A DNA stretch of 55,134 bases, from positions 1 to 55,134 of the IMG/VR virus record IMGVR_UViG_3300029787_000055; one strand, given 5' to 3'. The notes beneath the pieces are model-generated. The model worked only from the letters and a program-made list of their open reading frames with translations, did not search any database and was not told where the DNA came from. Origin of the DNA: a virus. Below, in pieces: positions 1-55,134 of this stretch; within the stretch, counting starts at the first letter, position 1, and every line of letters begins with the position of its first letter. Position numbers and translations under genes: made by a program.

Positions 1-666
1 ATAATCACCAACACTAAATACAGTTGATGAGGGTGCTGCTGTAAAGTTTCCATTATCCCCCGACTCTTTTGCGGCGTTTGAGTTAAGTTGCAAATAATTA
101 GGATAAGAACCATTTAATCCTAAATCCTTATGATAAACCCTCCACGCATCTGAAGAATTTCGTCTTTTAACAATAATCAAATGCGGAACAGCACCTAGTC
201 CATGTTGTACAGTGCCTGCACCTGAAGTTCCTGAATAATCTATAATAGAAAATCCTGCGGTTGTATTTGCTTGATACCCACCACCAGGATTAGTACCACT
301 TTCACTAAAAGTTGTTCTACTTCCACCATTAGCTTTCCATTGCCATGCTACATTGGTTTGTCCGCTTTGATTAAATCCATTTGTGCTCGCTAAAGTAAAA
401 CCATCAGTATTTACTGAAGTAAGAGCTGCATCATTTCCCTCTGCATCATTAGTATCTGAATATAAAGCTTTACCACTTCCTCCTACTCCTCTTGAAGTAT
501 CAAAAATATGGTGACTACTTGTAGAACTTCTTTCTTTAAACCAAAGCCAATCAGCCTGTAAATTTGAATTGCCAGTATTTGTAATTGTGTTTGTGCTATT
601 ATTACCATTGTAAAGTGCTATTTGAAAATATGCAGAAGGATCGTTTATCGTTGTATATACACCCAT
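1..666 (-). CDS. Fiber-cassette protein A, third copy (C-terminus outside window)
   Basis: The first 222 residues of a probable virion surface protein; the gene continues past base 1. It begins MGVYTTINDPSAYFQ, matching the starts of the proteins at 2859-4313 and 6494-7522, and shares with them the blocks WxW near residue 110, NTTAGFSIIDYSG and the QHGLGAVPHLIIVK segment. It lacks the extra domain found in the 2859-4313 paralog. It lies one base after the LamG/SPRY gene 668-2023, and AGGAGG precedes its ATG. It is the last visible gene of the third C-B-A fiber cassette. The family is common in marine phage structural regions as I recall it; the biochemical role is unknown, and host-surface binding is inferred from context. 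Confidence 0.75.
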   Translation of the reverse strand, partial: MGVYTTINDPSAYFQIALYNGNNSTNTITNTGNSNLQADWLWFKERSSTSSHHIFDTSRGVGGSGKALYSDTNDAEGNDAALTSVNTDGFTLASTNGFNQSGQTNVAWQWKANGGSRTTFSESGTNPGGGYQANTTAGFSIIDYSGTSGAGTVQHGLGAVPHLIIVKRRNSSDAWRVYHKDLGLNGSYPNYLQLNSNAAKESGDNGNFTAAPSSTVFSVGDY

Positions 667-667
667 G

Positions 668-2023
668 TTAACCTCCGTATTGTGCCAAGTTCTTTGTACA
701 TAAAGCATAGTACCCTGACGGCACTGCATACTCAAAATTACCATAACCATTTGCATCAGCGTTTCCAGAACTAATTGTAAAAGTAGGATTACCAAAGTTT
801 GCTTGAAAAGTAGATGAAGCTACAGTGCTTTGATCAGCAAATTGAAAAAAGTAAGTAAATCCATCAGTCACAGTAAAAGCAGCTCCCGTTCCTGTAGAAC
901 CAGAAGCAGGATTACCTGAATCTTGAAAAGTTCCGTTTTTAGAAAAATATAATTTTCTATTATCCATATCCAAAGCAACTCCAATAATATCTCCTGTTGT
1001 AAAAGATGCTCCATATGAAGCATTAACACCTGTCGTTCTTTTATTTCCGTCGTTCTGATAAGCATAAGCATTACTGTTGTTCCACCAATCTAGATTTTCA
1101 TCAAAATCATAAAAGGATACACCAGCATCATTTTCAAGACCAATTGCAGCGCTACCAGTTGCATCTACAATTTTGTATTCTGCATACCATTTACCTGAAG
1201 ATACTCCAATACTGCTCATAGATCCTACTCTTTTTCCTGATGATGTTACCGCCTTCAATCCACCTTCAGTTATTGTATTATTTGATGCAAGCAAATTTAA
1301 TGTTGCAAAATTATTTGCAGGAGAATCTTTTGATGAAGGATTTGTTCCTATGTTTGTTGTTGCAAAATGATTATTATTACCACTACTGTCAGCCCCAAAA
1401 CCACTAGCATCAGCACTTGCGCCAGTGCCTTTAAAATCTATTTTAAAACCATTTGAACCATAAGTAATTGACGGAGAAGCATTAGGTATCCAAACACCAT
1501 TTGAATCTGTAGAACCAAAAGATGAAGGAGCATAAGATTGACCATCGCAAAATATAAATTGTGCCATGTTTCCGTCCCAATGTCCTCCAGAATCACTTCC
1601 TCTATAAAGTGTGCCAATCGCATGGCCTATATTATTATTAAAATTTAGATCTGTATTTTGACTTGGCTGAGAACCACTGCCTAAAGTTAATTGTGTTCCA
1701 TTTTTATACATTCTGATTCTATCTGCTGCACTACCTTGTGTCGTGTCTACTCTTACAACAAGATGATACCAAGCATTGGAATCTCTAAAAAAAGCATCCG
1801 TATAAGGTGTTGCTGTTACAGAACCTCCTTGTTCATCTTCTAATTGTATATATCCACTTTTAAGTCTTATATGCCCGTAAGTATTACTTGCAGAACCAGC
1901 ACTTAAAATCACTTTATCATTACTTGATGATGCTCCTAATGCTTGTTTTAACCATACGGAAATCGTAAAAGTTTTTCTATTTCCTGCACTGCTAAATGTT
2001 TTTAATAAATATGTATCAGCCAT
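668..2023 (-). CDS. Fiber-cassette protein B, third copy: LamG-like plus SPRY-like domains
   Basis: Probable tail fiber or virion surface protein of 451 residues. The N-terminal ~180 residues look like a LamG/concanavalin-A-like sandwich (FTISVWLKQ, WYHLVVRVDTTQGS, then a YKNGTQL strand). The C-terminal half resembles a SPRY/B30.2 fold (GKWYAEYKI near residue 280, then GVALDMDNRKLYFSKNG). A linker with GFGADSSGNNNHF joins them. The ATG at 2023 is preferred over an in-frame TTG at 2026 because AGGAAGG lies 4-5 bases upstream. It overlaps the C gene 2016-2858 by 8 bases. Both domain families usually bind carbohydrate or protein ligands, so adhesion to the host surface is the likely role (inference). 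Confidence 0.75.
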   Translation of the reverse strand: MADTYLLKTFSSAGNRKTFTISVWLKQALGASSSNDKVILSAGSASNTYGHIRLKSGYIQLEDEQGGSVTATPYTDAFFRDSNAWYHLVVRVDTTQGSAADRIRMYKNGTQLTLGSGSQPSQNTDLNFNNNIGHAIGTLYRGSDSGGHWDGNMAQFIFCDGQSYAPSSFGSTDSNGVWIPNASPSITYGSNGFKIDFKGTGASADASGFGADSSGNNNHFATTNIGTNPSSKDSPANNFATLNLLASNNTITEGGLKAVTSSGKRVGSMSSIGVSSGKWYAEYKIVDATGSAAIGLENDAGVSFYDFDENLDWWNNSNAYAYQNDGNKRTTGVNASYGASFTTGDIIGVALDMDNRKLYFSKNGTFQDSGNPASGSTGTGAAFTVTDGFTYFFQFADQSTVASSTFQANFGNPTFTISSGNADANGYGNFEYAVPSGYYALCTKNLAQYGG

Positions 2024-2858
2024 CAAACCTTCCTGAATCTTCTAGTGCAAAACTAGATGTTAGTGAAAACGCACGATCTGCTGTTTGCCCTTCTGCATCA
2101 GTGACACGAAGCGTAAAGTTATACGTCGTAGCAGATGTTGACGATCCACCAAAATCAGTAGTAGTTATAACACCTGTTGCTGAGTTTAGCGAGCAATTTG
2201 CTTGTGATGCGTTTGTCAATACGTTTGTTGTTTCAGAAAAAGCTAAAGTGCTATCTCCAGTAGCTGCTACTGTTGCAACTGTTCCTGAAAAATTACCTGC
2301 TATAGTGCCAAGAGAACCAGCTCCTGTAGTCCATGACGGAGCATCAGATACTGTTAATATCGCACCAGATCTTACTGCATTACCATCATTATTTTCTACA
2401 CGAATAAAATAAACACCGTCTGTTGCTAATGTGAAATTAGCTGTAATAGATGTAGCGCTTGTAAACGTAATAGTATTTGCTGCTGTTACTACACCTGTAG
2501 AAGAAATTGCCTCTACTTGAGGAACCGATACAAAATTTGTACCAGCTATAACAACGTTAGTAGCTGTGTTAGGTATTGTGCTTGGTGTAACACCAGTAAC
2601 TGTTGGTTTTGTTTCTCCAATAGTAACAGAACCTCCAAGAGCCACAGCTGATCCGTTTATTGTTATTGAACCACTACCTGTCAGACGAGCGTTGGCTACA
2701 GTTCCTGATGCAACGTTACTACCGTTTAAGGCTGTAAGAGATGCACCAGAACCAGATAAAGTCGCTCCTGCTGTTACCGTTACGGTGTCGCCGTTTTCAC
2801 CAATAGTGATCGAACTACCGTTACGTTTTTTAATAGCATTGACTTTGATTTCTGACAT
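2016..2858 (-). CDS. Fiber-cassette protein C, third copy: TIG/Ig-like adaptor
   Basis: A 280-residue protein made of repeated beta-sandwich segments. The N-terminus (MSEIKVNAIKKRNGSSITIG) is shared with the other two C proteins and resembles short collar or adaptor segments at the base of marine phage fibers. Residues ~85-170 look like an IPT/TIG domain (TPSTIPNTATNVVIAGTNF). Residues ~175-275 look like a cadherin or putative-Ig domain ending FTLRVTDAEGQTADRAFSL. It opens the third C-B-A cassette and is followed with an 8-base overlap by the LamG/SPRY gene. A role as structural spacer or attachment point for the B and A proteins is inferred from the conserved gene order. Confidence 0.7.
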   Translation of the reverse strand: MSEIKVNAIKKRNGSSITIGENGDTVTVTAGATLSGSGASLTALNGSNVASGTVANARLTGSGSITINGSAVALGGSVTIGETKPTVTGVTPSTIPNTATNVVIAGTNFVSVPQVEAISSTGVVTAANTITFTSATSITANFTLATDGVYFIRVENNDGNAVRSGAILTVSDAPSWTTGAGSLGTIAGNFSGTVATVAATGDSTLAFSETTNVLTNASQANCSLNSATGVITTTDFGGSSTSATTYNFTLRVTDAEGQTADRAFSLTSSFALEDSGRFDG

Positions 2859-4313
2859 CTATCCTCCTGTAGCCACTGCGCCACCAGCAACCAATGGATT
2901 TTTAGCAAAAGCCATATACGTAAACATACCGTTATCAGCATTTACTTGATTATAATTACTTCTAAGACAAAAGCCATTTGAATTTATATCTATTTGAGGA
3001 TCGCCACCACCAGCTGCATAAACAGCTTCAGTACCATTACTACTAGCAAATAGAGCTCTATTTGCAACATTGGTTTCGTTTCTCGATTTATCAAAAATAT
3101 GCCAGTGTCCTGTGCTATCTGTTCTTTTAAGCATAACTATTGCTGGTTTAAAACCAGTGTAGACATAAGGACCTGTATTACTACCATTACCTTGGTAATC
3201 ACCAATTTTACTGTATCCTTTTACTTCTGAAAAACAATAAGCTACCATACCAGCATTATCATTAGCACCATCATCAGAACCAAGTGTTATTACAGTAGAA
3301 GTAGGTGAAGTATCATTCCATGCACCACTTCTTGTATCTTCTCCATTAGTGGTGTTAAATTCTAAATATTTACCATTGCCTATGTCTTTATGATATACAT
3401 ACCAATCAAAAGAAATAGATCTTGTCTTTACAAAAACCACGGCAGGTGTCGCACCTAAACCATGTCCAATAGTTGCACCTGCACTAGCATTTCCAGTGTA
3501 TGTAACTATACTAAATCCCGCAGTTGTATTTGCTGATACTTTAGTTAATAATGATCCATCAAAATTAGTTGAACCAAAAGTTGCATTTTGATCTGCTTGT
3601 CCACCCATACCTGAATGATAGTGACAATAATAGTAAAGTGTTGTCGTATTTTGAGGGTTTAAAATAATTTGTCTAGTTGTTGCAGAAGCAAAACCAGATA
3701 CGTATGCTGATTCTGTAACAGTTGAACCATCAAGTTTGTAAGTTACGCCTGTGTTATAAGAACTGCCGCCTCCATGTGTTCCATCAGAAGTTGTACTAAA
3801 TTTCATAGGATGTGATGCTACGCTGCTATCCGATTGATCAAACGTGTAGGTGCCACCTTGTTGTAATGATAAACTTACTGCACTTGCAGCATATGTTGCA
3901 TTATCTGCAGAATTTCTAAATCTATATTTATTACCACTATCGGATACAACTACAACTTTATATGTTTGACTAGGTGTTGCTCCTCCAGCGGCCCACTGCC
4001 AAGCTACATAAGTAACCGAATTTCCATTTAAATTTGCACTTGATCCCAAAGTAAAACCATCAGCCCCTTGAGCAGTTATTGTGGTAGAGTCTGTGTTTTC
4101 TGCGTCACTTCCGTCTACAGTTAATCTTTTTGTAAAACCTCTATTTGAATCAAATGAATTATGATTATAGGTTTGGTTTCTTGCTTTACCCCAAACCCAA
4201 TCTGGTCTTAAATTAGAATTACCGTCATTAGTTATGGCATTTGATGAACCTGTGCCTGTATAAGTTTTAGTTTGAAAATATGCTGAGGGGTCAGTGATTG
4301 TTGTATATGCCAT
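2859..4313 (-). CDS. Fiber-cassette protein A, second copy, with inserted cupredoxin-like domain
   Basis: A 484-residue fiber-associated protein, about 140 residues longer than its paralog at 6494-7522. Residues 1-110 and 255-484 align with the paralogs (DPSAYFQ start, NTTAGFSIV block, C-terminal YMAFAKNPLV). Residues ~115-243 are an extra domain with cupredoxin features: QGGTYTFDQSD, then SHPMKF with His168, and LYYYCHYHSGMGG near the end, giving Cys230, His233 and Met236. C-x2-H-x2-M is the ligand spacing of amicyanin-type blue-copper sites. The family core is known from marine phage structural regions; copper binding is predicted, not shown. It may work as an oligomerisation or receptor domain with or without metal. 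Confidence 0.75.
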   Translation of the reverse strand: MAYTTITDPSAYFQTKTYTGTGSSNAITNDGNSNLRPDWVWGKARNQTYNHNSFDSNRGFTKRLTVDGSDAENTDSTTITAQGADGFTLGSSANLNGNSVTYVAWQWAAGGATPSQTYKVVVVSDSGNKYRFRNSADNATYAASAVSLSLQQGGTYTFDQSDSSVASHPMKFSTTSDGTHGGGSSYNTGVTYKLDGSTVTESAYVSGFASATTRQIILNPQNTTTLYYYCHYHSGMGGQADQNATFGSTNFDGSLLTKVSANTTAGFSIVTYTGNASAGATIGHGLGATPAVVFVKTRSISFDWYVYHKDIGNGKYLEFNTTNGEDTRSGAWNDTSPTSTVITLGSDDGANDNAGMVAYCFSEVKGYSKIGDYQGNGSNTGPYVYTGFKPAIVMLKRTDSTGHWHIFDKSRNETNVANRALFASSNGTEAVYAAGGGDPQIDINSNGFCLRSNYNQVNADNGMFTYMAFAKNPLVAGGAVATGG

Positions 4314-4316
4314 AAT

Positions 4317-5630
4317 CTATCCGTATGTTTCTATATTTTTTGTACAAAGTGCAAAGTACCCTGATGGTACTGAATAAGCAAATTTTCCTTGACCTGCAGC
4401 ATCTGCATTTGTAAAATCATCATTTGTACTAGAATTTCCAGTATTCAAATGTAATTGAACATCCGTTCCATTATCTGCTTCACCAATTGATGCCATAGGA
4501 GTAAAGAAAATATTATCACCTGTTGTGATGCCTGTATAGGCATTTCCTAAATCAGATCCTTGTAAAAATCCTATAGTACCATTATCTAAATCTAGTTTGC
4601 ATCCTACAACAGAATGACTACTAAAACTAGAGCCGTAAGAAGCACTAGAATTGTTGTGAATTTTAGTTCCATTGTTTTGCATACCCCAACCAGTAGTTGA
4701 TCTCCAAGGACCTTGGTTTTGTGTAGCTATATATGAGTTAAATAAAGTATCTGTTCTTGCTGCTCCAAGTATTATGTAAGGACTATCACCAGTAGCACCG
4801 TTTTTAAATTCCCAATACCATTTTCCTTTAGATACTGCTAATGTTCCTAAAGCAGTTCTCCAAGCGGAATTGTTACTGTTTTCTATTGATTGAGCTCCAT
4901 TGTAAACTACTAAACTAGTGTGCGCTGCATTTTTATTCCAAGTGCAAAAATTATTACTTGGAGTATCTGTCATTTTTGGATTTGTAGGAACTGAACTATT
5001 AGAAAAGTTATGTCCTTCACCACTGCTATCCAAACCCATATTAGAAGCATCTTCAAATTTTAATCTAAAACCATTATTACCATAAGAAACTCCAGACCAT
5101 GTTGTTTTTGGTGTCCACACTCCGTTTGAATTAGTTTGTCCAAAAATAGTTGGAGCATATGTTTGAGTATCAAAAAAGCCAAGGTCTGCTACATAACCAG
5201 AATATACTCCATTGCTTTTTCCGACTGTCATTACTGTATTGTTATCACACCAATAAGTATAATAATTTTGAGTTGGATATGAACTTGATTCTAAGTCTGT
5301 TTGTAGTTCTCCATTTATATATATCTTAACTCTATTTGAAGCTGTGCCTTGAGTCGTATCTGTTTGTATAACAAGATGATACCAACCTGAAGTATCTCTA
5401 AAAACTCTATTTGTTCTTACATTGCCTGTAGTTGAACCACTATTAACAGTGAGCCATTGTAATCTATCATTGTGAAATCTTACTGTAGTGTAATTATTAC
5501 CATCAACTCTAGCTTCAAACATATGTTGTTCCCCTGAAGCTTTAAAACTTTGTCGTTTAAACCACATACTTAATGTGTTGGTTCTACCACCTGCTGTTGA
5601 ACTTACTTGTGTCCTAGATAAATAACTCAT
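4317..5630 (-). CDS. Fiber-cassette protein B, second copy: LamG-like plus SPRY-like
   Basis: A 437-residue paralog of 668-2023 and 7524-8921. The N-terminal LamG-like half shows TLSMWFKRQSF, WYHLVIQTDTTQGTAS and KIYINGELQT. The C-terminal SPRY-like half shows KGKWYWEFKNG and VVGCKLDLDNGTIGFLQ, and it ends VPSGYFALCTKNIETYG, a tail shared by all three B proteins. The ATG overlaps the stop region of the C gene 5630-6490 (TAATG). Sequence between the anchor motifs has diverged strongly from the other copies, as expected for receptor-binding parts, while the repeated ends suggest conserved assembly surfaces (inference). Confidence 0.75.
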   Translation of the reverse strand: MSYLSRTQVSSTAGGRTNTLSMWFKRQSFKASGEQHMFEARVDGNNYTTVRFHNDRLQWLTVNSGSTTGNVRTNRVFRDTSGWYHLVIQTDTTQGTASNRVKIYINGELQTDLESSSYPTQNYYTYWCDNNTVMTVGKSNGVYSGYVADLGFFDTQTYAPTIFGQTNSNGVWTPKTTWSGVSYGNNGFRLKFEDASNMGLDSSGEGHNFSNSSVPTNPKMTDTPSNNFCTWNKNAAHTSLVVYNGAQSIENSNNSAWRTALGTLAVSKGKWYWEFKNGATGDSPYIILGAARTDTLFNSYIATQNQGPWRSTTGWGMQNNGTKIHNNSSASYGSSFSSHSVVGCKLDLDNGTIGFLQGSDLGNAYTGITTGDNIFFTPMASIGEADNGTDVQLHLNTGNSSTNDDFTNADAAGQGKFAYSVPSGYFALCTKNIETYG

Positions 5631-6490
5631 TAACTACCATCCATTCTGAATGAGTTCTGTATACCAGAAGATATTGTAATTGAAAATGCTCTATCAGCAG
5701 TTTGTGCCTGTGCGTCAGTTGCACGAACTGTAAAATTGTATGTTGTACTTTGAGTAGCTCCAGATTCTGTACCTGTAATAGTTGCTGACCCTGATCCTGT
5801 ATTTAAAGATAGTCCTCCAGGTAATGAACCTGATGTTATAGAAAATGACGTGGCGTCCGTTGCAGTAATTGTAATAGTTCCAACATTTGCACCAGCATTA
5901 AAAGTTCCAAGAGAACCTGCAGATGTTTGCCAAGCTGGAACATCAGACACTGTAAGTAAAGCAGATCCACTACGAACAGCGTTACCATCATTATTTTCTA
6001 TCCTTATAAAATAAGCACCATCAGTTGCTAATGTAAAATTTGCTACTAATTGAGATGCACTGTTAAATGTAATTGAGTTGGCTGCAGTTATTGTACCAGT
6101 AGAACTTATTGCTTCTACTATTGGCACCGATACATAATTTGATCCATTAATAGTTACATTAGTTGCATCGTTTGTAATGACTGTTGGGCTAATAGAAGAG
6201 ATTGTTGGTTTTGTTTCACCAACAGTAACCGATCCACCAAGTGCAACAGCTGAACCATTTATTGTGATTGAATTATTATCTAGCTTTGCATTTGTAATAC
6301 TATCATCTGCTAGACGTGCAACGTTTAAAGTTCCTGATGCTAAATTTGAAGCATTTAATGCTGTAAGTCCAGAGCCAGATCCTGCTAAACTTGCACCAGC
6401 TGTCAATGTTATAGTATCGCCATTTTCACCAATTGTAATGGAAGATCCTGAATTTTTTTTGATCGTGTTTACTTTGATCTCTGAGGTCAT
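5630..6490 (-). CDS. Fiber-cassette protein C, second copy: TIG/Ig-like adaptor
   Basis: A 286-residue paralog of 2016-2858 and 8923-9801. It begins MTSEIKVNTIKKNSGSS, carries an insertion DDSITNAKLDNNSITING around residues 60-75 that is typical of phage tail-fiber shafts, then an IPT/TIG-like segment (ISPTVITNDATNVTINGSNY) and a putative-Ig segment ending NFTVRATDAQAQTADRAFSI. The following B gene starts on its stop codon. It is likely a structural base for the second fiber set. No enzymatic residues were recognised. Confidence 0.7.
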   Translation of the reverse strand: MTSEIKVNTIKKNSGSSITIGENGDTITLTAGASLAGSGSGLTALNASNLASGTLNVARLADDSITNAKLDNNSITINGSAVALGGSVTVGETKPTISSISPTVITNDATNVTINGSNYVSVPIVEAISSTGTITAANSITFNSASQLVANFTLATDGAYFIRIENNDGNAVRSGSALLTVSDVPAWQTSAGSLGTFNAGANVGTITITATDATSFSITSGSLPGGLSLNTGSGSATITGTESGATQSTTYNFTVRATDAQAQTADRAFSITISSGIQNSFRMDGS

Positions 6491-6493
6491 TGT

Positions 6494-7522
6494 TTATCTC
6501 GCTTGTACTGGTACGCCGTCAGTAAAAACTTGAGGTAACTCTGCCCATGCAGCATACAATACATTTTCGGCATTGTAGTTAATATCACCTTCTGCATTTG
6601 TTAATTTAAATCCGTTAGAGTGTATTTCTAATTCTGAATTTGCAGCAGTGTTTTCACCATTTAAAACATTCGCTCTTAAATAATTATTTTCAGGATTAAA
6701 ACCATCTCTTTTGTGATCGTAATATCTCCAAGCGCCTCCTGTTGTCTTTTTACATATAATAAATGCTGGTCTAAATCCTGTAAAAATTTTTGGTCCATCA
6801 GAGCTGTTGTTTGATTTGTAAGTTCCAAATGCACTATATCCTCTTATAGGTTTCCAAGCATAGCACATGTAATCATTACTATCTGATTGCCCTTCTGTAA
6901 AAAGAGTGCTAGTAAAATTACTAAAACCAGACACAGTTCCAAAAGCATTTGTTGTGTTTACTCCAGCAGATTGATTACCTCCCCAAATTTTAGGAAACAT
7001 GCCGTACCAACCTCCAGTTGCGTTCATATTTTTTGCCATAAAAAAAGAAGGTATTTCTCCTAGTCCGTGTCCTACGGTTCCACCAGTTGAGCTACCTGCG
7101 TTAAATTGAATAATACTAAATCCTGCTGTGCTATTGTTTTGAACTAAAGCAGTTCTAGTTCCATCAGTATTACTAGGGCTTGAGCCAGCGTTGCCTTTCC
7201 AACACATAGCTACATAGTTATTACCATTATTATTAACATCAGATGCAGTGCCTAGAGTAAAACCATCTGTATTTGCTGCAGTAACTCTGTTACTATTAGT
7301 TTGTTCTGCTTGAGTAGAGTCTGTGTAAATATACTTAGTTAAACCTCTAGTAGTGTTTGTTAAAATATTACTATAACTATTTGAGTCCCTTTCCTTAATC
7401 CATAAAAAATCAGGTTGTAAATTAGCTGGACCATCATTTGTAGGGCTATGACCACTACCTGTGCCTGCGTATGTATCGATTTGAAAGTGTGCTGAAGGTT
7501 GATTGATTGAATAATTTGCCAT
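6494..7522 (-). CDS. Fiber-cassette protein A, first copy
   Basis: A 342-residue protein that represents the plain form of the A family: MANYSINQPSAHFQIDTYAG start, an NSTAGFSIIQFN block, a GTVGHGLGEIPSFF strand and a C-terminal YAAWAELPQVF. It has no inserted domain, which defines the edges of the cupredoxin-like insert in the 2859-4313 paralog. The gene sits 1-3 bases from its neighbours in the first C-B-A cassette. The function is unknown beyond probable exposure on the tail fiber. Confidence 0.72.
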   Translation of the reverse strand: MANYSINQPSAHFQIDTYAGTGSGHSPTNDGPANLQPDFLWIKERDSNSYSNILTNTTRGLTKYIYTDSTQAEQTNSNRVTAANTDGFTLGTASDVNNNGNNYVAMCWKGNAGSSPSNTDGTRTALVQNNSTAGFSIIQFNAGSSTGGTVGHGLGEIPSFFMAKNMNATGGWYGMFPKIWGGNQSAGVNTTNAFGTVSGFSNFTSTLFTEGQSDSNDYMCYAWKPIRGYSAFGTYKSNNSSDGPKIFTGFRPAFIICKKTTGGAWRYYDHKRDGFNPENNYLRANVLNGENTAANSELEIHSNGFKLTNAEGDINYNAENVLYAAWAELPQVFTDGVPVQAR

Positions 7523-7523
7523 G

Positions 7524-8921
7524 TTAATATTGTCCTAAATTTTTTGAGCATATAGCATAATATCCTGAAGGTACAGCGTATTCAAAACTACCATATCCAT
7601 TAGCATCAGAATTGCTAGATGCAATTGTGAAAGTAGGTTGACCAAAGTTTATTTGCATAACTCCACTTTGACCACCATCAAAATAACATAAACCTGGAAC
7701 CCAAAAGTTATATCCCGAAGCACGGACTTCTGGCGTTGTTAATGCTTGAGCTCCTGTTTTAGATGCTCCAGAAGTTGGCACTCCTGAATTTTGCCATACT
7801 CCATTTTTAGCAAAGTATATTGCTGCGTTATCACAGTCCATTGCAACGGAAACTATATCACCAGCAGTATAAGCAGCATACGTTCCTGGTGTTGTACCAT
7901 TTGTTCTTATCTGACCATAGCCATAATAATAACATCCACTAAGATTAGAGTTACCACCGTCACCACCTCCATAATCATTTTCTTGTGGTGTTGAAACCAT
8001 TACTCCTGTTCCATACCAATCACTGCCACCACTCTTACTAACAGCTTTCATTTCCCAATACCATTTACCTGTTCTAATACCCATGGTTGCATTTGCAAAT
8101 TCATACCTTGAACTATCTGAAGTCATTTTTAAATTACCTTCAGAAAAAGTATTTGAAGCTGTATACACACCTTGATCAGCATCCATAGTACAAAAATTAT
8201 TTTGTGGAGTGTCTGATACACTTGGATTAGTTCCTAAATTAGCAGACGCAAAATGATTACCATTGCCTGAAGTGTCCGCACCAAAACCATTGGCATCAGC
8301 AGAAGCACCAGTGCCACCAAAAGATAATCTATATCCATTATTTCCATATGTTACACTAGGGGCAGTATTAGGTATCCATGCCCCATTTGTATTAGAGGAT
8401 CCAAATACAGTTGGCGCATACGATTGACCATCTGCAAAAATCATTTCTGAAAAATAAACTCCTCCATTAGTTGCACCACCAACGGTAGTTGTTTGTCCAC
8501 TTGCATAACCTGGTATATCATAGTTTTGTGCAGGTTGGTTACCTTCGTCTGATAAACCTCCTAAAGTTTGTTGCTCACCATTTACATAAACTCTTATTCT
8601 ATCACCAGCAGATCCTTGAGTTGTATCTATTCTTACTACACAATGATACCATCCTGCTTGGTCTTTAAATCTCATTTTTGTACCTACAACATATTGAGGA
8701 TTTTGGTTATCAGCTAAATGTATTCTTAATCTAGACCAGTTAGCTTGTGCACTTCTATCATCTAAGTAAATAGAATAATAAGTAGGAGAAGATTGATATT
8801 GAACTATTTTTGTGGATCCACTACCCAAACCCGTTTTAACTGATCGTTTCATCCACCAAGAAAGTGTAGATATTCTTTGTGATGTTGGAGTTCCAATTGT
8901 TCTTGTTAATGTAGTTGCCAT
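7524..8921 (-). CDS. Fiber-cassette protein B, first copy: LamG-like plus SPRY-like
   Basis: A 465-residue LamG/SPRY-type protein. N-terminal landmarks are STLSWWMKRSV, WYHCVVRIDTTQGS and YVNGEQQTLGG. C-terminal landmarks are TGKWYWEMKAV, VSVAMDCDNAAIYFAKNG and the shared ending VPSGYYAICSKNLGQY. The ATG at 8921 is chosen over an in-frame TTG at 8933 because the paralogs begin at the equivalent Met. The preceding C gene stops at 8923. It has probable adhesin or fiber function by domain type and context. Confidence 0.75.
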   Translation of the reverse strand: MATTLTRTIGTPTSQRISTLSWWMKRSVKTGLGSGSTKIVQYQSSPTYYSIYLDDRSAQANWSRLRIHLADNQNPQYVVGTKMRFKDQAGWYHCVVRIDTTQGSAGDRIRVYVNGEQQTLGGLSDEGNQPAQNYDIPGYASGQTTTVGGATNGGVYFSEMIFADGQSYAPTVFGSSNTNGAWIPNTAPSVTYGNNGYRLSFGGTGASADANGFGADTSGNGNHFASANLGTNPSVSDTPQNNFCTMDADQGVYTASNTFSEGNLKMTSDSSRYEFANATMGIRTGKWYWEMKAVSKSGGSDWYGTGVMVSTPQENDYGGGDGGNSNLSGCYYYGYGQIRTNGTTPGTYAAYTAGDIVSVAMDCDNAAIYFAKNGVWQNSGVPTSGASKTGAQALTTPEVRASGYNFWVPGLCYFDGGQSGVMQINFGQPTFTIASSNSDANGYGSFEYAVPSGYYAICSKNLGQY

Positions 8922-8922
8922 A

Positions 8923-9801
8923 TTACGGATCAAACCTTCCTGCTGTAGTTATACTAAAACTTGATGTTAACGTAAAGTTTCTATTAGCTGTTTGACCTTG
9001 AGCATCTGTTACTCGCAATGTGAAACTGTATGTTGTTGCACTCGTACTAGAACCTCCAAAGTCAGAAGTTGTAATAACTCCTGTAGCAGAGTTTAATGTA
9101 CAATTTGCTTGTCCAGCGTTTGTTAAAACATTTGTAGTTTCAGAGTAAGCTAGTGTGCTATCACCTGTAGCTGCAACGGTAGCGACCGTACCAGAAAAGT
9201 TTCCTGCAATAGTCCCTAACGATCCTGCGTTTGTAGTCCAAGTAGGGGCATCTGACACAGTAAGTAAAGCACTTGAACTTCTTCCTGCGTTACCATCATT
9301 GTTTTCTACTCTTAAAAAATATGTACCGTCTGTTGGTAAAGTAAAGTTTGCAGTGATTGATGTAGCACTTGTATACGTTACAGTATTTGCAGCAATAATT
9401 GCACCTGTAGAAGCAATAGCTTCAACTTGTGGTATTGATACAAAGTTTTGTCCTGTAATAACTACGTTTGTAGCTGTGTTGGGAATAGTAGATGGACTAA
9501 TTGAAGATACAACGGGTTTTACTTCGGCAGCAGAAGATGCAAAAGTTATTGTTTCATTACCTCCAGCACCATTTAATGTAATTGTTATATTAGTTCCCGC
9601 TACTATTTTTGATTGAAGAAAATTTCTTGTAGTGTCTTGAGCAGAAATAAGGATTTTTCCATCACCTGTTATACCCGTAACCGTAGCGCCCGTAGCATCA
9701 AGCGTAGCTCCAGCAGGGACATCTACCGTATCACCATTTTCACCAAGTTGTAAATTTGTACCCGACTGTGGTATGACTTTATCTACTTCAATCTGACTCA
9801 T
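8923..9801 (-). CDS. Fiber-cassette protein C, first copy: TIG/Ig-like adaptor
   Basis: A 292-residue protein, first gene of the first C-B-A cassette. The start MSQIEVDKVIPQSGTNLQLG is a variant of the SEIKV N-terminus of the other C copies and resembles fiber base segments. A region near residues 50-90 (TRNFLQSKIVAGTNITITL) is typical of phage fiber shafts. It is followed by IPT/TIG-like (SPSTIPNTATNVVITGQNF) and putative-Ig-like (FTLRVTDAQGQTANRNFTL) segments that are nearly the same as in the third copy, so these two copies look closer to each other than to the second. Confidence 0.7.
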   Translation of the reverse strand: MSQIEVDKVIPQSGTNLQLGENGDTVDVPAGATLDATGATVTGITGDGKILISAQDTTRNFLQSKIVAGTNITITLNGAGGNETITFASSAAEVKPVVSSISPSTIPNTATNVVITGQNFVSIPQVEAIASTGAIIAANTVTYTSATSITANFTLPTDGTYFLRVENNDGNAGRSSSALLTVSDAPTWTTNAGSLGTIAGNFSGTVATVAATGDSTLAYSETTNVLTNAGQANCTLNSATGVITTSDFGGSSTSATTYSFTLRVTDAQGQTANRNFTLTSSFSITTAGRFDP

Positions 9802-10241
9802 AATGTAATTGTTAAAGATCCTGTCACTGTAACAGGACCAGCTAAAACACCAGAATCCATTGTCTGTGTATCACTAATAGTAGCATTATGTGTAGTTACA
9901 TAAGATGTAGGATCCATGCTGGGAGATGGCGCCCTCTTTGCTGGATACGTACAAAATACATCTTTAGTTCCTGCAGAAAAATTTACTTTGTTATCACTAT
10001 TAGAACTCTCTAAAACTGTGTCTCTTGATAATGTATCAGGAGAAGCATCAGTAACAGTGCCTATTCCTACTTCAAATTCCGTGCTACCTGACTGCATTGT
10101 AATACAGTAATACGTAGTATTAGTAGTTCCAACAGCACCAACAAAAGTTTGAAAACCAGTGCTTGCTCCTGCAAGATTTATAGTTCCTGTTCCTGTTGAT
10201 GTCGTGGTTTCCTTAACACGATCATTGATAATCAATGCCAT
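9798..10241 (-). CDS. Conserved phage structural protein, fiber proximal
   Basis: A 147-residue protein, MALIINDRVKETTTSTGTGT, with FQTFVGAVG, TYYCITMQSG, EVGIGTV, DTLSRDTVL and KDVFCTYPAKR. This motif series recurs in marine tailed-phage structural modules as I recall, usually just before fiber genes. The C-terminal 35 residues are beta-rich and end in TVTGSLTITL. It overlaps the start of the first C fiber gene by 4 bases (ATGA-type junction). A role linking the tail to the fibers is inferred only from position. Confidence 0.65.
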   Translation of the reverse strand: MALIINDRVKETTTSTGTGTINLAGASTGFQTFVGAVGTTNTTYYCITMQSGSTEFEVGIGTVTDASPDTLSRDTVLESSNSDNKVNFSAGTKDVFCTYPAKRAPSPSMDPTSYVTTHNATISDTQTMDSGVLAGPVTVTGSLTITL

Positions 10242-10250
10242 GTTAATTCC

Positions 10251-10709
10251 CTACGATAATCTTAGTATAGCTGTACTAGTTGTCGGATTCGGAAACTGAA
10301 CAGTAAATGTACCATTGGTTGCTGTAAAATCAGAACCAAAATTTAAAATACAAATAGCATCAGTTGTTCCTGATCCACCAGCTGTAGTGGTATTATAAAT
10401 CATAGCACCTCTAGCTGTAAAACTTGCAGATGTCCACTGAGGATCAGTTGAAAAATCTACAAAAGCTGTTGTAGCTGATGTACTACCTGTAACTGACTGA
10501 CCTGTTAAGGCTAATCCGCCTGCTGAATAAGCTGAACCTGATGTATTTGTTGTTTCATTACTTGTTGAATAATTTTCTGTTTGATCATTTAAATTTGCAC
10601 TTGATGTAAATAATGCAATTTTAAAAGTATGACCACCATTTGCAAAATTATGCTTACCTTCCAAAAGTTCTTTTTTGAAAGTGTTACATACTGCTTGTGC
10701 TATTGCCAT
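10251..10709 (-). CDS. Conserved phage structural protein of unknown role
   Basis: A 152-residue protein with an Ala/Ser/Thr-rich beta-strand pattern: NTFKKELLEGKHNF at the start, FKIALFTSSANL, an internal TGSTSATTAFVDF, and a C-terminal ATNGTFTVQFP. Similar proteins occur in marine and other tailed-phage virion modules. No catalytic residues are evident. It lies between the adaptor gene 10722-11396 and the fiber-proximal gene, so it is a probable minor tail component. Confidence 0.6.
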   Translation of the reverse strand: MAIAQAVCNTFKKELLEGKHNFANGGHTFKIALFTSSANLNDQTENYSTSNETTNTSGSAYSAGGLALTGQSVTGSTSATTAFVDFSTDPQWTSASFTARGAMIYNTTTAGGSGTTDAICILNFGSDFTATNGTFTVQFPNPTTSTAILRLS

Positions 10710-10721
10710 CTTTAACTCCTT

Positions 10722-11396
10722 CTACGGTTGTTGCGATTTGAGAGGCGTCCTTAAAACACCACTCATATATTCATCTCTTCTTCCACGGCCTTGCTGTTCA
10801 ATTGCTAAGTCTTGTATGGCTTTCATATAAGACTGCTCATAAAGAGCAAGTAAATCGTAGGGGCCCTTGAGATATTTAAAGGCCTCGCAGAGACTCGCAT
10901 ACAACAGCGTCCTTGGAGCATTTGTACTGACCCAGGTAGTCGCGTTGTTTGACGATAATCCTGTTGGTAACTTATTTAAAGCTACTTCTATATTATATGC
11001 AACATCGGGCGTTGGCGCAAGATATATGTTTCCTGCTTTCCAATTTGCATAATAAATAGGAGTACTTGTAGCCGTTCTATCTGGCCAATATTCTTGCATG
11101 AAAGTAATATCTTTTTGTTCTAAAGTTCTTCTTGAGTTAGCTAAACTTTGACCATAGATTTGAACGGATCGTATTAATGCAAAATCAGCTACGTTTAGAC
11201 CAGGCAAAGATACAAATCCATTACCTGCTGTCAGTGCTGCTATTTGATAAGATCTAAATGCATCAAGATCAACTTCTCTAAATATTCTATTTTCTGCATG
11301 CTCTATAAAATCATTTATTATTGTTGTTGTAAGAACGTTACTATCTGTTTCTGTGTATGCTCTAATTTGATCTACTAGTTCTGTGTATGTTGTCAT
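10722..11396 (-). CDS. Phage head-tail adaptor (SU10-type adaptor family)
   Basis: A 224-residue mostly helical protein: TTYTELVDQIRAYTETD, IINDFIEHAENRIFREVDL, a short beta region around FVSLPGLNVADFALIRS, then a helical C-terminus (LLYASLCEAFKYLKGPYDL). This is the pattern of podovirus adaptor proteins that bind under the portal ring. The start directly follows the stop of 11397-11906. The C-terminal RDEYMSGVLRTPLKS tail is typical of the group. Placement among portal, capsid and fiber genes supports the call. Confidence 0.7.
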   Translation of the reverse strand: MTTYTELVDQIRAYTETDSNVLTTTIINDFIEHAENRIFREVDLDAFRSYQIAALTAGNGFVSLPGLNVADFALIRSVQIYGQSLANSRRTLEQKDITFMQEYWPDRTATSTPIYYANWKAGNIYLAPTPDVAYNIEVALNKLPTGLSSNNATTWVSTNAPRTLLYASLCEAFKYLKGPYDLLALYEQSYMKAIQDLAIEQQGRGRRDEYMSGVLRTPLKSQQP

Positions 11397-11906
11397 CTAT
11401 CCCTCTATTGTTACTGGACCTGAAGTACAAACAGATCCTCCAAATCTTTCATTAGCTCCTACTGATGTTCCTGAAGAAGCTGTAAAATGATATTCATCAG
11501 GACTGTTGACAGGAACAGTTATTAAATATCCAAAAGCATTTTCTAAAACATTTTCTGTAAATCCATTACCTGCATTACAGTTTCTAAATCTTACTCTATC
11601 TCCTGTAGTTCTACCATGACTATTTTCAATTACATAAATTACATTTGTTGCAGCAGCTTTATTATAAAAAGGATTACTAACTAATAATCTAGCAGCAGCT
11701 GTTTCTACACGATCCGGTCTTGCATCTTGTAAAGCTTGAGGATCAGGAGCAACTCTTATAGGTTGTAGTTGTGGTTGTTTGGATTCAAACTCTGATCTAT
11801 GAACCAAAGCTCCTGTCCATTCTCTTATCATTTCATTATATGGAAAAGCAAAACCTGATCTATCAGATATAGCTTGAGAATTTTTGCCAGAAGAAAATTT
11901 TCCCAT
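11397..11906 (-). CDS. Conserved virion protein between two adaptor genes
   Basis: A 169-residue protein with a short helical N-terminus (SGKNSQAISDRSGFAFPYNE), EWTGALVHRSEFE, and a beta-rich C-terminal region with IYVIENSHGRTTGDRVRF and EYHFTASSGTSVGAN. I recall this protein as a regular neighbour of adaptor proteins in marine podoviruses, but I cannot name a family. It is probably a minor head-tail or tail protein. There is a one-base gap to each neighbour. Confidence 0.6.
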   Translation of the reverse strand: MGKFSSGKNSQAISDRSGFAFPYNEMIREWTGALVHRSEFESKQPQLQPIRVAPDPQALQDARPDRVETAAARLLVSNPFYNKAAATNVIYVIENSHGRTTGDRVRFRNCNAGNGFTENVLENAFGYLITVPVNSPDEYHFTASSGTSVGANERFGGSVCTSGPVTIEG

Positions 11907-11907
11907 C

Positions 11908-12612
11908 TTAACCTACTGACGGAAAATATGATTGAGGTGTTAAAAATAAACTTGTTCTTGCGCCATCTTGATCAGCTGCTCTTTTCCATTCATCTTCATA
12001 TAATAATTTTAATGCTTGCATTCTTTCTGGTGCTTTTTTCTGTGAAAGATAAAATGCTAGTCCTGCAGTCATACAAGGTAAAAATCTAAAAGGTATTTCT
12101 GCATTATTTGTATATGCATCAGCATCTGATAATCTTATCATTGCATAATATTTTAAACTATAAGTTCCACTAGCTGGAACTGCTGGATATAAAAACATTG
12201 TAGGATTTATTTCTCTTTGAAAATAATATTGAGAGGGTCTGCCAGAGGTAGCTTTGTTTGGTAAATTAAAATAAGTAGCTCTACTTATAGATGTAGCTGC
12301 AAAATCATTTGTGCCATCATTAATTACTACATCTGTTACATCTATTATTTGTTGTGCTGCATCTGCTCCTGATCCAAAAAGACTTGTGCCAGTTACTGAT
12401 TGAGCATTTGCAGTTAATGTTTTGGTGGTTTGTTGAATAGTCCATAAATTAAGACCTCTGTTTGCCCACTCTGCAAACATTAAATTTAAACTTCTTTTTG
12501 CCGTTTTAAGATCATATCCGTCACGAACCATCAACCCACATCTTTCGTAGGCTTCTTGAATTATATCATTTACGGCTAAATCAAAATTTTTACTATTAGA
12601 ATAAGTCGGCAT
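11908..12612 (-). CDS. Head-tail connector protein (P22 gp4-like accessory)
   Basis: A 234-residue protein beginning MPTYSNSKNFDLAVNDIIQE, followed by AYERCGLMVRDGYDL, AKRSLNLMFAEWANRGLNLW and a helical C-terminus with LAFYLSQKKAPERMQALKL. This helix pattern matches podovirus tail accessory/connector proteins placed below the portal. It is the first adaptor gene in the transcription direction, after the small gene 12613-12747. The exact structural position cannot be read from sequence. Confidence 0.62.
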   Translation of the reverse strand: MPTYSNSKNFDLAVNDIIQEAYERCGLMVRDGYDLKTAKRSLNLMFAEWANRGLNLWTIQQTTKTLTANAQSVTGTSLFGSGADAAQQIIDVTDVVINDGTNDFAATSISRATYFNLPNKATSGRPSQYYFQREINPTMFLYPAVPASGTYSLKYYAMIRLSDADAYTNNAEIPFRFLPCMTAGLAFYLSQKKAPERMQALKLLYEDEWKRAADQDGARTSLFLTPQSYFPSVG

Positions 12613-12747
12613 TTATCTTCCCTGTCTATTATATTTCTTCCAACACCGTCTTTTATGTTTATTTTTAGGACGAGACCTAGAAGAACAGCCTATACTAGTC
12701 CTTTTTTTGATAGGTGTAAAGTATTCGTTAGAAGGTGTTTTAGCCAT
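12613..12747 (-). CDS. Small basic protein (44 aa)
   Basis: A short reading frame filling the space between 12612 and 12749 exactly: it starts one base after the stop of 12749-13321 and stops at the base next to the ATG of 11908-12612. The product begins MAKTPSNEYFTPIKKRTSIG and ends in an Arg/Lys-rich stretch with two Cys (RRCWKKYNRQGR). Tight packing and strong positive charge argue for a real gene. It may be a virion-associated nucleic-acid-binding peptide (inference). Confidence 0.6.
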   Translation of the reverse strand: MAKTPSNEYFTPIKKRTSIGCSSRSRPKNKHKRRCWKKYNRQGR

Positions 12748-12748
12748 T

Positions 12749-13321
12749 CTACATTTGTGATAAAGGGTTTTCCAATGCGAGTTTTATTCTTTTCTCCACC
12801 TTTTCTTCTAGCTCAGTCATGGCTGATTCCAACTTACCCGACAATAATTCCATGTCTTCCTTTATGTCCTTCGTGGTATCTTTTAACTCCGAGCTGGTTT
12901 CTCTCGAATCTTCTTTAACCATTTGTTCTACATCATTAACTATTTTTTCTACTCGTCTTACATCTTGACGTAAATCATTTTTAAGTTCATTGGCTACATC
13001 ACTTACAAGGCGAATTTCTGACATCATCATTTCCATTTCACCCATAAGCATTTCTATTTCTGTTTGTAATAAATCTGTTTTGCCTTTCATTTCTTCTTTT
13101 GTAATAGCAATCTCTTTATCAAAACCAGATAAATCTGGTGCCACATATTCCTGTATCTGTTCTTTCATCGTTAGGTAGTCTTTGTAAAATTCAAAACCTC
13201 CCCATAAAGCACCACCTGCTGTGGTTAGTGCTGTAAGAATGACAAAGATTTTGCCACCTTTAAATTTTATACCACCTGGTAATTCTACTTCTGCCATTGC
13301 TATTCCGAATCCGTCTGCCAT
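12749..13321 (-). CDS. Membrane-anchored coiled-coil protein
   Basis: A 190-residue protein with one predicted membrane segment at about residues 25-46 (IFVILTALTTAGGALWGGF) and a long Glu/Lys/Met-rich coiled coil over residues ~70-185 (EIEMLMGEMEMMMSEIRL and on). It has no signal-peptidase site, so the coil probably stays on one side of the inner membrane. It overlaps the end of the exported 571-residue gene by 22 bases. Spanin-like, envelope-remodelling or superinfection functions are all possible; none is shown by a motif. Confidence 0.6.
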   Translation of the reverse strand: MADGFGIAMAEVELPGGIKFKGGKIFVILTALTTAGGALWGGFEFYKDYLTMKEQIQEYVAPDLSGFDKEIAITKEEMKGKTDLLQTEIEMLMGEMEMMMSEIRLVSDVANELKNDLRQDVRRVEKIVNDVEQMVKEDSRETSSELKDTTKDIKEDMELLSGKLESAMTELEEKVEKRIKLALENPLSQM

Positions 13322-15015
13322 TGTTGCATTATCATTTCGTCCATCATAACATTACTTCCTCCAAATAGAAACCATTGAGCTGTATTATTATTTTCTAATT
13401 GAGTATCTGGTAACATATAATCTGTAAAAAAATCTAATCTATCTTCTAATTGTTTTTGTGAATCAAAAAAAGTTTTAGAATCACCTAAAACTTGCATTAC
13501 AATTAATGTTTTTAATTGATTTGTAGAATCATATCTACCTTTATCCCCCATTTTTTCTACAATTTTTTTAGCTGCTTTTTCTTTTTTAGATTCGTTTTGT
13601 TTTTTTGGCTGCTCTTTAGGTTCTTCTTTTTTTTCTACTTTTGTAGGTTTCTCATCAGACTCTTCATCTTCTTCCGATTGTACTTCTTCTTGTTCAGAAT
13701 CACTCTCATCTTCCACAGGGGATTCTTCAGCAGGTTTGCTATCGGATTCTGTTTCTTCTGTTGTTTCTGGCTCATTACTTGTTTCTTCTACCTCAGGTTG
13801 CATTTCAGGTTCTGCTTCTACCTCAGGTTCAGGCATACTTTCAACCTCTACTTCTGTTTCCATTTCAGGAGCACCTTCTGGCATATCCATTTCAGGCATA
13901 TCCATTTCAGGATCTGGTAATTCTAAATCTGGCATTTCTAATTCCATTTCCATTTCAAACTCCATTTCCATTTCAATGTTTGCCATTTCTATTTCAGGCA
14001 TATCTACTTCCATGACAGGCATTTCAAAATCCATCTCAAAATCCATTTCCATTTCCATCTCTACTGTTTCATATGAAACATTCATATCAGGCTCATCAAA
14101 CTCTGGTTCAAAATACATATCATCACCAGGAGCATCTGGAACTATAATGTCATTGTGTTCAAAAATATTTTCTACAATATCTATAACTTCTGTTTCTGTG
14201 CTGCCTCCCATGGCCACCCACATTTCAACTGTTGTAATTTGTTCTGTAACTATTGTTGATACTACATTGTAAAGTACATTTATGCTAATATCATCAAAGA
14301 GTGGTCCGATTGCCATATTAATATCACGTCCACCAATTTCTATTATCAACGTTGTTATTGATCCTGCAAAATCAAAACCATTTTCATATTCTTGATAGCC
14401 ACTGGCTACGCCAGATTCTGATAATATATCCGTACCACTAAATACGTTTGTCTTACCATTACGACCTGTAATATGCATATAGATACGATCTTGTGCATCT
14501 TGTTTATCAACTTTAATTGTGTAATTAGTTCTTCCTCCATTTTCTATATCAAGTGAAGATATATCAACTGTATTAATAAAGGTTGTACCCATACCATCAA
14601 CACCCATGCTCGACGTACTATTACCACTCCCTGTTATTTGTGCACATTTATCGGTACCTAATCCATAACAATTATTACCTGAAGGCATGTTAGCAGGCCC
14701 TTGGCCTCCCCAGTCCGAATCCATATCACCTTCTTTTGTAGAACTAACATAGCCGTTATCACCATCAAGAATATCTCCTGAATCTTCATTTGTGATTGTT
14801 ACTGTCGTTGTAGTAGTGGTAGTTTCTGTAGTTATTGTATAACCATCAGCACCATGTTCTGTAGTTTCAACTATATCTTCTACAATAGTTTCTTCTACTC
14901 CTGGTGTGCAAACACCTGAAGCAGTTACTGGGCATTGAGCTCTAAGGGAAGAAGGCCACGATGCCAGAATGCATAACCATAGCAGCAATAATAAATTTTG
15001 CCAGTTTAGATGCAT
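13300..15015 (-). CDS. Exported acidic protein with long Glu-Met repeat region
   Basis: A 571-residue protein with a clear signal peptide (LLLLLWLCILASWPSSLRAQ, residues ~7-26). Residues ~27-280 are Thr/Ser/Gly-rich and probably beta-structured. Residues ~300-420 are built from Glu-Met and Asp/Glu-Met-Pro units such as MEMEMDFEMDFEMP. They are followed by an extremely acidic then Lys/Glu-rich linker and a helical C-terminal ~90 residues. The ATG at 15015 is supported by AAGGAG nine bases upstream although it lies 74 bases inside the previous gene. A role in the periplasm or on the virion is possible; Met-rich acidic repeats can bind soft metals, which is speculation here. Confidence 0.65.
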   Translation of the reverse strand: MHLNWQNLLLLLWLCILASWPSSLRAQCPVTASGVCTPGVEETIVEDIVETTEHGADGYTITTETTTTTTTVTITNEDSGDILDGDNGYVSSTKEGDMDSDWGGQGPANMPSGNNCYGLGTDKCAQITGSGNSTSSMGVDGMGTTFINTVDISSLDIENGGRTNYTIKVDKQDAQDRIYMHITGRNGKTNVFSGTDILSESGVASGYQEYENGFDFAGSITTLIIEIGGRDINMAIGPLFDDISINVLYNVVSTIVTEQITTVEMWVAMGGSTETEVIDIVENIFEHNDIIVPDAPGDDMYFEPEFDEPDMNVSYETVEMEMEMDFEMDFEMPVMEVDMPEIEMANIEMEMEFEMEMELEMPDLELPDPEMDMPEMDMPEGAPEMETEVEVESMPEPEVEAEPEMQPEVEETSNEPETTEETESDSKPAEESPVEDESDSEQEEVQSEEDEESDEKPTKVEKKEEPKEQPKKQNESKKEKAAKKIVEKMGDKGRYDSTNQLKTLIVMQVLGDSKTFFDSQKQLEDRLDFFTDYMLPDTQLENNNTAQWFLFGGSNVMMDEMIMQQWQTDSE

Positions 15016-15499
15016 CGCTATCTACTCCTTCTTTTACTTTTATTTGTTTTAACTCATCATTCCATTTTGCATAAACCACACTACCCTCTGGAATCATGTC
15101 CATATTTTCTTTCCATCCTGTTTCAGCATCAGCCCCAATGGAACCCATGTATGGGCAACTTGTGCCTGCCATAGCCATTGAATCCCAGACACGTGAGTCT
15201 TGACATAATAAACTTACAGCTGCAACTTTCATACCTGAAGCATACAATGATCTTGATAATTTAATTCTTTCGCAGTTTTCGTCTGTGACCGTAATCCCGC
15301 TACTAATTCCGAGGATCTGGGTTTGCACGGCACCTGCTACCGCCGTCTTACAAACATCAGAATTATTAACCACCACCGATGGCGAACTCGCTGTCGGTGG
15401 TGCTTTATCTGTTACTACCGTACTACTTACAGTTGTATTTGTATCAGCTGCAAATAAGGGGAAAGATAATAACAAAAATATTGTTACTATTAATCTCAT
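14942..15499 (-). CDS. Small exported Cys-containing protein
   Basis: A 185-residue protein with an N-terminal signal peptide (LIVTIFLLLSFPLFAAD). The mature part has Cys in NSDVCKTAV, DENCERIKL, LLCQDSRVW and GTSCPYMG, and a block SLYASGMKVAAVSLLC. I recall related exported proteins with the phrase SDVCK..VQTQI..GI in marine T4-like phages. The C-terminus is hydrophobic (KFIIAAMVMHSGIVAFF), perhaps a membrane anchor, and this part is overlapped by the signal peptide of the next gene in another frame. The function is unknown. Confidence 0.62.
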   Translation of the reverse strand: MRLIVTIFLLLSFPLFAADTNTTVSSTVVTDKAPPTASSPSVVVNNSDVCKTAVAGAVQTQILGISSGITVTDENCERIKLSRSLYASGMKVAAVSLLCQDSRVWDSMAMAGTSCPYMGSIGADAETGWKENMDMIPEGSVVYAKWNDELKQIKVKEGVDSDASKLAKFIIAAMVMHSGIVAFFP

Positions 15500-15903
15500 T
15501 AGGTAGCTGTGTAATTTTTTAACAACTCTAAAACGATTGTAGCTGTGTCACCTGTTGTTACAGAAGTAAATTTAACTTCTACATTACCATTGTGTCCACC
15601 GCCTTTAGAATTTTTCAATCCACCAATTGAACTCCAATCTTGATCTTCCGCAAAATTACAAGCTAGAGCTAGATCGTTTGATCCTCCCCAAAGTAATTCT
15701 AAAGTTTTAGTTACTGCAGTGTTATTTACAGACCACCAAGCTTTATTAATGGCTAAACTAGTGCAAGCATCACCATTTTTATTTTTAACTAAATTTGCTA
15801 CATTAATAACAAATGTTTCTGCTGTTGAAGATTCAATTCTAAAATTACAATAGATGATAGCTTTTCTATCTCCGTCGAATTGTGTTATGGTTACTTTACT
15901 CAT
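15499..15903 (-). CDS. Conserved phage structural protein of unknown role
   Basis: A 134-residue protein starting MSKVTITQFDGDRKAIIYCN with beta-strand pattern, a WWSVNNTAVTKTLELLWGG segment and C-terminal TGDTATIVLELLKNYTA. Its size and composition fit a small head or tail decoration protein. It overlaps the exported-protein gene start by one base and follows a perfect 9-bp hairpin at 15920-15943. Unrecognised beyond that. Confidence 0.58.
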   Translation of the reverse strand: MSKVTITQFDGDRKAIIYCNFRIESSTAETFVINVANLVKNKNGDACTSLAINKAWWSVNNTAVTKTLELLWGGSNDLALACNFAEDQDWSSIGGLKNSKGGGHNGNVEVKFTSVTTGDTATIVLELLKNYTAT

Positions 15904-15919
15904 ATTGTCTCCTATTAAA

Positions 15920-15943
15920 GAGTGAGGACATTACTCCTCACTC
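15920..15943 (-). terminator. Hairpin after the 15953 gene, terminator-like
   Basis: GAGTGAGGA and TCCTCACTC form a perfect 9-bp stem around a 6-base loop in the short gap between two genes. In the minus direction the stem is followed by TTTAAT, only a short T run, so it may be a weak terminator or an RNA-end stabiliser rather than a full stop. Confidence 0.5.
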
Positions 15944-15952
15944 AGAGTTTAT

Positions 15953-16387
15953 TTATGCTAAGTTATTATTTTGCATGTACAGAATTGTTACTGTAGCAAC
16001 ACCTGTTGTGCCATTACCATTACCTGCCGTGTAAGTTGCAGTTAAGGTTACATCACTTGCGCCAATATCGTTAGCAGCAACAGTTGTTCCACCAGTGTGG
16101 GTTACACCTAGTGCTTTAACATTTGTGTCAGACATAAATGCATTTGGATCTGCTGCTGTGCCAATTTGCACTACGCCAGTACCACCATCATTAGATACAG
16201 TTGTTACGTTAAGTATAGCATCTACGATTTGTGAATTTGCTGGTACGATACCAATCGTTGTTGTGTTTGTAGCACCAATAATATCTATTACTGCTGATTG
16301 AGCCATTAATACAAACCCTGTATTTGTATTAGCTCCTTCTCTTACGGTACCGGCCTTTACCGGACCTGAAAATGTAGTTGTTCCCAT
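15953..16387 (-). CDS. Probable capsid decoration or minor structural protein
   Basis: A 144-residue protein, MGTTTFSGPVKAGTVREG, rich in Ala, Thr, Gly and Val with a beta pattern (IDIIGATNTTTIGIV, LTATYTAGNGNGTTGVAT). I recall the start motif TTTFSGPVKAG from structural proteins of marine phages. It has a very strong ribosome site (AAGGAGGT) and lies between two hairpins, immediately after the capsid terminator, which suggests its own expression level. A capsid surface role is inferred. Confidence 0.6.
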   Translation of the reverse strand: MGTTTFSGPVKAGTVREGANTNTGFVLMAQSAVIDIIGATNTTTIGIVPANSQIVDAILNVTTVSNDGGTGVVQIGTAADPNAFMSDTNVKALGVTHTGGTTVAANDIGASDVTLTATYTAGNGNGTTGVATVTILYMQNNNLA

Positions 16388-16440
16388 GTCAACCTCCTTA
16401 TAGTTGTCGTTTAAGTCTTGGGTATATTACTTTTAAAATA

Positions 16441-16470
16441 AAAAAGGCGCTCCTACAAGCGCCTTTTTTC
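16441..16470 (-). terminator. Strong intrinsic terminator after the capsid gene
   Basis: AAAAAGGCGC and GCGCCTTTTTT form a 10-bp stem with an 8-base loop and flanking A and T runs, about 20 bases after the capsid stop codon. It has the classical intrinsic form on the minus strand and is nearly symmetric, so it could act both ways. It probably separates a high-abundance capsid message from downstream genes. Confidence 0.85.
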
Positions 16471-16491
16471 CTAAGAAAGATTTAGTTTATT

Positions 16492-17406
16492 TTACGAACC
16501 TTGAGATGCGTAGACACATCTAGGATCAGAGAAACCAAAGCTATATCTTTCACGTGCTTTGTATCTCATGTTTCCAGTGTCAAAATCACCTTCCATAGCA
16601 GTTGTAATTGGTGTTCTTACAAAATGCTTGAAGCCGTTTGGAGCATCTGTTTTAATAAAGAATGCATCGGTATCATTTAGATAATGATTTACTACGTATC
16701 CCTGAGGAATATATCCTGAGTTATTGAATACGTTGATGTCATTATCCGCAGTACCCACTCTACCAGCAGAATTCATTAATCTGTCTGCAACGAATTGTAG
16801 AGCAGATGGAATGATCATCTTTGTTGGTTTTAATGCAATCTTCAGACCTCTTTCATCAATAAAAGCTGCAATATCAATTACTGCTTGCTCGAGAGAAGTC
16901 TCGTTCAAGTCAGCATCAGTTGCACTTCTATTTGAGAAGTTGCCGCCTGTCAAAGTTGGGTGAGCAGTGGATGCTAATGATACACCGTCTCCACCATGAT
17001 CAGCAGCGTTTGCTGAAAATGCATTATTAAGAATGTTTGTACCCTTAATTTGTTTCGTATTTGCCATCGAACGAGCCAATGCTTTTGTATATCTAGCACT
17101 TACTCTGTCATAAAGGTTATCCTCTATGGCTTCTTCTGTGATAGCAAAAGCTAAAGCAATAGTTTCGTTGGTATATCTCGCAGTGAAAGATTCTTGCGCT
17201 GTATCATAACTGATAGCTGCACCTTCATTTTTCGTTGGAGCACCAGCGAAACCACCTAGCATAACTTCTTCTTCAAAAGCTCTATCAGAACTTTCTTGGT
17301 CAAAGATTTCTGCAGTTTCGTTTTCATAGCGGTTGTATTCTAAACCAAAGAGAGCGTTCAAACCCGGCTCTAATTCTTTGGCTAATTGTGATCTTGATAT
17401 AGCCAT
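16492..17406 (-). CDS. Major capsid protein
   Basis: A 304-residue protein with features of Mu F-like/HK97-fold major capsid proteins: a helical start ISRSQLAKELEPGLNALFGL, FEEEVMLGGFAGAPTKNEGA, the FTARYTNETIALAFAITEEA strand-helix region, YTKALARSMANTKQIKG, and AAFIDERGLKIALKPTKMII, which is typical of the A-domain core. It sits after the scaffold gene and before a strong terminator, the usual location. Length fits a form without a large insertion. The start MAISRS immediately follows the decoration gene 17409-17993. Confidence 0.88.
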   Translation of the reverse strand: MAISRSQLAKELEPGLNALFGLEYNRYENETAEIFDQESSDRAFEEEVMLGGFAGAPTKNEGAAISYDTAQESFTARYTNETIALAFAITEEAIEDNLYDRVSARYTKALARSMANTKQIKGTNILNNAFSANAADHGGDGVSLASTAHPTLTGGNFSNRSATDADLNETSLEQAVIDIAAFIDERGLKIALKPTKMIIPSALQFVADRLMNSAGRVGTADNDINVFNNSGYIPQGYVVNHYLNDTDAFFIKTDAPNGFKHFVRTPITTAMEGDFDTGNMRYKARERYSFGFSDPRCVYASQGS

Positions 17407-17408
17407 AA

Positions 17409-17993
17409 TTAAATCCCCGCTAAGTTAGTATAAGCGTGCATGTTAATTCTAACAACAAGCTTTACATGAATTGAACCAGCAGTATTACTAGGAGCATCGA
17501 AAATATCGATAACTCTTAATTGATCACTACCGTTTGTTAAACCGGTGTGATCTAGTTCCATAGAACTAATTCCGCTAGTTGTGCTTCCGTTCGCATTTCC
17601 CACCATGGGCGCGTTCGCTCCGACCGCAGTTTGGTCAGAGGCTCCGTCCGATTGGACGATGAATAGTTGATCGGGATCATCATAAACCTTCAACTCAGCA
17701 GCAACTGTACCTTGTGTTACAGTGTTTGCTGGCCAATAGTTACTCCATTTTGGTTTGCCTGTAGAATCAACATAGTGAACACCGCCAGCAACACCTACGA
17801 TTTTCGCAGAGTTACCACCGCCATCAGTTGCTCGCTGAATTGTTCCATCAGCTTTTAGTTCAACAGCTTGACCATTAAATAGATTTTGGTTATGCCCCGA
17901 AGCAACTTTATAAGTAGTGAAGCCCGCTGTCTCATACCCGTCTCCGAGTTTTTTAACAGGAACTAAACCTCTTGCAGCATCTGTATTTGCCAT
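17409..17993 (-). CDS. Putative capsid decoration/stabilisation protein
   Basis: A 194-residue protein placed two bases before the major capsid gene, the usual place of head-stabilising proteins. It begins MANTDAARGLVPVKKLGDG and has beta-rich blocks (FNGQAVELKADGTIQ, QLFIVQSDGAS, SIHVKLVVRINMHAYTN). I recall this start from proteins adjacent to capsid genes in marine phages. No enzyme motif. The alternative is a second capsid-lattice protein. Confidence 0.65.
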   Translation of the reverse strand: MANTDAARGLVPVKKLGDGYETAGFTTYKVASGHNQNLFNGQAVELKADGTIQRATDGGGNSAKIVGVAGGVHYVDSTGKPKWSNYWPANTVTQGTVAAELKVYDDPDQLFIVQSDGASDQTAVGANAPMVGNANGSTTSGISSMELDHTGLTNGSDQLRVIDIFDAPSNTAGSIHVKLVVRINMHAYTNLAGI

Positions 17994-18039
17994 AATTTAC
18001 TCCTTATTTAAGAAGATCGTTGAATTCTAACCATTAGAA

Positions 18040-18513
18040 TTATCCCGATCCTCCAAAAGTTACTTTTGAGCTCCTATTTTTAGTAATAGGCATGCTCGGG
18101 TGCTCGTCTTTTAAAACTTCATTATCAATTGCTTCCTGTTGTTCTTGAGACATCTTTTGGAAATGTGCATTTCTTTGTTCAACAATCTCAAGAGGAACTT
18201 TTGATAATAACAATCCTCCAACTGATATTACACCTTTGTACTTCCCTTCAGCCAACGAAGGATATTTTAATTTATCCTCTGCTGATAGTTCATCTTCTCT
18301 GACTAATTCGTAACCCTCTCTCAACCTAGATGTAATATTTTTATCATCTTGTTGACCTTGGATTTCGGCTCTTAGCCATCTGAATTTAAACCCTTCAGGG
18401 GGTACTGGAGTATCCAGTTGTCGCGGCGGGGACCATACCGTTTTACGAGCTTCAATGTCCCTAGTTTTTACAGCGCGCGGAGTTTTATCTAATTTTACGT
18501 CTGTTTTTTCCAT
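18040..18513 (-). CDS. Conserved head-module protein of unknown function
   Basis: A 157-residue protein with WSPPRQLDTPVPPEGFKFRW and YELVREDELSAEDKLKYPSL, a Lys-rich N-terminus and Gln-rich helix QKMSQEQQEAIDNEVL near residue 130. It lies between scaffold and capsid-decoration genes, so it is probably a head-assembly factor. It is not an enzyme as far as motifs show. A 46-base gap with AAGGAG separates it from the next gene. Confidence 0.55.
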   Translation of the reverse strand: MEKTDVKLDKTPRAVKTRDIEARKTVWSPPRQLDTPVPPEGFKFRWLRAEIQGQQDDKNITSRLREGYELVREDELSAEDKLKYPSLAEGKYKGVISVGGLLLSKVPLEIVEQRNAHFQKMSQEQQEAIDNEVLKDEHPSMPITKNRSSKVTFGGSG

Positions 18514-18516
18514 GTT

Positions 18517-19458
18517 TTACTCCTTCACGAATTTTGCGTATTCACTTAATGGCACACCAAGCTTTTTAGCTATTGAAACTTGTGATGGTGTGAGCTTCAC
18601 AGTTTTGCGTCCAGGCTTACCCCCAGCTCTTGCATTATTTGCACTAGCGACGGGCTGAACGACCCTGGTGCTAGTTGTTGTAGAGCTAGAATTTGTTTTA
18701 CCCATCTTATCAGGAAAATATGTGCTTAGTCTATTATTAATTTCAGTATAATAGTCGTCTGACTCAGTATTGTAACCTTCATTTACAAGGTTGGTATGAA
18801 TACCCCATGTTGCAAATGTCATTACTTCATCTTTGCCATCATCTTCGCTTTCTTTTTTTCCAAACCAAGGATTAGCTGCAGCCCAAGCTTGTGCTTTAGC
18901 ACTAGGCGCTTTGGCTACAGGAGCTTGAGGTTGTTGCTGCTGTGTAAACTCTTGTGGAGTATCAGCAGGAGCCTCTGTTTCCTCTTTTGGTTTTTGTTTA
19001 AGTAAAGTAATTCTTTGTTTAGTAGCAGCGTTATCTGCTAAAGCAGATTGAACCTCCGCAACTTTATTAAAATCTTGATTTTGATGAGCAGCAGCTAATT
19101 CTCTTTTTAAATTAACTTCTTGAATATCTGCTTTTTGAGCAACTTCTTCAATATAGCTATCATCTAAAGAATTAACTTTTTTTTCTAATTCATCATTTTT
19201 CTTTTTAACATTTTCAGCAAAACTTATAGCAGCTTCTTTCTGCCTTTCTTCTTCTCGCCATTTTTTTGTTAAATCATTTATTCTTTTTTTAACACCAGCA
19301 GAATATTCATCATGTTCTTCTGATGCTTGTTCAGGTTGTGCTTCTTCAACAGGAGGTTGTTCCTCTTGTTGAGTTTCTAATTCAATATCAACAGATTCAC
19401 CTGTATCATCTATTGGTATTGTTTTTTCTTCACTTAATGCAGGTTGTGCTTCTGGCAT
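18517..19458 (-). CDS. Scaffolding protein
   Basis: A 313-residue, highly charged, mostly helical protein in the standard scaffold position before the capsid gene. Residues ~1-50 are acidic and Gln-rich, ~60-170 are coiled coil (KWREEERQKEAAISFAENV), ~170-200 are Pro/Gln-rich, and the C-terminus is basic (GGKPGRKTVKLTPSQVSIA), which is how scaffolds usually contact capsid. A FGKKESEDDGKDEVM segment with AWAAANPWF resembles other podovirus scaffolds. It guides procapsid assembly and then exits. Confidence 0.75.
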   Translation of the reverse strand: MPEAQPALSEEKTIPIDDTGESVDIELETQQEEQPPVEEAQPEQASEEHDEYSAGVKKRINDLTKKWREEERQKEAAISFAENVKKKNDELEKKVNSLDDSYIEEVAQKADIQEVNLKRELAAAHQNQDFNKVAEVQSALADNAATKQRITLLKQKPKEETEAPADTPQEFTQQQQPQAPVAKAPSAKAQAWAAANPWFGKKESEDDGKDEVMTFATWGIHTNLVNEGYNTESDDYYTEINNRLSTYFPDKMGKTNSSSTTTSTRVVQPVASANNARAGGKPGRKTVKLTPSQVSIAKKLGVPLSEYAKFVKE

Positions 19459-19473
19459 GATTATCTCCTCATG

Positions 19474-19893
19474 TTAGTTAGTAAGCGGCGATAATACATA
19501 TTCAGGATCTTTAACAACTGCCATAACTTCATCGTCATTAAGTAATCTGAGTTCACCACCGTCAATTTTAATTCTGGCTCCGGCATATCTGCCAAACAAA
19601 ATCCAGTCTTTCTCTTTACACCAAGGACCCGTAGGAAATTTTCCTTCGTCCTTAAAGCATAAATCTCCCATTTTCATTACTAGTCCTACGTTGGTAGACC
19701 ATTGGCTCTCTTCAACAGTTTTTTCTGTCAAAATTACACCACCTTTACTTTTTTCTTTAAGTTTAAATGGCATTACCAATATTCTCCAACCACTAGGATT
19801 AGGTAATTTACTATGTTCGGGTTTTGATTTTTCTTCTTTGTTTTTCTTTTCTAAGGCAAAAACTTTAGTCGGTAGTACTTTAGACATCTTCAT
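19474..19893 (-). CDS. GroES-like co-chaperonin
   Basis: A 139-residue protein with a Cpn10/GroES core at residues ~35-130: GWRILVMPFKLKEKSKGG, then GGVILTEK corresponding to the GroES mobile loop that docks on GroEL, VGLVMKMGDLCF, and DWILFGRYAGARIKI with the terminal DDEVMAVV strand. A ~34-residue Lys/Glu-rich N-terminal extension precedes it. Phage co-chaperonins (T4 gp31, cyanophage GroES) adjust host GroEL for capsid folding, and the gene sits just before scaffold and capsid. ATGs at 19893 and 19887 both follow GGAG; the first is given. Confidence 0.85.
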   Translation of the reverse strand: MKMSKVLPTKVFALEKKNKEEKSKPEHSKLPNPSGWRILVMPFKLKEKSKGGVILTEKTVEESQWSTNVGLVMKMGDLCFKDEGKFPTGPWCKEKDWILFGRYAGARIKIDGGELRLLNDDEVMAVVKDPEYVLSPLTN

Positions 19894-20083
19894 CTAGCTC
19901 CTGTTTTTTTAGCAGGTTCGTGAGTTCCTGGTCTGCTTTTTTCCAAGCGTGAAGTTGACCTAGCACATACTTATATGTAACTAAATCCTTCACGTCGGAT
20001 AGTATAACTTGTTGTAACTGTTCTTGTCTAGCATTAAATTCTTTTCTTAGTCTTTCTACTAAGATTATTATTGGATCAGGCAA
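19880..20083 (-). CDS. Small helical protein with TTG start
   Basis: A 67-residue helical protein (VERLRKEFNARQEQLQQVIL, then VLGQLHAWKKADQELTNL). The first codon is TTG at 20083, supported by AAGGAG about ten bases upstream; no ATG gives a sensible length. It overlaps GroES by 14 bases and the 52-codon gene 20076-20234 by 8. Similar short helical proteins precede head genes in other phages; the function is unknown. Confidence 0.6.
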   Translation of the reverse strand: MPDPIIILVERLRKEFNARQEQLQQVILSDVKDLVTYKYVLGQLHAWKKADQELTNLLKKQELDEDV

Positions 20084-20234
20084 TTTTATTACTCCTTATT
20101 TTTTTGGTTAATTTTGTGTAAGACAATCCACCATTTTTAAAACGAGGAAATGATTTAGATACTTTTATTTTCTCTTTCACTCTTGGAGGTTTGTACTTTA
20201 TTAATTTTCCTATGTTGGCTCTTGATATGGTCAT
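20076..20234 (-). CDS. Small basic protein (52 aa)
   Basis: A 53-codon frame that starts on the endolysin stop codon (ATGA junction) and runs into the next gene's ribosome site. The product MTISRANIGKLIKYKPPRVK continues Lys/Arg-rich with FPRFKNGGL near residue 30. Exact coupling on both sides supports expression. It belongs to the cluster of basic mini-proteins in 20076-21761. Confidence 0.55.
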   Translation of the reverse strand: MTISRANIGKLIKYKPPRVKEKIKVSKSFPRFKNGGLSYTKLTKKIRSNKIA

Positions 20235-20668
20235 ACAGTAACTGTAGCCATCAAATCACTTAAATGTTTGGCTCTGTTAGGTGTCTGTTTATACCACTTG
20301 GAGTCTAACATCTCAATACTCGCCTCTTTAAACTGTTTAAGTTTAACATAGTCAAAAGTCTTCTTAAATTTTGAAACACCTCCAGGGCCAAGCTGAAATA
20401 TCATTTCTGTGTATATTTCTTTCAATAGCTCAGGAGCTTCATATTTTAAATCACACATAAACATATTATCACATAATGTTTGAGCATGTTCTAAATCAAT
20501 TTTAAAAACTTCTTCTAGTTGTTCTTTTGAATACTCTACTCCTTCTTCAAAAGGATCTCCTTCTATTACTTTATGACCGTAACCTATGGTAGCGAATCCC
20601 AGAGTATCTTTATAAATTTTATTTCTGAAGCCTTCATTTTGCTTTACTCTTTCAGCAAGTGTACTCAT
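20231..20668 (-). CDS. Endolysin, T4-type lysozyme (GH24)
   Basis: A 145-residue muramidase that cuts the glycan strands of peptidoglycan. Catalytic residues align with T4 lysozyme Glu11/Asp20/Thr26: from the start at 20668 they are Glu12, Asp21 and Thr27, in NEGFRNKIYKDTLGFATIG. The C-terminal block SKWYKQTPNRAKHL matches T4 SRWYNQTPNRAKR. The ATG at 20668 overlaps the preceding stop (TAATG) and follows GGAGGT; a longer start at 20680 adds only MEVL. There is no signal peptide, so it needs the holin at 21764-22162 to reach the wall. Confidence 0.92.
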   Translation of the reverse strand: MSTLAERVKQNEGFRNKIYKDTLGFATIGYGHKVIEGDPFEEGVEYSKEQLEEVFKIDLEHAQTLCDNMFMCDLKYEAPELLKEIYTEMIFQLGPGGVSKFKKTFDYVKLKQFKEASIEMLDSKWYKQTPNRAKHLSDLMATVTV

Positions 20669-20946
20669 TAGCACCTCCATCTCTTCCGTGCCTGCCTCAA
20701 CCTCGAATTAGGATCTTTAGCAGCTTTTGGAAACTTTTTCATTTGTCCTGCACTTCTAGCACAAAACGATTTACGTCTTTTTGCATCTTTTGATCCAGGT
20801 TTAGCTTTACCTGTTACAGCTGTTTTTAATTTAGAACCAGGATTGTCTCTTCTATATTTAGAAACACCTGCTTTTGTCATACCTGCGCCTGATTTAGTAG
20901 ATCTATAATATTTTTTACTTCTTGGTGGTTGTTTATCTTTTGCCAT
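20668..20946 (-). CDS. Lys/Arg-rich small protein, marine phage type
   Basis: A 92-residue very basic protein with VSKYRRDNPGSKLKTAVTG, KRRKSFCARSAGQMKKF and RQARKRWRC. I recall this family, with conserved KRRKSFCARM-like and C-terminal RWxC elements, as virion-associated in marine phages. It has two Cys. The start overlaps the end of 20933-21199 by 14 bases. DNA condensation inside the head is plausible from charge, but not shown. Confidence 0.6.
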   Translation of the reverse strand: MAKDKQPPRSKKYYRSTKSGAGMTKAGVSKYRRDNPGSKLKTAVTGKAKPGSKDAKRRKSFCARSAGQMKKFPKAAKDPNSRLRQARKRWRC

Positions 20947-21199
20947 TTTTCTTCTTTGCGAAAGTTGCTGCCCTACTAGGTTTAGGTCCTGAATTAGACT
21001 TTTGTTGTTTTCTTTTTACGGCACCCGCACGTTGCCCTTTGCTCATCGCTCTTGCCTTTGCAATAGGCACGCATTTTGGATATTTTTTTCTTTTTTCTCC
21101 ACCACTTCTTCCACATTTCGGGTAAGAGCCATCTGATCGTTTGTTTGCAATATCGACCCAATTTTCCTTGACCCATGATCTAAGACCTTTTTTGGCCAT
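20933..21199 (-). CDS. Lys/Arg-rich Cys-containing small protein
   Basis: An 88-residue basic protein: LRSWVKENWVDIANKRSDG, YPKCGRSGGEKRKKYPKCVP, IAKARAMSKGQRAGAVKRK. The GLRxWxxExWVDI...CGR...YPKCVP pattern recurs in many phages; I believe it is a named DUF (DUF6321-like) but have not checked. Two conserved YPKC units may form a metal site. It starts on the stop codon of the previous gene's frame. Confidence 0.6.
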   Translation of the reverse strand: MAKKGLRSWVKENWVDIANKRSDGSYPKCGRSGGEKRKKYPKCVPIAKARAMSKGQRAGAVKRKQQKSNSGPKPSRAATFAKKKNGKR

Positions 21200-21498
21200 T
21201 ATGTGTAAAGTTTCGTTTGCTTTCTTTTGTTTTCAGGAATCATACCACATCCTGCCGCTATGATAGTAGGAGTTTTGCCTTTACCATCTTTGTAAGATAC
21301 AGTTCTTTTATTTGAAACCATTTTTCTTTCTTGAGAAACAGATGAAGGTCCACCATTTGCTTTTTTCTTTTTCTTCTTTCCGCCAGGAGTTACCTTTCCA
21401 GAACAAACTGCGCTAGCATACATATTTGCGTATGCACTAGGATAAACTTTAAATTTACGTTTTGCTGCAGCTTTACCTCTTGGACACAATTTAGCCAT
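21199..21498 (-). CDS. Lys-rich small protein with CPRGKAAAKRKF start
   Basis: A 99-residue basic protein. The N-terminal part KRKFKVYPSAYANMYASAV is a conserved motif in marine phage proteins of unknown function as I recall. The middle is a Lys run (GGKKKKKKANGG). Cys near residues 5, 33 and 84 are present. Third gene of the basic cluster; it starts at the stop of 21498-21761. Confidence 0.58.
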   Translation of the reverse strand: MAKLCPRGKAAAKRKFKVYPSAYANMYASAVCSGKVTPGGKKKKKKANGGPSSVSQERKMVSNKRTVSYKDGKGKTPTIIAAGCGMIPENKRKQTKLYT

Positions 21499-21761
21499 TA
21501 ACGACCAACTTTCTTCATTGCTTTGTTATGAGCTTGTTTTAATGATTTTCCTTTTTTCATATCTTTTTTCATTTGAGACATATGTTTTTTACTATGTTGT
21601 TTTCCATGTTTTTTCAAATCTTCTTTTTGTTTTTTAGAAAGTTTCTTTTTTCCTTTACCACCATTTCTAAATTCATCAGCTAGTTTTTTATCTATCTTTT
21701 GCTGAACTGCTTCTGGTAATTTATTAAAACCTTTTTTATTTGATGGTATTTTTTTATTCAT
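21498..21761 (-). CDS. Lys-rich histone-like small protein
   Basis: An 87-residue protein, roughly one third Lys, with FNKLPEAVQQKIDKKLADEF at the start and KKHMSQMKKDMKKGKSLKQ near the end. It has no Cys. Composition resembles the tails of DNA-binding proteins, although low-complexity Lys can arise by drift. It lies directly after the holin gene and leads the basic block. Confidence 0.55.
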   Translation of the reverse strand: MNKKIPSNKKGFNKLPEAVQQKIDKKLADEFRNGGKGKKKLSKKQKEDLKKHGKQHSKKHMSQMKKDMKKGKSLKQAHNKAMKKVGR

Positions 21762-21763
21762 AG

Positions 21764-22162
21764 TTATTTTCCTTTTTTAAACATGTTTAATGCTGCAGGT
21801 CCCGCACGTACGCCCAGTGAAACTGAGCACGCCAAATACAAAAGGTGACGGTAATATTCCGGAAGCCCCGAAAGGATCTCAAAGCCACGTTCTATGTGTG
21901 GTTGCATAAAGGGCAGGAATGCACAAATTGCTGGAATCATTAGCGCAAGTAAAACGAATTCATCTTTCCACGAGCCTTTCATTTGATCTACAGCAGTTTG
22001 CTCCCATTTAACTTTACCAGCAATCTGGTCTTCTTTAAGTTTAGTAGCTGCCTTTACTTCTGTAAGTTTTAGTTCTGTTTTTGCTTTTTTGGTCTCGACG
22101 AAACCACGGACCGTATCCGCAGCAACGCCGAGTAAGGGTTTTGCTAAGAGTTGCCAGACCAT
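21764..22162 (-). CDS. Holin (3TM family)
   Basis: A 132-residue membrane protein resembling the three-TM holin family: an amphipathic start (WQLLAKPLLGVAADTV), a charged stretch with KVKWEQTAVDQMKGSWKDE, then hydrophobic segments FVLLALMIPAICAFLPF (~residues 70-87) and HLLYLACSVSLGVRAGPA (~107-124). The GSWKDEF...PMxxCF pattern is characteristic. It would form the inner-membrane holes through which the endolysin at 20231-20668 escapes. Four basic genes separate the two. Confidence 0.75.
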   Translation of the reverse strand: MVWQLLAKPLLGVAADTVRGFVETKKAKTELKLTEVKAATKLKEDQIAGKVKWEQTAVDQMKGSWKDEFVLLALMIPAICAFLPFMQPHIERGFEILSGLPEYYRHLLYLACSVSLGVRAGPAALNMFKKGK

Positions 22163-22165
22163 AGT

Positions 22166-22297
22166 CTAGGCTCCTCCTCCAATAGAACTAATGATTAAAA
22201 TAACAGCTATAGCTACTATACCTGCTTTAATCCAGTCCTTCATTTTCCAATCGGACCACTCTTTTAAGTGTTCCCATAAATCTTTTAGTAAATTCAT
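22166..22297 (-). CDS. Single-TM mini-protein (43 aa), holin neighbour
   Basis: A 44-codon frame with AGGAGG 5-7 bases before the ATG. The product starts MNLLKDLWEHLKEWSDWKMK, an amphipathic Trp-rich helix, followed by one membrane span (AGIVAIAVILIISSIGGGA). It fits between the Cys-rich mini-gene and the holin. The strong ribosome site and one-TM design next to a holin suggest an antiholin or second holin (inference). Confidence 0.62.
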   Translation of the reverse strand: MNLLKDLWEHLKEWSDWKMKDWIKAGIVAIAVILIISSIGGGA

Positions 22298-22309
22298 ATA
22301 ACCTCCTAG

Positions 22310-22480
22310 TTAATGAACAGTTAAATCAAACTCAGGTTCGAATTCAACGCTTTTTTGTAGCTCATGTTCGCAATTTTTGCAATCACAACTCGTACAACTG
22401 CCGCCGTTCGAACAATGACACCCGTGTTCACAATGAATACAGGTGTTATCCGAAGAATTTGTTTCCTTGAGTAGCAGCAC
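22310..22480 (-). CDS. Cys-rich metallothionein-like mini-protein
   Basis: A short frame with eight Cys and several His in about 26 residues: CIHCEHGCHC, then SCTSCDCKNC, ending in an acidic tail VEFEPEFDLTVH. It overlaps the end of 22446-22679 in another frame. The likely first codon is GTG at 22480 (AAAGG a few bases upstream) or GTG at 22486; no ATG is available, which lowers certainty. The CxxC/CxC density fits metal binding, as in metallothioneins, some of which I recall in marine phages. It could instead be a zinc-ribbon peptide. Confidence 0.5.
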   Translation of the reverse strand: MLLLKETNSSDNTCIHCEHGCHCSNGGSCTSCDCKNCEHELQKSVEFEPEFDLTVH

Positions 22481-22679
22481 CAGCACCTTTTACCATCATG
22501 TTTGGTTTTTTGACTTTAGTATCAACATCCATGCCATCTACAGACTCACCTGGTTGCATTTTAAATTGACCACCATCTTCATAAGCCATAGGAGTCATAC
22601 CTCCACCCATATAAGCCATTGGCATCATGCCTCCGCCCATATATTTTTTCTTTTTTTTATTTTTTTTGTCTTTTTTCAT
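22446..22679 (-). CDS. Small Lys/Gly/Met repeat protein
   Basis: A 77-residue protein. After a Lys-rich start it has two near-identical units, YMGGGMMPMAYMGGGMTPMA, then an acidic GGQFKMQPGESVDG part. The ATG at 22679 follows GAGAGGT; a TTG at 22691 would add four residues. A related composition (RMGGGN, Lys, Met) occurs in the 49-residue product at 46260-46409. Function unknown; short MGGGM motifs recur in marine phage virion proteins as I recall. Confidence 0.55.
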   Translation of the reverse strand: MKKDKKNKKKKKYMGGGMMPMAYMGGGMTPMAYEDGGQFKMQPGESVDGMDVDTKVKKPNMMVKGAGAATQGNKFFG

Positions 22680-22687
22680 AATACCTC

Positions 22688-22918
22688 TCAATGAAAAGTT
22701 GGTTTAGTATATCTTACGAGTGTAACATCCGCAACTTGGTTTTCAAATGCTTTGTTTGCTACATTTTCTGATATAGAATTTTCTAAATACACTGCTTTTA
22801 CAACTGTAAGCATAGCAGAAGCTATAATTAGCTTATCTTCGGGAGTTCTAGCATTATCTTCAACATAACTTGCAAACTCTTTTATGTGTGCGTGTAAAAA
22901 TTCTTCTGTATTGGTCAT
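22688..22918 (-). CDS. Small helical protein next to portal
   Basis: A 76-residue helical protein (EEFLHAHIKEFASYVEDNAR, DKLIIASAMLTVVKAVYLEN). The ATG overlaps the portal stop codon (ATGA), so translation is coupled to the portal. No recognised motif. It could be a small head-assembly factor by position. Confidence 0.5.
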   Translation of the reverse strand: MTNTEEFLHAHIKEFASYVEDNARTPEDKLIIASAMLTVVKAVYLENSISENVANKAFENQVADVTLVRYTKPTFH

Positions 22919-25311
22919 TGTTTTTTAATATTTGCTAAATTTAATTGATTGTTCATCCTAGCTTGCGCTATTTTTGCGTTTTGTTCAAGCTTTGCTTGAT
23001 CAATTTCTGTTTTTTGAGCTAATTTTGCTGCATCTAGCTGTGCATCTGTCTGATCTGCCGCTGCTTTTCTTGCATTATCTTGCTCTTTAATTAATAATTC
23101 TTGTTTTTTTAGCTCTACAAGTGGATCTTGACCCTGACCTTCAAGATATTCTTGCTCTTCTGCTACCATATTCTCAGTTAATTCAGCTTGCTTGTCTGCA
23201 ATCTCTGCTTCCATCTTGTTTTGTAGCTGTTGCATTATTTCAGGAGGTATCTGTTGACCAAATTGTTGTGCTAATTCTTCTAATGTTTCTTTATTTTCTT
23301 CCATAACAAGTTGTCTAGCTAAAAAACTTATGTGTTGTGATATGTGAGCTTGCAAAGAAGCCATTGCCAAAACACTAGCTCTTACCAAAGTTGAAGACAT
23401 AAATGCTCTATGAGTTCTTATGTGAGCTGCGTGATCTTGATCTGGAAATGCTTGTAATTCTTTTGCTTTCAAAGCATTTGAATTTTCCATTGAAGGATCC
23501 ATCGGTGTTGGTTTTGGAGGTGGATTTAATATAGCTTGAATGTTTTGTACTCCAAGAGCTTGATACATTCTTCTATAAGCTTCATACACATTATGAATTT
23601 GAGGATTAGTTTGAGATAATTGTAATTGAGCTTGTGCCAATTGTATACGTTGAGACATAGAAAATATGTTTGGATCGGATACAGGTATAATATCTACTCT
23701 ATCATCAAAGTCAGTTTGTTTAATCATTCTGTTACCACCGACAACATTATATGGATATTCAGGTGGTAAATAAGTTTGGAAAACTTTTGCTAATAATTTA
23801 AATTCTACTTTTTGTGCATAATGACATCTTTTGTGAATAGCACTCATTACTTTTGTGCCTTGTTCAATCATAGCCATAGTTGTACCTACAGGATTAGCTT
23901 GATTAGAATCAGCTATCTTTGCATCAGCAACTGCTGCAAATCTTTTACCTGCATCAACACAAAAACCTAAAAGTAAAAATAAAGTTTGACTTGGCTCTTT
24001 ATAAGGTAATGGAAGTAATCCCTGTCGTAGATCACCAGATGGTGCATCTACATCCCTGAATTCTCCGGGTTGGATTGGGTTATCGTCGTCTGCAACTCGC
24101 AACCCTCTTGCCTTAAAACCGGCAGGGAGATTGGACAACGTACCTGCATCAATGAGTTGACGGAGTGCTGACGTAGCTGTCCTGGAGAGACCCCCGAGCA
24201 TGTGTATAAGACCAAAGCCATAAAAGCCAAGGCCAGGAAGAAACTTATAGTGGACAAAATATTGTATCTTTTTTCTAAGTGGATCATTTTCTTTGTAGTT
24301 TCTGTAAATAGATAATACTTTTCCGGAACCTTCATCAATTGTAACAACGTATGGAAGTCTTATACCTGTGGGTTCACCAGATTGTAAGTCTGCATCTTCA
24401 AACCCTGGTATGTCTAAATCACAATGAACTTCAAATAAAGTATATTCATTATCATCTTCTTCACCATAACTTGATGCACTTATTCCTTCTGCATCTCTGT
24501 AAGCATCTTGAACATCATCACTATTCATTACTGATGGTCTAATCTCCACATCTCTGTAAAAACCACTTACTTGACTTTTTCTTATATCATTAAAATTTTG
24601 TTTTACTAAATGAGTAACTCTTGGACTAGAAGCTAAATCAGTTGCATAGAAAGGAACTATCAAATCTTCTACTGGAACAAAAGAAGCTCTAGCTCTTTGT
24701 TCCTGTCCATCATAATAAATTTTTTTAAAAGCTGATCCTGCCAAACCTAAATTAAATAAAAGCTGATCCATTTCGGGATCGTACTCTTCCATAACATTTG
24801 TTATTTGATAATTCATGAACTCACGAACTCTTTGAGCTTGATCTTCGGTGTTCATGTCAGTTACTCCTACAATGTTACATTTAACAGGACCTCCAGAAGG
24901 AAGTAATTCTTTGTATGCTTGTGCTTGAAACTGCGTAGCTGCCTCTGCTAATAAAGGATGTGTTACACCACTTGCTCCTTGAAAAGGTCTAGCTCTTTCT
25001 TCGTATTTAAATCCTAATAATTTTATTCCATCTACGTATGATTTTTCCCAATCAGATCTAGAAGACTTATCACCCTCATACTCCGCTCTTAAATTGTTTG
25101 ATATTTTATTTAAATCATCTTCTTCTATAAACTCTGATAAGTTTGCTCCGTGAGGAATATTGACCGGTTCTGGCTCCTCAGGCATCATTTCATTTGTTTG
25201 TACTTCTATTTCTATCTCTGGTTGTGCATTTTCATCAACAGGAATAGTTCCTGCCATGCTATCTACCTGTATAGCTTCAGGTTCATTTGGTAATTGTTTC
25301 TCTATTGCCAT
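22915..25311 (-). CDS. Portal protein
   Basis: A 798-residue portal that forms the dodecameric DNA channel at one capsid vertex. It has an acidic N-terminal arm, then WEKSYVDGIKLLGFKYEERA, RPFQGASGVTHPLLAEAATQ and QAQAYKELLPSGGPVK, the core of P22/SU10-type portals. The stem/wing region follows (QRVREFMNYQITNVMEEYDP, GLAGSAFKKIYYDG). The C-terminal ~120 residues are Gln/Lys-rich coiled coil, as in podovirus barrel domains. It follows the 1246-residue gene through a TAATG junction. Size is typical of podovirus portals. Confidence 0.88.
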   Translation of the reverse strand: MAIEKQLPNEPEAIQVDSMAGTIPVDENAQPEIEIEVQTNEMMPEEPEPVNIPHGANLSEFIEEDDLNKISNNLRAEYEGDKSSRSDWEKSYVDGIKLLGFKYEERARPFQGASGVTHPLLAEAATQFQAQAYKELLPSGGPVKCNIVGVTDMNTEDQAQRVREFMNYQITNVMEEYDPEMDQLLFNLGLAGSAFKKIYYDGQEQRARASFVPVEDLIVPFYATDLASSPRVTHLVKQNFNDIRKSQVSGFYRDVEIRPSVMNSDDVQDAYRDAEGISASSYGEEDDNEYTLFEVHCDLDIPGFEDADLQSGEPTGIRLPYVVTIDEGSGKVLSIYRNYKENDPLRKKIQYFVHYKFLPGLGFYGFGLIHMLGGLSRTATSALRQLIDAGTLSNLPAGFKARGLRVADDDNPIQPGEFRDVDAPSGDLRQGLLPLPYKEPSQTLFLLLGFCVDAGKRFAAVADAKIADSNQANPVGTTMAMIEQGTKVMSAIHKRCHYAQKVEFKLLAKVFQTYLPPEYPYNVVGGNRMIKQTDFDDRVDIIPVSDPNIFSMSQRIQLAQAQLQLSQTNPQIHNVYEAYRRMYQALGVQNIQAILNPPPKPTPMDPSMENSNALKAKELQAFPDQDHAAHIRTHRAFMSSTLVRASVLAMASLQAHISQHISFLARQLVMEENKETLEELAQQFGQQIPPEIMQQLQNKMEAEIADKQAELTENMVAEEQEYLEGQGQDPLVELKKQELLIKEQDNARKAAADQTDAQLDAAKLAQKTEIDQAKLEQNAKIAQARMNNQLNLANIKKQ

Positions 25312-28300
25312 TACACTGCTACTCCTAGATCAATACTCGCTAATGCTGAGTAAGGGTTTAATTTTGTTCTTCCACCTTCTTTATACTCTTGAAATCCGAT
25401 TTTTGCTAGTTGATTTCTGTCAAAGTTATTTAAATTTCTTAAATCAATAAATACCTCTGGTTTGATAGCAACTTTATCTCCTGGAACAAGACCATAGCTT
25501 GTCATTGGTTGCATACCGTTTGTAGTTCCTTTAAAATCTCCTGAAGCTATTTCTTCCAGAATCTCAGGACGATTAAATCCATATCTTTCCATCAGATCCA
25601 TATACCCTTGAGCAAATTTCTGTGCACCATCATCAGTTTTTTTCCAAGAAAAAAATTGTTGTACATCATCACCATTTGTAACTTTAAATGATTCTCCATC
25701 TAAACCTAAAGCTTTTATTCTTTGTGCATATTCTTCCATAAGTTCATTAGCAGCTTGTGTTGCTTGTTTTCTATATATGTTATTAAATGCTATTGATGTT
25801 CCTTGACTATGAACTTGCCCTTCATAAATAACAACAGATTCTGGACTTGGTATAGCTACAAAATCCATGTTGCCCTCTATGGCTCTTTGTATTTGAGCTT
25901 TTAATATTTCTTTCATTGCATCTACCCTATTGCTATGTGGTATATCAGGAAGATTAGCATTCTTTACATCACTATATTCAGAATCAATACGAGACATCTG
26001 TTGTGATATTTTATCGTAAGCTTTGTTTTTTATTGATTCTAAATAATTACCAGGCGTTCCATAATCACCAAGAATTCTTTGTCTTAATTCATTTAAATCT
26101 GTATTGTCATCAACGATAGCTCTAGCCTTTTCATTTAGTTGTCTTTGATTTTGAGGAAGATTGTAATCTGTTGTATCATCAACATCTAACTTAACTAAAA
26201 GTTTTTTTAATTCATTTCCAAAAATTCTAGACTCTTGTTGTTTTAAAGTAGCCATTTGATCATCTGCTGTGTTTTTAGAAAACAACATAGTGTCAGGTTT
26301 GAAAACTTTTTTATCAGATTTATCTATACCTTTTAAAACATCATACTGTATCTCATCTATAAATATTCCGTTAAGACCATCCATTGTACTTCTATTAGAA
26401 GATCTAGTATGACCCCATTGATGAGGAACATCAAAGTGTGAGCTTAATCCAACTTCTTTGTAATCTTTTTGATTTTTTAATGGATTGTATGTGTATACGT
26501 CTGTTGATTGTGTTGCCCTGCCTGCATTACCAGGAAGCATGATTTGTGCGTGCTCTGCAGTAGTTCCATAATCTCTTTTTAAATTTATCATTTTAAAAAT
26601 ATGATTTCTCATTTCAGAACCAAATTGAGTTTTGTTTAAGAATTGTGATGAAGTATAAACAGTAAGAGGATAGTTATCTTTTCCTTTTGCAAAATCTAAA
26701 GCTGCAGTCTCCCCTGTTCTTCCTTGAGCCTTTTCTACTTTTCTTATGAAGTTATCAATTATATTAAATCCTCTTGTTTCAATTGCTTTTTGTTTTGCAT
26801 CCGTAAGAGTTCCATTTGCACTAAAAGACTTAGCAATAAAATTATTATAAGCATCAATTTCTTTTTTTGTACTCTTCATAAGATTGATAGGCAATCCACT
26901 AAACTTATCTACCACTGGAGTAAATCTTTGTCCTGCAGCAGGGTTAGGATTTAATGTAGTAAGACCATCTGTAAATCTAGAGTAAGCGCTCATCAAGTTA
27001 CCAAACTCAGGTTCTAAATTTAAATTACCTTGAAATGCTAAGTTTGTTGGTTTGACATTTATCTGTGATCCTCTGTTTGAATTAGCTTTCCATAAATCAA
27101 CAGCTGTTAATTTTTTATCAGAATTCTCTCGCAAATATAAACCGAAACCAGATCTATCTAGTTCTTTTGCAAATCCAGAATTTTGTAATTCCCCAAGCCA
27201 CTGCGATCCAGTCTTTGTTGTATCAGGTCCATACTTAGCTGCAATGCCTTCCATAAGTTTCGAGTACCTTTGAAACTGTACACCAAATGCATCTAGGTTT
27301 TGATTTGGTTTATAGTTTTGTGTTGACCACTTACCCGCATTTAAGTTTTGTACTTCTGCTGCTAAAGCTTCTGCACTATCAAACGAACCAATCATATTGT
27401 TTCCATCATACAATTCTAATTGTTTTGTATTTGGATTGAATCTACTATTATATCCAAAGTCTACAGATTTTGCTTTTGGAAACTGAATAAGTTCTTTTGA
27501 AGAAGTTACATTTGGATTTGAGTTATCTTCTAACTTGGCAACTTTCTTTGCAGTGCTTGCCACTTTGTTTACTTGTCCAAAACTATTTCTAACTGCTAAA
27601 GGAGCACTCATGATATTAGCAACTGGTAATCCTACCATTGTATTTATTTCTGCTTGAAGTTTGTTTACCTGCTTATCATCATAGCCATAAGCTTTCATTG
27701 CATCAGACCATACTGCACCAGGAGTCCTGACTGCGAAGTCAAGAACATCAAATATTTTTTCTCCATAAGGAGCTACAGTATTCCATATACCTTGAGTTAA
27801 AGGATCCGCGTCTTTGAGAATAGGTAGATTTCTAGCATCATACTCTTTTCCAAAACCTGAGCTAGCAGGTTCTAATAATTTACCTTTAAATATTAATCCA
27901 AGAATCCTGGACCCGTAACTTTCATCCCCTACTCCTTCTTCAAAAAATTCTTGATTCATGGCTACTCTATCAATCTTCGTATCATCTCCATCTTTTTTAC
28001 CTGGAGGCATAACGTTTCCACCTTTGAAAGGAACGCTGCTTGTTAGATTTACTCCTTTGTCTACACTTTTAATTAGTTGTGATAAGTTTGGCATGTACTC
28101 ACCATAAACATTTAATCTTCCTGAACTAGGACTCATCATTTGTATTTCTAATCCTAAATTTTTTGCATCTGTTCTTATAAAATTTAATTGAGAGTCAATA
28201 TCGTTTATTGATTGTTTCCATTTATCTAAATCTTTATTTTTTAAAGCATTGTTGTTTACAATGTTTGCTTTATCAGTTTCTAATTTTTTTATCTGTGTTT

Positions 28301-29051
28301 CTAATTTATTTTGATAAGAGTTTCTAACCTGTGTGTTCAATCCTTTTGGATTTGCTAAATACCCTTGTAGTTTTTGATTACCTTCTAAAGAATCTAAATT
28401 TCTATTTGGATTCATAGAAGCATGAGTTCTGTTTGGCACACTTCCTGTTTTATCTATAAAGGTAGATCTAACATTTGGATTGTAAAATAATCTTTCGTAT
28501 AATGCAGGGCCTCCTTTATCAACAGGGTTTGTACTAAGTGTAACATTTGTATCTACAACTTTTTGTGTATTCTTTTTTACTTTGTCATCTTGAGTTTTTA
28601 AATTAAATTTTTTGTAAGGATTAACTTTTACGGGTTGATATAATTTAGTAGTATCAACTGTGTTAGCTACCTTTAGATAAGGTTTATATTCGAACTTGCC
28701 TGGTATAACTCCATCTGCTCTTAAATAATCATAGTAAAGTCTATTTGCTACTTTTTTATCAGCTTTATTTAAATTGTTTATAATACCTGGAATAGGATTA
28801 TTTTTTGTATTATGCCAATAAGTAGGATTACCAACAAATTCTTTTTTGAATCCAATAGAGGTCATAAAAGATTTCCATGCAGCAAGCATATCTTTTTTTG
28901 TTTTTACAAGATTTTCTTTTACAATGTTTGCACTGCCTTTAGATCCAGAACCTCCAACATTAGGAGACAATCCACTTCCAAATCCAGGAGCACCTATACC
29001 TTCTGTAAAATATCCTTCTTGAAATATACCTGGTCTGTCTTTGGTAGCCAT
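25311..29051 (-). CDS. Large polyvalent-type protein, probable injected virion component
   Basis: A 1246-residue protein between terminase and portal. Around residues 875-905 it has FDVPHQWGHTRSSNR and GIFIDEIQYD, matching the hallmark H...HxR...G...EIQSD of domains found in large polyvalent phage proteins. Near residue 1060 it has GNMDFVAIPSPESVVIYEGQ, the usual second half of that module. The first ~400 residues are Lys/Asn-rich with no recognised fold; the middle has helical segments. Such proteins are thought to be packaged and injected. An enzymatic activity cannot be assigned; an internal head scaffold is an alternative. Confidence 0.6.
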   Translation of the reverse strand: MATKDRPGIFQEGYFTEGIGAPGFGSGLSPNVGGSGSKGSANIVKENLVKTKKDMLAAWKSFMTSIGFKKEFVGNPTYWHNTKNNPIPGIINNLNKADKKVANRLYYDYLRADGVIPGKFEYKPYLKVANTVDTTKLYQPVKVNPYKKFNLKTQDDKVKKNTQKVVDTNVTLSTNPVDKGGPALYERLFYNPNVRSTFIDKTGSVPNRTHASMNPNRNLDSLEGNQKLQGYLANPKGLNTQVRNSYQNKLETQIKKLETDKANIVNNNALKNKDLDKWKQSINDIDSQLNFIRTDAKNLGLEIQMMSPSSGRLNVYGEYMPNLSQLIKSVDKGVNLTSSVPFKGGNVMPPGKKDGDDTKIDRVAMNQEFFEEGVGDESYGSRILGLIFKGKLLEPASSGFGKEYDARNLPILKDADPLTQGIWNTVAPYGEKIFDVLDFAVRTPGAVWSDAMKAYGYDDKQVNKLQAEINTMVGLPVANIMSAPLAVRNSFGQVNKVASTAKKVAKLEDNSNPNVTSSKELIQFPKAKSVDFGYNSRFNPNTKQLELYDGNNMIGSFDSAEALAAEVQNLNAGKWSTQNYKPNQNLDAFGVQFQRYSKLMEGIAAKYGPDTTKTGSQWLGELQNSGFAKELDRSGFGLYLRENSDKKLTAVDLWKANSNRGSQINVKPTNLAFQGNLNLEPEFGNLMSAYSRFTDGLTTLNPNPAAGQRFTPVVDKFSGLPINLMKSTKKEIDAYNNFIAKSFSANGTLTDAKQKAIETRGFNIIDNFIRKVEKAQGRTGETAALDFAKGKDNYPLTVYTSSQFLNKTQFGSEMRNHIFKMINLKRDYGTTAEHAQIMLPGNAGRATQSTDVYTYNPLKNQKDYKEVGLSSHFDVPHQWGHTRSSNRSTMDGLNGIFIDEIQYDVLKGIDKSDKKVFKPDTMLFSKNTADDQMATLKQQESRIFGNELKKLLVKLDVDDTTDYNLPQNQRQLNEKARAIVDDNTDLNELRQRILGDYGTPGNYLESIKNKAYDKISQQMSRIDSEYSDVKNANLPDIPHSNRVDAMKEILKAQIQRAIEGNMDFVAIPSPESVVIYEGQVHSQGTSIAFNNIYRKQATQAANELMEEYAQRIKALGLDGESFKVTNGDDVQQFFSWKKTDDGAQKFAQGYMDLMERYGFNRPEILEEIASGDFKGTTNGMQPMTSYGLVPGDKVAIKPEVFIDLRNLNNFDRNQLAKIGFQEYKEGGRTKLNPYSALASIDLGVAV

Positions 29052-30526
29052 TAATAATATCTCTCCTCACCTGCGTAGTCTGGTACAGTTGGCTCTTCCC
29101 AATAATCATCAGGAAGCGTAACGAAGTTGCCTTGGCGAAAACGTAGCACGGCTTGTGTTGTTGAGTCAACATAATCGTCGTTGTCACCATAAGGAAAAGC
29201 AGCACATTCCTCTATGACTTCTTGCGCCCACCGCTCATCAGGAACCCATACCTGACCAGCTTCAAATACCGGTGCTACAGCGTTTACTCGTACATGCTTA
29301 TCATTTCCTTTGCTTGGTGTAAAGTTCGTAACAGGTATACCTACTTGTCTTAGTTCATGGGTCAGGGGTAGTCCACTCGCTTTCGCTTCGATAATGATTG
29401 TCTCGGGCTCGTACTCTTTGTACTTACCAAGAGCTTTTCTTTTTAGTTCAGGAAAGTCCCACCTGCCTTTGATTGCATCTAATAATATTAAATATACTTT
29501 GCCATCAGCTTCTGATGTAAAGACTCCCCAAGTTGTAATCGCTGAATAGTCCGCTGTTTCTTTTTTGGAGTACGCTGTATCATAACTTTGTATGATGTGT
29601 TGTATGTTGTTAGGCGGGGTTTGTGATTCCCATTTCATCCACCATTCTCTTTTGATAATAGATCCTTCTTCTGAAGTAGGAGACTGTTGCCATTGTGCTT
29701 GCCACTTCTGTTCATTCAAAGAAGCTTTGACTGATAGCAGTTCATCCTTCTTCCAATACTCAGGCCATATAGGATTGCCTGTCTTTGGAAAGATAGCAGG
29801 GAACTCAATAATATCCCACTGGTCTGCTTTGATTTCAGTTTGTGCATTCATAAGTTTTCCTGTTAAATCTTTGGTAGACCACCTTGTCATAACAATTACA
29901 ATGATACCTCCAGGTTGCAAACGTTGTCTTGGTCCTGAGGTATACCACTCGTAGGCATTATCAAATGCAGTTTCAGACAGAGCATCTTGCTCTGAGTGTG
30001 GATCATCAATGATCAGGAGATCTGCACCACGACCCGTGATTGCTCCGCCAACACCAGTTGCGAAGTACTCACCACCTTTGTTTGTTTCCCAACGACCTGC
30101 TGCTTGACTGTCCTGTGATAACTCGACGTCTGTAAAGACGCGTTTGTAGTCTTCATGGTTCATGAGGTTTCTTACCTTTCTTCCAAAGCGGAAGGCTAGT
30201 TCGCCGGTATGCGTAGCTTGTATGATCTTGGTTTTGGGAGCATGACCCATGATCCATGCTGGAAGTAGATAGGATGCAAACTCAGACTTCGTGTGCCTTG
30301 GTGGCATATTCACGATCAAACGTTTCAGTTTCTTATCTTTAATCAGTTCAAATTTTTCTGCAATTTTTTGATGATGGTATCCTGAAATAAACTCAGGCCA
30401 TACGGCCCTAACAAAATCTAAAAAATTATCTTGTGCTCTACTAGCAGTTTCTAATTCTTTTTGTCGTAGCTCCAATTTTTTTATAAGAGCTTGAGCTTCT
30501 TCAGGATTTGAAGTTTCAAAATCCAT
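29051..30526 (-). CDS. Terminase large subunit
   Basis: The 491-residue packaging motor, ATPase plus nuclease. Walker A is PPRHTKS at residues 75-81, in LIVNMPPRHTKSEFASYLLP. Walker B is LLIIDDPHSEQDA at 160-172. QATHTGELAFRFGRKVRN and the coupling motif VMTRWSTKDLTG follow. The RNase H-like nuclease begins at IIQSYDTAYSKKETADYSAI with Asp residues in the usual places. It pairs with TerS at 33431-33919, from which it is split by nuclease genes and a repeat-rich region. Confidence 0.93.
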   Translation of the reverse strand: MDFETSNPEEAQALIKKLELRQKELETASRAQDNFLDFVRAVWPEFISGYHHQKIAEKFELIKDKKLKRLIVNMPPRHTKSEFASYLLPAWIMGHAPKTKIIQATHTGELAFRFGRKVRNLMNHEDYKRVFTDVELSQDSQAAGRWETNKGGEYFATGVGGAITGRGADLLIIDDPHSEQDALSETAFDNAYEWYTSGPRQRLQPGGIIVIVMTRWSTKDLTGKLMNAQTEIKADQWDIIEFPAIFPKTGNPIWPEYWKKDELLSVKASLNEQKWQAQWQQSPTSEEGSIIKREWWMKWESQTPPNNIQHIIQSYDTAYSKKETADYSAITTWGVFTSEADGKVYLILLDAIKGRWDFPELKRKALGKYKEYEPETIIIEAKASGLPLTHELRQVGIPVTNFTPSKGNDKHVRVNAVAPVFEAGQVWVPDERWAQEVIEECAAFPYGDNDDYVDSTTQAVLRFRQGNFVTLPDDYWEEPTVPDYAGEERYY

Positions 30527-30715
30527 TTGGTAGTTCTACAATTTTTTAAAAATTTTTTCAAGACTACATCTTTTTTTGGTAGTGGGGGGAGGCTGTCTGA
30601 CTGTTCAAAACTTTGTTGTAAGGTCAAGTCTACACACAACAGGGGGAGAGGGGGGTTTGCCAAATTTTGCAGGTTTCAGGTAAAACCAAGATGACTAACT
30701 AACTTTAAAACGCAG

Positions 30716-30740
30716 AACACCCCACGACTAATGGGGTGTT
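30716..30740 (-). terminator. Perfect 9-bp hairpin upstream of TerL
   Basis: AACACCCCA and TGGGGTGTT pair perfectly around a 7-base loop, in the gene-free 30527-30759 stretch that precedes TerL. In the minus direction CTGCGTTTT follows, so the T run is delayed and termination would be partial. It may separate the 30760-31485 genes from the late TerL message or protect RNA ends. The rest of that gap shows no other feature. Confidence 0.5.
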
Positions 30741-30759
30741 AGGTATTTAATATTATGTA

Positions 30760-30864
30760 TTAGATTGATTGGATTGGTGTTGTTGCAACAAACCAAAACC
30801 ATAGGATAAATAAAAGTATCAAGGCAGTAGACACCACCTTGATAAGATATAAAATATACTTCAT
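30760..30864 (-). CDS. Single-TM mini-protein (34 aa)
   Basis: A 35-codon frame whose ATG overlaps the stop codon of 30861-31118 (ATGA). The product MKYILYLIKVVSTALILLFI continues LWFWFVATTP, one membrane span with a short tail. The coupling and a stop just before the hairpin support a real gene. Function unknown. Confidence 0.5.
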   Translation of the reverse strand: MKYILYLIKVVSTALILLFILWFWFVATTPIQSI

Positions 30865-31118
30865 TGTTCTTTAGACAATCCGAAGTTAGTTGCTAACTTC
30901 GTTGCTAATTCAATTCCGAATTGTTTGATAACTTCGTTATCTTTATTCTTTAGTATGAATTGAAATATCTCTTGATCTAAAAACCCAGCCAATAATTGCC
31001 AATTGATTTCTTTACTCATGTTGTTGACGATTGGCATATCACTTCGTGAAGTGCTAACGGGGTTATCCCCGTTAGTAGTAATTAAGCTAGTTAATTGAGT
31101 TAAATCATAGTTAGGCAT
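30861..31118 (-). CDS. Hypothetical protein (85 aa)
   Basis: An 85-residue protein with polar N-terminus (MPNYDLTQLTSLITTNGDNP) and a helical C-terminal half (INWQLLAGFLDQEIFQFILK, GIELATKLATNFGL). No motif recognised. It overlaps the next-upstream gene by 8 bases and the TM mini-gene by 4, so the three form one coupled set behind the promoter-like element at 31543-31562. Confidence 0.5.
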   Translation of the reverse strand: MPNYDLTQLTSLITTNGDNPVSTSRSDMPIVNNMSKEINWQLLAGFLDQEIFQFILKNKDNEVIKQFGIELATKLATNFGLSKEQ

Positions 31119-31485
31119 TATTACCTACTTTCAACATCTTGATAAGTTCATTATCAACATTAACACCAACCCCACTAATGTTTTTAATACTAACACTAGT
31201 TGAAGTCTTATAAGGTATTGCAATCTTTTTAGATGTTAATAACTTCTTAACTTCAGATTGGTTAAGTATATCTCTTTGAGTTTGAGATATAGCGTAAGTC
31301 TCGTTGCCATGTTCAAAAACAAAATTCTTTTTATCATTTACTAATTTATGATTAGTAACGATTTCAGTAAATTCGTTTTTTAATTGGTTAACTAACTTAT
31401 CAATACTATTTTTAATATCTAAAGCAGTTCTATACTCAATAAGAGTTGATATTGCTTTTTGATTAAGTTTAGATTTTTTAGTCAT
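31111..31485 (-). CDS. Hypothetical protein (124 aa)
   Basis: A 124-residue basic, largely helical protein (STLIEYRTALDIKNSIDKLV, QLKNEFTEIVTNHKLVNDKK) with a C-terminal beta-like part (SVSIKNISGVGVNVDNEL). GAGGT lies five bases before the ATG. First gene after the AATAAGTTATAA element. No family recognised; the helix-then-KKNFVFEHGNETY layout faintly recalls small phage recombination accessory proteins, which is only an impression. Confidence 0.5.
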   Translation of the reverse strand: MTKKSKLNQKAISTLIEYRTALDIKNSIDKLVNQLKNEFTEIVTNHKLVNDKKNFVFEHGNETYAISQTQRDILNQSEVKKLLTSKKIAIPYKTSTSVSIKNISGVGVNVDNELIKMLKVGNNA

Positions 31486-31542
31486 TATAACCTCTTTCTA
31501 AATGGTTAAATCAATTAATTATTAATTGATTTAATAACACTA

Positions 31543-31562
31543 GCTATATTATAACTTATTAC
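31543..31562 (-). promoter_or_regulatory. Promoter-like element, copy 1 of the AATAAGTTATAA motif
   Basis: On the minus strand TAATAAGTTATAATATAG lies about 65 bases before the ATG of 31111-31485. It holds a perfect TATAAT but no convincing -35 at normal spacing. The 12-mer AATAAGTTATAA recurs exactly at 32281-32292 and 35957-35968, each time shortly upstream of minus-strand genes. Confidence 0.45.
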
Positions 31563-31650
31563 AACAATAAAATAAATTAATTGTTGATAACTTTCAAACC
31601 CAAGCGATCCAGACTTCTTGAAACTTTTAATACTTGACGGCAACTCGGTT

Positions 31651-31715
31651 CGGCCGGCCGAACTTTTCTACTAATAGTAAGGAAGGACTGGTGAGGCTGC
31701 CATCGCTGGTATTTT
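31651..31715. repeat. 65-bp palindromic-head element, copy R1
   Basis: It begins with the GC palindrome of the family; here GTTCGGCCGGCCGAAC is a perfect 16-bp palindrome. It continues CTTTTCTACTAATAGTAAG, GGCTGCC, and ends GGTATTTT, exactly 65 bases from head to tail. The stop codon of the 38-residue gene begins at the next base. GC content contrasts with the AT-rich surroundings. Confidence 0.7.
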
Positions 31716-31832
31716 TTACAGTAGCAAAAACAGCAGAAATGCGCCAATCCATTCAAGCCAGGATCCTTGAGATGCTGCAGCAGCTCCCAGGGCTATCAAC
31801 AGGGTCATAAAAATTGGCAGAATACTTGACAT
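31716..31832 (-). CDS. Single- or double-TM mini-protein (38 aa)
   Basis: A 39-codon frame between repeats R1 and R2. The product starts MSSILPIFMTLLIALGAAAA and ends WIGAFLLFLLL, nearly all hydrophobic with two short spans or one long hairpin. Its stop codon abuts R1. The upstream ribosome site is weak (CGGGT). It resembles phage-encoded membrane mini-proteins; function unknown. Confidence 0.42.
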   Translation of the reverse strand: MSSILPIFMTLLIALGAAAASQGSWLEWIGAFLLFLLL

Positions 31833-31864
31833 TTTAAATTACCCGAAGCTCAGTTTTACCACTC

Positions 31865-31929
31865 CGGCCGGCCGGAAACTTTCTACTATAAGTAAGCAAC
31901 CTTACAGAGGCTGCCGTCGAAGGTATTTT
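31865..31929. repeat. 65-bp palindromic-head element, copy R2
   Basis: Head TCCGGCCGGCCGGA (14-bp palindrome), middle AAACTTTCTACTATAAGTAAG split by variable bases, GGCTGCC, tail GGTATTTT; 65 bases exactly, as in R1 and R4. It lies two bases beyond the stop codon of 31932-32252 in the direction of transcription. Confidence 0.72.
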
Positions 31930-31931
31930 CT

Positions 31932-32252
31932 TCATGTGGCCACAATCATCTCCTGCATCCTGGTCCATGCATCATAAGCTTTAATCTTTGAAAGATTAAC
32001 ATGTGCACCATCTCCCCAATCCAGGAACCAGTATTCCAGCCGATGGATCTCATAGTTTTCGTTAACGTATGCGCGGAGCTCATCCGATGGACCACCCCAG
32101 CTGAACTGCCAACGCCAGTACCCTTCTACTTGGTCATTGAATGTGTGTGGTTCTACATAGTCAAAGCCCAACCAATCATATTCAGGATCCTTCAGGTCTT
32201 TCTGTCTATCTTTCCACTGGTCTTCTACTAAATCTTTACATCTCTCAGTCAT
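31932..32252 (-). CDS. Conserved phage protein, Trp/Tyr-rich (106 aa)
   Basis: A 106-residue acidic, aromatic-rich protein: WKDRQKDLKDPEYDWLGFDY, TFNDQVEGYWRWQFSWGGPS and IHRLEYWFLDWGDGAHVNLS. I recall the FSWGGPSDE...YRIEYWFxDWxDGA pattern from many phages and marine bacteria, without a known function. It is the only gene between repeats R2 and R3 and has its own strong promoter candidate 22 bases upstream. Confidence 0.65.
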   Translation of the reverse strand: MTERCKDLVEDQWKDRQKDLKDPEYDWLGFDYVEPHTFNDQVEGYWRWQFSWGGPSDELRAYVNENYEIHRLEYWFLDWGDGAHVNLSKIKAYDAWTRMQEMIVAT

Positions 32253-32273
32253 CGTTCTACCTTTCTAATGTTA

Positions 32274-32302
32274 TATATAGTTATAACTTATTATAATGTC
32301 AA
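32274..32302 (-). promoter_or_regulatory. Sigma70-type promoter upstream of 31932-32252
   Basis: On the minus strand TTGACA (32297-32302) and TATATA (32274-32279) are separated by exactly 17 bases, and the spacer itself holds the conserved 12-mer AATAAGTTATAA. The gene start follows 22 bases later. The -35 is a perfect consensus. Confidence 0.65.
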
Positions 32303-32404
32303 CACCTGCTTCAAAGTTTTTCCTGGCAGCTGCTGCCTGGCTCGGGCTGCAAACCTTCCTCAAAACTCCAAGTAATCAGCCATTTTTTTTGAGGCAAAAC
32401 AGAC

Positions 32405-32473
32405 GAGCCGGCCGGTCCGCAGCTCTTTACTATTATAAGATCCATGAATATTGGCTGATTTACAAGGTATTTC
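32405..32473. repeat. Palindromic-head element, copy R3 (divergent, 69 bp)
   Basis: Head GAGCCGGCCGG keeps only an 8-bp palindrome. TTTACTATTATAAG, GGCTGATT and tail GGTATTTC follow in the same order as the other copies, with four extra bases. It is the most diverged member and the only one without an evident gene end beside it. Confidence 0.58.
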
Positions 32474-32564
32474 CCGCAGCTCGTACGCTGCTTCCTGGAT
32501 CGGAGCTGCTGGTCAGGATTAAGAATGGCTGTTTTCTGCCATTTATCACAGGTGATTCACGGCT

Positions 32565-32629
32565 CGGCCGGCCGGAAACTTATTACTATTACTTGGCTTT
32601 TGAAGAATGGCTGCCAATTAAGGTATTTT
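32565..32629. repeat. 65-bp palindromic-head element, copy R4
   Basis: CGGCCGGCCGGAAACTTATT, TACTATTAC, GGCTGCC, GGTATTTT: 65 bases exactly. The last ~13 codons and the stop of the nuclease gene 32589-33029 lie inside it, so the element forms that protein's C-terminus. Confidence 0.7.
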
Positions 32630-33029
32630 GCAGATCTTCTTCTGTCCATGGATGCGGAAGCAAGACTCCTGAACCCTGATCCAACAGCTTTAGACCCTGA
32701 ACCGATAGTTCACGAACCAACTTTCCTGGGAATACAGCTATACGACCATCTCTCCCCCCTTCAGCGCTAATCTTTACCAAGACAAAACTAATACCACCAT
32801 GCTTTGTATGAGCATAATGCCAGGCTATTTGTTTAGGCGAGATGATAACTTTTTGTAACTTGTTACACTTTAATTCTACCCAAAATTGAAATCCTGTTTT
32901 ACTAGTTTTTTTCTTAAAAACTCCAAACAAATCAGGCACTCCAGGAGATGCCCAAGACTCAATTCTTGTCCAGTTAACATTCGACGTCTTACTTTTAATT
33001 TCTTTCCAAAATTTTTTCTCAGGACGCAT
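32589..33029 (-). CDS. VRR-NUC-type PD-(D/E)XK nuclease
   Basis: A 146-residue small nuclease. Motifs: Glu24 in RIESWASPGVPDLFG, Asp33 of GVPD, the Glu52-Leu-Lys54 of FWVELKC, and Gln67 in SPKQIAWH. This is the compact single-domain form common in phages, acting on branched DNA or as a replication/repair nuclease. The C-terminal ~13 residues (NTLIGSHSSKAK) are encoded by repeat R4 and are probably dispensable. It overlaps the HNH gene by 11 bases. Confidence 0.8.
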   Translation of the reverse strand: MRPEKKFWKEIKSKTSNVNWTRIESWASPGVPDLFGVFKKKTSKTGFQFWVELKCNKLQKVIISPKQIAWHYAHTKHGGISFVLVKISAEGGRDGRIAVFPGKLVRELSVQGLKLLDQGSGVLLPHPWTEEDLQNTLIGSHSSKAK

Positions 33030-33459
33030 TATTTATTAATTTTTGAGTTAAAATTTTATGGCAATTTGAACATAAAATATCACACTTTTTTGCCTCTTCT
33101 ATAATCTTATCAAGCTGATTCCAACTATTTCTAAAGAACATTGACACATTATTCTTCTTTGATTTCTTCTCTCGATGATGAAATTCTAAAGCGTAAGGAC
33201 TTTTATTATAGCCACATTGTTGACATCCTTTTTTCATTTTATACTCATTCATGTAGTTTGAAATCTTTCTGTATAATTGTTTCTTTCTCTCTTTTTTGTA
33301 ATCTAAATTTTTTTGAAATCTATCTGGTCTACGCCAATTCTCTTTATAGTACCCATCTTTCTTTATTCTTGCAGTTATGTATCCATCAAATACGTAACCA
33401 TCCTCTCTTATATCTCTTAATTTAAAAGGTTTATTCGTCTGGGGATTCAATCGTTTCAT
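33019..33459 (-). CDS. HNH endonuclease
   Basis: A 146-residue protein with a zinc-braced HNH/beta-beta-alpha metal nuclease: Cys79-x2-Cys82 (GCQQCGYNKS), His94-His95 in ALEFHHREKK, and Cys130-x2-Cys133-His134 (CSNCHK). The N-terminal ~60 residues are basic and probably bind DNA. It sits beside TerS; HNH proteins next to terminase genes often assist packaging cleavage, but a homing endonuclease is the other reading. No ribosome site is obvious at the ATG; it overlaps TerS by 29 bases. Confidence 0.82.
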   Translation of the reverse strand: MKRLNPQTNKPFKLRDIREDGYVFDGYITARIKKDGYYKENWRRPDRFQKNLDYKKERKKQLYRKISNYMNEYKMKKGCQQCGYNKSPYALEFHHREKKSKKNNVSMFFRNSWNQLDKIIEEAKKCDILCSNCHKILTQKLINNAS

Positions 33460-33919
33460 GAGCTACGTCAATAATGGTTTCTGGGAATCTATTTCTTAGA
33501 TCCTTCAGTTTATCCTCCACTTCTACTTTACTCATCTTATCAATTGATCCAGTCAATATCTCTTTTCTATCAACATATAGACCGGCAGCCCTTCCACGTG
33601 AAATCTCTGCATTAACAGCTGCAGAATAATTTTTATCATCTTCTGCTCTTTTACTTAAACTATCCAATCTTTTCATATGTCTAGTAATGTTAGACATATA
33701 CTTTTTATGAATTTCTTCACGTAATAACGAAATGTATTGAGCTACTTTTGGAAACTCTTTTGCTGATTGCAAACGACTAGCATAAATTCTTGCAGTTTTT
33801 TTAGGATAGCCTGCCTCGATTGCACATTCACTTGCAGTTCTCTCACCATCAAATCTTACAAGTAATTCAGCAAACTTTCTTTGCTTTGCAGTTATGTTTA
33901 ATTCAGTTAATTGATTCAT
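33431..33919 (-). CDS. Terminase small subunit
   Basis: A 162-residue protein with an N-terminal helix-turn-helix of the terminase small subunit type: ITAKQRKFAELLVRFDGERT, then ASECAIEAGYPKKTARIYAS. A helical oligomerisation part follows (FPKVAQYISLLREEIHKKYM). It recognises phage DNA and stimulates TerL. The upstream array of GGTTACACC repeats at 33991-34081 is a natural candidate for its binding site. Confidence 0.82.
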   Translation of the reverse strand: MNQLTELNITAKQRKFAELLVRFDGERTASECAIEAGYPKKTARIYASRLQSAKEFPKVAQYISLLREEIHKKYMSNITRHMKRLDSLSKRAEDDKNYSAAVNAEISRGRAAGLYVDRKEILTGSIDKMSKVEVEDKLKDLRNRFPETIIDVAHETIESPDE

Positions 33920-33990
33920 TTCTCAAAGTATAGAATGTTTTTAACAGAAAACTGACAAAAAATCAAAACACCTTACGCGCGCTGGCTTTA

Positions 33991-34081
33991 AGTTACACCT
34001 GGTTACACCTTGGTTACACCATAGTGTAACCTGTTTTTGAAGCTGGATAAGGGTTTGTAGACCGGTTACACCGGTTACACC
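33991..34081. repeat. Six GGTTACACC-type repeats upstream of TerS
   Basis: Five direct units (33991-34000 as AGTTACACC, then 34001, 34012, 34064, 34073) and one inverted unit (34023-34031) lie in 91 bases. Centre spacings of 9-11 bases put adjacent units on the same helical face. Units three and four form a perfect inverted pair, GGTTACAC-CATA-GTGTAACC. It is likely a protein-binding array: pac site, replication iterons or operator. The stretch 33920-34130 has no accepted gene. Confidence 0.72.
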
Positions 34082-34130
34082 TATTTTGAGATTATTTTGA
34101 AAATAATTTAAAAATATATTTCTATACATA

Positions 34131-34349
34131 CTATACTTTGAAGAATTTAGGATCTTCAGCTAATAATTCTCTCGGAATATACATATGTCTTCTCATTGCG
34201 TTGAATCCTTTTCTTACAATTTCATCCCAAATTTCAGGTTTGACAATGACATCATTTTTTGGATTCAAGAAGTGTATAGTGACTCTGCCACATTCTTGAC
34301 AATGTTTAATATCTCGTATTGGGCTATTTGGTAGTGAATAAGAGGACAT
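34131..34349 (-). CDS. Small protein with CxxC (72 aa)
   Basis: A 72-residue protein: SSYSLPNSPIRDIKHCQECG, then VTIHFLNPKNDVIVKPEIWD and MRRHMYIPRELLAED. The HCQEC knuckle has no clear second half, so zinc binding is uncertain. GGAGGGGG precedes the ATG. It overlaps the GTG-start gene by 26 bases. Function unknown. Confidence 0.55.
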   Translation of the reverse strand: MSSYSLPNSPIRDIKHCQECGRVTIHFLNPKNDVIVKPEIWDEIVRKGFNAMRRHMYIPRELLAEDPKFFKV

Positions 34350-34506
34350 TTTCCCCCTCCAGTTTTTTCATTTGATCTTGAAGTAATTTTTTATCAAATA
34401 TTTTATGCTTCGCAAGTAATGACAAAGCCCTAGCTTTTGAGGCACCAGGGCTCATGCCATCAATCATGCGAATCAATATGTTTTTTTGGGTTTCGTTTGT
34501 GCTCAC
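34324..34506 (-). CDS. Small helical protein with GTG start (60 aa)
   Basis: A 60-residue protein starting at GTG 34506, with GGAGG four bases upstream. The sequence (RMIDGMSPGASKARALSLLA, KIFDKKLLQDQMKKLEGENV) suggests a small winged-helix or helical DNA-binding domain, but no family is recognised. It is followed with overlap by 34131-34349. Confidence 0.52.
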   Translation of the reverse strand: MSTNETQKNILIRMIDGMSPGASKARALSLLAKHKIFDKKLLQDQMKKLEGENVLLFTTK

Positions 34507-34539
34507 GGCACCTCCCTATAAACCCGTTCCTAATTGCTA

Positions 34540-34560
34540 CTACATACCTCAAATATGTAG
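34540..34560. promoter_or_regulatory. Short inverted repeat between mini-genes
   Basis: CTACATA and TATGTAG are perfect inverted 7-mers around CCTCAAA, in the 64-base gap before the GTG-start gene. There is no T run, so it is more likely an operator or RNA hairpin than a terminator. The ribbon-helix-helix protein encoded at 34968-35144 is a possible binder (speculation). Confidence 0.35.
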
Positions 34561-34570
34561 TCCGTTCGTA

Positions 34571-34732
34571 CTAAAGCTTACGAATTTTATATAACATATT
34601 GTTTATTATCGCAAGAAATCTATGTAGTCTTCCTTTCTCCGGAGTAACTCGGTGTAAAGTCCATCTATCTATTGTTGGATCGTACACCATAGTTACTACT
34701 TTTCCTTTTACAATTTTGTTGTGATAAATCAA
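34571..34732 (-). CDS. Small basic protein with TTG start (53 aa)
   Basis: A 54-codon frame: TTG at 34732, about ten bases after AAAGGAG. The product contains VTMVYDPTIDRWTLHRVTPE and KGRLHRFLAIINNMLYKIRK. There is no gene in the other frames here, and the frame fills the gap between 34766 and the inverted repeat. Start choice is uncertain; an internal ATG (residue 15) is the alternative. Confidence 0.42.
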   Translation of the reverse strand: MIYHNKIVKGKVVTMVYDPTIDRWTLHRVTPEKGRLHRFLAIINNMLYKIRKL

Positions 34733-34765
34733 AACGGTGGTTCTCCTTTAAATTTTACAACTGGT

Positions 34766-34993
34766 TTACTTTGGATAAATTTTGTAGTTTTTAAATCCAT
34801 CTCCTTCTTCAACCTCAAGAGGTGGGCCAAAGTACAAGCTAGCAGCTCCGTTTCCATCATCCCAAGTTTGTTTAAAGTGTTGATCATTCTTAATTTCGCC
34901 TTGCGAGTTACAAATTTTGCATTGCTCAATGCTTTTTTCTGCTTCCCACGATACTCTAAGGTAGCCATTACCTTTGCAATTTGGACAGATCAT
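34766..34993 (-). CDS. Small DnaJ-type zinc-finger protein
   Basis: A 75-residue protein with CPNCKGNGY and, about 20 residues later, CKICNSQGE, a CxxCxGxG pair like one zinc centre of DnaJ/HSP40. The C-terminal part (GNGAASLYFGPPLEVEEG) is acidic. The ATG at 34993 follows GGAGG; a GTG at 34996 adds one residue. It may be a scaffold for protein or nucleic-acid contacts. Coupled to the RHH gene by overlap. Confidence 0.62.
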   Translation of the reverse strand: MICPNCKGNGYLRVSWEAEKSIEQCKICNSQGEIKNDQHFKQTWDDGNGAASLYFGPPLEVEEGDGFKNYKIYPK

Positions 34994-35144
34994 CACTTGC
35001 CTCCAGTTTTTTTATTTCTTTATCTACCAAAGATTCTATGTAACCACCAATTGTTTGATAATTATGTGTAGCCAAGATCTTTAGTTTTTTATGTAACTCT
35101 GGTTTTATAGCAACCGTAGAGTATCTTGCTAATTTTTTATTCAT
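34968..35144 (-). CDS. Ribbon-helix-helix regulator (58 aa)
   Basis: A 58-residue protein with an Arc/CopG-like pattern: a strand RYSTVAIKPELHKKL, helix KILATHNYQ, turn and helix TIGGYIESLVDKEIKKLE. It would bind DNA as a dimer through the N-terminal strand. The ATG at 35144 overlaps the preceding stop (ATGA); an in-frame ATG at 35153 is less likely. No toxin partner is evident, so it may be a phage transcription regulator. Confidence 0.65.
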   Translation of the reverse strand: MNKKLARYSTVAIKPELHKKLKILATHNYQTIGGYIESLVDKEIKKLEASDDLSKLQR

Positions 35145-35299
35145 CTTCTCCATGCTCCTTTGTATTCAAAAGTATCTTCTCCTTTGACAAATGTTTTACG
35201 ATCATTAGCAAGCCAACCAATTACTCCATAAAATTGTGAGTTATTTATATGTCTCCATATCAAGCTAGGCTCTTGTTTTTTAAAAATATTTAAAATCAT
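35141..35299 (-). CDS. Small protein (52 aa)
   Basis: A 53-codon frame starting two bases before the previous stop codon region ends and finishing on the RHH start (ATGA). The product MILNIFKKQEPSLIWRHINN continues FYGVIGWLANDRKTF and is mixed aromatic and basic. GAGGAT precedes the ATG. The exact junctions on both sides support it. Function unknown. Confidence 0.5.
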   Translation of the reverse strand: MILNIFKKQEPSLIWRHINNSQFYGVIGWLANDRKTFVKGEDTFEYKGAWRR

Positions 35300-35300
35300 T

Positions 35301-35588
35301 CTAATCCTCTTCATTTTTATCTCCCAATACTATTTGACCAGCAATTGCAGCATAACCAGCCATATCAACGTAATGATCTTTAACTGCTGTTCTTGATTTA
35401 GTTCTACCTACTTTTAACAATAACATCATTATTGCTACTTCATCTGCTGTGATAGGTACACTTAAATATGCAGACCATAACTCAGCTATGTTTTTGTTAT
35501 TAGATACACACTCACCATGAGTAAACTCTCGTTCACCCACAGCAGCCATTGCAGTATCTAATATTTCTTCTTTCATTGAAGTCATCAT
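35301..35588 (-). CDS. Conserved phage protein, DUF6378-like (95 aa)
   Basis: A 95-residue protein: MKEEILDTAMAAVGEREFTH, IAELWSAYLSVPITADEVAI, MMLLLKVGRTKSRTAVKDHY, VDMAGYAAIAGQI. The pattern AELWSAYL...DVAxMMxLLKxxRxx...DxxVDxAGYAA is that of a widespread phage family of unknown function (DUF6378 as I recall). The ATG at 35588 has AAAGGAG upstream. The frame is open further, but that part overlaps the 54-residue gene 35602-35766, so the short form is chosen. Confidence 0.68.
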   Translation of the reverse strand: MMTSMKEEILDTAMAAVGEREFTHGECVSNNKNIAELWSAYLSVPITADEVAIMMLLLKVGRTKSRTAVKDHYVDMAGYAAIAGQIVLGDKNEED

Positions 35589-35601
35589 AATTTCTCCTTT
35601 T

Positions 35602-35766
35602 CTAGTCCATGTAACCATAACGGTTCCACATAATTTTACGCAAACGTTCCCAGTAAACTCTGTCCTGGACTTCTTTCCAGTTTCTACAATCACGTTTTGC
35701 AATTTTGCTTACTTCAAAATAAGCTGCGTAAATTCTTTCTTTTAAAGTTTTCTTTACCCTACCCAT
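35602..35766 (-). CDS. Small basic aromatic protein (54 aa)
   Basis: A 55-codon frame overlapping the end of the upstream TM gene by 13 bases. The product MGRVKKTLKERIYAAYFEVS continues with KIAKRDCRNWKEVQDRV and ends MWNRYGYMD, a helical, basic, Trp/Tyr-rich protein. It fills the space between the 35754 and 35301 genes. Function unknown. Confidence 0.48.
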   Translation of the reverse strand: MGRVKKTLKERIYAAYFEVSKIAKRDCRNWKEVQDRVYWERLRKIMWNRYGYMD

Positions 35767-35918
35767 GCTGTCATCATACCTCGTATGCCTCCATAATTTA
35801 TTTCAATTATGTAAAGAACTGACAAAGCTATTAGGATTGTAATAAAAAGAAACCTATGAAATATTATTATTGTAACTAACAATGTTAAAACAATAACACC
35901 TAACTTTGTAATAAACAT
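35754..35918 (-). CDS. Two-TM mini-protein (54 aa)
   Basis: A 55-codon frame with AAAGGAG before the ATG. The product is dominated by two hydrophobic spans (KLGVIVLTLLVTIIIF and FLFITILIALSVLYIIEI), then NYGGIRGMMTAWVG. First gene after the promoter-like element at 35957-35968. Likely an inner-membrane protein acting early in infection (inference from position in the mini-gene set). Confidence 0.52.
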   Translation of the reverse strand: MFITKLGVIVLTLLVTIIIFHRFLFITILIALSVLYIIEINYGGIRGMMTAWVG

Positions 35919-35956
35919 TCTTTCTCCTTTGTTTATAAATTAGGTTATATAATATA

Positions 35957-35968
35957 TTATAACTTATT
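35957..35968 (-). promoter_or_regulatory. Promoter-like element, copy 3 of the AATAAGTTATAA motif
   Basis: The exact 12-mer, extended to CAATAAGTTATAATATATTA on the minus strand, includes the TAA stop of the helicase gene and precedes the TM mini-gene start by 39 bases. It contains TATAAT. It would start a message for the mini-genes 34131-35918. Confidence 0.45.
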
Positions 35969-37424
35969 GCAACCACTCTTTTAATTTTTCTCCAAGAACT
36001 TTTGAAGCTAAATTTATCTTAGATTTCAGCGCTTTTATGATGTTTTCATCTATTGTGTTTTTGGCTACCAAGTCAATGTAGGTTGCTTTTGATGTCTGAC
36101 CGATCCGGTGAATACGATCTTCTGATTGCATTCTAACTTCTAAATCATAGTTATTAGAATAATAAATAATAGTATGTGATACAGTTAAGTTCAAACCATA
36201 CCCACCTGTTTTAGGATTAGCTACAAGGTAATTGAGTCGGGAGCCAGGGTCCTTGAAGCGAGATAAAATATCTTCTCTATCTTGCTGCTTTGTATCACCA
36301 TAAAAACTTTCACAACTGTCAAAGCCATATTTTTTTCTAATGGTTTTTGTTAAGTGCTGAATGTTATGTCGGTAGTTAGCCCAGATAATAACTTTACCAT
36401 CTATCTCATCAAGAAGATCAAGTAATGTTTCTAGTCTCGGGATCTTACCTTTCTTATCATGTAAATCGACGAGCCGACCGTCATCGGTCGTCATAAATCC
36501 ACACGTAACCTGGTGCAATCGCATCAGTTGTGTAAGAGCAGAGAATGTTGTCATGGAGCCTTCTTTTAATTCAGCAACAGCAAACTCTTTTAATTGATAA
36601 TATGCATCAAGTTGTTTGGGACTTAGTTCTACGTTTCTTGTCATGTAAACTTTTTCGGGTAGATCAAGACATTCATCTTTTAAAACACGAAAAGAAAATT
36701 TATCAATCAACTTACTAAGCTCATCTATGTTTTTATAATCAACAATCATATTAAATTGATGTGATCCACTGATACGTCTTTTTACCATTACGCAATACCT
36801 GGACTTGAAAGTCCAAAAGGAAGGTTGGTCCAGGAAGCCGGGGTCAAGAAACTCGGCCTGTGAATACAAATCGAGCGGACTCTTGGTTACGGGACTACCG
36901 GTAAGTATTCTTCTATACTTCGCAAGGTTACGAAGTTTAACAACAGCCTTAGTCCTTGCAGCTGTAGGTGTCTTGATAGTCGTAGACTCATCAATAGCAA
37001 ACAAAGCATTGTAAGCCAGTAAAAATTTAGTAGCAATTTCTTTTCCTTTGGTTGTGCTGAAAGCTTCGATGTTCATCAAAAATATTGTCAAGCAATCTTT
37101 TTCTTTAAACAATGAATTTAATTCTTCCTTTTCTTTCTTTGTTGGACTAGGATTCCAGACCACAATTTTATAAAGAACATGATCCGGCATGTGTTGTTGA
37201 ATTTGTTCACCCTTCCAGTTTGTATACACACCCTTCGGGGCTACTATCAACGCACCATTGATCTGGCCTTTGTCATAGAGCATCGCAATGTTATCAATCA
37301 AAACCTTAGACTTACCTGTGCCCATTTCCATAAAATAGGCAAAGCTTTCTTTGTTCCAAGAACATCCAAGTGCTTTTAACTGATGCTCAAAGGGCTCAGT
37401 TTTAAACTTATAGTTAAGTTTCAT
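35964..37424 (-). CDS. SNF2-family helicase/translocase
   Basis: A 486-residue SF2 ATPase of the SNF2/DEAD-like phage type. Walker A is MGTGKSK (residues 34-40), motif II is DEST at 144-147 in place of DEAH, motif III region is RRILTGSPV, motif V NPKTGGYGLNLT, and motif VI QSEDRIHRIGQ with the arginine finger. The middle (~250-330) is helical. Such phage enzymes unwind or remodel DNA during replication or recombination; the substrate is not known. It is the first minus-strand gene, divergent from the replication operon. Confidence 0.88.
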   Translation of the reverse strand: MKLNYKFKTEPFEHQLKALGCSWNKESFAYFMEMGTGKSKVLIDNIAMLYDKGQINGALIVAPKGVYTNWKGEQIQQHMPDHVLYKIVVWNPSPTKKEKEELNSLFKEKDCLTIFLMNIEAFSTTKGKEIATKFLLAYNALFAIDESTTIKTPTAARTKAVVKLRNLAKYRRILTGSPVTKSPLDLYSQAEFLDPGFLDQPSFWTFKSRYCVMVKRRISGSHQFNMIVDYKNIDELSKLIDKFSFRVLKDECLDLPEKVYMTRNVELSPKQLDAYYQLKEFAVAELKEGSMTTFSALTQLMRLHQVTCGFMTTDDGRLVDLHDKKGKIPRLETLLDLLDEIDGKVIIWANYRHNIQHLTKTIRKKYGFDSCESFYGDTKQQDREDILSRFKDPGSRLNYLVANPKTGGYGLNLTVSHTIIYYSNNYDLEVRMQSEDRIHRIGQTSKATYIDLVAKNTIDENIIKALKSKINLASKVLGEKLKEWLQ

Positions 37425-37445
37425 TATTTCTGTCTTTATATTTAT

Positions 37446-37474
37446 TTGAGTTTTACATAAAAATCAACTATATG
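37446..37474 (+). promoter_or_regulatory. Candidate promoter for the replication operon
   Basis: In the divergent gap 37425-37602, TTGAGT and TATATG are separated by 17 bases, upstream of the plus-strand operon. The following leader is ~125 bases long, contains purine-rich GGAGGGGAGG (~37538-37549) and later CTCCCTTTCCTCTC that could partly pair, and ends in AAAGGAG before ATG 37603. The match is moderate. Confidence 0.4.
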
Positions 37475-37602
37475 TTTATATGTAAAGGGTTTTCAGAGTT
37501 TTCTCCTTTGACCTTTACATCTTAGGCAAAAGAAACGGAGGGGAGGCATTTTAACCACGATTACTCTGTCTCCCTTTCCTCTCTAAAGGAGAAGAAAGAA
37601 AT

Positions 37603-37905
37603 ATGACTGTATACGTAGTACAAAGAGCACCGGGTAGAGATATAACATCTGCCAAAGAATACGGGGATCTAAAGAATGTTATACCATTCAAGGATCAGAT
37701 AGCTTTATCCTCAATGCCAGTGGTTTTTCAGGCACAAAAAGCACTTAGAGATTTTTGTGATGATGATTACTTGCTTTTGATGGGCGACCCGAGTATAATA
37801 GGAGTGTGTTGTGCTATTGCCAGCAAACACAATAACGGAAAGTTTAAGGTCTTGAAGTGGGATCGTGAAAGTAAACACTACCTGCCGATAGAGTTTAAAG
37901 TTTAA
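37603..37905 (+). CDS. Conserved phage protein, first gene of replication operon
   Basis: A 100-residue protein: TVYVVQRAPGRDITSAKEYG, VIPFKDQIALSSMPVVFQAQ, and YLLLMGDPSIIGVCCAIASK with WDRESKHYLPIEF. I recall the pattern LLxxGDPxxIGxAxAIA...LKWDRxxxxYxP from many marine phages at the head of replication operons, with no known function. Strong AAAGGAG site. It may regulate the early operon, but there is no direct motif for this. Confidence 0.6.
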   Translation: MTVYVVQRAPGRDITSAKEYGDLKNVIPFKDQIALSSMPVVFQAQKALRDFCDDDYLLLMGDPSIIGVCCAIASKHNNGKFKVLKWDRESKHYLPIEFKV

Positions 37906-37914
37906 AGGAGATGT

Positions 37915-38481
37915 ATGAAAGAAATAGAAAAATTAATTTTAGACTCATCTAATCAAATAGATAGAGTTAGTAGTGATGATTTATCGGAGATGGGCAAACT
38001 ATGTCAGGACCTGGTAACATTAAAACATGATGTCAAACAAGCTGACTTACAATTAAAAGCAAAAAAAGAAGCACTACAAGAATTACAAAATAGAATAGCA
38101 AACTTACTTAAAGATAAAAATTTATATTCATTCAAACTTATGGATGGATCGACAGTAACCTGGAAAGAAAAACTTAGAGCTAATATCAAAGCAGAGAATA
38201 TTGAAAAAGCTTATGAGTTTATCAGGGGCCAGGGAGCAGGGGACTTGATTAAAAATGAAGTCTCATTAAGTTTCGGTAGAGGACAAGACGATGAAGCAAA
38301 TCAATTAAAAGGTATGCTTCGTGAGAATGGTTATGTTCCTACAGAAAAAGAGGGTATTCCGTGGAATACATTAGATGCCTGGGTAAGAGAAACCATCAGC
38401 ACATCTATGGAAAAGGGTGAAACTTTTCCAGAAGAACTGTTTGGTGTTTATCGTACCAATGACGTAACAATTAAAACATAA
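37915..38481 (+). CDS. Coiled-coil phage protein (188 aa)
   Basis: A 188-residue protein with an N-terminal coiled coil (QADLQLKAKKEALQELQNRI, residues ~35-65), then VTWKEKLRANIKAENIEKAY, DLIKNEVSLSFGRGQDDEAN and a C-terminal NTLDAWVRETI...FPEELFGVY. This combination is common in phage early operons, sometimes next to SSB genes. The conserved LIKNEVSxSFGRGxDDEA block marks the family. Function unknown; perhaps a replication accessory. Confidence 0.6.
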   Translation: MKEIEKLILDSSNQIDRVSSDDLSEMGKLCQDLVTLKHDVKQADLQLKAKKEALQELQNRIANLLKDKNLYSFKLMDGSTVTWKEKLRANIKAENIEKAYEFIRGQGAGDLIKNEVSLSFGRGQDDEANQLKGMLRENGYVPTEKEGIPWNTLDAWVRETISTSMEKGETFPEELFGVYRTNDVTIKT

Positions 38482-38491
38482 AGGAGTAAAA

Positions 38492-39280
38492 ATGAATAAA
38501 TCGTCAACAGCTACAAAATCAAATGCTCTTGCTGAAGTGTTTACTTTAGCAGAAGCAAAACAAGGAGACGGGTTATCAAACGTCAGTACAAAAGACGTAA
38601 TGATACCTCGTATCAAACTACTACAAAAAATGAGTCCAGAAGTGGACGACGCAAGTCTACCAGAAGCAAAAGCTGGTATGATTTTTAATACAGCATCGAG
38701 AGAACTTGTTGCTGGAGATAAAGGTATACGTGTTGTACCTTGTGAATTTGTAAGAACTTTTGTTGAATGGGCACCAGAGGGAACAGGTAACAAAGCACCT
38801 GTAAATGTACACCCTGCTAGCTCAAACATTATGGGTCAAACAAAAAAATCTCCAACAGATAATAAGTATTATTTAGACAATGGTAATTATGTTGAAGAAA
38901 CGGCAAACCATATCGTTTTATTATTGAATGATAATAATCACGTAGAGTCTAGAGGTATTCTCACAATGAAATCATCACAGCTTAAAAAGTCTCGTCAATG
39001 GAATTACATGATGATGACAGCTACGATGGAGAATGCTGGTAAAAGAATTAATCCACCCTCGTATGCGTATGTCTATACATTAGGCTCGCAGACAGAAACA
39101 TCAAATCAAAATAAATATTTTGGTTGGACTGTTACTAAAGAGGGGGTCGTGCCATCTACTGACGTTTTCCAAACAGGTGAAAGCTTTGCCTTAGCTTTCC
39201 GTGATGGTGATGTCATAGCCGCTCCAGAAGGAGACGAACCGGCTAAGTTGGCTGCCCCGGAGGGCAAAGAGCACTTTTAG
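38492..39280 (+). CDS. Candidate single-stranded-DNA-binding protein
   Basis: A 262-residue protein with VMIPRIKLLQKMSPEVDDAS, GMIFNTASRELVAGDKGIRV, VPCEFVRTFVEWAPEG and YVYTLGSQTETSNQNKYFGW, and an acidic/hydrophobic C-terminal tail ending KEHF. The tail and place beside primase, helicase and polymerase genes fit an SSB, with beta-rich core. The RIKLLQxxSPEV family is frequently a phage DNA-binding protein as I recall. A recombination annealing protein is an alternative. Confidence 0.6.
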   Translation: MNKSSTATKSNALAEVFTLAEAKQGDGLSNVSTKDVMIPRIKLLQKMSPEVDDASLPEAKAGMIFNTASRELVAGDKGIRVVPCEFVRTFVEWAPEGTGNKAPVNVHPASSNIMGQTKKSPTDNKYYLDNGNYVEETANHIVLLLNDNNHVESRGILTMKSSQLKKSRQWNYMMMTATMENAGKRINPPSYAYVYTLGSQTETSNQNKYFGWTVTKEGVVPSTDVFQTGESFALAFRDGDVIAAPEGDEPAKLAAPEGKEHF

Positions 39281-39283
39281 TCA

Positions 39284-39407
39284 CCCGCCAGGAGATTAAT
39301 ACGGGAACACATTTGATCTCGTAAGGTAGTTTGGATCTGGCGGGGAAGTCCTCCTTTCGACGCCAACCTATCAAACAAATGCGGGGGGTAGACTTATTCT
39401 GCCCTCC
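39284..39407 (+). promoter_or_regulatory. Structured RNA leader before the primase gene
   Basis: The 146-base gap after the SSB gene can fold as several stems. CCCGCCAG (39284-39291) pairs with CTGGCGGG (39337-39344), GAGAT (39292-39296) with ATCTC (39316-39320) inside it, and GGGGGGTAG (39383-39391) with CTGCCCTCC (39399-39407) over a 7-base loop. TTTGG near 39330-39334 could pair with CCAA at 39363-39366. The last stem is ~12 bases before AAAGGAG of the primase. No known RNA family is recognised. Confidence 0.55.
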
Positions 39408-39426
39408 ATTATACTAAAGGAGAAAA

Positions 39427-40929
39427 ATGGAGAAGTTTAAATTAATATTTGAAGGACTACATAGAGCTTATGGAACCTTCAAAGAAGAAGATGAAGATGA
39501 GAAAGGTAAGAAAAAGGGTAAAGCTTACATTATTAAAGCCCCCGTTACAGACGACCTTTGGCAAAATCATCTTTCTGGTAAAGCAAATTTGGGAATTATT
39601 CCTATCCGCGATGATTCTAAGTGTCGTTGGGGTTGCATTGATGTTGATTCGTATACCCTTGATCATAAAGCAATTGTACAAAAATTAAATGATTACAAGA
39701 TACCACTTGTATGCTGCAGATCTAAAAGTGGTGGAGCTCATTTGTTTTTGTTTCTTAAAGATTTTGTTGAAGCAAAAAAGTTACGTAATAAATTGGTGGA
39801 GTTAGCAGGTGAACTTGGATATGCAGACTGTGAAGTCTTTCCTAAACAAATTGAAATTCGTGCTGATAGAGGTGATACCGGGAATTTTCTTAATCTACCT
39901 TACTTTAATGGTAGCGATTCTTTTCGTTATGCTTTGGATGATAATGGCAACAGCTGCACTTTGGATGAGTTCTATACTCTCGTGGAACAGAAAGCGGTTG
40001 ATCCGAAAAACATTGGAAAAATTAAAGTCATTAGAAACAATGAAAAAAAATTAGAAGAAGGACCACCTTGTTTAGAAACATTAATGAACATGGGTATACC
40101 AGAAGGAGGCAGAGATAACGCCTTGTATCAATTTGCTGTTTATTCAAAGAAAGCTTATCCGGATAGTTGGAAAGATAAAGTAAATGAATTTAATTCAAAA
40201 CATATGGACAGACCTCTTGGCTTTGCACAAGTTGAGAAGACTATTAAACAACATGAAAAAACAGATTACAAATATAAATGTAAAGATCAACCAATGTGTG
40301 CAGTATGTAATGCACCACTTTGTAAAGCTAGAAAATTTGGTATTGGTGATGATTATGACATACTTATTTCTGATCTTACTAAATTAGAATCTGATGAATC
40401 AATGTGGTTTTTAAATGTAGATGGTAAGAGAATGTCCTTATCAACAGAACAATTATTTGATCAACAAAAATTTAGAAGAGCCTGTATGGATTATCTAACT
40501 ATACTTCCAATGGCAATGAAAGCTAATGATTGGACCATAAAAGTTAGAACTTTATTAGAAAATGCAGAGATAATACCTGCTAAAGATCACTTCGATACTA
40601 CAACTTTTGGTAAGTTTGATGAACACTTTAATACATTCTTGTTTGAGCAGGGAGCAGGATTAGAGATGGAAGAAATAATAACAGGGAAATGTTACACCAA
40701 GGATAATAAAACATTTTTTAAGATGGTACATTTAGAAGATTATTTAAAAAAGAAAAGATTTACAGAAATGAAAACCATGCAAATAGTACAAAGAATTAGA
40801 GACATGGGAGGAGGATCAGACTCCGTAAAAATATTAGGCAAAACTGAAAGACTTTGGTTTGTTCCAGAAATAATAAGAGATGTAAGACCTTTAAGAACAC
40901 CTAACGTATCAAATGCAGAGCCTTTTTAA
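39427..40929 (+). CDS. Archaeo-eukaryotic-type primase (PrimPol-like)
   Basis: A 500-residue primase. The catalytic AEP core includes NLGIIPIRDDSKCRWGCIDV with Asp72 and Asp74 of CIDVDS, and His105 in SKSGGAHLFLF; KQIEIRADRGDTGNFLNLPY follows. This resembles the primase domain of TOTE-type conflict proteins. A cysteine group near residue 280 (KCKDQPMCAVCNAPLCK) could bind zinc or an Fe-S cluster, as in PriL/PriCT. It would start DNA synthesis for the polymerase downstream. The ATG at 39427 follows AAAGGAG. Confidence 0.82.
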   Translation: MEKFKLIFEGLHRAYGTFKEEDEDEKGKKKGKAYIIKAPVTDDLWQNHLSGKANLGIIPIRDDSKCRWGCIDVDSYTLDHKAIVQKLNDYKIPLVCCRSKSGGAHLFLFLKDFVEAKKLRNKLVELAGELGYADCEVFPKQIEIRADRGDTGNFLNLPYFNGSDSFRYALDDNGNSCTLDEFYTLVEQKAVDPKNIGKIKVIRNNEKKLEEGPPCLETLMNMGIPEGGRDNALYQFAVYSKKAYPDSWKDKVNEFNSKHMDRPLGFAQVEKTIKQHEKTDYKYKCKDQPMCAVCNAPLCKARKFGIGDDYDILISDLTKLESDESMWFLNVDGKRMSLSTEQLFDQQKFRRACMDYLTILPMAMKANDWTIKVRTLLENAEIIPAKDHFDTTTFGKFDEHFNTFLFEQGAGLEMEEIITGKCYTKDNKTFFKMVHLEDYLKKKRFTEMKTMQIVQRIRDMGGGSDSVKILGKTERLWFVPEIIRDVRPLRTPNVSNAEPF

Positions 40930-42559
40930 AAATTTTCCGTTAGATATACAAAAGACTTCTAAAGAAGAAGTTAAAAGTTATTTTGAAAATAAAACTACAA
41001 CTATTTTCGGACCACCAGGCACAGGTAAGACACACACTTTACTTGGCATAGTAGAAAAACATTTAGAACAAGGTTATAGTCCAAGTGAAATTGGTTACTT
41101 TGCTTACACAAAGAAAGCAGCACTTGAGTCAATTGATAGAGCTACTTCTAAGTTTGAATATGAAGAAAAAGATTTTGAATGGTTTAGAACATTACACAGT
41201 ATGGCTTTCAAACAATTAAATTTAAGCACACAAAGTGTAATGAAAGATCGACATTACAAACAATTAGGACAACTTTTACAAATAAAAGAATTTTTAAATT
41301 CTAATTCACAGATAGAAGAAAGTGGACAGAGTATGCAAAAAAATCCTTTCATGCGTATCATTGAGCTTGCACGTAACAATATGATAAATATTAATGTGCA
41401 ATGGCAACGATCCTCTGAACATGTGCAAGGGGGACTCTTAGAGTTAGAAAGAATTTATGATACATATTTATCTTACAAAGAAGAGAATGACTTATATGAT
41501 TTTAATGACATGTTATTGTATTTAGTCAATGAGGGATCTGTTCCCTCATTGCCAGTCATCATTATAGATGAGGCTCAAGATTTAAGTATGCTCCAATGGT
41601 GGGCTGTAATCCTTCTAGCTAAGAAGGCAAAACATATTTACATAGCTGGCGACGATGATCAAGCAATATTTAAATGGGCAGGAGCTAGACCCGATTTATT
41701 AATAAGAACACCTGGAGAGAAAAAAGTTTTAAATCAATCATTTAGAGTTCCCCAAAGAGTGTTTGAAGTTGCTGATTATGTTTCAAATAAAATAAAAGAT
41801 AGAGTATCAAAAGATTGGAAACCATCTAATTCCGAGGGAGACGTAGTGCATTATCCATCAATTGAATATGTTCCTTTTGATAAAGATGGTGAGTATTATG
41901 TTTTAGCAAGAACAAAACATGTTTTAAAAAAGTGTGAAGATTATTTTAAGAGAGAAGGAATTATATATAGTAGGTATGGCAGACACAAATCTATTTCAGA
42001 AAAAGTTTTATATGCAATAAACTCATGGCATAAATTACAATCGGGTGAAACAATATCTTTAGGAGGTGCAAAGAACTTATATAATTATATTTCTTCTGGA
42101 CCAGAGTATATTCAAAAAGGATATAAGACTTGGGACAAAGCATTAGAAGATGATATTATGGTTAATTATCAAAACTTATATGAAAATCACGGACTTCGTG
42201 TGCCTTTAAATTTATTGTGGCATGAAGCCTTAAACAAGATAAATGAAGATGTTGCGCTCTATGTTAGAAAGGTTGAGAGAAGAAATCAAGATATAAATGC
42301 AATGCCTAAGATAAAAATACTTACAATTCATGGATCGAAAGGTGGCGAAGCAGACAATGTTGTGCTATTATCTGAGCTATCACCAAAATCATATAGTAGT
42401 TTACTAAAAAATGGAGATGATGAGAGAAGAGTTTTTTATACAGGGATTACAAGAACAAAGAAAAATTTATTTTTGGTTAGATCCTCAAGTGATTATGAGT
42501 ATTCAGAAATGTTTTTAAGACAAAATTATAGACAAAATAGGTTATGGAATGCCAACTGA
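40913..42559 (+). CDS. UvrD/Rep-like SF1 helicase
   Basis: A 548-residue SF1A helicase. Walker A is GPPGTGKT at residues 33-40, motif II is IIIDEAQD near 217-223, and AGDDDQAIFKWAGAR is motif III. FRVPQRVFEVADYVS is motif IV-like, KILTIHGSKGGEADNVVLL motif V, and RRVFYTGITRTKKNL motif VI. The enzyme is shorter than UvrD, closest to Dda/UvrD-type phage helicases. It overlaps the primase end by 17 bases. Likely the replication-fork or recombination helicase. Confidence 0.88.
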   Translation: MQSLFKNFPLDIQKTSKEEVKSYFENKTTTIFGPPGTGKTHTLLGIVEKHLEQGYSPSEIGYFAYTKKAALESIDRATSKFEYEEKDFEWFRTLHSMAFKQLNLSTQSVMKDRHYKQLGQLLQIKEFLNSNSQIEESGQSMQKNPFMRIIELARNNMININVQWQRSSEHVQGGLLELERIYDTYLSYKEENDLYDFNDMLLYLVNEGSVPSLPVIIIDEAQDLSMLQWWAVILLAKKAKHIYIAGDDDQAIFKWAGARPDLLIRTPGEKKVLNQSFRVPQRVFEVADYVSNKIKDRVSKDWKPSNSEGDVVHYPSIEYVPFDKDGEYYVLARTKHVLKKCEDYFKREGIIYSRYGRHKSISEKVLYAINSWHKLQSGETISLGGAKNLYNYISSGPEYIQKGYKTWDKALEDDIMVNYQNLYENHGLRVPLNLLWHEALNKINEDVALYVRKVERRNQDINAMPKIKILTIHGSKGGEADNVVLLSELSPKSYSSLLKNGDDERRVFYTGITRTKKNLFLVRSSSDYEYSEMFLRQNYRQNRLWNAN

Positions 42560-43424
42560 AAGAAGTAAAAAATACCCTGGTGATTTAAATATCATAAGTT
42601 TAGGAGCAGGTGTACAGTCGTCAATGATGGCTCTTGCTTTTAGTAGAGGTGAATTTAAAGTTAAACCAGGAGGATCGGGTAAAATAGATTTTGCTATCTT
42701 TGCAGATACACAAAACGAAGGTGATGGTACGTATGCATGGTTAGATTATTTAGAAAAACAATTAAGTTTTCCAGTGATTCGGGTGACATGGGGCAATCTT
42801 CAAGAAGATGTAGAAAATTATATAGACAACGGTGTCTACAAAAGAGGAGCATCAATACCTTTTTTCTTGGTAGGTATGGATGGTAAGAAGGGTATAGCGA
42901 ACCGAAGATGTACTTCTACATATAAAATAGAACAGATAGAACAAGGAATAAGGCGTGAATATGGCTTAAAAAAGGGACAAAGATGGCCAAAAGGTATGGT
43001 TGTAAATCAATATTTAGGAATATCTTACGATGAAATATTTAGAATGAAAACGTTTGAGAAAGCATCTTATAGATTTCATTATCCATTAGTAGAACAAAAG
43101 ATAACTAGAATGGATTGTTTTAAATGGATGCAGGAAAGACAATATCCTAAACCATCAAAGAGTGCTTGTGTGTATTGTCCTTATCATGACAACAAGTTTT
43201 GGAAAGAAATGAGAGATGAAAGACCTAAAGAATGGAAACAGTGTGTAGACTTTGACAAAAAAGTTAGAACAGCTGGTCCTGCCTTAGGTTTATCAAGAGC
43301 AAAAGAACTTTACATACATTCGTCTAGAGTTCCTTTGGATAAAGTAGACTTAGACAAAGGGTCTGATCAACCAAGTTTGTTTGGTGATATGGCTGACGAG
43401 TGCGAAGGGATGTGTGGAGTTTGA
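42549..43424 (+). CDS. PAPS-reductase-like ATP pyrophosphatase
   Basis: A 291-residue protein of the adenine nucleotide alpha-hydrolase fold. The PP-loop is SLGAGVQSS (residues 17-25); DTQNEGDG and NRRCTSTYKIEQIE (Cys121) follow, and Cys207-x2-Cys210 in KSACVYCPYHD plus a C-terminal CEGMC could hold an Fe-S cluster. Such proteins recur in phages, and related enzymes (DndC, TtcA-like, QueC) modify DNA or tRNA. Sulfate assimilation is unlikely in this context because it sits between helicase and DNA polymerase with overlaps on both sides. The true substrate is unknown. Confidence 0.72.
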   Translation: MPTERSKKYPGDLNIISLGAGVQSSMMALAFSRGEFKVKPGGSGKIDFAIFADTQNEGDGTYAWLDYLEKQLSFPVIRVTWGNLQEDVENYIDNGVYKRGASIPFFLVGMDGKKGIANRRCTSTYKIEQIEQGIRREYGLKKGQRWPKGMVVNQYLGISYDEIFRMKTFEKASYRFHYPLVEQKITRMDCFKWMQERQYPKPSKSACVYCPYHDNKFWKEMRDERPKEWKQCVDFDKKVRTAGPALGLSRAKELYIHSSRVPLDKVDLDKGSDQPSLFGDMADECEGMCGV

Positions 43425-45301
43425 CAGATATAGAATGGGTACCTCCTAGTGAGATACCAGAACTTGTTTACGAAGCGGACGTAGTTGCAATAGATTTAGA
43501 AACTTACGACCCAGAAATAAAAACAAAAGGCCCTGGTTGGGCTACAAATAATGGAAAGGTAATAGGAGTAGCAATAGCTGCTAATGGATGGAAAGGTTAT
43601 TTTCCTGTAGGACATGAAGTCGGTCCGAATATAGATGAAAAAATATTTAAAAGAAATTTTAAAAAGATTTTAGATAAAGATAATATAAAAGTTTTTCATA
43701 ATGCTATGTATGATGTTGGTTGGTTAAGACAATGGGGTATGGAAGTTAAAGGAGGTATTGTTGATACAATGATAGCTTCACCTTTGATAGATGAAAATAG
43801 ACTTCGTTATTCTTTAAATGAATTAGCCAAAGATTATTTAAAAGAAAAAAAATATGAGTCAGGTTTATATGAAGCCGCAGCTCAGTGGGGAACAGATGCA
43901 AAAGGTGAGATGCATAAATTACCCGCTATGGTTGTTGGACCTTACGCAGAGAAAGATGCGGACTTAACTTTAAAACTTTGGGACATATTTAAAAGACAAC
44001 TTGTTGAAGATGAGCTTCAACAGGTTTTTGAATTAGAATCAAAACTGTTTCCAGTTTTATTTGAGATGAAATCAAAAGGAGTTAGAGTTGACCTCGATAG
44101 AGCAGAAAGTATTAAAAAAGATTTTAAGAATACAGAAAAGAAGATTTTGGATAGAATATTACAAGACACAGGCGTTGCAGTTGACATTTGGGCTGCAGCA
44201 AGTGTTGCCAAAGCCTTTGACTCTCTTAAAATACCTTACGAAAGAACGGCAAAAAGCAAACAACCAAAGTTTGACAAAGGGTTTTTATCTAGTCATGATT
44301 CGGAATTGGCCAAGATGGTCGTCGAAGCAAGAGAAATCAACAAAGCAAGAACCACATTTATAGATACAATATTAAAACATTCTCATAATGGTAGAATACA
44401 CGCAGAGATACACCAGTTAAGAGGGGACAAAGGAGGAACTGTATCGGGTAGATTAAGTATGTCTAACCCTAATTTACAACAGATACCTGCTAGACATCCT
44501 ACAATTGGTCCTGCAATAAGAAGTTTGTTTATACCTGAGCAAGGAGATAAGTGGGGATCGTTTGATTACAGTCAACAGGAGCCAAGATTAATGGCACATT
44601 TTGCTGTAAAACACGGTTTACCAGGCGCTAAAGAGGTAGCAGATGCCTATATTGAGGATCCTACGACTGATTTTCATCAAAAAATTGCTGATATGGCAGG
44701 TGTAGAGCGTAAAAAAGCTAAGACAATTAATCTAGGACTAGCTTATGGCATGGGTCAGGGGAAGTTAGCTAGAGAGCTAGGTATACCCGAGCATAAAGCT
44801 ATGCATTTTTTTAAAGAATATCACGCTAGTGTTCCTTTTATAAAACAATTAAAAGATATGGCCACACAACAGGCTAGTAGAAGAGGAGATAGCAAAGGTT
44901 TTGTTAGAACACTCATGCATAGAAAATGTCGTTTTAATTTATGGGAGCCGGATACTCCTTTTAAAAAAAGAGTACCAGGAGAAGTTATTCCTTTTGTTCA
45001 ACCCTTACCAAAACAAAGAGCAGAAGAAGAATATGGACCTGCTATAAGAAGATCATTTACATATACAGCTTTTAATAAATTGATTCAGGGATCAGCGGCA
45101 GATCAAACTAAACAAGCTATGGTGGATCTGTATGAAGAAGGTATATTACCATTAATACAAATACATGATGAGATAGCAGTATCTGTTTCTGATGATAAAA
45201 CAAAAAAGAAAGTGGTAGAGATTATGGAGAACTGTTGCAAATTATATGTTCCTAGTAAAGTTGATGCAGAATTAGGTAATAGTTGGGGAGATTCCATGTG
45301 A
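43421..45301 (+). CDS. DNA polymerase, family A
   Basis: A family A replicative polymerase with proofreading. 3'-5' exonuclease motifs: DLE (residues 25-27), HNAMYDVG (Asp98) and YAEKDAD (Tyr175, Asp179). Polymerase motif A is DYSQQEPRL (Asp382), motif B KAKTINLGLAYGMGQ, motif C HDE (Asp583). Leu438 occupies the place of E. coli Phe762. The start is uncertain: TTG 43421 overlaps the previous stop (TTGA) with AAGGGA ten bases upstream; GTG 43400 would add seven residues but has no ribosome site. About 626 residues. Confidence 0.92.
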   Translation: MTDIEWVPPSEIPELVYEADVVAIDLETYDPEIKTKGPGWATNNGKVIGVAIAANGWKGYFPVGHEVGPNIDEKIFKRNFKKILDKDNIKVFHNAMYDVGWLRQWGMEVKGGIVDTMIASPLIDENRLRYSLNELAKDYLKEKKYESGLYEAAAQWGTDAKGEMHKLPAMVVGPYAEKDADLTLKLWDIFKRQLVEDELQQVFELESKLFPVLFEMKSKGVRVDLDRAESIKKDFKNTEKKILDRILQDTGVAVDIWAAASVAKAFDSLKIPYERTAKSKQPKFDKGFLSSHDSELAKMVVEAREINKARTTFIDTILKHSHNGRIHAEIHQLRGDKGGTVSGRLSMSNPNLQQIPARHPTIGPAIRSLFIPEQGDKWGSFDYSQQEPRLMAHFAVKHGLPGAKEVADAYIEDPTTDFHQKIADMAGVERKKAKTINLGLAYGMGQGKLARELGIPEHKAMHFFKEYHASVPFIKQLKDMATQQASRRGDSKGFVRTLMHRKCRFNLWEPDTPFKKRVPGEVIPFVQPLPKQRAEEEYGPAIRRSFTYTAFNKLIQGSAADQTKQAMVDLYEEGILPLIQIHDEIAVSVSDDKTKKKVVEIMENCCKLYVPSKVDAELGNSWGDSM

Positions 45302-45957
45302 GTGTTTCTATATCTAAAATATTACAAGTATTAGATAATCCAGAATCATTACAAAAATGGCGAGATAGAGTAGGTCATGAAGAGGCAGAAAGAATAAGTA
45401 AAAGATCTGCTAGCATTGGAACTGCTATGCACAAGTTTTTAGAACATTGGATCGGTGATGATAAAGATTGTGTGGATCTTACTGAAGAAGGCGTTCTTGG
45501 TAGAAAGATGGCACAAAAAATTTATGATGAATATATAAATCATAAACTAGAAGATTGTTGGCACATGGAATCTAAACTAAAGTTTGGAGATCATTATCAT
45601 GGTAGATTAGATTTAGCAGGCATCTACTATCATCAACCTGTTGTGATAGATTTTAAACAAGCAAACAAACCAAAAAGAAAAGAATGGTGTTGGAAGTATA
45701 TGTGTCAGTTAGCTGCTTATGTGTTAGCACATAATATGACCTTTCCTAATAAACCAAAAATAAAAAAAGGAATTGTATTAATGTGTGCACAAAATTTACA
45801 AGTACAAAAGTTTGAATTAGAAGGGAAAGAATTAATTAAAGCTTGGAATCATTTTAAAAGTGCGATACGATTCTGTAAAGATAATGACATCTATGAAGTA
45901 AAACCAGAACATTTTGATAAGATAAATATATTTAGGAGTAAATTAGGATTGAGATGA
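45298..45957 (+). CDS. RecB/Cas4-type exonuclease
   Basis: A 219-residue PD-(D/E)XK exonuclease. Motifs in order: GTAMH (residues 41-45), Glu91, GRLD (Asp105), Asp118-Phe-Lys120 in VVIDFKQAN, and QLAAY (Gln137, Tyr141). That is the full RecB-nuclease/Cas4 series. The GTG at 45298 overlaps the polymerase stop codon (GTGA) and has GGGGAG seven bases upstream, so it is preferred over a TTG at 45283. It probably processes DNA ends in replication or recombination, or removes host DNA. Fe-S Cys of true Cas4 are not evident. Confidence 0.85.
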   Translation: MSVSISKILQVLDNPESLQKWRDRVGHEEAERISKRSASIGTAMHKFLEHWIGDDKDCVDLTEEGVLGRKMAQKIYDEYINHKLEDCWHMESKLKFGDHYHGRLDLAGIYYHQPVVIDFKQANKPKRKEWCWKYMCQLAAYVLAHNMTFPNKPKIKKGIVLMCAQNLQVQKFELEGKELIKAWNHFKSAIRFCKDNDIYEVKPEHFDKINIFRSKLGLR

Positions 45958-46181
45958 TTAAAGTTTGGCTGTTAGTAATACTTTTTACTTCACCAGATTT
46001 GCCAAGTATTAGACATATGGCTGAATTAACATTTGGTGAACAAGATTGTTTGGCTAAAAAAGAATTAAGAGGATTTTTTGTAGAAGATTTTGCCATGAGA
46101 CAGGGACACACAATATTTAGTTATGATATGCATTGCATAGAAACAGATATGTTTAAACAAGTACCTAAAGAAAATACTTAA
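45954..46181 (+). CDS. Small exported or membrane-anchored protein (75 aa)
   Basis: A 75-residue protein starting MIKVWLLVILFTSPDLPSIR, with a short hydrophobic N-terminus that could be a signal peptide or anchor, then a mature part with two Cys (EQDCLAKKE, DMHCIE). ATGA coupling to the exonuclease. I recall small proteins of this look from marine phages. It is the last gene of the plus-strand operon; function unknown. Confidence 0.55.
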   Translation: MIKVWLLVILFTSPDLPSIRHMAELTFGEQDCLAKKELRGFFVEDFAMRQGHTIFSYDMHCIETDMFKQVPKENT

Positions 46182-46255
46182 AAATTACCAATACTATAAA
46201 TACAGAGAAGTCCAAGGGCTATTGAGACCCATATAGCGTAGTATAGAGGTCTCAT
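46178..46255 (-). CDS. Tiny TM peptide (25 aa)
   Basis: A 26-codon minus-strand frame, MRPLYYAIWVSIALGLLCIY then SIGNF, a single span. It starts four bases after the stop of 46260-46409, and its end overlaps the end of the plus-strand operon by 4 bases. No clear ribosome site, so confidence is modest. I recall RPxYYAxW small peptides in marine phages. Confidence 0.35.
   Translation of the reverse strand: MRPLYYAIWVSIALGLLCIYSIGNF
46223..46254 (+). terminator. Candidate terminator of the replication operon
   Basis: TGAGACC and GGTCTCA form a 7-bp stem with possible ATA/TAT extension in the loop, followed by TAGGATTATTTTTT. It lies 40 bases after the last plus-strand stop, between converging operons. 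The T run starts ~8 bases after the stem, so efficiency is uncertain. It lies within the minus-strand peptide frame. Confidence 0.42.
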
Positions 46256-46259
46256 AGGA

Positions 46260-46409
46260 TTATTTTTTCTTCATTTTTTTGCCACCATAACCGTCTTTAG
46301 CGGCCATAGTCATCATTTTTTTGCCATTTTTCTTGGCCATCATGGTGTTTCCACCACCCATTCTTTTTTTCATAGTTTTTTTAGAACCATTCTTATTATG
46401 ATGTCTCAT
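46260..46409 (-). CDS. Small Lys/Met/Gly protein (49 aa)
   Basis: A 50-codon frame with an ATGA junction to 46406-46624. The product MRHHNKNGSKKTMKKRMGGG continues with MMAKKNGKKMMTMAAKDGYG and ends in Lys. Its composition and MGGG element recall 22446-22679. It may be a nucleic-acid-binding or virion peptide (inference). Confidence 0.5.
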   Translation of the reverse strand: MRHHNKNGSKKTMKKRMGGGNTMMAKKNGKKMMTMAAKDGYGGKKMKKK

Positions 46410-46624
46410 CTTGCTATCCTCTCTAATTGTTGGTTAATGTTCTTAACCTCAGTTTCGATGACAGCAATTCTTGTTTCTATTTTAGTAAATAACATTAACG
46501 CTGTCTCCATACGATCAAGGTCTTTTTCCATGGCCGTAACTCTTTGACTTGTCATACCCCAGGTAACACCCATAGCAAATAATATGCCAACAAGCCATAC
46601 ACTATCTTTGAAAGTAAAACTCAT
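46406..46624 (-). CDS. Membrane-anchored coiled-coil protein, XhlA-like
   Basis: A 72-residue protein: one N-terminal span (FKDSVWLVGILFAMGVTWGM) and a C-terminal coiled coil (KIETRIAVIETEVKNINQQL). The layout resembles XhlA-type lysis accessory proteins but reversed (anchor first). It follows the 331-residue virion gene by an ATGA overlap. A part in entry or lysis is possible. Confidence 0.5.
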   Translation of the reverse strand: MSFTFKDSVWLVGILFAMGVTWGMTSQRVTAMEKDLDRMETALMLFTKIETRIAVIETEVKNINQQLERIAR

Positions 46625-47616
46625 ATTCTCATTATTCCTTCATCAAAATCATCTACTATACCAAGTTGTATAGCTGCATTCTTTGGAGTCATTCCTCCAC
46701 CTTTGTAAGATAAAGTTCCAAGAGGAGTGCTTAGTGCATCTTGTAATACTGGATTTTGCATTGCCATGTTAGGCATCATAGGAGCTAGTCCACCTCCATC
46801 TTGTTTACCCATGTTTTGTGTCAATGCAGGATTGTTGGTAGCGTTCATAGCATTTACAAATTGTGGATTTTGTACAGGAAACTGCATGGTTGAAGGTATC
46901 ATTGCTATTTGTTCAGGAGTCATTTGACCTCCAAATATTTTTTGAAAATCAATTGAATTTTGAGGTTGGTTTGTGTTTTCATAACCAGGTATTAAATTTT
47001 GTTGAAACAATCCCATTGGATCGCCGAGAGCATAATTTTTTCTAAATGTATCACCTGTAGCCGAACCAGTGTTAGCCATGACTCCGGTGTTATCTTGCTC
47101 ACCTTCAAACATTCCTGCCATGTTTTCAATTGCATTAACGCCTGCTTCTTTTACATTATCAAATATACTTGATAGTATGTTTCCTAAAATTCCTCCACCT
47201 TTTATAAAATTTTGTATTGCATCGGAAGGTCCAGGAAATTGTTTATCAAAGGCACTAGGATTTGCTTTTTTTAAATCTTGTAAAAAAGAAGAATACTCCG
47301 GACCACTCATTCCAGATTCTTGTCTAAAAGAAATAACCTTATCTCTATCTATTCCACCACTACCAGGGCTAGGTGAATATGAATTAGCATTACCAGCTAA
47401 AGCTAATATTGCCGCTTTCTTTTCTGCTAAATCTTTTTCTTTACTTGCTTGACTTTGAACAAATATTGGTTGATCCGTATTAGGATTAGCTCCTACTTGA
47501 ATTTGATCCGGAACATTTGAACTAGAGGATTGATTTTGTGATGCTAAGTAAGATTCTCTAGTATTACCTTCTTTGTCTCTTATGTTGCCCGCTATGTTAC
47601 TAAAATCTATAGCCAT
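46621..47616 (-). CDS. Putative internal virion protein (331 aa)
   Basis: A 331-residue Asn/Gln/Met/Gly-rich protein with no recognised domain. Blocks: NIRDKEGNTRESYLASQNQS, DKVISFRQESGMSGPEYSSF, FIKGGGILGNILSSIFDNVK (weakly hydrophobic), and a C-terminal QLGIVDDFDEGIMRI. TAATG coupling to the 974-residue gene and the operon context point to an ejected or internal head protein. Disorder is likely over much of it. Confidence 0.5.
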   Translation of the reverse strand: MAIDFSNIAGNIRDKEGNTRESYLASQNQSSSSNVPDQIQVGANPNTDQPIFVQSQASKEKDLAEKKAAILALAGNANSYSPSPGSGGIDRDKVISFRQESGMSGPEYSSFLQDLKKANPSAFDKQFPGPSDAIQNFIKGGGILGNILSSIFDNVKEAGVNAIENMAGMFEGEQDNTGVMANTGSATGDTFRKNYALGDPMGLFQQNLIPGYENTNQPQNSIDFQKIFGGQMTPEQIAMIPSTMQFPVQNPQFVNAMNATNNPALTQNMGKQDGGGLAPMMPNMAMQNPVLQDALSTPLGTLSYKGGGMTPKNAAIQLGIVDDFDEGIMRI

Positions 47617-50540
47617 TACACGTTTCTCCTAGCTATCGCTTGTAATAAAGGATCATTACCTGCCAAAGCCAATCTTGAATTCTGGTTTATTTTATTAGTT
47701 CTATTATTCATAGGTTTCATACCAGCGGTAAACATTGGATTATTAGTGCTCACACCTCTGTTTACAATATTATTAGGGTTATTTACAACATTATTTCTAG
47801 CAGATAGATTATTTTGATTTACCACATTAGGAGTGTCTATTACTGGAGTATTAATTTTTTTAATATTTTCAGATTGATCTGGAATTGAAGTTACTCCTGG
47901 CTGAACTCCAGGCATAATCATACCTCTTTCCAACTTTTGTTCTGAGTCTTGACCTAATATATCACTTAAATCTTTGTCTAAATTTTCTTCTGTCATAGCT
48001 TTCATTTCATTAAATGCTTCTTCCCCCATGTTTAAATACTGCATTTTTTTCTGCACATTGCTAAATCTATTATCTAACTCATCAGGTATATCAGTATCAG
48101 ATCTAAATAATTCTCTGATAGCTCTTTGAGAAGATACTGTAGCAGCTTCTAATGCTTTTTGATATGCCCCTGTTCCTGCAACAGCATTTGCTTTACCCCA
48201 TCTTTTAAAAGCTTCTTGAAAAGATTCTACTAACATAGGTCTAGCAAGTATGTGACCAGAATAATACATTGCTCCAACACCTAATAGTGTAGACATTGGA
48301 CTTGCCATAGCTGCACTATAACCACCACCTATTGCTGCAGCTGGTGTAATAACACGAAGTAAAGATTCAACACCACCAAGTGCTGCTCTTCTTGTTAAGA
48401 ATGTGCTAATGTTCATGTTCTTTCCGTTAAAGAAAGTTTGCGCAGCATCTGCAAAGTTAAGTAATTCTTGAGCGTTAGGTAATTTTGTTTCTTTTGATCC
48501 TAACTGTAATCCTTTTATTAATGTATCTAATCTTCTTTTTAAGGGTAATCCAACTTCGTTTAGTCCAAGAGCATTTTTAAATGCATTTGAATCAAATGAT
48601 AAATCATCAAAAGATTTAAAGAAGTCTTCATTTATATCTGTAAGACCTGGTTTGGTTGTAGATTTAGTAAATGAATTTTGAAAAGCATCTAATACTTTTG
48701 CCTTCATTACTTTACCAAACATCTGATCACCAAGTATGTTGTGTAATCTTTCCATAGCAATTGGATCTCTAAAATCTTTTAAAACACCATCTAATAATTC
48801 TGAGCTATATTTACTGCCAGGTTGTTTCAACATATTGATGTAAGCAAATTTAGAATCCTTACCAAGTTCTTTTATCGTAGGATCTCCAAAGAGTATCATC
48901 ATGTTTTTAAATGATTTGTCCGCTTCTCCTAAAAGTTTATCTGCATTTTTGTAAAGATTAGGATTACCTTTTATAAGACCAGCCATATCTTCTTCTAATC
49001 CTCTAAGAACATTTCTACCTATATCTTTCATTTCAGGAGTTAATGTAGGATTGTTTAATATCTCTTGTGTAAACATAGTTCTTTGTTGTTTCCATTGAGA
49101 TGCAGTAAAAGGAGCTCCTGCACCAAAGACAGTCATGTTTTCTTTACCAGCAAGATTTGCTAATTTTTGATAAAAACTATTTCTCATTAATTCTTGTGGA
49201 GGTATACCTAGTTGTTCCATAAATTTTAAACCCTCCACAGCTTTAGCTCTTGTAGTGTGCCAAGCTATTGCAGGATTATCACCTATAGCTGCATAAAAAT
49301 CATCATACTTTTTACTTACATTATCCACTATTTTTTTTGTAACTGTGTCACGTACCTTAGACATATCATGTCCTAATTCTGCCAAAGAAAAACTAGGTCC
49401 GTCTAAAAATATTTTATTCTTTGCTGTTTGTAATAAAGCTTCTTTTTGAGCTCCTGCTGCTTTTACAAATGGTCTTCTGAAAAATGGTAGTCTACCTATT
49501 ACAGTTGGCGCTGCTCTAATAATATCATATCTAGATATATCTACTATGCTTGGTGATATACCAGTTGTTTCTTTTATGGCTTTTGCCATAGCTCTTTCAT
49601 TTTTTCCTACACCAAGAGCAATATTACTTAGACCCATGCCAAGAGCTTTGAATACAGGACGAGCTGCAAAAAATCCTCCTTGGAACATTGCATCTACTTT
49701 TGCTTCATGCTTTAAATATTCAACTAATTTTTCTTTTGTTGGTCTGTTTATTCCTTGTACATTTCCTACAAATTCACCGATCTCATTGTAAGTAGGTGTA
49801 TAAAGCATTCCTTTTTTATTTAAATTTGTAAGTGTTTGTTCATATCCAAGAAGAGCTCCTACATAACCAAGAGTACCTCCAACCATACTACCAGCTATCA
49901 TACCCCATGGACCACCAATAGCTCCTACTCTAGCGCCCACCATGGCACCTGTTCTTCCTCCTACAATATTACCAGTAGTACCACCAATAATAGAACTGAT
50001 AAGTTTCCATGCAGGAAAAGGATTTGGTTGATCAGTATTATATAATTCATAACCTTTTATTGCTTTTGCTTTTACTTTTTCAGGAGATAGTTCATCATTT
50101 GTATATCCTGCTTGTGCAACAACTTGATTTATTGTTTCTAAAATTTCTTTATCAGGCTTGTTCATCATCATGCCTTTAACACTAACTTGTTTAATTAATT
50201 CTCTTACTTGATCTGGTTTCATTTTATGTTTTGTAGAATCAAAAATATCTTCTTCTTCTGTTGATCCACTAAACTTTTCTGCTGCTTGTGTTCCAACATC
50301 TATACCAAATATTTTTCTAGGTATCTTTACGCCTAATACTTCTAGTTGTGGTAATTGTTCTCCTGCCTGTTTTACTTCTAAACCATCTTGAGCCTTAGGA
50401 GCGTTACCTGTTTTTTTATTTTTTACTGATTGTGGATCATCTGTTTGATGTAAGAAATCTAAAGGATTAATACCAGATTCTCTAAGTTGAGATCCAAGCT
50501 GTCTAGCTTTTGCTAATTCTTCGTATGTAATTAAAATCAT
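47616..50540 (-). CDS. Large internal virion protein with glycine zippers
   Basis: A 974-residue protein, probably ejected with the DNA. Residues ~180-240 hold a glycine-zipper stretch (GGTTGNIVGGRTGAMVGARV, GPWGMIAGSMVGGTLGYVGA), the type that inserts into membranes. The remaining protein is largely helical, with another hydrophobic section near residues 735-765 (AAIGGGYSAAMASPMSTLLG). Equivalent to P22 gp16/gp20 or T7 gp15/gp16 in role but not recognisably related in sequence. The central gene of the internal-virion operon. Confidence 0.6.
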   Translation of the reverse strand: MILITYEELAKARQLGSQLRESGINPLDFLHQTDDPQSVKNKKTGNAPKAQDGLEVKQAGEQLPQLEVLGVKIPRKIFGIDVGTQAAEKFSGSTEEEDIFDSTKHKMKPDQVRELIKQVSVKGMMMNKPDKEILETINQVVAQAGYTNDELSPEKVKAKAIKGYELYNTDQPNPFPAWKLISSIIGGTTGNIVGGRTGAMVGARVGAIGGPWGMIAGSMVGGTLGYVGALLGYEQTLTNLNKKGMLYTPTYNEIGEFVGNVQGINRPTKEKLVEYLKHEAKVDAMFQGGFFAARPVFKALGMGLSNIALGVGKNERAMAKAIKETTGISPSIVDISRYDIIRAAPTVIGRLPFFRRPFVKAAGAQKEALLQTAKNKIFLDGPSFSLAELGHDMSKVRDTVTKKIVDNVSKKYDDFYAAIGDNPAIAWHTTRAKAVEGLKFMEQLGIPPQELMRNSFYQKLANLAGKENMTVFGAGAPFTASQWKQQRTMFTQEILNNPTLTPEMKDIGRNVLRGLEEDMAGLIKGNPNLYKNADKLLGEADKSFKNMMILFGDPTIKELGKDSKFAYINMLKQPGSKYSSELLDGVLKDFRDPIAMERLHNILGDQMFGKVMKAKVLDAFQNSFTKSTTKPGLTDINEDFFKSFDDLSFDSNAFKNALGLNEVGLPLKRRLDTLIKGLQLGSKETKLPNAQELLNFADAAQTFFNGKNMNISTFLTRRAALGGVESLLRVITPAAAIGGGYSAAMASPMSTLLGVGAMYYSGHILARPMLVESFQEAFKRWGKANAVAGTGAYQKALEAATVSSQRAIRELFRSDTDIPDELDNRFSNVQKKMQYLNMGEEAFNEMKAMTEENLDKDLSDILGQDSEQKLERGMIMPGVQPGVTSIPDQSENIKKINTPVIDTPNVVNQNNLSARNNVVNNPNNIVNRGVSTNNPMFTAGMKPMNNRTNKINQNSRLALAGNDPLLQAIARRNV

Positions 50541-52753
50541 CTTAACTCCTCAGGCATTTCTATACCAAAACCACTTAATACATCTTCAAGACTTTCAAAC
50601 TCCATATACTCTCCTACTTCTTGAGATGTTTGTACATCATTTAAATTCATTTGATCTCCTAACACATCGTTAGACATGTTTCCTACTTGAACGTTTGATA
50701 ACCCTCCTGATACATTAAAGTTATCGTCAATTGTTATCAATCTTTTATTGTATTCCTCTCCTTGAGCTGCTGGATCATATATAATTTGTAATTGTTGTTC
50801 ATACTTTCTTGTATAATTTTGAATGTTTTCACCAAGTATAGATAAAGCTTCTCTTTCAGATTTGTTTAAAACGTTCATTATATCTCTTGCTTCGTTGATA
50901 ACGTCTTTAAGAAGTCTGTTTGTACCTTGTAAGTAACGAGCTCTTGTAAATGCAGATTTCTGCATCAAAGCTACAACAATATTAAGGTCATCTCTTTGAC
51001 CTAATTCTTTAGACATTTGATCTAAAACTTGTATTTGTTGATTATTATAATTCCATTCTTCATCACTTATTGATTGTGAACTTAATGCAGCATCATTGTA
51101 TTGATACATTGAATTTACATCTTGAGTTATACTAGCCTTAATAGCTGAAGGTTCTAAATTAATACCAGCAGCATCCATTGCTGCATAAAATTGTTTGTAT
51201 TCATCTTCACCTGCTAATTTATTTAACATTGGAAGACCTGAATCAACTCCAAAGAATTTAGCTATAGTATTTAATTTACCAGCAGTAACTTGTGTCCATC
51301 TAGCAAGACCTGCACCAGGACCAGCTAATGGTGTATTACCTTCTTGCATACCAAGAGTAATCATTTGATAAAGCTGTACGTCGTTACGAATACCATCTTC
51401 CAACATACCGCCAAATTCAAAAGCAGATCGTATAGCTGTTTTATCACCAGCTCCGTATCCACCAAATGTAGGACTAACTGTTTCTGCCGAACCAGTTGTT
51501 TTTGATATTACAAACATAGGAAGTCCCTGTAAGTGACCAGGGGTATTGTCTAATTGTTCTTGAGTATGTACCTCAGATTCTACAGAAGCTTGATCAGGGT
51601 AACGCATAGTTTTATAATAATCTAACTCCGCAGCTGTAGTCGCTTGACCAATTAAAGTTGTACCACCTTTAAGAATGCCTCCACCTTTTTTATCATAATC
51701 TGCAGCAAAAACATTGTATAGGTCTTCAAACTCATATCGTTTAGCCTGTCTGTCTGCTCTATCTTCATAAATTTCATATGCTTGTAAAGCTAAAGCTCTG
51801 TCTGCTTCTTTTTTCTTTAAATCATATGCTATTAAAGTATCTGTTATGGGAGCAAGTGATTGACCTAATTCGTCAAGAAACTTTGGTAGTGCTCCTCTTT
51901 TATTACTTCTTGCTCTAAGAAGGTTTGCTCCAAACTTTAATAATAATAAATTAGTTGGTAGTTCTTCTTCTGGTATAACACCTTTTAATTCTTCTTTTAT
52001 TTTAGCAATTGCATTGTTTGTGTTTTCTTCAGTTACTTCTGTGCTAGATGCATTTTTTTCTAATTCTATTTCACCTTTACCTTTATCAAACTCATCTTTA
52101 GCTATGACTGCAGCACCTGTAGCGTTCTGACCTACCAAAGATCCATCTGCAACTACATTTACTTGATCTGGTTGTCCTTCTACTGAAGCAAATTGTGAGT
52201 TTGCAGTAATTTGTTCAGAAGCTGAAGCTGCATTGTTAAAAGCATCTATATAAAATGATCCTTCATTATTTATTGATTCAGCTGTAGAAGCATTAATAAT
52301 TTTAGTTTCTTCTGTTTCAAATTCCGCAGAACCTTGATCAACTTCTACGTCATTAGCAGAGGATACATTGTTTGGAGCTATTGATTGTTTACTCAATAAA
52401 GCTTTTTCAATTTGTTGTAGTGCAATTTGATAACCTGTTCCAAAAGCATCTGAACTTGCTGATTTTTGTTTTGCTTCTATATCTATTTTTAATTGATTTA
52501 ATTGATTAAGATCCATTGCTTGAATTTGATCAAAGCTAGGAACGTCAACGCCAGACATGTTTATAATATTATTATATTGAAAAGATTCACCTGATTGTTG
52601 CAAACTATCTACAATAGGACTTATAAAATTTTTTATGTTTTCAAGACCCTCTTCAGGAGTTAGTTTTTTTGTATAATCGTAATCAATACCTTTAAAATCT
52701 TTTTCTTCTTGACTCAGTTGACCTGAGCCTGGTGTTTGAAAAAACGTAGCCAT
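50537..52753 (-). CDS. Large internal virion protein (738 aa)
   Basis: A 738-residue mostly helical, polar protein. Acidic, Asn/Gln-rich N-terminal ~250 residues are followed by RALALQAYEIYEDRADRQAK and further helical regions (LLKDVINEARDIMNVLNKSE). No catalytic motif seen. ATGA overlap with the gene before and after indicates matched stoichiometry with its neighbours. Likely an ejection protein or inner core component. Confidence 0.52.
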   Translation of the reverse strand: MATFFQTPGSGQLSQEEKDFKGIDYDYTKKLTPEEGLENIKNFISPIVDSLQQSGESFQYNNIINMSGVDVPSFDQIQAMDLNQLNQLKIDIEAKQKSASSDAFGTGYQIALQQIEKALLSKQSIAPNNVSSANDVEVDQGSAEFETEETKIINASTAESINNEGSFYIDAFNNAASASEQITANSQFASVEGQPDQVNVVADGSLVGQNATGAAVIAKDEFDKGKGEIELEKNASSTEVTEENTNNAIAKIKEELKGVIPEEELPTNLLLLKFGANLLRARSNKRGALPKFLDELGQSLAPITDTLIAYDLKKKEADRALALQAYEIYEDRADRQAKRYEFEDLYNVFAADYDKKGGGILKGGTTLIGQATTAAELDYYKTMRYPDQASVESEVHTQEQLDNTPGHLQGLPMFVISKTTGSAETVSPTFGGYGAGDKTAIRSAFEFGGMLEDGIRNDVQLYQMITLGMQEGNTPLAGPGAGLARWTQVTAGKLNTIAKFFGVDSGLPMLNKLAGEDEYKQFYAAMDAAGINLEPSAIKASITQDVNSMYQYNDAALSSQSISDEEWNYNNQQIQVLDQMSKELGQRDDLNIVVALMQKSAFTRARYLQGTNRLLKDVINEARDIMNVLNKSEREALSILGENIQNYTRKYEQQLQIIYDPAAQGEEYNKRLITIDDNFNVSGGLSNVQVGNMSNDVLGDQMNLNDVQTSQEVGEYMEFESLEDVLSGFGIEMPEELR

Positions 52754-53700
52754 TATGGAAACATCTTACCTAAAGTACCGATACCTCCAAGAGCTGTAGC
52801 TGCTGTTCCTAACATTTGTGAAAAAGGACTACCAGCTTGTCCATAGTTTTGAGTATATTGATAACCCATTGTTGCAGGAGCGCCTGATAGAATATCAGAC
52901 ATAAATCCATATAGTTGCATAGGTCTATTAATATTTTGTAGTTGATTTGCTCTTTGCATATCAAGAACACCTTGACCCATTTTTTGTTGCATACCTCCTA
53001 TACCCATCATTTGACCAATACCTTGATTAGCAAGACCACTTTGTAATTGAGCTTGTTGACCAAAGCCTTGACCCAATGCTTGACCCAATGCGCCAATACC
53101 TTGAGCTCCCATGAGTTGAGCCTTTTGTTGGTTTTGAAAAGTGTTCATTGCTTGACCCATAGCAGTATTAAAGTTTTGCGCTGTTAGTTGTCCTACGGTA
53201 TCCATAACACCTTGATCAATCATGCTTGATTGTATTTGACCTCTTGATCCTCCATAAGCACCTTTTGAAACTTGTTGAGCTGCTGCTTGGTTTTGTGCCA
53301 TCTGTCCTTGTTTTTGTATCTCTGCATTTAATTGATCCTGAAAAGGATTCATAAATTGTTGATATGATTGAGGATCAAATTGAGCTGAAGTAGCTTGACC
53401 GTATAAATCACCCGCTTGTTTACCGTATTGAGCTAAAGCTCCTAGTCCTTGATCTAATGCTGATTGATAACCTGGTCCTGTTCCTGTTGCTGTAAATCCT
53501 GTTGTTGGATCGTATTGAAAACCTTGTTGAGCAAAAGCCATATTCATAGCTTGTTGCTGTGCTGGACTAAATCCAGCTAATTGAAATTGTGGTAAAGTAG
53601 GAGCACTGCCTACGTAATCACTTACATTTTTAATTAAATTTGTGTACCCCTGTTGTATATACTCAGGAGGTAAATTTTGTATTACTTGTGACTCAGCCAT
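52753..53700 (-). CDS. Gln/Gly-rich internal virion protein
   Basis: A 315-residue protein with strong Gln/Ala/Gly/Met content: LAGFSPAQQQAMNMAFAQQG, QNQAAAQQVSKGAYGGSRGQ, MGQAMNTFQNQQKAQLMGAQ. I recall the AAQQVxKGxYGGSRxQI pattern from marine podovirus internal proteins. It probably assembles in the head or forms a trans-envelope conduit. It is preceded by an 8-base overlap with 53693-54841. Confidence 0.6.
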   Translation of the reverse strand: MAESQVIQNLPPEYIQQGYTNLIKNVSDYVGSAPTLPQFQLAGFSPAQQQAMNMAFAQQGFQYDPTTGFTATGTGPGYQSALDQGLGALAQYGKQAGDLYGQATSAQFDPQSYQQFMNPFQDQLNAEIQKQGQMAQNQAAAQQVSKGAYGGSRGQIQSSMIDQGVMDTVGQLTAQNFNTAMGQAMNTFQNQQKAQLMGAQGIGALGQALGQGFGQQAQLQSGLANQGIGQMMGIGGMQQKMGQGVLDMQRANQLQNINRPMQLYGFMSDILSGAPATMGYQYTQNYGQAGSPFSQMLGTAATALGGIGTLGKMFP

Positions 53701-54841
53701 ATCTTACCGTTCCGTTTTCTGCTCCTTGAAAATCATAACCCATATCTTTTGCCATAGGTTTAGTTTCTCTTCTTAACTTGTTTAACATGTCATGTCCTAA
53801 CTCTGTATCACCTCCACCCATAGCAAACAAGGTGTATTCAGGTATTATGTGTTCGTTTGGACTAACTCTTATAGGACTAGACTCTCCTGTGTTTTGATCT
53901 ACGATTGCGCCATCTAAATTATCTAAACGACCTGTACCAGGGCCCATGATTTTTCCTTCAGTGTCCCCTCCCATTGCAAATCCTAAACCACTTTTCATAC
54001 CAGTTGATTTACCGGCTTGAGACATCAACATTTGCATTGCTTGTTTAAATTGATCTTCTGTTAGATCTCCGTTGTCCCGAAGCATAGTTAGTTCTTGTAC
54101 AAATTTTTCTACTTCTTCCATGCTAATAGTTTGTGGTTTCATTTCTTGACCCATCATTTGATTACTACTCATTCTGCCAAAATTCATACCACTATCTACT
54201 GCTCCTGGTCTTTCTGTTGGATCACCTTCTCTAAATGCCATGATACCACCATTAGCATATGAGGGTACAAGTCCACCATTCTTCATTGCGCCGATGCTTT
54301 GTAAGTATCCGTAAATACTAGAAGAAGGTATAGGTGAATACTTGCTATACATGTCTTCAAATTTTTTATTTATATTTTTAAGTGGATCTTTATCTGGATC
54401 GTACTTGTATTCTTTTGGAATTGCATCTTCTGGAATTGGTTCTTCGTCAAATAAACCACCTGCATAAGCAAGACCAGTTCCTGCTGCTATCATTGGTAAA
54501 AAGTCCATGATGCCTTTATCTTTGAAAGCTGTGCCTGTATCATACACTACCCCACCTGGACCTACTAAATTTGTTCCTGCTTGAGCCAAAGCTCCTGGTT
54601 GTATAAATTTATCAGCACCAAATTTAAATAGTGGGTTATCTGCTCCAAATGCTTTGCCACCAAAGTAACCACCAATACCACCTGTTATAGCTCCTTTAGA
54701 ACCTCCTCCGAGTCCACCAATCAAAGCTCCCAGTCCTGCTGCAGCCATTGGGTTTAATCCAAAAGCACCAGCTACAAGACCCGCAAATGGGGCTACCTTT
54801 TTTGCTACTTTTTTTACGCCTTTAAATAACTTTTTTAGCAT
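53693..54841 (-). CDS. Internal virion protein with glycine zippers, operon leader
   Basis: A 382-residue protein: basic amphipathic start (KKLFKGVKKVAKKVAPFAGL), glycine-zipper part (AGLGALIGGLGGGSKGAITG, then GIGGYFGGKAFGADN), and a second hydrophobic stretch (IMDFLPMIAAGTGLAYAGG). The C-terminal GPGTGRLDNLDGAIVDQNTG with VSPNEHIIP matches a motif also found at the ends of tape-measure and ejection proteins. The ATG at 54841 follows AGGAG; a TTG at 54856 is rejected. It is likely membrane-active after injection. Confidence 0.6.
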   Translation of the reverse strand: MLKKLFKGVKKVAKKVAPFAGLVAGAFGLNPMAAAGLGALIGGLGGGSKGAITGGIGGYFGGKAFGADNPLFKFGADKFIQPGALAQAGTNLVGPGGVVYDTGTAFKDKGIMDFLPMIAAGTGLAYAGGLFDEEPIPEDAIPKEYKYDPDKDPLKNINKKFEDMYSKYSPIPSSSIYGYLQSIGAMKNGGLVPSYANGGIMAFREGDPTERPGAVDSGMNFGRMSSNQMMGQEMKPQTISMEEVEKFVQELTMLRDNGDLTEDQFKQAMQMLMSQAGKSTGMKSGLGFAMGGDTEGKIMGPGTGRLDNLDGAIVDQNTGESSPIRVSPNEHIIPEYTLFAMGGGDTELGHDMLNKLRRETKPMAKDMGYDFQGAENGTVRYG

Positions 54842-54905
54842 GTTCTCCTGTTGCAATCATGACTTGTTTTGGCAAGGAGGCGAGGACTTGATAATTTAGC
54901 CAATT

Positions 54906-54919
54906 TAATTGTACAATTA
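54906..54919. promoter_or_regulatory. 14-bp perfect palindrome, operator candidate
   Basis: TAATTGTACAATTA is fully self-complementary and overlaps the -10 hexamer of the minus-strand promoter at 54916-54944 by four bases. The size fits a dimeric repressor site controlling the internal-virion operon, and perhaps the divergent plus gene. Confidence 0.55.
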
Positions 54920-54944
54920 TATGCAAATTTCTAGTATTGTGCAA
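54916..54944 (-). promoter_or_regulatory. Promoter of the internal-virion operon
   Basis: On the minus strand TTGCAC (54939-54944), 17 bases, then a perfect TATAAT (54916-54921). The first gene begins about 70 bases later with AGGAG. It is the strongest -10 match seen in the window. Confidence 0.6.
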
Positions 54945-54953
54945 ATAGAATTT

Positions 54954-55134
54954 ATGGAATTTGACATAACAAAGTGCCCAATGGTGAAGGTTACTTGGTT
55001 GGATGCAAGAGACATGGAAACCGGTTGGCTACCCATTAAGGATATAATGAATGCTCCTCTGGCAGTATGCCAAGAAGTAGGTTGGATGGTTAGTAATACT
55101 AAAGAAAAAGTAGTTATAATGCGTTCTTGGTGTG
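54954..55134 (+). CDS. Conserved small phage protein (cut at window end)
   Basis: The first 60 residues, MEFDITKCPMVKVTWLDARD, then METGWLPIKDIMNAPLAVCQ and EVGWMVSNTKEKVVIMRSWC. The VKVTWLDARDxETGW...CxxVGW...VVIMRSW pattern is that of small conserved proteins in many marine and other phages; no function is known to me. An in-frame ATG at 54921 would add eleven residues and overlaps the promoter. It begins a new plus-strand operon. Confidence 0.68.
   Translation, partial: MEFDITKCPMVKVTWLDARDMETGWLPIKDIMNAPLAVCQEVGWMVSNTKEKVVIMRSWC

Follow-up and report, generated by a model that had tools for sequence, protein, structure and literature searches.

What does a domain with the ligand pattern of a blue-copper protein do in a phage fiber? 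One of three paralogous fiber genes in the viral DNA studied here codes for a segment that has no counterpart in the other two, and this segment holds a His, a Cys, a second His and a Met in the order known from amicyanin. We can therefore ask whether it is a separate domain, whether it has a cupredoxin fold, whether the four residues are conserved in its relatives, and which function such a domain may have on the virion.

The fiber gene and its inserted domain

The window, that is, the whole stretch of DNA analyzed, covers 55,134 of the 56,618 bases of a viral contig. The terminase of this phage shares 62-66% identity with those of the pelagiphages HTVC027P and HTVC023P and of two further phages, and the gene content resembles that of HTVC027P. 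The window phage is a podovirus, kin of the HTVC023P/HTVC027P pelagiphages. The fiber gene 2859-4313 sits in the virion gene cluster; its features and those of related genes are collected in Table 1.

Table 1. Features of the window related to the inserted domain
Feature	Positions	Strand	Evidence
DUF7483 fiber protein, 484 aa, bearing the inserted domain	2859..4313	-	PF24299, phrog_24898, AF2
Predicted cupredoxin-like domain, residues 115-243, between the N- and C-terminal DUF7483 parts	3585..3971	-	AF2, fold matches, phrog_708
His168, predicted N-terminal copper ligand	3810..3812	-	invariant 81/81
Cys230, predicted copper ligand, the only Cys of the domain	3624..3626	-	invariant 81/81
His233, predicted copper ligand	3615..3617	-	invariant 81/81
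Met236, predicted axial ligand; Gln in some cyanophage copies	3606..3608	-	invariant 81/81
DUF7483 fiber paralog without the domain	6494..7522	-	PF24299, three-way alignment
Third DUF7483 fiber paralog, partial (contig edge), without the domain	1..663	-	three-way alignment
Virion-cluster protein; homologs elsewhere with the domain inserted after residue ~63, window copy without it	9798..10241	-	homologs L063, L064, L067
Virion-cluster protein; homologs elsewhere with the domain downstream of the conserved N-terminus, window copy without it	11397..11906	-	homologs L056, L059, L083, L093, L117

The product of 2859-4313 matched PF24299 (DUF7483) with an E-value of 2e-98 (329.9 bits, cut-off 27) in two stretches, the best of them at residues 245-473, and the paralog 6494-7522 matched the same family as one stretch (residues 8-330). 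The product was also matched by the tail fiber family phrog_24898 (E 5e-82). When the three fiber proteins are aligned, 6494-7522 and 1-663 both cross a gap covering residues 115-243, which confirms the original observation that they lack the insert; positions 3585-3971 correspond exactly to these residues. The match to phrog_708, a baseplate wedge subunit, covers the same segment (E 5.5e-14). In the AF2 model of the full-length product (pLDDT 88.2, pTM 0.89) the domain is placed between both DUF7483 parts. A Foldseek search with this full-length model gave no match at E <= 1e-3 and is thus uninformative on the DUF7483 parts. Residues 115-243 are a clean extra domain which splits the DUF7483 fiber protein.

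Positions 1-9801 of the window (minus strand) hold three tandem repeats of a three-gene cassette, consisting of an Ig-like gene of He_PIG/PKD type, a SPRY-type fiber gene and a DUF7483 fiber gene. Other phages (for example L010 and L015) encode fusions of the SPRY-type with the DUF7483 part, as proteins of ~950 aa. At 13300-15015 (minus strand) the window codes for a protein of 571 aa in which a long repeat region is rich in Met and Glu and strongly acidic.

Predicted fold and sequence links to cupredoxins

An AF2 model built on 31 aligned viral relatives shows residues 110-247 as a beta-sandwich (pLDDT 85.6, pTM 0.83). The best Foldseek matches in PDB were, at E 5e-4, the three-domain nitrite reductases (NirK) of Hyphomicrobium (6tfo and 2dv6); multicopper oxidases, AcoP, pseudoazurin, rusticyanin and amicyanin followed lower in the list. 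Some antibody chains appear in it too, and ranks three and four went to an aspartic peptidase of Shewanella. The TM-scores of ~0.5 indicate that the model is a distant cupredoxin. VIA-align put the N-terminal cupredoxin domain of 2dv6 at the top (Z 9.5, 107 aligned residues, 3.0 A), and rusticyanin structures reached Z 8.0-8.5 (2cal 8.5). The cupredoxin-like fold expected at the outset was therefore recovered on the level of structure prediction, with a beta-sandwich whose best fold matches are mostly cupredoxins.

The Greek-key beta-sandwich of 7-8 strands, which defines the cupredoxin superfamily, is present in the predicted structure. The ligand arrangement of this superfamily (an N-terminal His, then Cys-His-Met/Gln in the last inter-strand loop) was found both in the sequence and in the DSSP order. 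In the model, H168 is placed directly before a strand. C230 closes the penultimate strand, and the loop between it and the last strand contains H233 and M236, as in cupredoxins.

Sequence searches of PDB that started from the domain alone, or from the set of close phage relatives, gave only chance matches and no cupredoxin. A profile of 22 diverse members, cellular as well as viral, gave PDB matches most of which were plastocyanins, amicyanins and rusticyanins (best E 8e-4). The Pfam family PF00127 (Copper-bind) did not match the window copy; it gave weak matches in 2 of 31 close relatives and matches at E<0.1 in 7 of the 22 members of the wider family. One cellular member, from Woeseiaceae, exceeded the Copper-bind cut-off (24.8 bits vs 21.2). 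Profile comparison with true Copper-bind proteins was weak, with a probability of 35-54%. The matches to Pfam Eryth_link_C and to ribosomal protein L31 were discarded as weak look-alikes. NCBIfam gave no match to the window copy, PADLOC gave none, and a search for PF13473 in 14 host genomes found little. No entry of Pfam, PHROGs or NCBIfam names the domain, so a dedicated profile would annotate many virion proteins which are now called "hypothetical".

Conservation of the predicted copper ligands

The order of His168, Cys230, His233 and Met236 and the C-x2-H-x2-M spacing, both of amicyanin type, had been read correctly from the sequence of the product. These residues are conserved in homologs, with no variation at any of the four positions among the fiber-type copies of the domain (81 of 81). 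Identity among these copies falls to ~52%, and 65 of them contain a ligand-free search seed. Relatives of the domain are encoded in 330 stretches of viral contigs. With this recurrence and this invariance, the domain and its four-residue pattern are far beyond chance.

To avoid circularity, the seeds of the ligand-blind scans were restricted to N-terminal halves, where no ligand lies. Together with the phage isolates they yielded 259 copies with His, Cys, His and Met (HCHM) and 12 with Gln at the axial position (HCHQ); in 38 copies the His, Cys and His are all absent, and in 4 the first His alone is kept. Not one of the resolved copies has just one of the Cys and the second His, and the axial residue of complete sites changes to Gln only. 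Replacement of Met by Gln is a known axial substitution in type-1 sites, Gln being the axial ligand of stellacyanin. Dereplication at 80% left 69 HCHM, 3 HCHQ and 8 all-absent copies, the remainder being unresolved or truncated. A strict all-or-none rule for the four ligands was dropped, since a degenerate sub-clade retains the first His. The joint loss of Cys and His is the pattern that would be expected for a lost metal site. Apart from gp080 of Cyanophage PSS2, the ligand-less copies are mostly found at one paralogous position of a cyanophage baseplate protein, and so they point to few independent losses.

Could the cupredoxin fold serve for binding alone, with His, Cys, His and Met as structural relics of a metal site? 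The ligand-less copies in the cyanophage baseplate proteins and in PSS2 gp080 persist, and so the fold can serve without metal. However, a metal-free scaffold agrees poorly with the invariance of four residues across fiber-type copies of such low identity, with the joint retention or loss of Cys and His, and with the restriction of axial changes to Gln, and we regard it as decidedly unlikely for the fiber domain.

The segment H231-Y-H233 also contains an HxH motif, which might be taken for an iron site of the T4 gp37/Ferrojan type and not for a part of the copper site. The HxH sites of gp37 belong to a different structural context, a trimeric needle fiber instead of a cupredoxin sandwich. We rejected this reading as highly improbable because H231 is variable, being present in only 42 of the 81 copies, whereas C230, H233 and M236 are invariant.

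Taken together, the fold match, the 81/81 ligands, the paired loss of Cys and His and the Copper-bind member give good support to the prediction that residues 115-243 are a cupredoxin-like domain with a complete set of type-1 copper ligands.

Distribution and mobility of the domain

At the beginning the domain was considered to be unusual for a phage fiber. This view had to be given up, as the domain occurs in well over 100 records of phages and in marine viral contigs that number in the hundreds. The search found 121 phage records at E<=1e-5 and 146 with a consensus query at E<=1e-3, mostly of Synechococcus and Prochlorococcus phages, and also of pelagiphages and methylophages. The carrier proteins include the baseplate wedge initiator gp7 of P-HM2, the tail fibers of Baldr and Melnitz and a virion protein of S-TIM61. 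In BFVD, 59 predicted viral structures matched at E<=1e-3, among them cyanophage tail fibers and baseplate connectors.

Several tandem cupredoxin-like copies were seen in cyanophage baseplate proteins (isolates L170 to L185, and L186-L265); among these copies one has an axial Gln (C-x2-H-x2-Q) and one lacks Cys and His. PSS2 gp080 (L178, 992-1330) is a stand-alone cupredoxin-like protein of ~112 aa without the ligands. Its gene directly follows the tape measure gene and is annotated as a baseplate wedge subunit.

In cellular genomes the domain was found in proteins of SAR86, Woeseiaceae, Porticoccaceae and Bacteroidetes, many of them with a signal peptide and a lipobox. In marine bacterial lipoproteins (L099, L107, L124, L136, L146 and others), which have a signal peptide and an ACGGGG lipobox, the domain occupies the C-terminal end. 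For several contigs with a cellular label a phage origin is probable, because their ORFs resemble the window protein 11397-11906 or T7-like fibers. Seven contigs filed as Pelagibacter genomes (Pelagibacteraceae; L091, L098, L102, L118, L132, L133, L154) encode T7-like tail fibers that include the domain. Their DNA is probably of phage or prophage origin and close to that of Fussvirus S30C28. In a tree of 127 copies, based on 113 columns and with many forks open, viral and cellular copies are intermixed, and at least five switches between viral and cellular labels are required by the branches with good support.

The location of the domain varies between genes of the same cluster. Homologs of 9798-10241 in other phages have it inside, with flanks that align to residues 1-63 and ~72-146, and in homologs of 11397-11906 it is attached behind the conserved start. 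At the fiber site, the insert is present in 4 of the 58 resolved DUF7483 relatives, which were found through their C-terminal part irrespective of the insert; the other 54 lack it and mostly have a junction of 1-18 residues. The module has thus moved between virion proteins, and these insertions and attachments mark it as a mobile cassette circulating among the adsorption-apparatus proteins of one gene cluster.

Possible function

We consider the following explanation the best one and assign it a probability of about 0.6: a ready-made module of type-1 copper type has entered a DUF7483 fiber, where it would act as a copper-stabilised, interchangeable display element for adhesion or host contact. 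In this scheme the module came into one DUF7483 fiber with its ligand set intact (His168, Cys230, His233, the axial Met236 and the short C-x2-H-x2-M loop), and the predicted site most likely binds one copper ion. The bound copper would lock the ligand loop and so produce a small rigid beta-sandwich on the fiber surface, which could be swapped as an adhesion or host-contact module in the manner of phage Ig-like domains. Folding of phage proteins takes place in the cytosol, which has little free copper, so the ion would presumably be loaded after release from the cytosol, upon lysis. The assembly of phage proteins in a cytosol in which copper is tightly held counts against a copper-bound state. 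We infer copper as the metal and, instead of electron transfer, a structural or adhesive role; display or adhesion is the most likely role as judged only from location and mobility.

A blue copper site on the virion might alternatively trade electrons with periplasmic or surface redox proteins of the host, or act as an antioxidant. The full type-1 ligand set, including an axial Met or Gln, is a hallmark of tuned redox sites, but the genes beside 2859-4313 include no recognisable redox partner, and the occurrence of the domain on many unrelated virion proteins is a better fit to a display module. A redox function is therefore improbable.

It is also conceivable that the copper ion itself takes part in the receptor interaction, like a Trojan horse directed at copper-handling surface proteins of the host. 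The phage could display its bound copper, or it could present the surface of a copper protein which mimics the marine bacterial lipoproteins. The location in fiber and baseplate proteins, the relatives among lipoproteins with signal peptide and lipobox, and an iron analogue proposed for marine phage tail fibers (PMC11705849) are in line with this idea. On the other hand, no receptor is known, copper is buried in type-1 sites, degenerate ligand-less copies persist, and the domain occurs in baseplate proteins too, which together make such an interaction unlikely. The metal-stabilised adhesion or display module remains the most likely of the functions considered.

The recurrence of the module suggests, rather than proves, that marine phage particles carry copper. 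A much broader reading, which we regard as doubtful, would see marine phage virions as copper proteins, with a mobile module on fibers and baseplates that is common to lipoproteins of co-occurring ocean bacteria, with copper acting in host recognition or entry, and with phages as part of the pool of copper ligands in seawater. If true, it would be for copper what the Ferrojan horse is for iron. With copper-carrying particles, phage-host contact would possibly include a metal-dependent element, phage particles would be linked to trace-metal chemistry, and a mobile, well-defined fold would join the short list of display modules of phage tails.

Comparison with known systems

The phage domain resembles amicyanin and other cupredoxins (plastocyanin, rusticyanin, AcoP, the N-terminal domain of NirK) in its predicted beta-sandwich, in the order His...Cys-x2-His-x2-Met and in a Cys that terminates the penultimate strand, and plastocyanin and amicyanin are its profile relatives. 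It has the C-x2-H-x2-M ligand loop of the amicyanin subfamily. In contrast, amicyanin is an exported, periplasmic single-domain carrier for methylamine dehydrogenase, while the phage domain lies within a virion protein and has no known electron-transfer partner; the ORF 2859-4313 starts with MAYTTITDPSAYFQTKTYTG and has no evident signal peptide. The stretch from His to Cys is also longer, 62 residues compared with 39 in amicyanin.

The C-terminal domain of the SAR86, Woeseiaceae and Porticoccaceae lipoproteins is closer, with ~35-54% identity, the four ligands in common and the common motifs HP..FSTTSDGTHGGG and LYYYC..HSGMGG, but these proteins are cellular, secreted and lipid-anchored. The same domain, mostly with the same ligands, is found in P-HM2 gp7, the S-RIM2/Syn33 baseplate protein, S-TIM5, S-B68, the Baldr and Melnitz tail fibers and phrog_708. 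These cyanophage and pelagiphage copies differ in their carrier proteins, some have an axial Gln or no site, and none of the annotations covered calls them cupredoxins.

Phage Ig-like display domains are likewise interchangeable elements of adsorption proteins, although their fold is different. The HxH iron sites of tail fibers (T4 gp37; PMC11705849) are metal-binding adsorption elements too, with another fold and other metal ligands. The Ferrojan horse, discussed for iron in marine phage tail fibers, is the nearest published concept (PMC11705849). No earlier description of a cupredoxin module in phage fibers or baseplates was found in the open-access literature searched, nor in the paper on HTVC023P-type pelagiphages. 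Cupredoxins as such have long been known; what appears to be new, relative to that literature, is a mobile module of predicted type-1 copper type in the fibers and baseplates of marine phages.
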